Source: a virus. From it: 23,144 nucleotides of DNA. The stretch is from IMG/VR virus record IMGVR_UViG_3300024520_003107, positions 1 through 23,144 of that record; one strand, written 5' to 3'. This document shows, piece after piece, positions 1 through 23,144 of the stretch (the stretch's first letter is position 1; every line of letters begins with the position of its first letter). Both the position numbers and the translations under genes were made by a program. A model generated the notes under the pieces. That model did not search any database, was not told the origin of the DNA, and worked only from the letters and a program-made list of their open reading frames with translations.

Positions 1-3000
1 GGATCGTTTCGTGACGGCAAGGTGCATGGTACCGGGTTGTTCGGCAAATTCGATGAAGTGCCGGGGTTGCGCAAGTTGATCCAGACGCATGATCGCAAGA
101 TGGCGGGGCTTGACCCGGAGACAATGAGGAAGCGATTTCCCATACCCGAAGAGGAGGACACGGTTATTTTCTCTGCGGAGGATATATCGAAAAATCCCGA
201 ACTGGCGAACATGCTGACCTCTGGAACCGTGTTCCGGGTAAACAAGAAGACGGGCGAACCGATTGTCGGTCAATTGATGTCCCCCACCGAAGCGAAGCAA
301 TACAACCAGAAGTTCTCCGATGCGCTCAAGGCAATCATACATCGCAAGGGGGAGGAAAACTTGCCCAAGGGACATTTGAACGTCAAGGAGACAGTAAGTG
401 GGGCGGAACGCTGGGAGGGAACTTTCATATCGGAGGAAATAATCAACGAACTGGCGGAAATCGGCGGATGGAACAAGGAGCAAATTTCCTTACTCAAGGA
501 AGTCTCCAGAATAATGGAGAGGGGAGAGGGTGACGAATATCTCTGGCATTACTTCAAGGCGACCTCCAGAGGTAGCAAGAGAGTTTACACGGGATTTCGT
601 GGGCAATGGAGGGCGGAAGTCCCGTATGCGCTGGAAATCACCAAGGACGGCAACATCAATTTCAGGGTGATGGACGTGGATAGGTTGAACAGGAACATCG
701 AGTGGTTGTTCAAGATGAAGAAATACTCCGATGATCTGACGAAGGCATGGGGGCCGGACAAGGTGGTTGCGAAAGAGCAATTCAAGGAAGACTTGCTGAC
801 CTATGGGCGCCAGCAGGCGGAAGGAATTAGGTACATGGATGGAGACTTGCACCCGGACAAGGAAAATTACCTCCATGCGGTTTTCGGAAAAGGGGGGGCG
901 GAAGGCGTGAGGCGCAACCCCGTTCTGGCGGATTTTCCCAAAGAGGGGGCGAGAATGGCGGTATGGAGTAGTCGCAGACTGGAGCGCATTGGCAAGGTTC
1001 AGCGGATCGGCGGGAAACGCCCGGTGAATTATGAGAGGATTCAGGATATGTACATGCCGCGCGAGGAGCAGACCGTCCCGCTACCCTTCATCGAGGACTT
1101 GGGTGGCGAGGATGCGGCGGCGGGTATGCGCCGAGTGTATACCGACACTATGCGGAAGGGTGAGTACGAGAAGTTTATGAAGGGGATTACGGAGAAGGAG
1201 AAGTGGGATGCAATTGGCAACCAGTCTCAACTGCAACCGTTCATGCCGAGATTTCCCAAGAGGGGAGAAGGCAAGCAGTACATGCCAGCGGAACGGACGC
1301 TCGGACTTAAGGACAACATCACCGAGGACGTATTGCCGTCCATCACGCAGGCGAAACTGTCACCCCAGCAACTCCAGGCGGCGCTTGCCAAGACTGCGGG
1401 GGCGAAGTCATATGCGGATGAGATAGGATTGACGGACTTCGTGAAGGATCGGAAGTCGATCACCAAGGACGAGGTTGAGGCATACGTTCGTGAGAACTCC
1501 CCGAAGTTGGAGGTGGAGGTTTTGGGAGAAGCAACATTTAATAAGGAGCTTAATATTTGGCAACACCAGTTCGACCGTCTACCGAGTGGCGAACCCAAAT
1601 TCTCCGAGTACCAAGAACCGGGCGGGACGAACTATCGGGAAGTGAAGGTGAAGTTGCCGATCAAGGAAGGAGAAGCTACCTTCAACGACCCGCATTTTGG
1701 AGACAACGTATTGCTCCACCTTCGTGTAAATGACCGCATAGATGCAAACGGCAAGAAGGTATATTTCATCGAGGAATTGCAGTCTACTTTGCACCAGAGG
1801 GGGAGGAAGGAAGGTTATGGACACAGGGAATGGAACAAGGGTGACTTGGTTGCCAAACGGACAAAAGTAGGCACTTGGAGTATCACTATCAGAGGAGCAA
1901 GGGTTATTGCGGTTGAGGCAAAGACAAAGAGTGAAGCAATCGACGTTGCATGGAAGAGACTTCAAGAAGGTGAAAGCGAATTGCACCCGATGGATGAAGT
2001 GACTTTCGATGAAGGCAAAGGAGTACCCGATGCTCCCTTCAAGAAGAATTGGCCTGCCCTTGGCTTGAAGTATGCAGTCAAGCAAGCTATCGAGGGAGGA
2101 TATGACCGGGTTGCTTGGTTGGACGGTGAGGGTCAGGCGGCGAGGTACGACTTGAGTAAGAAGATTAGTAAAATTGATTATTCGGAGGGCAAGAGGTTGT
2201 TCGGTGGTGACCTTCAATCTGAACTTCGGGCATATGATCATGACGGCAAATTGGCGATAAAACGGACGGGGGTAACACATGAACAATTACCCGACATCAT
2301 TGGCAAGGAAGCGGCAGAGAAAATGCTGGCTAAAAAACCAGAGGAACTTCCTTGGGGTGACGGAACCGCCAAACACTATACACTTGAAGGCATAGACCTC
2401 AAGGTTGGCGGCGAGGGGATGAAGGCGTTCTATGACCGTGAGATGCGTTCCCTTGCCAGCAAGATTTCCAAGAAGATCAAGGGCGGGAAGGTGGAGAGGG
2501 AGGTACGAAGCGACCTTGGCGGCAAGATGACCCGGCGCCAACAGGAAGCAGGGACAACGGGAGAATTCGGCAGTCATGGATTCGACGTCCCGAAAGACCC
2601 TGCCGCAGTAGACAGTCTCCGGCTATACATGCCTGCGGATCGGGCGCCCACCGATGCTCGACCACCTTCTCTGATGATGGAGAGGGGCGAGAAGGGGCGT
2701 GGGGCGCGTCCTATGGTTGCCGGGAGGGACGAGGGGGCAGTCACCATCACCGAGAAGATGTTCATGCCAGCGGCGCAACGTTCCTACAAGGGGCCGCCCC
2801 CAAAACCACTCCATACCACAAGGAAGCGCCCCGTTAAACCCGGAAGGGGAGATCCGGGGGAAGTGATTGCCGTGGAATTTACTCCGGGGGCCACGCATGG
2901 GGCAATGGCAGGGGTTCGAAAAGGTTCGATGAAGGTTCGACAGGAATGGCATGATCGACACGTCGACGTGCTGATTGATCCAGAGACTTCAGAGTTTCTA

Positions 3001-5394
3001 CCTGCCAGAGAATTGGGACTTGTGTCAAGAACCCGTACCTTCGATTCCGCTTACTGGAATAGTGAAGGGGTACTGGAAACCAATCCCGTCTTGATTGTCG
3101 AATTACTGAACGGGGAACGAGGTGATGCCAGATTGATATCAAACGTCATCGGTATGTATGGATTGCAGGAGGCAGTTGCAGGATACAAGCGCACCTACGG
3201 CAGAACCAAGGCAAATTTGGATGGCGCTTATGTCACGATTGGTGATGGACGTCCAATGACGCACGTGGAACATCGGAAGGTTCAACAGTACGTTGCCGAT
3301 AACTTTTCCAAGGGGTTGGCGGCAGACATGGCAATTTTTCCGCATAAAAATGGATTTGATTGGAAATGGTTGGGATTTAATGAAGAAGGATGGTCGCATA
3401 AAAACGGCAAGGATGCTGTGGGATTTGCATTGGATGATGCAGTCTATAAAGTTACGGGAGAAAAATGGGATTTCGGAGAATTCAAAATAGGAGAAACGTT
3501 ATATGAAGAAAACCATTGGCAAAGGAACCCCAACGGGGAAGCATACCGGGCAAATGCGAAAGACCTCATACAGGGGAAAGGGAGGCACTTTCAGAGTACT
3601 GCAACCCAACGATCCAATCTTCAAGCGAGGATGGATTCTGAGTTCTCACCCGGCATTCGTGGAATCCATAAGGACTTCGAAGGACGGGGGTTCGGGAAAA
3701 GCGGCGCCGAGGGATTAAGGCAAGAACTTCGCCTGCCCACCCCTAGCGAGACAACGGGGAAGAAGGGTCACACGTTCCCCACCATCAAGATTCATCGGCA
3801 ACCATTGCCGGGGGAAACTGCATTTCCTAAAGAATCCCAAAAGTGGTCACCCGAACAATGGAGCGAGTATCTTGAACGCGGGAAGTCCGCAGATGAGATG
3901 CAACGCAATATGCCAGATGCTGGCGCCAACCCGGAGGCATTTTCGCGCATCATGGGCAATCGTTTGGAGGGCATCAAGGAGGTGGAGACTCCATCGTTCC
4001 CGACACGTTTGGGTGAGTGGGTGAGGAATCCCGAAAAACTTTTGGATTTCGTGAAGCGAGGAATCAAGACAGACCCGGAGTTCTTCCATCGGGCAAAGGC
4101 AGGCATCAAGTCCGTAAGAGAGATGCACGAAATCGCTAGACGTGGTGAACTGTCCAACGAGGCAGTTTCCTTGAGTTACTTTTGGGGGTTCCTGTCCCGT
4201 ATGCTTGACCCCTACAATCAAGAGGCAGGTTGGTTGCGCATGATAAACCATCCACAATTCCTCAAGCAGATGTGGAAGAGCATAGACGGTAAGTTCAACC
4301 TGGAACGAGGTACTTACTGGACGGGGCAAAAAGTTGTGGAGGATGGGTTTTTCAAGGGTGACTGGAAACGACTTGCCAAGAAATCCAAGGACAAGGCAAT
4401 TTCCGAGGCGCACAGAAGGAACCTTGCCCAACGGGACACTTGGGTCGGCATGGTATCCAATATAATGAAATTCCAAGACCAAAGAGGCGCGCTTACCGCA
4501 GGAAGAAATGCCATACAGAACATCAATGCCTCACATTCGATGTTCCAGAAGTGGAATGGAAAGTGGGATGAATTGACCTCGATCCTAAATAACCCGGAAC
4601 TAACTGGGCCACAGATGCGTGAAATGATGTGGGAAAAAGGATTTGGCGGCGCAGGAATGCAAGACAAGGTGTCATCCTTCGTCATCGCCACCCTTGCCAG
4701 AGGTGACGTCCTTATTATGGATAGGTGGCAATACGTTAACTTTTGGTTCAATGAATTAGCGGAAAGTGTCAGAGGCAAACGAGTCGAATTGGAAGCGACG
4801 TGGAAAAAGCATTCGATGGATTTCAAGGAAGCGAAAGGGAAGAAAGGTAGCGCCGAAAAAAGAAGAGTTGCCGAGCAAGGCATGAAGGATGCCCGAAAGG
4901 AATTGGAGGAATACAGGGAATGGGGGAATTCACCATTGCGGTTTGATCGAGCAGGCACTCCCGAAGATCGAACCGGGTTTTATGATGCAGTAGGTTCCGA
5001 GGTCAAGGATGCGGCATCCCATGCCCTCTATCGCACTCTGGAAAACTACTTTGACAAACTCTCTGGGGACGTCTCGCAAATTGATCCCGTGTTGGCGGAT
5101 TTCAATGATGCGTTCTCTCTCCATTGGTTGACTTGGAACATGATCAAGCGAGAGGCAGTTGGGCATTCTAGTCTCGACGTCATTACTGAATTTTCCAAAC
5201 TATCTAAATTCCCGAAAACCAAATCAGAACGTGACAAATTCCTACGAGAGTTCATTGAGCAAGAGAAGTACACCGAGAGGGAAGTCCCACTCGGAAAAGT
5301 CCGACCAAGTGTCGCAGGACGCAGGCAACTCCCCAAGAAAACCGAAAGGTTCTCGGCGCAATACGGAAGACCAAGAGTTACTGTCTCGCCTTGA
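1..5394 (+). CDS. Giant phage polyvalent protein, 5'-truncated by the window edge
   Basis: The reading frame is open from base 1, and the first possible start (GTG at 22) has no ribosome-binding site, so the true N-terminus probably lies upstream. Residues below count from that GTG (1790 aa). Residues about 562-825 carry a block typical of phage large polyvalent proteins: N-V-L-L-H, then F-I-E-E-L-Q-S, H-Q-R-G-R-K-E-G-Y, A-P-F-K-K-N-W-P, G-Y-D-R-V-A-W and G-M-K-A-F-Y-D. The C-terminal third (about 1384-1690) is Trp-rich and helical, with D-R-W at 1567-1569; I do not recognise it with confidence. Short [YF]-M-P motifs recur at residues 344, 407, 420, 869 and 914. In related phages such proteins tend to be large late products suspected of entering the cell with the DNA; that role is inferred here. 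A terminator-like hairpin lies downstream. Confidence 0.8.
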   Translation, partial: GSFRDGKVHGTGLFGKFDEVPGLRKLIQTHDRKMAGLDPETMRKRFPIPEEEDTVIFSAEDISKNPELANMLTSGTVFRVNKKTGEPIVGQLMSPTEAKQYNQKFSDALKAIIHRKGEENLPKGHLNVKETVSGAERWEGTFISEEIINELAEIGGWNKEQISLLKEVSRIMERGEGDEYLWHYFKATSRGSKRVYTGFRGQWRAEVPYALEITKDGNINFRVMDVDRLNRNIEWLFKMKKYSDDLTKAWGPDKVVAKEQFKEDLLTYGRQQAEGIRYMDGDLHPDKENYLHAVFGKGGAEGVRRNPVLADFPKEGARMAVWSSRRLERIGKVQRIGGKRPVNYERIQDMYMPREEQTVPLPFIEDLGGEDAAAGMRRVYTDTMRKGEYEKFMKGITEKEKWDAIGNQSQLQPFMPRFPKRGEGKQYMPAERTLGLKDNITEDVLPSITQAKLSPQQLQAALAKTAGAKSYADEIGLTDFVKDRKSITKDEVEAYVRENSPKLEVEVLGEATFNKELNIWQHQFDRLPSGEPKFSEYQEPGGTNYREVKVKLPIKEGEATFNDPHFGDNVLLHLRVNDRIDANGKKVYFIEELQSTLHQRGRKEGYGHREWNKGDLVAKRTKVGTWSITIRGARVIAVEAKTKSEAIDVAWKRLQEGESELHPMDEVTFDEGKGVPDAPFKKNWPALGLKYAVKQAIEGGYDRVAWLDGEGQAARYDLSKKISKIDYSEGKRLFGGDLQSELRAYDHDGKLAIKRTGVTHEQLPDIIGKEAAEKMLAKKPEELPWGDGTAKHYTLEGIDLKVGGEGMKAFYDREMRSLASKISKKIKGGKVEREVRSDLGGKMTRRQQEAGTTGEFGSHGFDVPKDPAAVDSLRLYMPADRAPTDARPPSLMMERGEKGRGARPMVAGRDEGAVTITEKMFMPAAQRSYKGPPPKPLHTTRKRPVKPGRGDPGEVIAVEFTPGATHGAMAGVRKGSMKVRQEWHDRHVDVLIDPETSEFLPARELGLVSRTRTFDSAYWNSEGVLETNPVLIVELLNGERGDARLISNVIGMYGLQEAVAGYKRTYGRTKANLDGAYVTIGDGRPMTHVEHRKVQQYVADNFSKGLAADMAIFPHKNGFDWKWLGFNEEGWSHKNGKDAVGFALDDAVYKVTGEKWDFGEFKIGETLYEENHWQRNPNGEAYRANAKDLIQGKGRHFQSTATQRSNLQARMDSEFSPGIRGIHKDFEGRGFGKSGAEGLRQELRLPTPSETTGKKGHTFPTIKIHRQPLPGETAFPKESQKWSPEQWSEYLERGKSADEMQRNMPDAGANPEAFSRIMGNRLEGIKEVETPSFPTRLGEWVRNPEKLLDFVKRGIKTDPEFFHRAKAGIKSVREMHEIARRGELSNEAVSLSYFWGFLSRMLDPYNQEAGWLRMINHPQFLKQMWKSIDGKFNLERGTYWTGQKVVEDGFFKGDWKRLAKKSKDKAISEAHRRNLAQRDTWVGMVSNIMKFQDQRGALTAGRNAIQNINASHSMFQKWNGKWDELTSILNNPELTGPQMREMMWEKGFGGAGMQDKVSSFVIATLARGDVLIMDRWQYVNFWFNELAESVRGKRVELEATWKKHSMDFKEAKGKKGSAEKRRVAEQGMKDARKELEEYREWGNSPLRFDRAGTPEDRTGFYDAVGSEVKDAASHALYRTLENYFDKLSGDVSQIDPVLADFNDAFSLHWLTWNMIKREAVGHSSLDVITEFSKLSKFPKTKSERDKFLREFIEQEKYTEREVPLGKVRPSVAGRRQLPKKTERFSAQYGRPRVTVSP

Positions 5395-5467
5395 TAGGTT
5401 GCCACCGCAATTTAGCGCGGCAATGACGGGGTTGGGTGGGGCGGCAGGTCACGTCGAAGACGATTAA
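5309..5467 (+). CDS. Possible 52-aa protein overlapping the 3' end of the giant gene
   Basis: A GTG-started frame, +1 relative to the giant gene, runs through its last 86 nt and continues 73 nt beyond its stop. The 52-residue product has a basic Pro/Lys/Arg-rich start and a more ordinary C-terminus (L-S-R-L-D-R-L-P-P-Q-F-S, then Gly/Ala-rich). A GGAAAAG stretch lies upstream of the GTG. Its stop is 12 nt before the terminator-like hairpin, which would make it the last gene of the transcript. It could instead be a chance reading frame, since the overlap is long. No function can be named. Confidence 0.35.
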   Translation: MSQDAGNSPRKPKGSRRNTEDQELLSRLDRLPPQFSAAMTGLGGAAGHVEDD

Positions 5468-5479
5468 ACCCCTCCCGCT

Positions 5480-5506
5480 AACCCCTCCGAACGGGGGTAT
5501 TTTAAA
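5480..5506 (+). terminator. Rho-independent terminator candidate ending the leftmost module
   Basis: ACCCC and GGGGT pair around a short loop (an alternative register gives CCTCC/GGGGG around GAAC), followed by TATTTTAAAAATAG and a longer T-run near 5515-5522. It sits just past the end of the giant gene and before the HTH gene, where one transcript would be expected to stop. Confidence 0.55.
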
Positions 5507-5596
5507 AATAGTTCATTTTTTTCTTGAACGTTTTCCTCCACTAATCCATCTCATATTTAGAACGATATGGGGATTGATGAAACGGCAGGGGTTAAA

Positions 5597-5818
5597 ATGG
5601 GCGAAAGTCTATTGTTAACCTGCCATGAGGCGAGGGACTTGTTGGGAGGGATTTCCAGCACTACCCTGAACCGTTGGGCGAACAGATGGGGACTACGCAA
5701 AGTGGGCCACCGTTACGTTCGTTCCGACATAGTGGACGCAGTCGCCAGACATGGACTGACTCAAGACAAGGGGAAAAGTGATGGGAATGATGATGGCGCA
5801 GTTGATCTGCGTAGTTGA
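5597..5818 (+). CDS. Small MerR/excisionase-like helix-turn-helix protein
   Basis: This 73-residue protein has the pattern of the short HTH domain found in phage excisionases and MerR-like proteins: L-T-C-H-E-A-R-D-L-L-G followed by S-S-T-T-L-N-R-W-A, a wing with V-G-H-R-Y-V, and a helix S-D-I-V-D-A-V. I chose ATG 5597 because AGGGG precedes it with 5-nt spacing; an in-frame ATG at 5567 has no such site. It is the first gene after the terminator and therefore a candidate regulator of the early genes, or a cofactor for replication or packaging. Its last 38 nt overlap a tiny membrane-peptide frame. The DNA-binding call rests on sequence pattern only, and the target is unknown. Confidence 0.65.
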   Translation: MGESLLLTCHEARDLLGGISSTTLNRWANRWGLRKVGHRYVRSDIVDAVARHGLTQDKGKSDGNDDGAVDLRS

Positions 5819-5873
5819 GATTTTAATATCCGCCGCATTCTTGGTGGGCGCTGTTTGGGGGATGATCCAATAG
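5781..5873 (+). CDS. 30-aa single-span membrane peptide
   Basis: This short frame starts M-G-M-M-M-A-Q and continues as an unbroken hydrophobic stretch (L-I-C-V-V-E-I-L-I-S-A-A-F-L-V-G-A-V-W-G), long enough to cross a membrane once, with a single Glu in the middle. AAGGGG lies about 7 nt before the ATG, which is a good ribosome-binding site. It overlaps the HTH gene at its 5' end and the RusA gene at its 3' end. Phages often encode such peptides, some acting as holin-like or superinfection factors; which applies here, if either, cannot be told. Confidence 0.5.
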   Translation: MGMMMAQLICVVEILISAAFLVGAVWGMIQ

Positions 5874-6289
5874 AATTTTGGGTCGAGTGCATACCCCCCA
5901 AGGCGACTGCGCAAGCGTCCTCGATGATCATGCGCCGCAAGGACGGCACTCCCTTCATAGGGAAAGCGAAGCGTGGAGCGAAGACGAGGGACGAGTTGAT
6001 GACCCTGCTCATGCCCTTTCGTCCGCCCGTCCCCTTGGAGGGAGCTATCTTCATGGAGGTTGACTGGGTGTATCCTTGGCGGAAGAGCGAGCCGAAGAAG
6101 AACAAGACGGAGGGCAGGTTGCCCTGCTTCACTCGCCCGGATGCGGATAATTTGATGAAATTCTTTGCCGATATATGTGAGCGTTTGGGCATGTACTTGG
6201 ATGATTCGCAGATCGCCGACCTCCGATTTCGGAAGTATTGGGGAGATCGACCCGGCATAGGTGTGAAGATGGGGAGGTTGGAGAAGTGA
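5855..6289 (+). CDS. rusA: RusA-like Holliday-junction resolvase
   Basis: RusA enzymes are dimeric endonucleases that cut four-way DNA junctions symmetrically in recombination and before packaging. Counting from the TTG at 5855, this 144-residue protein has R-P-D-A-D-N-L-M-K at 94-102 and Y-L-D-D-S-Q-I at 114-120. Asp96, Asp98 and Asp117 have the same spacing (2 and 19) as the catalytic aspartates D70, D72 and D91 of E. coli RusA, and Lys102 matches K76. TTG is the only reasonable start: no ATG or GTG lies between the upstream in-frame stop and the conserved N-terminal strand E-F-W-V-E-C-I-P-P-K, and GGTGGG lies about 9 nt before it. The gene overlaps the upstream peptide gene by 19 nt and the next gene by 4 nt. 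It fits with ERF and the exonuclease downstream. Confidence 0.9.
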   Translation: MGDDPIEFWVECIPPKATAQASSMIMRRKDGTPFIGKAKRGAKTRDELMTLLMPFRPPVPLEGAIFMEVDWVYPWRKSEPKKNKTEGRLPCFTRPDADNLMKFFADICERLGMYLDDSQIADLRFRKYWGDRPGIGVKMGRLEK

Positions 6290-6555
6290 TTGAAGTCGGG
6301 TCCATAGTGCGCGGCAACTGGTCGAGCATCGAGTACCGCGTGGACCATGCGTGGAAAGTGTTGGGTGAGGATTACTGGTGCGTGAATGGAAAGGGCGTGG
6401 ACAATCCGAGGCAAAGTGGAAGTTTTTCCTTTCTAGGCGAGAGGGTGGGGAACGAAATACTGATCACCGATCCTAAACGCCCCGATGACAGGTTGCTGGT
6501 TGTCAGGGAATCCGCGCAAGCGAGGCGCCGCAAACAAATGGAGTTTGATTTGTGA
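6286..6555 (+). CDS. Hypothetical protein, 89 aa
   Basis: The GTG at 6286 overlaps the RusA stop as GTGA, with GGGGAGG upstream, so it is preferred over an earlier in-frame ATG inside rusA. The product is probably a small beta-rich protein: V-G-S-I-V-R-G-N-W, W-K-V-L-G-E-D-Y-W-C-V-N, then a Gly/Ser turn and E-I-L-I-T-D. Its C-terminus is basic (A-R-R-R-K-Q). I do not recognise the family. Its place between the resolvase and ERF genes suggests an early accessory role in DNA metabolism. Confidence 0.6.
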   Translation: MIEVGSIVRGNWSSIEYRVDHAWKVLGEDYWCVNGKGVDNPRQSGSFSFLGERVGNEILITDPKRPDDRLLVVRESAQARRRKQMEFDL

Positions 6556-6806
6556 TGTCTTGGAGAGATGACATGGAGAGGCAATTGAGCGTGGGAGGAA
6601 GCACCCCCACCCATGCCGAGATTTTGAAGGAACTTCGATCCGAGTGGAGATGGCATAGGCACGTCAAGCAAATCGCCGAACGTGAGATGGAGATACGCAA
6701 GGAGCGCTTCGCCGAGGTGGAGCAAGACGCGCTAAAGCGACTGGGAGACAAATTCATGAACGAGAATCAAATATTCTGGGATGACCCGGACAAACCCGAA
6801 AAGTAA
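6555..6806 (+). CDS. Hypothetical charged coiled-coil protein, 83 aa
   Basis: ATG 6555 shares one base with the previous stop (TGATG). The protein is highly charged and mostly helical: from about residue 20 to 70 it alternates acidic and basic residues (E-I-L-K-E-L-R, A-E-R-E-M-E-I-R-K-E-R-F-A-E-V-E), as in a short coiled coil. It ends D-D-P-D-K-P-E-K. The stop lies 1 nt before the ERF start, so the two are probably translated from the same message. I cannot assign a family. Confidence 0.6.
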   Translation: MSWRDDMERQLSVGGSTPTHAEILKELRSEWRWHRHVKQIAEREMEIRKERFAEVEQDALKRLGDKFMNENQIFWDDPDKPEK

Positions 6807-6807
6807 A

Positions 6808-7614
6808 ATGGACAACGAATCAACTCACACCCGCGCGGACGAACTGCCGCAATCATTTCAAACGCAATCCCCCGAAATAAACGAGTTGGCTGGCGCCTTG
6901 TCGCTTGCCCAAGGGGACATGTCACCTGCCAAGAAGGGGGCGAGCAACACTTTCTTCAAGAGCAAGTACGCAGACCTCTCGGAAGTCATCGAAGCGTCTC
7001 GTTATCCCTTGTCGAGCAACGACCTTTCAATCGCCCAGTATTGCGATGACGGATACGTGGTGACCCAGTTGATGCACTCCTCCGGGCAATGGATGAGGGG
7101 ACGCTTGCGGATCACGCCGAAGGACAGCACTCCCCAAGGCGTTGGAAGCGCCCTGACCTACGCCAGACGCTACTCATGGCAGATGATGGTCGGAATAGGA
7201 GCGGAGGACGATGACGGAGAGGCGGCGATGGGCCGCGCCGGAAGCGCCTATGACCCTGCCCACGCCAAGCCAACTCCCAAGAAGAAAGCTCCCGCCAGGA
7301 GGAAAGCCCCGGCGAAGAAGAAGGAGGAACCGCAGACTTCCGACAAGCATGAGCCGAAGACCGAGACTGTGACCGAGAAGAAGGAGGAACCGACAACCGT
7401 CACCGAGGCGCCCAAACCGCCCGAACTGACCTTGGAGGAAGAGGCGAAGGCAATCGTGAAGACCGTCAAGGACGGCGAGGCGTACCTGAAGTTCCACGAC
7501 GTCGAGTTTGACGCAATACCCGTCCCGGTGCAGGAGCGCATAATGTCCAAGGGACTGGACGGATTCGGCGAGATGGTGGCCCAATGGTCGAAGGAGAGGG
7601 AGGAATCGACGTGA
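6808..7614 (+). CDS. erf: ERF-family single-strand annealing protein
   Basis: ERF proteins, first known from phage P22, bind single-stranded DNA and anneal complementary strands in phage recombination. Residues about 25-145 match the family: N-E-L-A-G-A-L-S-L-A-Q, F-F-K-S-K-Y-A-D-L (49-57), L-S-I-A-Q, a V-T-Q-L-M-H-S-S-G-Q-W strand pair, P-Q-G-V-G-S-A-L-T-Y-A-R-R-Y and an acidic D-D-D-G at 134-137. A long Lys/Pro/Glu-rich linker (about 150-215) with A-P-A-R-R-K-A-P-A-K-K-K follows, then a small helical C-terminal unit (about 217-268). ATG 6808 starts directly after the previous stop; an earlier in-frame ATG at 6781 is inside the upstream gene. The basic linker may aid DNA binding. The 3' end overlaps the exonuclease start as GTGA. 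Confidence 0.9.
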   Translation: MDNESTHTRADELPQSFQTQSPEINELAGALSLAQGDMSPAKKGASNTFFKSKYADLSEVIEASRYPLSSNDLSIAQYCDDGYVVTQLMHSSGQWMRGRLRITPKDSTPQGVGSALTYARRYSWQMMVGIGAEDDDGEAAMGRAGSAYDPAHAKPTPKKKAPARRKAPAKKKEEPQTSDKHEPKTETVTEKKEEPTTVTEAPKPPELTLEEEAKAIVKTVKDGEAYLKFHDVEFDAIPVPVQERIMSKGLDGFGEMVAQWSKEREEST

Positions 7615-8276
7615 GCAAGAGGAACTACTGGGTTTTCGACATAGAGACTGGGCCGCTTTCGGACGAGGAGATCAAGAGAATCGCCCCGCCCTTCGACCCG
7701 GACGAGGTGAAGGTGGGCAATGCGGGCATAGGGAAGGCAATGGAGAAGATCAACGCCGCCAAGGACGCTCACCTTCGATCCATCAAGTCAAGGGCGGCGC
7801 TGAAGGCGGAATACGGTGAAGTTCTCGCCATAGGTTACGCCAACGCCGCCGACACGGTTCTGCTGGTTGACTTGCCCGAAGACGAGATGCTGGACAAGTT
7901 CTGGGAGAGGGCGGACGAAAGCTATCATTCGCAGGAGACTTTCGTGGGATTCAACGTGATGAACTTCGACCTTCCGTTCCTCATACGCCGATCCATAATC
8001 AACGGGGTGAAGGTTCCGCCGGGACTGTTGCCCCGAAACAACCGCTACTTCCCCGACTTCTTCGTTGACTTGATGCAGATGTGGCAGGCGGGAGACTATC
8101 GTGAGATGATCAGTCTCGACCGATTCGCCAAGGCGCTTGGTCACGAAGGCAAGAACGGTTCCGGCAAGTTCTTCGCCCAGACCTTGAAGGAGGACGAAGG
8201 CGCCGCGCTGGAATATTTGAGAAACGACCTGTTGCTAACCCAAAAAGTCGCCGAAGCATGCTTCCGCGCATACTAA
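7611..8276 (+). CDS. DnaQ-fold 3'-5' exonuclease (PolB exonuclease-like)
   Basis: This 221-residue protein carries the three exonuclease motifs of the DEDD superfamily: V-F-D-I-E-T-G-P (Asp10, Glu12), F-N-V-M-N-F-D-L-P-F-L (Asp120) and Y-L-R-N-D (Tyr202, Asp206). Its pattern resembles stand-alone exonucleases related to the proofreading domain of family B polymerases. GTG 7611 overlaps the ERF stop and follows GGAGAGGGAGGA, a strong ribosome-binding site. Next to an annealing protein, it most likely trims DNA ends to expose single strands for recombination, or edits replication products. No polymerase domain is present here or elsewhere in the window. Confidence 0.85.
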   Translation: MSKRNYWVFDIETGPLSDEEIKRIAPPFDPDEVKVGNAGIGKAMEKINAAKDAHLRSIKSRAALKAEYGEVLAIGYANAADTVLLVDLPEDEMLDKFWERADESYHSQETFVGFNVMNFDLPFLIRRSIINGVKVPPGLLPRNNRYFPDFFVDLMQMWQAGDYREMISLDRFAKALGHEGKNGSGKFFAQTLKEDEGAALEYLRNDLLLTQKVAEACFRAY

Positions 8277-8299
8277 TTGATTAACCAAGCAGAACAACT

Positions 8300-8470
8300 A
8301 TGACCAAACCAATCAAAAAGTCGCGCGGCGCCGCCTTGCATGGCAAACTGAGGACAACCATCCGCCTAACGGGTGGCAAACACAGGGCAAGTTGTGACGT
8401 GGAAGAACAACTCCATGCGTTACCCCGACCGAAGAGGAATGAAAAACTGAAAGCAGGAACAAACCCATGA
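8300..8470 (+). CDS. Small basic protein, 56 aa
   Basis: This short frame fills the otherwise empty stretch between the exonuclease and SSB-like genes, and ends in an ATGA overlap with the next start. The product is rich in Lys and Arg (start M-T-K-P-I-K-K-S-R-G, later R-P-K-R-N-E-K-L-K) with a single Cys. The ribosome-binding site is weak. The 4-nt overlap with the next gene is the best sign that it is translated; it may serve mainly for translational coupling. Function unknown. Confidence 0.5.
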   Translation: MTKPIKKSRGAALHGKLRTTIRLTGGKHRASCDVEEQLHALPRPKRNEKLKAGTNP

Positions 8471-8976
8471 GTACCTATAACATACCCGCGCCCGCAGGCG
8501 CGAACCATTCATCATCGAAACACGAACTGTTGCCACCTGGAACATATGACTTGGAGGTGGTCTACGCCTCCGACGTGGACGGTGACGGCGTTCCCCTGAC
8601 CACCAAGTCGGGAGATCCGAGAATAAAACTCAAGGTGATGGCGGACAACGAGCAATCGTTCTACCACTTCCTTTACCTGACTCCCAAGGCGTTCCCGATG
8701 GTGTGGGAATTCCTCTCCGCTTGCGGGGTAACCCCGGAGGATGACGGTCAGTTCGTACTCGACCCTGTGAAACTGGAGGGCAAGCGCTTCAGGGCGTTGG
8801 TCTACGAGGAGAACGGGTGGAACAGGTTGCGCAAGCCAACCCCAATACCTTCCGCCGAACAGTCCACTCCCGACCCGGAGGGTGAGGTTGTCTCCGGCTC
8901 GGACGGCAACGCCATTCCGGAGGACGGCAAGGGAAACGTGATGGAATCCGAGGAGGAGGACGACGTTCCTTTCTGA
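8467..8976 (+). CDS. Phage single-stranded DNA-binding-like protein with acidic SSB tip
   Basis: The 169-residue product has an N-terminal beta-barrel-like part (L-P-P-G-T-Y-D-L-E-V-V-Y, K-S-G-D-P-R-I-K-L-K-V, F-Y-H-F-L-Y-L-T) resembling the phage DUF669-type proteins found in recombination cassettes. It ends in a flexible acidic tail finishing E-E-E-D-D-V-P-F. Bacterial SSB ends in a similar D-D-D-I-P-F tip that binds partner enzymes, so the tail suggests it coats single strands and recruits partners such as the nearby exonuclease or nuclease. The SSB role is inferred from fold pattern, tail and context; no OB-fold signature is certain. Confidence 0.7.
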   Translation: MSTYNIPAPAGANHSSSKHELLPPGTYDLEVVYASDVDGDGVPLTTKSGDPRIKLKVMADNEQSFYHFLYLTPKAFPMVWEFLSACGVTPEDDGQFVLDPVKLEGKRFRALVYEENGWNRLRKPTPIPSAEQSTPDPEGEVVSGSDGNAIPEDGKGNVMESEEEDDVPF

Positions 8977-9455
8977 TGATGGGTGAGGAACCTGACGAAA
9001 TAACCCTCGATGACGAGGAGCAGACCCTTGTCAGGGTGCTGGCGGCGCTACGCAACGGGAACAACTTGATCAACTCGGTGCGATCCTCCAAGATGTCGCC
9101 CAGAGGCGACTACGAGGTGAACTTGGACGGCATGGGCGGCGAATACGCATTCGCCAAGATAAAGAACCTCTGCCCCGACTTCGGCATTGGCCCCCGTTCG
9201 GGAGGACATGACTTCGTTGACCGCAAGGGAAACACCGTGGACGTGAAGACCAACCCCAAGGAAGACGGCGACCTGTTGGTGCGAGCGTCCAAGAAAGACC
9301 GTCCCTCCGACTGGTACGTGCTGATGACGGGCGAGTTTCCCCGATACAGTTACCGGGGATACGTCCACAGGAGGGAATTGTTCTCCGACTCGCGCCTCGT
9401 TGACCTCGGTCACGGCGACACTTACCTCGTCCCGCAAAAGGAGTTGACCCTGTGA
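8976..9455 (+). CDS. PD-(D/E)XK-like nuclease
   Basis: The 159-residue protein has a helix G-G-E-Y-A-F-A-K (Glu56), then G-G-H-D-F (Asp79), a strand turn, and V-D-V-K-T (Asp89, Lys91). This is the Glu...Asp...(D/E)-X-K arrangement of the restriction-endonuclease-like fold, with Asp in place of the commoner Glu. The start is the ATG at 8976, which shares its A with the previous stop; a second ATG follows at once. It may be the nuclease of the recombination cassette or a repair-type DNA-end enzyme. Family membership is moderately sure and activity is inferred. Confidence 0.65.
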   Translation: MMGEEPDEITLDDEEQTLVRVLAALRNGNNLINSVRSSKMSPRGDYEVNLDGMGGEYAFAKIKNLCPDFGIGPRSGGHDFVDRKGNTVDVKTNPKEDGDLLVRASKKDRPSDWYVLMTGEFPRYSYRGYVHRRELFSDSRLVDLGHGDTYLVPQKELTL

Positions 9456-10228
9456 GCAAGCGATACGTCGAAAGCACCCAGTTCACCGATCCTTGGTTCA
9501 GGAGACTGTCGCCGGAAGCGAAACTGTTCTGGCACTTCCTGACCCTCCATTGCGACCATTCCGGGGTATGGGAGAGGGACGATGACTACTGCAAGTATCT
9601 GACGGGCTTGAAGAAGTCTCCGAAAACGCTCTTGAACGAACTCGGCGACCGTGTAATCGAGTTGTCCGAAAACAAGGTGCTTTTGCCCAAGTTCATACTT
9701 TTTCAGCAGGGAAAAACCCTCTTTGAAGCAAAACCACCCCATCGTGGCATACTGAAACTGCTCTCCAAGCATGACCTCGAAATGGATGCAGACGGCATTA
9801 CCAAGCCGATTGTTAAGTTAACCTTAACCAAAGCAAAGGCAAAGGATAACTTAACCTTAACCTTACCAAAGGTTACAAGTAATAGTATACGTAATGGTAA
9901 AGGTATAGATAAGGAAGGGAGTGTGAGGGGAACCATTCCCGAACTTCCCGAACTTCCCACCGAACTGGATCACATCGGATTCATAGCGGTCTGGGACGAA
10001 TGGACGTCGTATCGCAGGGAACGCAAGCTCCCCCCCTACAAGCCCGCCGCCCTCAAGGCCAACCACTCCCGGTTCGTCCAATGGGTCGCCGACTACGGAA
10101 TGACCTCGGTCATCGAGTCGATCCGAAACTCCATCGCCAACAATTACAACGGACTGTTCCAACCCAAGTCCTCCACCGCCCTGCGTGACGAACCGATTGA
10201 CCGAGACTACGAAAATGCCCTCGACTGA
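9452..10228 (+). CDS. Phage replication initiator (winged-helix/DnaD-like)
   Basis: The N-terminal 100 residues follow the pattern of phage replisome organisers: F-T-D-P-W-F-R-R-L-S-P-E-A-K-L-F-W-H-F-L, D-H-S-G-V-W, then Y-L-T-G-L. The C-terminal part (about 168-245; I-A-V-W-D-E-W-T-S-Y-R-R, then V-I-E-S-I-R-N-S-I-A-N-N-Y-N-G-L-F) resembles the C-terminal domain of such proteins. The middle is a variable Lys/Thr-rich linker whose DNA carries origin-like repeats (see the separate entry), as in lambda O. GTG 9452 overlaps the previous stop and follows AAGGAG at good spacing. The next gene is a DnaC-like loader, which supports an initiator plus loader pair. Specific DNA binding is inferred. Confidence 0.75.
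   Translation: MSKRYVESTQFTDPWFRRLSPEAKLFWHFLTLHCDHSGVWERDDDYCKYLTGLKKSPKTLLNELGDRVIELSENKVLLPKFILFQQGKTLFEAKPPHRGILKLLSKHDLEMDADGITKPIVKLTLTKAKAKDNLTLTLPKVTSNSIRNGKGIDKEGSVRGTIPELPELPTELDHIGFIAVWDEWTSYRRERKLPPYKPAALKANHSRFVQWVADYGMTSVIESIRNSIANNYNGLFQPKSSTALRDEPIDRDYENALD
9818..9867 (+). repeat. Origin-like direct repeats inside the initiator gene
   Basis: TTAACCTTAACC occurs exactly at 9818-9829 and again at 9851-9862, 33 nt apart, with a partial third copy TTACC at 9863-9867. AT-rich sequence follows. They encode the low-complexity linker of the initiator (L-T-L-T-K-A-K-A-K-D-N-L-T-L-T-L). In lambda the origin iterons lie in the middle of gene O, so an origin here is a reasonable guess. 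Selection for the repetitive protein linker alone could also produce the repeat. Confidence 0.45.
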
Positions 10229-10997
10229 ACCAACCGCCCTCCCGACCACCCTCTCCGAACTGACCGAAAGCGACGTCGACTGGGAGAACGCCCCCCAAGT
10301 GACCGTCACTTGCCCGGAATGCAAGAAAGACCATCAGCACAACAAGTATCTCGCCGCCATATTCCCCAATGCCCTCTGTGACGGCTGTAGTGGTGCCTAT
10401 GACCCTCGTTCGGGGGGCAACCAATACCTTGACCCCATTCACGACACGCAATCAATCCTAGACACTTGCATGCCCTCGCTCTACCTGAACACCGACCCAT
10501 CGCGCATACCCACCCCCCAACTCCACCAAGTCACCTCCTGGTCACCCAACCCCATCGGGCTGTGGATCACCGGGGACACTCGCACCTTCAAGACCCGATC
10601 CGTCTGCGAACTGATCAAGACACTCGTCCGAACACACACCGTAACCACTTTCTTTCACGGCGGATTCAACGACCAAATACTAGACGTCATGCGATCCGAG
10701 CAGTCGTTCCGCAAGTTCAAGCGGAAACTATCCAACACCCCCATACTCTTCATAGACGACTTGTTCTCCTCCAAGCTCACCGAACGAGCCGAATCAACCC
10801 TATTCGAAATCATGGACGCTCGCATTTCAAACCAATTGCCCACCCTAGTCACCACCCAAGCCACCAAGAACGATTGCAGAAAAATCTTCGCCAACCCCAA
10901 ACGACTCGACGCGCTGTTCGAACGGGTCAAGGAATTCTTCACCCTCGTGAACACCAACGCATTCGCCAAGCAGGCGAACCTCAAACTCTCCGAGTAA
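10215..10997 (+). CDS. DnaC-like AAA+ helicase loader with N-terminal zinc ribbon
   Basis: Such loaders bring the replicative helicase to single-stranded DNA at the origin. From ATG 10215 (260 aa), Cys33-P-E-Cys36 and Cys55-D-G-Cys58 form a likely zinc ribbon. A degenerate Walker A, G-D-T-R-T-F-K-T, spans 120-127: Gly120, Lys126 and Thr127 are kept, but the usual inner glycines are replaced by Arg and Phe. Walker B is I-L-F-I-D-D at 177-182 with Asp181/Asp182, followed by a sensor-1-like strand ending V-T-T-Q. The gene overlaps the initiator by 14 nt. A GTG at 10185 is in frame but lies deeper in the initiator gene. Initiator plus loader implies use of a host or elsewhere-encoded helicase, since none is seen here. 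Confidence 0.8.
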   Translation: MPSTEPTALPTTLSELTESDVDWENAPQVTVTCPECKKDHQHNKYLAAIFPNALCDGCSGAYDPRSGGNQYLDPIHDTQSILDTCMPSLYLNTDPSRIPTPQLHQVTSWSPNPIGLWITGDTRTFKTRSVCELIKTLVRTHTVTTFFHGGFNDQILDVMRSEQSFRKFKRKLSNTPILFIDDLFSSKLTERAESTLFEIMDARISNQLPTLVTTQATKNDCRKIFANPKRLDALFERVKEFFTLVNTNAFAKQANLKLSE

Positions 10998-11017
10998 CCA
11001 ACCAACCACCAACCAAC

Positions 11018-11386
11018 ATGCCCGACCCGGCCACCAACAAACTCAAGCAATCCATGAACGACTTGTTCAGACTCAAGGACCAAGACCAAGTGGCTCAACT
11101 ACCACCGGACGAATTCAAGACACTGGTAGCCGCCAAACTACAACACCTCGTCAACCAACTGGCGGACAGAATGCATCACGAAATAGATTCAATGCCCGCT
11201 TCCAAGTTACCTCTAGCTTTCGGCATACTTCAGGACAAACTCCTCAACCTACAGGGCGAGGCAACCGTTCGCACGCAGAAAACCATCACCGTCTCTCACC
11301 AAGACTTCAACCAGATACTTCAAGCCCTTCCCGCCAAACCCGAAGTCATCGAGAACAACATACAGGACGTTCCCCAATCCAAGTGA
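11018..11386 (+). CDS. Hypothetical helical protein, 122 aa
   Basis: ATG 11018 follows a C/A-rich AACC-repeat stretch without a ribosome-binding site; the same frame stays open far upstream inside the loader gene, but only the part after this ATG reads like a real protein. It is mostly helical (D-E-F-K-T-L-V-A-A-K-L-Q-H-L-V-N-Q-L-A), with a segment L-P-L-A-F-G-I-L-Q-D-K-L-L-N-L-Q-G-E-A-T at about 67-86 that recalls a motif in phage proteins near replication or packaging genes. I cannot assign a family. It is the last gene before the non-coding gap and the change in GC skew. Confidence 0.6.
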   Translation: MPDPATNKLKQSMNDLFRLKDQDQVAQLPPDEFKTLVAAKLQHLVNQLADRMHHEIDSMPASKLPLAFGILQDKLLNLQGEATVRTQKTITVSHQDFNQILQALPAKPEVIENNIQDVPQSK

Positions 11387-11593
11387 TCCAACCCATTCCA
11401 ATGAATACCTTCCATTCAGTACGCTCCGCAGGAAGTCAGGGGGGTTTTAATCACGTACCAATAACGTACTCGTTTGTTGGGATGGTGTATTAATATAGGG
11501 GGGATGGAAGGAAACGTGTCAAGGGTAAAATTAAGGTGGGTCAAATCGGTTGCAGGTATTGCACCCCCCCACAAAACCTGCGCGCCCAAGTCA

Positions 11594-11632
11594 CTTAATG
11601 AGACTGATCCGGGCCGAACTTATTGAGACTGA
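11594..11632 (+). repeat. 14-nt direct repeat pair
   Basis: CTTAATGAGACTGA at 11594-11607 and CTTATTGAGACTGA at 11619-11632 differ at one base and start 25 nt apart. The spacing is close to two and a half helical turns, which would suit repeated protein binding. The role is unknown. Confidence 0.6.
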
Positions 11633-11721
11633 AGTCGGGAATATGCACAACCTATCTTACCATCAGAGAGTTATGAATATTTCACCATTTCGCATAATAA
11701 GCATTATGTCTAATCGCAGTC

Positions 11722-11742
11722 GGGGGGCGGGGGTGGAGGGGG
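11722..11742 (+). other. G-rich tract with G-quadruplex potential
   Basis: Runs of 6, 5, 2 and 5 G are separated by single bases (C, T, A). This could fold into a two-layer, or with register shifts a partly three-layer, quadruplex on the + strand or its RNA. It lies 116 nt before the first accessory gene. Confidence 0.45.
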
Positions 11743-11858
11743 TTGCCAAGTCGCTTCTCGGAACCGTATTTGGGCAACGAAATTTTTTTACCAAAAGAGC
11801 ATATTTCCCTTACCCCTCAAAACCCGAATATCACCAGTTCGCGCAAGGAAATCGTTGA

Positions 11859-12080
11859 ATGCCGGGTAATTCGAAACGTGGAGGAGAGGAAGAATTGGAC
11901 GCTATGGACTGGAGTGAGGGAGATGGATTGAGTGGTCGGGACAAGGCGAAGATCGAATTGGCTATGGATCGTTTTTGGTCGAAGCGTGGAATGCGGAAGG
12001 GCGGAGGAGACTTTGATTTCGGTGGCAAGGGGAAGAGGGTTGGAAAGAAGAGGCGCGCGAGGAGGAAGAGGGATGAGTGA
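11859..12080 (+). CDS. Hypothetical basic protein, 73 aa
   Basis: AAGGAA lies 8 nt before ATG 11859, a good ribosome-binding site, making this the first gene of the accessory block. The N-terminal half is acidic with one likely helix (S-G-R-D-K-A-K-I-E-L-A-M-D-R-F-W), and the C-terminal 25 residues are Gly/Lys/Arg-rich, ending in a strongly basic K-K-R-R-A-R-R-K-R-D-E. The tail suggests nucleic-acid binding, which is an inference only. It overlaps the next gene by 8 nt. Confidence 0.55.
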   Translation: MPGNSKRGGEEELDAMDWSEGDGLSGRDKAKIELAMDRFWSKRGMRKGGGDFDFGGKGKRVGKKRRARRKRDE

Positions 12081-12363
12081 GGATGGATGGGTGAAGGAGA
12101 TTAGGGTCAGGGGTTTTGAGTATGACTATGGCGAATCGGTTTGGTTTGTGTTGCCCGTGAGTGACGAGGGGAGAATTTTGCATGGTTTGGCGTGTACGGG
12201 GAGTTCCCGTGGGTTAACTGTTCCACGGGTGGCAAGTCCGTTGGTGTATTCAAGGAAGAGTCATGCGGTAAAGAGGGCGAGGATGCTGGCCAAGGTATTT
12301 GATTTGGACGTGGTGAAGGTATATTTGATTACCAGAGAGGAATGCCGGGAGGTTAGGGCATGA
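12073..12363 (+). CDS. Hypothetical protein, 96 aa
   Basis: I chose ATG 12073 (M-S-E-D-G-W) over an in-frame start at 11932, because GGAAGAGGG precedes it and the upstream part would lie wholly inside the previous gene. The protein looks globular: beta strands K-E-I-R-V-R-G-F-E-Y and S-V-W-F-V-L-P-V, then a basic helix S-H-A-V-K-R-A-R-M-L-A-K-V-F and a strand V-V-K-V-Y-L-I. No family is recognised. It ends in an ATGA overlap with the next gene. Confidence 0.6.
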   Translation: MSEDGWVKEIRVRGFEYDYGESVWFVLPVSDEGRILHGLACTGSSRGLTVPRVASPLVYSRKSHAVKRARMLAKVFDLDVVKVYLITREECREVRA

Positions 12364-12548
12364 TTGATCGTTGGGAGTGTCAGCCGGAGGATTGGAGTGA
12401 CCCGCCTGAGAGGGAAGACTTGGAGGAGAGTCGAGATGACTGGGCGGATCGCGCGCGTCCGGGTAGAGAGAGGTGTAGTGGGTGTGGTGAGGAGTGGTCT
12501 GTGGGTGATGACGGATGCAAGTGCGGGGAGGGTGATGGGGATGAGTAA
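12360..12548 (+). CDS. Acidic protein with Cys cluster, possible zinc site, 62 aa
   Basis: It starts in an ATGA overlap. The first half is very acidic with several Trp residues (D-R-W-E-C, E-D-W-S-D, D-D-W-A-D). The second half has Cys39-S-G-Cys42 and Cys53-K-Cys55, a plausible small zinc knuckle of unusual spacing. The acid-rich front could mimic DNA, as some phage anti-restriction proteins do; that is speculation. The next gene begins inside its last codons. Confidence 0.55.
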   Translation: MIDRWECQPEDWSDPPEREDLEESRDDWADRARPGRERCSGCGEEWSVGDDGCKCGEGDGDE

Positions 12549-12777
12549 AACCCCGAAGTGGCGTGACAAGGCGCTTGATTTGGGGTCAAAGACTCAAGAA
12601 AAGCGGGTGACTTTCCGCTTGCCGAAAGATTTGCACAGGCGGGTCAAGGTGGTTCTCAAGTTTTACGGCATACGGATGACGGACTTGTTGCTTGCGTCTT
12701 TGGATACTCAATTGCAGATAGAGGAGGAGCATTTTCAGAATTTTGGGTGGAACACCGAGGAGGGTGATGGGGAGTGA
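12541..12777 (+). CDS. Ribbon-helix-helix (Arc/CopG-like) DNA-binding protein, 78 aa
   Basis: Residues 22-58 read as the ribbon-helix-helix fold: strand R-V-T-F-R-L-P, helix K-D-L-H-R-R-V-K-V-V-L-K-F-Y, turn Gly43-Ile44, helix R-M-T-D-L-L-L-A-S-L-D-T-Q. Such proteins dimerise and insert the strand into the DNA major groove, often as repressors. ATG 12541 (M-S-K-T-P-K) overlaps the end of the upstream gene by 8 nt and follows a G-rich stretch with GGGAGGGTG. A longer in-frame version from 12364 would duplicate the coding space of the previous gene. It is a likely regulator of this block or of the late genes. Confidence 0.7.
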   Translation: MSKTPKWRDKALDLGSKTQEKRVTFRLPKDLHRRVKVVLKFYGIRMTDLLLASLDTQLQIEEEHFQNFGWNTEEGDGE

Positions 12778-12790
12778 AGGGGAGTGGAGG

Positions 12791-12877
12791 ATGTTGGGTG
12801 GGATGTGTTTGTTGTTATGGCAACTGGAGAGTTGGACTGGCGTTGCGTACTGGGTGATAGGGAAGTTATGGGAGTGA
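12791..12877 (+). CDS. 28-aa hydrophobic peptide
   Basis: A short frame (M-L-G-G-M-C-L-L-L-W-Q-L-E-S-W, then W-V-I-G-K-L-W-E) sits in the 100-nt gap between the ribbon-helix-helix gene and the next. GGGAGTGGAGG is directly upstream. It contains four Trp and could span or lie on a membrane. Without it the gap is empty. An overlapping frame from ATG 12817 is an alternative reading. Low certainty. Confidence 0.35.
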   Translation: MLGGMCLLLWQLESWTGVAYWVIGKLWE

Positions 12878-12880
12878 GCC

Positions 12881-13093
12881 ATGAGTGAGGACACGAATTG
12901 GAGCCGGGAACTTGTCACGACTGCCGAGCAAGCGAGGGAGGAAGAGCAACTAAGCAAAGTGGACAGGTGCCGGATGTGGATAGATTTCCGTACTTGGTTC
13001 CATCACCACGACACGGGAACCTCGCTTGTCCACTCGATCAACTACCATGCGATAAAGAAGAACCGAGAAAAAGTGGAAATGAATTATGAATGA
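12881..13093 (+). CDS. Hypothetical protein, 70 aa
   Basis: ATG 12881 has GGGAG about 7 nt upstream. The front half is an acidic helix (E-L-V-T-T-A-E-Q-A-R-E-E-E-Q-L), the middle contains W-I-D-F-R-T-W-F-H-H-H-D-T-G, and the tail is basic. The three-His cluster could bind metal. The last 8 nt overlap the next start. Family unknown. Confidence 0.5.
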   Translation: MSEDTNWSRELVTTAEQAREEEQLSKVDRCRMWIDFRTWFHHHDTGTSLVHSINYHAIKKNREKVEMNYE

Positions 13094-13562
13094 AGTGAAG
13101 GAAGGAATGATCAAGCAGAGCATGGGAGACTGGGCGCGAGAGGAGGAAGCGTTTGCGGTGGCCCTTGGGTTGAAGCGTGAGAAGTTGTCCTCCTTGAGAA
13201 AGGAACACCTGGAGGAAGGCGAGCATTGGGGGAAGGTGAGCGGACGCATCACCTACCGAGTGGGCGGCGAGGTGAAGATGCGTGGAGTGGTTGCGTTGTT
13301 GCTGGGCATTGAGGAGAAGGAGGTTGTGGTTGACGAGGAGGTTGGCCGGGAAGAGCCGGAGGACTTGGAGGTATTGAGGGTATTCCCGGTGAATCGGCGC
13401 TTGGTGGAGTGTGGTCGGGACAACGGCGAGGTTGTGAGGGTGACTGTGGGCGACAACGTGAATTTTTTGAAGGGGATGGTCTTGAAGGCGCGCCCTCCTT
13501 GGGGTAGTGGCAGGTTATGGGTGCTGGTTGGTCGCAGACCGAGGTGGCGGGGGAAGTGGTGA
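13086..13562 (+). CDS. Hypothetical protein with possible N-terminal DNA-binding segment, 158 aa
   Basis: Residues about 15-65 (E-E-E-A-F-A-V-A-L-G-L-K-R-E-K-L, L-R-K-E-H-L, then H-W-G-K-V-S-G-R-I-T-Y) read like a compact helix-turn-helix followed by a beta hairpin. The C-terminal half is beta-rich and ends with a basic P-R-W-R-G-K-W: V-N-R-R-L-V-E-C-G, G-E-V-V-R-V-T-V-G-D-N-V, G-R-L-W-V-L-V-G-R-R. I do not recognise a named family. It may be a two-domain DNA-binding protein of the accessory block. Confidence 0.6.
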   Translation: MNEVKEGMIKQSMGDWAREEEAFAVALGLKREKLSSLRKEHLEEGEHWGKVSGRITYRVGGEVKMRGVVALLLGIEEKEVVVDEEVGREEPEDLEVLRVFPVNRRLVECGRDNGEVVRVTVGDNVNFLKGMVLKARPPWGSGRLWVLVGRRPRWRGKW

Positions 13563-13600
13563 GAAGTATTTGAATCAATGAAATCAACGAAGGGAATGAA

Positions 13601-14173
13601 GTGAGCGTGATATTGGAAACGAAGATAGAGGAATTCAGGGAAGCGTTGACTGCCGGGATGGATGGCATTGTCAGGGCAAGCGAAATCTACGTGGATGCGT
13701 TGGACGATGATCCTCGAAACGCCGACAAGTTTCAATCTGTCTTTGCGGATTGGGTGCCTGCGTCCGCATGGAAGCAGTTTGAGGCAGTCGGGAGGAAATG
13801 GATGCACCCGAAGTTGTTGATGGGGGGAATGTCGAACAGGCGGAAGGCGCATATGGTGAAGTCGTTGCCGTATTCCTTGCAGGAGAGGATATTTTCAGGG
13901 GAACGCTTTCCTTTGCTGGTCGGTGGCGGCGACGTGATGCAAGTGACGGTGATGGACGCAACGCTGGATCAAGTGGGGCAATTGTTCACTCAAGATGGAT
14001 TGCGTAGTTTGTCGGGGCAAAAGTCTCGGTTGGAGGAGATTTCCTTGGTCGAGGAAACGGAAGCGGCAACCCCGGAGGTAATGCCATACGTGATCCACGG
14101 TGGATCGGTGACGTTTAGAAAGGGAGTGAGGATGACCAGAACGGAGTTGAAGCGCTTGTTGCAGGAGATGTGA
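13601..14173 (+). CDS. Hypothetical protein, 190 aa
   Basis: GTG 13601 follows GAAGGGAATGAA, a usable ribosome-binding site, after a 38-nt gap. The protein is a mixed globular one: acidic helix at the start, W-K-Q-F-E-A-V-G-R-K-W near 47-57, L-P-Y-S-L-Q-E-R near 79-86, a strand V-M-Q-V-T-V-M-D-A near 102-110 and a helix D-Q-V-G-Q-L-F, ending in R-T-E-L-K-R-L-L-Q-E-M. No catalytic motif is visible. The coding strand is G-rich like its neighbours. It overlaps the next ATG by one base. Confidence 0.6.
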   Translation: MSVILETKIEEFREALTAGMDGIVRASEIYVDALDDDPRNADKFQSVFADWVPASAWKQFEAVGRKWMHPKLLMGGMSNRRKAHMVKSLPYSLQERIFSGERFPLLVGGGDVMQVTVMDATLDQVGQLFTQDGLRSLSGQKSRLEEISLVEETEAATPEVMPYVIHGGSVTFRKGVRMTRTELKRLLQEM

Positions 14174-14781
14174 TGGAGTTTCCCGTGATGAGAGGGCCAT
14201 CGAGGGCGCGGAATACCTGGCAGAGGGAAACTTCCAGATTCGTGTCTTGGTTGCACAAGCGCCGGGAGAGGAACTTGCCCGAAGGCGAGGGAACGAATGC
14301 GTGGACACGGCGACGTTTCGTGTCACAAGAGGAGGTGGAGAAGTGTCGCTGGGAGAAGAGTGGGCGGGCTTATGCCAGAGTGAGTCGTGAGAATGCCCCG
14401 TATTCGAACGGATGGATGATTTGGAAGCAGGGATATTACCGGGTGGAACCGCTGGAGGAACTGGATGGCGGGACTTGTTGCCTTATGAGGCAATCGTGCG
14501 CGGACGGATTTCCGCACAATGACAGGAATGTGTTCAGGGAGATGTTTCGGGAATTCTTGTCGCGCCGGGAAAAAGAGGCGCTGGACTTGAGGCGGGAGGA
14601 GTATCGGGCATGGAGTGACGGTGAATCGGAGAGGAAAGCGAGCGAGATCGAGCGAGATCGGGAGGAGGGGCAAAGGGCGAAGACGCTGGCGAAGGTGACT
14701 TTTCCGGGGGCAACCAGAGAATTTTTTCAATCCTTGGCGATTGCGGGGAGTATAAATCGAAAAACAAAGGGAATAAAATGA
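14173..14781 (+). CDS. Hypothetical charged protein, 202 aa
   Basis: ATG 14173 shares one base with the previous stop and has AGGAG at 7-nt spacing. The N-terminal two-thirds contain many Arg and Trp residues (F-V-S-W-L-H-K-R-R-E-R-N, W-T-R-R-R-F-V), and a possible compact core follows (S-N-G-W-M-I-W-K-Q-G-Y-Y-R-V). From about 120 to 175 the protein is a long charged helix (R-E-K-E-A-L-D-L-R-R-E-E-Y), including a 10-nt tandem DNA repeat (14641-14660) that encodes a repeated acidic/basic turn. Function unknown. Confidence 0.6.
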   Translation: MEFPVMRGPSRARNTWQRETSRFVSWLHKRRERNLPEGEGTNAWTRRRFVSQEEVEKCRWEKSGRAYARVSRENAPYSNGWMIWKQGYYRVEPLEELDGGTCCLMRQSCADGFPHNDRNVFREMFREFLSRREKEALDLRREEYRAWSDGESERKASEIERDREEGQRAKTLAKVTFPGATREFFQSLAIAGSINRKTKGIK

Positions 14782-14957
14782 GCAGGAGCGTGGGAAGTGG
14801 AACGGACAAGGTATTGCGCCAATGGGAGCAAGTGAACGAGCGCAAGGAGATGTCGCAGGAGATCTCCAAGTTCTTCAAGGACAGTTTGGGGCGGAAGAAG
14901 TCCGCCGGGAAGAAATCGAAGGCGAAAACAAAATCAAACAAGGGGAAAAAGAAATGA
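14778..14957 (+). CDS. Small lysine-rich protein, 59 aa
   Basis: A short frame with ATGA overlaps at both ends links the previous gene to the nuclease gene, which is strong evidence for translation. Residues 1-38 form a helix (V-L-R-Q-W-E-Q-V-N-E-R-K-E-M-S-Q-E-I-S-K-F-F), followed by a Lys/Ser/Gly-rich basic tail. A DNA- or RNA-binding role is plausible but unproven. It is too short and too divergent to identify as a small terminase. Confidence 0.65.
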   Translation: MSRSVGSGTDKVLRQWEQVNERKEMSQEISKFFKDSLGRKKSAGKKSKAKTKSNKGKKK

Positions 14958-15322
14958 GTGATAACAACAAGGCGGCATGGAGATACGAGGCGAGTTTGCT
15001 CCGGGTAATAGACGGAGACACGGTGGATGCGATGCTTGACTTGGGTTTTTCGACCCATCGGAAGGTACGCATACGCTTCTACGGGATAAATACACCTGAA
15101 ACGCGCACCAGGGACGCTGAAGAGAAAAAGGCGGGCAAGAAGGCGACTGCCCGGTTGATCGAGTTACTTTCCACCGGGAGCTTCGTCTTGAAGAGTCATG
15201 GCGTGGGAAAATTTGGTCGTTGCTTGGGCGAACTGTTCACCGAGGAACTTGGCGAAGTCTCCGTTAATCAGACCTTGATCGATGAAGGATTGGGCGAAGC
15301 GTACTTTGGCGGCGCGAGGTGA
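14954..15322 (+). CDS. Staphylococcal-nuclease-like (TNase-fold) endonuclease
   Basis: The 122-residue protein has the SNase pattern: V-I-D-G-D-T-V-D-A near 18-26, R-I-R-F-Y-G-I-N-T-P-E near 39-49, and G-K-F-G-R-C-L-G near 85-92. Arg41, Glu49 and Arg89 match the catalytic Arg35, Glu43 and Arg87 of the S. aureus enzyme, and Asp22 matches Asp21. The calcium-ligand Asp40 position holds Asn46, which could change metal use. ATG 14954 starts in an ATGA overlap; an earlier in-frame start at 14822 would lie inside the upstream gene. The gene directly precedes the terminase, so roles in host-DNA breakdown or DNA processing are possible. Confidence 0.85.
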   Translation: MSDNNKAAWRYEASLLRVIDGDTVDAMLDLGFSTHRKVRIRFYGINTPETRTRDAEEKKAGKKATARLIELLSTGSFVLKSHGVGKFGRCLGELFTEELGEVSVNQTLIDEGLGEAYFGGAR

Positions 15323-16938
15323 CCGAACCTCCCCCTATGGCCCAGTTGAGTCAGCACCCCGTGTTGGCGTTGCCCACGCGCAAGCAGGCGAAGGCAATGG
15401 GGGAGAAGGAACTGAAGAAGTTGCTGGACAAGAGGGAACTGCTCATCCGAAACGAGCGTGACGATCCTTACCATCATGGATTTGAGCCGGAGCATTGGGA
15501 GCAGGCGGACAAATTGCGCGAGGAATGCTCGGAACTAGTGATTCTGGGCGGAAATCGGTCTGGCAAGAGCGAGTATGCGGCGAAGGCAGTCGTGAAGACC
15601 TTGGTGGAGTACGAGGACAGCAACGTCATCTGCATGCACACCACTTCCAGCACCTCGGTGGAGCAACAGCAGGCGTTGGTCTGGAAGTATCTGCCGAAGG
15701 AGTGGAAGACTGCTCGCAAAAGCAGAACGACCAATTTGACCTACTCGGTGAAGAACGGATTCACCGAAGGGTCGTTGGTCGGGCCAAATGGTTCGAAGGC
15801 ATACTTTCGCAACTACAGTCAAAAGGCGGAGGGCATAATGGAAGGTTCCGAATGGGACTTGGCGTGGGCGGACGAATTATGTCCCTTGGAGATCATAGAA
15901 TCCCTTAGATTTAGATTAGTCACGCGCGCGAGGGCGAATCCGAGGAACGGGTTGATCCTCACCTTCACCCCCATCGCCGGATGGAGCAACACGGTGAAGG
16001 CGTATCTTCAGGGGGCGAGGACGGTCGAGTCGGCGCCCGCGCACTTGCTGGGGGGCGAGCTTGTCCCGGTGGTACAGCAATGCGTTCGCCCCGCCGCCAA
16101 GATAATGTACTTCCACACCTTGTGGAATCCATACAACGACTACGAGGCGCTGGTGAAGACCTTGGAGGGAGAGGCGAGGCACAACATACTGTGTCGCGCG
16201 TACGGAATTCCACAGCGCCAGTCACAGGCGGCGTTCCCTTTGTTCTCAAGTCGGCACCTCCTGGCAACCGACCAGATCGCCAAGGAAGGCACCAATTACA
16301 TGGTGGTCGATCCGTCAAACGGAAAGAACTGGGTGATGGGATGGTTCCGAGCGGCGCCCAACGGAATACACTACTGCTACCGTGAATGGCCCACCCCTGA
16401 CGAATACATCCCCGGCGTAGGTCATGCGGGCGAGTGGGCGTTGCCCGGAAAGAAGATAGACGGTGACGCTGGCCCCGCCCAGCAAACCTTCGGGTTTTCC
16501 TTGGATCGCTACAGGGAGGAAATCGAGAGAGTGGAGGACGGGGAGGAAATCTTTCTGCGCATAATGGACAGCAGGTTCGGAGCGTCCCCCACGCCGACCA
16601 AGAGCGGGGTGACCACGCTCATCGACCAAATGGGTGACTTGGGACTGCACTTCGTCCCCGCATCGGGGGTGAGCATCAACGAGGGGGTTACCATGATAAG
16701 CGACGTCATTCATTGGAAACCCCATGCCGAAAATCCCGATGACCCGACCAGCATGCCGAGATTCTTTCTGGATGAGTCATGCAAGAACATGGCGTTCGCC
16801 CTGACCAGTTGGACGGGGGCGGACGGAAAGCACGGGGCCACCAAGGATTTCGTTGACGTTGCGAGGATGTACTTCACCGCGGCGCCCCAGTACGTCGACC
16901 TGAATGCGGGCGTTCTGCATCCGGGCGGATACTACTAG
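15319..16938 (+). CDS. terL: Terminase large subunit
   Basis: TerL pumps phage DNA into the procapsid and cuts it. The 539-residue protein has a Walker A G-G-N-R-S-G-K-S at 77-84, a Walker B-like L-A-W-A-D-E at 181-186, and a motif III-like L-I-L-T-F-T-P. The C-terminal RuvC/RNase H-like nuclease half shows candidate acidic residues Asp331 (V-V-D-P-S), Asp417 (M-D-S-R-F) and Asp510/Asp513 (D-F-V-D-V-A-R). GTG 15319 overlaps the nuclease stop. No small terminase is recognised in the window. The head genes follow after the repeat-containing gap. Confidence 0.93.
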   Translation: MTEPPPMAQLSQHPVLALPTRKQAKAMGEKELKKLLDKRELLIRNERDDPYHHGFEPEHWEQADKLREECSELVILGGNRSGKSEYAAKAVVKTLVEYEDSNVICMHTTSSTSVEQQQALVWKYLPKEWKTARKSRTTNLTYSVKNGFTEGSLVGPNGSKAYFRNYSQKAEGIMEGSEWDLAWADELCPLEIIESLRFRLVTRARANPRNGLILTFTPIAGWSNTVKAYLQGARTVESAPAHLLGGELVPVVQQCVRPAAKIMYFHTLWNPYNDYEALVKTLEGEARHNILCRAYGIPQRQSQAAFPLFSSRHLLATDQIAKEGTNYMVVDPSNGKNWVMGWFRAAPNGIHYCYREWPTPDEYIPGVGHAGEWALPGKKIDGDAGPAQQTFGFSLDRYREEIERVEDGEEIFLRIMDSRFGASPTPTKSGVTTLIDQMGDLGLHFVPASGVSINEGVTMISDVIHWKPHAENPDDPTSMPRFFLDESCKNMAFALTSWTGADGKHGATKDFVDVARMYFTAAPQYVDLNAGVLHPGGYY

Positions 16939-17029
16939 TGATAGCATGATAGCAAGTTCTCTATTTCACGAAGTTTTAAAACGGTATGGGGAGCAGTCAC
17001 AGTTATTGAAAAATGCCCTCATGCTACAT

Positions 17030-17182
17030 GTTAGCCCCGACTTTTCGACCCTCCCAAGAGGGAAAACCCCTGTTTCATGCGGATAAATCTTTAGTTAGCC
17101 CCGACTTTCCCCGGATTTTCAACCCATCCCTGCTCCTGTTTCCCTGTTTCATGCGGATGATCCTTTGATCTTCCCCGGATTT
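17030..17182 (+). repeat. Interleaved direct repeats (three motifs, two copies each)
   Basis: Three exact pairs are present: GTTAGCCCCGACTTT at 17030-17044 and 17094-17108; CCCTGTTTCATGCGGAT at 17068-17084 and 17142-17158; CCCCGGATTT at 17109-17118 and 17173-17182. Offsets are 64, 74 and 64 nt, so this is a diverged tandem duplication with indels. It could be a packaging or recombination site or a binding array; which cannot be told. Confidence 0.75.
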
Positions 17183-17193
17183 CGGAAAAGAAC

Positions 17194-17222
17194 TTGACGA
17201 GGGTGAATTGTTCACCTATGTC
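17194..17222 (+). promoter_or_regulatory. Promoter candidate with palindromic operator in its spacer
   Basis: TTGACG (17194-17199) matches five of six -35 consensus bases. A 17-nt spacer leads to TATGTC (17217-17222), a weak -10. The spacer contains the perfect inverted repeat GGTGAA-TTG-TTCACC (17202-17216), which would let a dimeric repressor or activator control the head operon. It lies about 30 nt before the HTH gene that starts the operon, so self-control by that protein is one possibility. Confidence 0.5.
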
Positions 17223-17251
17223 GGAAATTATGGGGGATTTCTGATGAAGTG

Positions 17252-17458
17252 ATGACGGAGGGAGAACCACAGGGGATGTTGCTACGCAGGCGGCACGTGT
17301 TGTCGTGGTTGGGTATTGACGCAGACCTGTTCGCCAAGTGGAGGGAGTGCGGAACGCTTCGTCCCGTCTACGTTGGTGGCAAGCGACCCTTCTACCTCAA
17401 GGAAGACATAAAGCAATTGGTGGAGGATGCGATTGATGAGCGAGAAAGAACTGATTAA
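17252..17458 (+). CDS. Small helix-turn-helix protein upstream of the portal gene
   Basis: The 68-residue product has the same plan as the HTH protein at 5.6 kb: L-L-R-R-R-H-V-L-S-W-L-G-I, D-A-D-L-F-A-K-W-R-E-C-G-T-L, a wing Y-V-G-G-K-R-P-F-Y-L, and a helix E-D-I-K-Q-L-V. ATG 17252 is one of several starts; ATG 17276, after GGAGGGAG, would give 60 residues and still keep the domain. Given its place between terL and portal, it could be a regulator bound to the palindrome just upstream or a minimal small-terminase-like DNA binder. It overlaps the portal start by 23 nt. Confidence 0.65.
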   Translation: MTEGEPQGMLLRRRHVLSWLGIDADLFAKWRECGTLRPVYVGGKRPFYLKEDIKQLVEDAIDERERTD

Positions 17459-19631
17459 GAAGACGGACGAACCTGAAGTCCCCCTGCTCCAAGAGGAGTT
17501 GCGCTCGGTCATGGAGGACGCATCGACTGCCCTTCAGCACCGTGACACTTACGAAGACGTCCGATTTTCACGGCATGACGGTCAATCCGAGGACGGCAGG
17601 AAGCACGAAAGCGACTTGGGTTATCCGCCCACCCCGTGGGAAGGCGCATCCGATGTTCGCATCCGACTGGGTGATCGACTGGTGAACGAACACGTCAACA
17701 TGGCGGTCACCGCATTCTTTCGGGCCAATCTTCGCATCACGGGAATAGGGGTGGAGGACAACAGAAGCGCCGCAATCTGGGGAGACGTCTTGAAGTACTA
17801 CCTTCACCAGAAACTGCTTCCCGAACTTAGGGCGGAAGTGGAGATACTCGCCCAAAACGTCTACGGATCTTCGCCGGGGGTGGGAATACTTGGAATTTAC
17901 TGGACGCAGGAAGTGTCCACCCGAATGAAGACCTTTACCCTCGATGACGTTATCCAGACGGTATTCGCCGCCGGAGGTGACCAGGATGCGGTTGCCGACG
18001 TGGTGGCCCTTCTTCAAGACAAGGATACGGAGGAACAGGCGCTTGAATTGATGCGCCCCCAGTTCCCCACCGTGGATGACAAGAAACTCAAGAAGGCGTT
18101 GAAGGACTTTCGGAAGGACGGGGAAGCGAAAATTCCGCAACCGTACCTGAAGGAGAATCGCCCACGCTTCGTTGCCCATCGACTGTACGAGGACGTCTTC
18201 GTTGCGGGGAACGTCACGAATTTGGAACGGGCGGAAGTAGTGTTTCGCCGTGAATGGATGACCGAAACGGAGGTTCGGGAAAAAGGAATTACCGAGGAAT
18301 GGCCGACCGAGTTTGTCGATGAAGTCATCGAGAACACGGAAGGCATGACCGCAGTACCCGAAGCGGATCAACGATTCCCCCTGAACTTCGGAATGCGCCA
18401 AACCTTTGCGGATCGCTCCAGCGATTTCGAAAACCTTTACGAAATATATTACGCCTACACCAAGACCTATGACGAGGATACGGACGTCCCCTGCATATAC
18501 TGCACCGCATTTTCCGCCCACATAGACGACCTGTGGGGCAAGCACGAAATGCTGAACTACTCGCACGGGCAAATGCCGTTCGTACTCTTTTCGAGGGAAA
18601 GACTTTCCCATTCGATCTTCGATTCACGGGGAATTCCCGAACTGGTGGCGACCAACCAATACGAAATAGCCACTCAACGCAATTTGCGCTCGGACGCATC
18701 ACAGATCGGTACAATCCCACCAATGCTTGTCAACGCTCGCCGGGGGGGAATCAATCTGTTGGTTGCTCCGGGCGCTCAATTGACGGTCACTCGCCCCGAT
18801 GACGTGGGATGGTTGCCACCGCCACCGTTCCCAAGTGGTTCGGTTGAAGCGGAGAACGCCGCCCTCAAGGACGTGGAGGACTACTTCGGCGGGGATGATC
18901 CTGGCAAAAGAATGCTTCACCAGCAGTCGGTCACCGACAAATGGTTGGATTCATGGCGCATTGCCTTGGATCAAGCGTTCCGCCTCATGCAACAATACAT
19001 GTCGCCGACCACCGTCCAGAGACTGACCAACGGCAAGCCGGAGGAAGTCTCGGTGAGTCAGGAGGACATTCAGGGCAAGTTCGACCTCGCTTTGCGGTTC
19101 TCCATAGACGTATTGAATCCCGAATTTCAGGAAAAGAAACTGGATGCAATCGTGAAACTCACCCAGTTCGACGTCACCGGGGCGCTGGATCGCACCAAAC
19201 TACTTCACTTCATAGCGGAAACGATTGACCCGCAACTGGCGGACGCAGTCGTGATGGATCAAACCGCCGCAAGCGCGCGTGAAATCTCGGACGAGCAGGA
19301 CGCATGGGTGAAGATCGCCCTCGAAATCGAACCTGTGATGACCGAGGACGTGAACTTTCCGTTGAGACTTCAAACCGCCCAGCAAATCGTTCAAGCGTCC
19401 ACCGAAATACAAAAGAAGATGCAGGGGCAACCTATGGTCAAGCAACTTGCCGACAATCGCATCAAGTACCTCCAATTCGGTATAGCCCAGCAAGAAAACG
19501 CCCAAATTGGCAGGGTAGGCACTTCCCCAATCGCCCAACAGCAACAACAGGAAGTCGCGCCGCAGGGTCAACCCCAACCACCACAGCAACCCCAACCCGA
19601 ACCACAACCCGTGGAAGCGGGCGGATACTAG
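17436..19631 (+). CDS. Portal protein
   Basis: The 731-residue protein follows the terminase and precedes scaffold and capsid genes, as portals do, and its length is close to that of the large P22-type portals. An N-terminal segment P-W-E-G-A-S-D-V-R-I (67-76), followed by N-E-H-V-N-M-A-V-T-A-F-F-R-A, is typical of a phage portal family. The middle is mixed alpha/beta, and the last 30 residues are Gln/Pro-rich and probably disordered. I chose ATG 17436 because GGAGG lies 9 nt upstream; ATG 17427 is in frame but too close to that site. The portal is the dodecameric ring through which DNA enters the head. The call rests on pattern and context. Confidence 0.85.
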   Translation: MSEKELIKKTDEPEVPLLQEELRSVMEDASTALQHRDTYEDVRFSRHDGQSEDGRKHESDLGYPPTPWEGASDVRIRLGDRLVNEHVNMAVTAFFRANLRITGIGVEDNRSAAIWGDVLKYYLHQKLLPELRAEVEILAQNVYGSSPGVGILGIYWTQEVSTRMKTFTLDDVIQTVFAAGGDQDAVADVVALLQDKDTEEQALELMRPQFPTVDDKKLKKALKDFRKDGEAKIPQPYLKENRPRFVAHRLYEDVFVAGNVTNLERAEVVFRREWMTETEVREKGITEEWPTEFVDEVIENTEGMTAVPEADQRFPLNFGMRQTFADRSSDFENLYEIYYAYTKTYDEDTDVPCIYCTAFSAHIDDLWGKHEMLNYSHGQMPFVLFSRERLSHSIFDSRGIPELVATNQYEIATQRNLRSDASQIGTIPPMLVNARRGGINLLVAPGAQLTVTRPDDVGWLPPPPFPSGSVEAENAALKDVEDYFGGDDPGKRMLHQQSVTDKWLDSWRIALDQAFRLMQQYMSPTTVQRLTNGKPEEVSVSQEDIQGKFDLALRFSIDVLNPEFQEKKLDAIVKLTQFDVTGALDRTKLLHFIAETIDPQLADAVVMDQTAASAREISDEQDAWVKIALEIEPVMTEDVNFPLRLQTAQQIVQASTEIQKKMQGQPMVKQLADNRIKYLQFGIAQQENAQIGRVGTSPIAQQQQQEVAPQGQPQPPQQPQPEPQPVEAGGY

Positions 19632-19718
19632 TGACTTTGCCTTTTTCTCATCATAAACCATCCCTATGGTTGGGTTTGCCGTCCGATTCGTTGTCCGGGT
19701 CAAAAGTTCTAACCTTAC

Positions 19719-19745
19719 GGGTTGGCGGCAAACCCTCTTTCCTTT
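19719..19745 (+). terminator. Weak hairpin with pyrimidine-rich tail after the portal gene
   Basis: GGGTT (19719-19723) pairs with AACCC (19731-19735) around a 7-nt loop, followed by TCTTTCCTTT. A second hairpin, AACCAT-CCCT-ATGGTT (19656-19671), lies just before it. They could attenuate transcription or mask the start of the next gene. Neither is a strong terminator. Confidence 0.3.
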
Positions 19746-19746
19746 A

Positions 19747-20028
19747 ATGAGGTTTTTCCGACAAAGGGCGAAACTCGTTCGTTACGATGACAAGTTGAGC
19801 GAAGCGGACGTGAAGGATGCGTTCTGCTCCATCTCTCCGGGCAATCCGTTCTGGCAGGCGCTGGATCACGTCATCGACCAAACCCTCCTCGATGCGATTG
19901 ATGACGTGTCCGATCCGAAGAATGCGGAAAAACCCGGATCACTCGCCCACGCCGCTGGAGGAGTGGACAAACTTTCGACGTTGAAATCTAAAATTCAGAA
20001 TCTTCGAATTCTGGATAACTTGGGGTAG
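19747..20028 (+). CDS. Hypothetical head-module protein, 93 aa
   Basis: ATG 19747 begins where the sequence turns protein-like; an in-frame ATG at 19666 lies in hairpin-forming sequence and seems unlikely. Neither has a clear ribosome-binding site. The product is helical, with P-G-N-P-F-W-Q-A-L-D-H-V-I-D-Q and a C-terminal H-A-A-G-G-V-D-K-L-S-T-L-K-S-K-I-Q-N-L-R. A small protein of this kind between portal and scaffold may be an assembly factor, but no function is known to me. A terminator-like hairpin follows its stop. Confidence 0.6.
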   Translation: MRFFRQRAKLVRYDDKLSEADVKDAFCSISPGNPFWQALDHVIDQTLLDAIDDVSDPKNAEKPGSLAHAAGGVDKLSTLKSKIQNLRILDNLG

Positions 20029-20048
20029 TTAAAGGGTATTCACGTCGT

Positions 20049-20080
20049 AACCCTCTGCTTTTCGGGGCGGGGGGTTTTTC
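20049..20080 (+). terminator. Rho-independent terminator candidate
   Basis: AACCCTC (20049-20055) pairs with GGGGGTT (20070-20076), with one G-T wobble, around a 14-nt loop, and runs straight into TTTTTC. It lies 20 nt after the 93-residue gene. It would cut or reduce read-through before the scaffold and capsid genes, which then need their own promoter or partial read-through. Confidence 0.55.
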
Positions 20081-20100
20081 TTTCCGTAAAAGGAATGTGT

Positions 20101-20232
20101 TCTCATGGGTACGATGGGTTTGTGGAACGGACGCATTGATTAACCGCATCCCCACCCCCCATAGGTGAATGCGATGTGCCTTTGGTATGTCCCTTCCGGG
20201 TGGGCCACCCGTGACAGTCAACCCTTGTGAGA
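20101..20232 (+). ncRNA. Candidate structured leader RNA of the scaffold gene
   Basis: The ends can pair: TCTCATGGGT (20101-20110) with ACCCTTGTGAGA (20221-20232), giving ten pairs with one G-T wobble and a 2-nt bulge. Inside are the hairpin CGCAT...CACC/GGTG...ATGCG (20145-20173) and a compact stem CGGGTG-GGC-CACCCG (20197-20211). The closing helix ends 7 nt before the scaffold ATG and covers the only purine-rich bases that could bind the ribosome. It resembles no named RNA family that I can recall. Confidence 0.45.
20105..20143 (+). CDS. Possible 12-codon upstream ORF in the leader
   Basis: ATG 20105 has AAAGGA about 10 nt upstream and encodes a 12-residue peptide (M-G-T-M-G-L-W-N-G-R-I-D) ending at TAA 20141-20143. 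It runs through the 5' strand of the closing helix of the leader, so translating it would open that helix. It may be a leader peptide or chance. Confidence 0.3.
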   Translation: MGTMGLWNGRID

Positions 20233-20239
20233 CGTAAAA

Positions 20240-21250
20240 ATGCCAAGTGATGCAAAAGAGGTCGCTCCTGAAACAGCTGAAGCAACAGAGGGAATATTCG
20301 ACGTAGCGGTAAGTGACATTGCCAAGGCGGCGAATGCTCCACAAACGTTCATTGATAGTCTGACGTCCAATGATGGCGAAGCATCCGAACCTCAAGAGGT
20401 AGAGGAAGAGGAAGAAGTCATCGAGGAAAACGAGGACAACGAGGAGGAAGTCGAGGAAAGCGAGGAAGACCAGGAAGAAGAGGAGCAGGAGGAAGTCGAG
20501 GAGGAGGAACCGAAAGGTGATTCGCCCGGAATCAAGAAGCGAATTGGAAAACTGGTCGAACGAGCGAAGAAAGCGGAAGCGGAAGCGGAACGACTGCAAA
20601 CGGAACTGAACGGTCAGCAGGGTGAATCCCGGCAGGACAATTCGACTCCCGGCGCGGATCGTTTCGAGACAGTCACCGATTCGCAGAAACTGGACAAGAT
20701 GGAAGCGGACGCTGAACACCTTCGGGAATGGTTGATAACTAATCCGGAGGGCGGCGAATACGCAGATCGAAGCGGCGGCAAATACGACGTCGATTACGAA
20801 ACTGCCAAATCCCTTCACGTCCAGACAGACCGAGACTTGCGCAAGAACATCCCGAACCAACGGGCGAATCTTCACCAGAGGGCAACTTCATTCCAGCAGG
20901 CGAACGCAACGTTCCCGTGGATGCAGGACAACGGCACAAGTGAATTCGTGGAAATGGCCGGGATACTTGCAAACAATCCGAGGGCGAAGAAGTTCTACGA
21001 ATCCGATCCGAACGCCGCTCTTTTCTTTGGTTACGCCGTGGAGGGCTATAAGTCAGTCCACGCCAAGGAAGGGAAGGGCAAGAAGGTCAAACCAGTAGCT
21101 CAAGCGCCCACCTCAGTCCCAACTTCGACCCGCGCAAAACGGGCAACGAAGAACACTTCGGGCGCCGCAAAGCAAAGCAAACTGAAGAAACAGGCGCTAA
21201 GTAGCGGCGACCAACATGACGTCAGAAGTTACCTCGAAAGCATCATTTAA
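20240..21250 (+). CDS. Capsid scaffolding protein (probable)
   Basis: The 336-residue protein directly precedes the major capsid gene and has the composition of a scaffold: an extremely acidic Glu-rich stretch at about 49-91, a predicted coiled coil at about 98-126 (A-K-K-A-E-A-E-A-E-R-L-Q-T-E-L), a helical middle (about 145-270), and a Lys/Arg-rich tail from about 275. Scaffolds guide capsid assembly through a basic C-terminal helix and then leave or are degraded. ATG 20240 follows TGAGACGTAAAA, with no good ribosome-binding site, in line with the leader described above. The call rests on order and composition, not on a conserved motif. Confidence 0.75.
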   Translation: MPSDAKEVAPETAEATEGIFDVAVSDIAKAANAPQTFIDSLTSNDGEASEPQEVEEEEEVIEENEDNEEEVEESEEDQEEEEQEEVEEEEPKGDSPGIKKRIGKLVERAKKAEAEAERLQTELNGQQGESRQDNSTPGADRFETVTDSQKLDKMEADAEHLREWLITNPEGGEYADRSGGKYDVDYETAKSLHVQTDRDLRKNIPNQRANLHQRATSFQQANATFPWMQDNGTSEFVEMAGILANNPRAKKFYESDPNAALFFGYAVEGYKSVHAKEGKGKKVKPVAQAPTSVPTSTRAKRATKNTSGAAKQSKLKKQALSSGDQHDVRSYLESII

Positions 21251-21267
21251 AAATAGGATTTAATATA

Positions 21268-22284
21268 ATGGCCGGTCTAGTAGAACGCTCACAATCACTC
21301 AAACGTGAAGATCTTTCCGACCTTCTCGTTACCGTAGACAACGCCGCAACTCCCTTTACGAGTATGGCGCGCAAAGGGTCTGCTCCCAAGAACTCCCTGG
21401 TGGAGTGGGGACTTGACGCATACCCGGCGCCTCGCACCACGCCAGTCGTGGATGACGCAGACGTTTCGAGTTACGAAAACATGTCTTCTGATCGCCAGAA
21501 GGCGCAGAATTACGTACAGATTTTCCAACGGGCGCCGAAAGTGTCTCGTCTGGCTAATCTCACCTCCGACGTCGCAGGCGTGGGATTCAAGCAGGAAATG
21601 GCGAAAGCCATCGCCAAGGCGCTTGTCATGGTGAAGAGAGACATGGAAAGTACCTTTCTCGGAAACAACGATGCTCAAGCCGACAACGGCACCATCGGAT
21701 ATGGTTCCAAGGCGGCGAACATCATCATCAGCACTTCCGGCGGTTCAACGCTTCAAATTCCGTCTGGTTTTCGCACTCCGTCCGCTTCGATCAACGCCGA
21801 TTCCACGCAGGTCAACCTGACCGAAGAGGAAGTTCGCGCCATATTGAAGTCGATCTGGAACGAGACTGGAGAGAACAACAAGTCGTTTACCGGGATTTGT
21901 GGTTCCAGCGTGAAGAACACCGTGTCGCAAATGACTCTGTATCGTCCCGCCGCCGGAGATGGCGGAACCAAGACGGTCTACATTCAGAGCAACCGTGATG
22001 CGGCGGACGCAACACTCACAAGCGGAGTTGACGTAATTGATACTGACTTCGGTAAAATCACCCTGCACCTCGATTCGTTCATTCGTTCGGATTCAAGCAC
22101 AGCAGGGCCATTGACGTTGTACATCTTCAACATGGACAACATCGAGATCAAGTACGCTTCGCAACCATCCTTCAGGGAACTTCCCGACTTAGGTGGTGGC
22201 CCGCGCGGACTTGTCGAATCAGTTGCAACTCTTTGCTCATACTCCGGGGGACTGGATCACGGCAAAATCGTCTTAACCGCTTAA
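21268..22284 (+). CDS. Major capsid protein, SU10-like family
   Basis: The 338-residue protein starts with a helix L-K-R-E-D-L-S-D-L-L, then A-A-T-P-F-T-S-M-A-R-K-G, E-W-G-L-D-A-Y, and N-Y-V-Q-I-F-Q-R-A-P-K-V-S-R near 87-100. This order matches the phage SU10-type major capsid family of the HK97 fold. The last third (T-L-Y-I-F-N-M-D-N-I-E-I-K-Y) is beta-rich, consistent with the A-domain. AGGA lies about 10 nt before ATG 21268, and the scaffold stop is 17 nt upstream. It should be the most abundant virion protein. Confidence 0.88.
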   Translation: MAGLVERSQSLKREDLSDLLVTVDNAATPFTSMARKGSAPKNSLVEWGLDAYPAPRTTPVVDDADVSSYENMSSDRQKAQNYVQIFQRAPKVSRLANLTSDVAGVGFKQEMAKAIAKALVMVKRDMESTFLGNNDAQADNGTIGYGSKAANIIISTSGGSTLQIPSGFRTPSASINADSTQVNLTEEEVRAILKSIWNETGENNKSFTGICGSSVKNTVSQMTLYRPAAGDGGTKTVYIQSNRDAADATLTSGVDVIDTDFGKITLHLDSFIRSDSSTAGPLTLYIFNMDNIEIKYASQPSFRELPDLGGGPRGLVESVATLCSYSGGLDHGKIVLTA

Positions 22285-22303
22285 TCGCAGGAGGAACAAT
22301 AAT

Positions 22304-22870
22304 ATGACAGCAACAGCAACATCAGTCGATGACTTCGTAGGTCTAAACCGTTCATGGGTTTCAAACATGGCAGTCGAGGAATCCGCGCGGACGGGATACA
22401 CCCACAAGGTGACCGTAAGCGCAAAGGACATATCCGACTTGGCCTTAGCCCAGTCTACTCCTCTTACGAGTACGGGGGACGAACTGCAAATGGCAGTATT
22501 CACCCTCGCCCAAAACGAGGATTCAGATTCTGCGGTAACTGCTTCCGCATTAATCGTCACCAAGGCATTCGCTTCCTCAACCGCGCAAACGATTGTCTGT
22601 GACGTGGGTGATGCGGCAGGCGGCGCCCAACTACTCGCCGCAGTAACATTGATCACCACCGGGACGGGCGCGGAAAGAGGTCATGCCTCATACGCCTCCT
22701 TGCCGGATGACGAAAATCCTCTGCTCGACGTCAACGCCGGGACGCAGGGAACCGCCGCAGGAACGATCTACATGAACTTCCTCAATAGCGCCGCCGGGGG
22801 GTTGGATGACCTCACCGATGGTGAAGTTACGTTGCTCCTCAAGGTGCGCGAATCTTCGGTTATAGCTTGA
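22304..22870 (+). CDS. Probable capsid decoration or head-stabilising protein, 188 aa
   Basis: ATG 22304 is preceded by a perfect AGGAGG with 9-nt spacing, the strongest ribosome-binding site seen here, which suits a highly made structural protein. The product is beta-rich, with Ala, Thr and Ser in abundance and no long helix: T-H-K-V-T-V-S-A-K-D, L-Q-M-A-V-F-T-L, Q-L-L-A-A-V-T-L-I, G-E-V-T-L-L-L-K-V. It directly follows the major capsid gene, the usual place for decoration proteins. Family not recognised, so the role is inferred from order and composition. Confidence 0.6.
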   Translation: MTATATSVDDFVGLNRSWVSNMAVEESARTGYTHKVTVSAKDISDLALAQSTPLTSTGDELQMAVFTLAQNEDSDSAVTASALIVTKAFASSTAQTIVCDVGDAAGGAQLLAAVTLITTGTGAERGHASYASLPDDENPLLDVNAGTQGTAAGTIYMNFLNSAAGGLDDLTDGEVTLLLKVRESSVIA

Positions 22871-22914
22871 TCCGTTCATAGTTTAGGTACACTTGCAACA
22901 GACGGACGGGCGCC

Positions 22915-23144
22915 ATGCCAACCATCTCCGAGAACATCATAGTTCCCGGCGCTGGTGACCTCACCAAAGAGGTTATCGAGGAACTTCGTACTGCGAAGAA
23001 CCTGGAACTGGTCAATGCGTCCGTTCGTCAACGCAAGTTGGCTCAAGCGGAACAAGTCGTTTCCAACGGAGTTCGGAAGAACCTTTCGTTCGGCAGACTT
23101 CGAATGCGGATCGCGCCGGAAGCATATCATTACTGGGGAAAACG
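22915..23144 (+). CDS. Partial head-module protein, cut by the right window edge
   Basis: ATG 22915 opens a frame that has no stop before the window ends (76 codons seen). The start M-P-T-I-S-E-N-I-I-V-P-G is followed by a long helical stretch (L-T-K-E-V-I-E-E-L-R-T-A-K, then L-V-N-A-S-V-R-Q-R-K-L-A-Q-A-E-Q) and F-G-R-L-R-M-R-I-A-P-E-A-Y-H-Y-W-G. Small proteins with a similar R-M-x-I-P...Y-H-x-W signature occur next to capsid genes in some phages, to my recollection. The purine-rich GACGGACGGG just upstream is only a weak ribosome-binding site. Confidence 0.65.
   Translation, partial: MPTISENIIVPGAGDLTKEVIEELRTAKNLELVNASVRQRKLAQAEQVVSNGVRKNLSFGRLRMRIAPEAYHYWGK

What the first reader, a model, noticed from the sequence alone, without database searches (positions are those of the whole stretch)
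1051..2773. Recurring [YF]-M-P motifs in the giant polyvalent protein
Y/F-M-P occurs at residues 344, 407, 420, 869 and 914, three followed directly by Ala (Y-M-P-A-E, Y-M-P-A-D, F-M-P-A-A). They sit in low-complexity, charged stretches between likely folded blocks, including both sides of the conserved polyvalent domain. Large polyvalent proteins of other phages often repeat a short motif at domain junctions. Possible roles are protease cleavage sites that split the polyprotein or docking motifs for virion loading.
Basis: partly seen in the sequence, partly recalled or inferred. Interest (0 to 1): 0.5.

Follow-up and report, generated by a model that had tools for sequence, protein, structure and literature searches.

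The report
Repeated junction peptide in phage megaprotein
A giant phage protein carries the same short peptide between its otherwise unrelated parts, and its relatives do the same, which suggests a built-in cutting site where the virus's own enzyme may separate the parts.

Summary
The [YF]MP motifs are real: five, against 0.17 expected, all in one giant polyvalent ORF. They mark module borders. Four of five sites are conserved in relatives; FMPRFP at 414 is not.

A sister phage has seven [YF]MPA. Of 25 relatives fetched only by the region upstream of most motifs, 22 carry [YF]MP (47 motifs, 1.6 expected). Among eight such proteins, 39 of 50 homology-block ends lie within 20 residues of a motif (9.4 expected).

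The rule is wider: giant phage proteins reuse a protein-specific junction 4-mer (61 recurrences in 102 proteins, 5.8 expected), and the window's central module ends with the recipient protein's own peptide in 8 of 20 (1.4 expected). Synonymous codons mostly vary freely, so the peptide itself seems selected.

Best explanation: cleavage sites for the zincin metalloprotease in the same polypeptide; two peptide positions covary with zincin type, not with the attached module. Cleavage is inferred, the signal rests largely on one zincin clade, and the window's own zincin, if any, lies off the contig.

The parts
1..5394 (+). Giant polyvalent protein ORF, 1797 aa visible, 5' end off the contig
   Evidence: the record is a 23,144-base fragment
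1..1050 (+). Carrier segment, residues 1-350; homologous to the region just downstream of the zincin in L062/L230 and others
   Evidence: in L230 this segment starts at residue 998, after HExxH at 862
1051..1059 (+). Junction motif YMP, residue 351
   Evidence: YMP in G004, FMP or YMP at the equivalent place in L250, L254, L282, L292
1240..1248 (+). FMP at residue 414, not conserved (FQP in the sister phage); probably incidental
1279..1290 (+). Junction motif YMPA, residue 427
   Evidence: equivalents in L250 and L269
1285..2496 (+). Central exchangeable module, residues 429-832; partial match to phrog_7348
   Evidence: found in 22 other giant proteins outside the [YF]MP family
2626..2637 (+). 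Junction motif YMPA, residue 876
   Evidence: equivalents in L250 and L269
2725..2760 (+). Residues 909-920 (RDEGAVTITEKM): remnant of the end of an ART module whose body is absent here
   Evidence: alignment with G004, where the same residues end an ART-like module
2761..2772 (+). Junction motif FMPA, residue 921
2854..3711 (+). Further module, residues 952-1237, shared with one unrelated giant protein (L131)

Best explanation
The [YF]MP(A) peptides are junction sites that separate exchangeable modules of a giant, probably virion-carried, phage polyvalent protein. Shown by sequence: the peptide sits at module borders; it belongs to the protein rather than to the module; other phages have other protein-specific peptides (FAPR, FSPK, FSLN, FQR) at equivalent borders; in most cases conservation is at the peptide level. 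Inferred: each junction is cut by the zincin metalloprotease encoded in the carrier part of the same polypeptide, which frees the modules before packaging, in the head, or after injection; different zincin clades read different junction codes, here K-[LM]-[FY]-M-P-[AST].
For: Module borders: 39 of 50 homology-block ends within 20 aa of a motif, 9.4 expected, maximum 19 of 2000; window blocks end or start at motifs 351 and 427. Set chosen without the motif: 22 of 25 loci, 47 motifs against 1.62. General homotypy: 61 against 5.8, maximum 17 of 1000. Peptide goes with the protein: 8 of 20 against 1.37, 0 of 5000. Peptide-level conservation: 28 of 92 synonymous matches against 34.5 expected in the carrier family, 6 of 14 against 4.9 in the window. 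Zincin: two His and two Glu positions of HExxH...E invariant in 16 sequences; best structural second-look match lethal factor, Z 5.3. Covariation of tail positions -1 and +1 with zincin similarity (79 and 66 of 99, against 43.3 and 28.9), not with ART similarity, and little with the rest of the protein.
Against: No cleavage was observed. The window's own zincin, if present, is off the contig. HExxH is equally common in proteins with and without repeated junctions: 22 of 33 and 59 of 92. Without nine members of one zincin clade, position +1 loses its signal (p 0.30), while -1 keeps p 0.008. Positions 0 and +2 never covary. The structural match is weak (Foldseek best E 0.7; Z under 8). G004, L129, L105 and L209 do show excess synonymous identity. 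N4 virion RNA polymerase, which also has such a domain, is reported to be packaged unprocessed (PMC5512222). The last 876 residues of the window carry no motif though they hold at least one further module.
Confidence: 0.48

Rival explanations
1. Docking or packaging tag: a phage-specific partner (scaffold, portal or ejection protein) binds the repeated peptide, giving several attachment points for loading or ejection; nothing is cut.
For: Protein-specific, peptide-level conserved, repeated at exposed borders; HExxH content does not predict junction repeats.
Against: It does not explain why tail positions follow the zincin, nor why the peptide sits on every side of modules rather than in one targeting region.
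Confidence: 0.22
2. Seams of module shuffling: the peptide is a neutral linker or DNA seam at which modules were exchanged, kept by descent and copying, with no reader.
For: Homology blocks break at the motifs; a long connector (KLFMPASEAGAGKGK) is joined to several different modules; excess synonymous identity in G004, L129, L105 and L209.
Against: Synonymous codons vary at background rate in the window, the carrier family and most other sets; the same module carries different peptides in different proteins.
Confidence: 0.22
3. Internal translation starts: the conserved Met begins separate module proteins.
For: Shine-Dalgarno-like 4-mers upstream of 13 of 52 motif ATGs and 53 of 371 other in-frame ATGs, odds ratio 2.0, p 0.064.
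Against: The Met is Thr or Ile at equivalent borders (YTP, FIP), and the junction peptides of other phages have no Met.
Confidence: 0.04
4. Chance recurrence of a short tripeptide picked by eye.
For: The motif is short and was chosen after looking; site 414 is not conserved.
Against: Shuffles, the k-mer ranking, and relatives fetched without regard to the motif.
Confidence: 0.01

Closest known systems
Phage polyvalent proteins (2017 survey, PMC5512222)
   Same: Giant multidomain phage protein with ART modules, exchangeable domains and a zincin peptidase in relatives; the survey proposes zincin autoproteolysis (section 8 read).
   Different: The passages and section seen name no repeated junction peptide and no candidate cleavage site; the word 'linker' has 0 occurrences in its main text.
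MARTX toxins with internal cysteine protease (PMC2900308, seen in a search listing only)
   Same: Works like it: an array of effector modules on one polypeptide, with an internal protease that frees them.
   Different: Different protease class, delivered by a secretion route to eukaryotic cells; no homology was tested. An analogy, not membership.
P1 DarA and DdrB (PMC12810830 passages; PMC5512222 section 8)
   Same: Head-packaged anti-restriction proteins that are processed proteolytically.
   Different: DarA is cut near its N-terminus by the separate prohead protease Pro; no repeated junction peptide was seen in the passages.
N4 virion RNA polymerase (PMC5512222)
   Same: Giant injected phage protein with a zincin-like domain.
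   Different: Reported there to be packaged unprocessed.

Membership tests
Phage polyvalent proteins | Two or more distinct domains in one large phage-encoded polypeptide | tested here: met
   Carrier, central module and a further block with separate homologues; ART-PolyVal in sister G004
Phage polyvalent proteins | Known polyvalent-associated domain in the window ORF itself | tested here: inconclusive
   No Pfam hit above cut-off; its module matches a p382 plasmid protein annotated as LPD23 domain-containing and phrog_7348
Phage polyvalent proteins | Protein present in the phage particle | not testable with these tools
   In G004 and L235 it lies downstream of ORFs of which some match tail families and others match nothing
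Zincin metallopeptidase (in the carrier of relatives) | HExxH plus a distal Glu | tested here: met
   Invariant H162, E163, H166 and E243 in 16 aligned relatives; not visible in the window, whose ORF starts downstream
Zincin metallopeptidase (in the carrier of relatives) | Zincin fold | tested here: inconclusive
   Modest model; Foldseek best E 0.7; lethal factor first in the second look, Z 5.3, rmsd 5.5, 138 aligned
Autoprocessing effector arrays (MARTX-like) | Repeated site at module borders | tested here: met
Autoprocessing effector arrays (MARTX-like) | Cleavage at those sites by the internal protease | not testable with these tools
   Only indirect covariation
Autoprocessing effector arrays (MARTX-like) | MARTX repeat regions and cysteine protease domain | not tested
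   No homology is claimed; analogy only

The most novel reading that the evidence does not exclude
Giant phage polyvalent proteins are self-processing effector arrays with a protein-specific junction barcode read by the zincin of the same polypeptide. Protease and barcode diversify together, so modules acquired from other phages must take on the recipient's barcode, and different phages use orthogonal codes ([FY]MP[AS], I-L-x-Q, F-A-P-R and others).
Probability: 0.4. Interest if true: 0.85.

Novelty: new variant of a known kind. Interest (0 to 1): 0.7.

Why it matters
Polyvalent proteins are a widespread way for phages and plasmids to deliver counter-defence enzymes, but how the joined domains are freed or arranged is open. 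A named, short site at each border turns the 2017 autoproteolysis proposal into one mutagenesis experiment, offers a way to cut these uncharacterised giants into modules by sequence alone, and could reveal a set of proteases with distinct short specificities.

Tried and rejected
Whole-protein search of viral contigs with the window ORF gave no relative (four candidate stretches, none confirmed). NCBIfam gave no family for the window ORF, G004 or Dfl-JY45. The KMFMPA DNA scan returned 33 stretches, of which only the G004 contig held a multi-motif giant protein; the others were mostly single hits in small or unrelated ORFs. Burkholderia phage JC1 gp69, a virion-associated DarB-like giant, showed no ART match and no convincing junction repeat, so it could not test cutting. 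The proteins examined from Tunturi_5, vir555, phiGT1, F116, USP_25, DC33 and plasmid p382 lacked a repeated [YF]MP. HExxH content as a predictor of junction repeats: rejected. Internal starts: unlikely. In one search the offsets 8 and above counted the motif itself and are not used. One search used a wrong regular expression and gave nothing; one search is the corrected run.

Rows dropped before counts: near-duplicates (128 to 125; 126 to 102). Of 160 ART loci, 31 gave no ORF with the tail expression. Of 22 non-[YF]MP proteins with the central module, L116 and L118 were left out because their matches stop at window residues 716 and 710 (L090, also ending at 716, stayed in). Several of the 25 carrier loci lie on contigs already held (L230 and L062, L231 and L077, L243 and L063) and many contigs are close relatives, so counts are not independent. 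One search pools 23 motif sets (231 against 185.9), L074 entering twice.

Papers: PMC5512222 section 8 read and passages seen; PMC12810830 and PMC9144972 passages only; MARTX papers by search listing only. Searches listed no paper that I recognised, from titles and abstract openings, as describing a repeated junction peptide in polyvalent proteins; most subscription journals and bioRxiv are not held. The fit of proline-containing sites to some zincins is recalled, from no call, and carries no weight here.

Full report
What was checked. The window is a whole IMG/VR record of 23,144 bases. It encodes a large terminase, a scaffold protein and an SU10-type major capsid protein, and a giant ORF, 1-5394, open at its 5' end. 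All five reported [YF]MP are present, seven residues later than numbered; 0.17 are expected from composition and none of 20,000 shuffles reaches four. In an unprompted ranking of tri- and tetrapeptides, [YF]MPA and [YF]MP come first in this protein.

Sister phage. The terminase scan found contig G004 with a 93% identical terminase. Its giant protein has 2189 residues and seven [YF]MPA. The two giant proteins align significantly only at motif-bearing segments, window residues about 287-431 and 898-927. The motif occurs in no other + strand ORF of 150 aa or more in either record. In G004 the motifs stand before and after ADP-ribosyltransferase (ART) modules: the Pfam match to ART-PolyVal is at 2006-2143, with motifs at 1965 and 2152. 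The window keeps the last residues of an ART-like module (DEGAVTITEKMFMPA) without its body, which looks like a scar of module loss (inference).

Border test. In eight proteins with repeated [YF]MP, 39 of 50 ends of BLAST homology blocks lie within 20 residues of a motif; random placement gives 9.4, at most 19 in 2000 trials. These ends are not independent. The window's own blocks are a carrier, 1 to about 361, a central module, 429-832, and a block at 952-1237. L250 and L269 carry the central module with the same flanking motifs.

A set chosen without the motif. Residues 1-362 of the window, aligned with three relatives, fetched 25 loci. The query ends with the first motif, but the peptide patterns used for the scan do not contain it. 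Of the 25, 22 have [YF]MP from that region onward, 47 in all against 1.62 expected. Of the three without, L240 uses LFIP, LLMP, YLMP and FLMP, L242 is cut off, and L246 shows no clear code. Pooled with the window, G004, L068 and L073, 49 different contexts give a consensus [DNE]-K-[LM]-[FY]-M-P-[AST]. A DNA scan for K.FMPA.EAG gave 54 ORFs, 41 with two or more [YF]MP; it selects on the motif, and some of the extra ones are an FMP that follows the HExxH helix, so it shows spread, not enrichment.

Wider rule. ART-PolyVal modules end in a recognisable tail (GN.G.FDP.NPDIR) followed by a variable peptide. From 160 loci, 80 viral and 80 from genome contigs, 129 gave ORFs with that tail; 102 remain after redundancy removal. 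The 4-mer after the tail recurs elsewhere in the same protein 61 times, against 5.8 when tails are permuted between proteins (maximum 17 of 1000); it does so in 31 of 102 proteins against 5.3, and 45 times against 5.0 when ART-adjacent places are masked. In the earlier set of 125, 15 of 63 recurrences lie within 45 residues before an ART-like start, 2.05 expected. The window's central module occurs in 22 giant proteins outside the [YF]MP family. In the 20 tested, the stretch after it holds that protein's own ART-tail 3-mer in 8, against 1.37 (0 of 5000 permutations): FAPR in L162, FSPK in L141, FSLN in L209, FQR in L212, FQP in L066. The junction peptide therefore tends to belong to the protein, not to the module.

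DNA or peptide. If junctions were DNA seams or recent copies, synonymous codons should agree. In the carrier family they agree in 28 of 92 comparisons against 34.5 expected, in the window 6 of 14 against 4.9. Some proteins mix TCN and AGY serine codons at the same motif position. Contrary cases are G004 (34 of 51 against 16.7), L129, L105 and L209; the pooled sum is 231 against 185.9. Selection on the peptide is the better general account, with recent copying in some proteins.

Which reader. Of the 25 carrier loci, all but L231 and L239, which start downstream of it, have HExxH upstream of the junction region. In 16 aligned sequences both histidines, the glutamate between them and a distal glutamate are invariant. 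The structure model is modest (mean pLDDT 62, core blocks 71-85). Foldseek finds nothing significant (best E 0.7); the second look ranks lethal factor first, Z 5.3, rmsd 5.5, 138 aligned, with ArdC and PprI lower. That agrees with a zincin without proving it. The window starts just downstream of this region, so its own zincin cannot be seen.

Covariation. Among the 102 proteins, 99 pairs have similar zincin segments (60 bits or more). They share tail position -1 in 79 (43.3 expected) and +1 in 66 (28.9 expected), 0 of 5000 permutations each. Ninety-nine ART-similar pairs do not (45 against 41.4; 34 against 30.2), and positions 0 and +2 covary in neither set. Pairs with similar zincins but dissimilar remaining sequence still share (34 of 41 and 22 of 41). 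Pairs with similar remaining sequence but dissimilar zincins are nearer base rate (109 and 66 of 226, against 646 and 424 of 1683). Twelve proteins of one zincin component all have I-[LV]-x-Q. Without nine of them, -1 holds (p 0.008) and +1 does not (p 0.30). Full 3-mer sharing is weak: 10 of 168 pairs, reached by 58 of 2000 permutations. In those twelve proteins, [LM][YFHN]Q is twice as frequent outside ART tails as in the others. HExxH presence alone does not predict junction repeats. I read this as moderate support for the zincin as reader.

Mechanism. Shown: protein-specific peptides at borders of exchangeable modules. Inferred: cutting by the carrier zincin. The logic resembles MARTX toxins, in which an internal protease frees effectors (listing only). 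The 2017 survey proposed zincin autoproteolysis for polyvalent proteins and notes both a processed case (P1 DdrB) and an unprocessed one (N4 polymerase). When cutting would happen is open.

Limits. FMPRFP at 414 is FQPRFP in G004 and is probably not a junction. The window's last 876 residues have no motif. Sampling is clustered, and no experiment was available.

Noticed in passing
window 1-1050 and L061 (G004): Sister phages with 93% identical terminases have different carriers: the window's matches L062/L230, G004's matches L068. The whole N-terminal half was exchanged while the junction motif stayed.
   Followed up: partly
L074 ORF from 3725, residues 21-62: The N-terminal stretch repeats FIPAD three times in a proline-rich region, and the same protein has six [YF]MP with an unrelated-looking carrier.
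   Followed up: no
L222-L226, after HExxH: The zincin helix is followed by GFMPQ, so the junction tripeptide also occurs inside the presumed protease domain; whether it is a pseudo-substrate or coincidence is unknown.
   Followed up: no
L240 ORF: A close carrier relative uses LFIP, LLMP, YLMP and FLMP instead of [YF]MP.
   Followed up: partly
L064, L066, L071, L072, L104, L110, L125, L139, L147, L155, L156, L189: Twelve proteins with related zincins all have I-[LV]-x-Q after their ART modules; LFQ and LNQ also stand before other modules.
   Followed up: partly
L003 9248-14529 (phage record MW202675): Two neighbouring large proteins carry glycine-rich repeats (RVGFAQGG, RIGYKDGG, YGFNTGG), possibly another junction code.
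   Followed up: no
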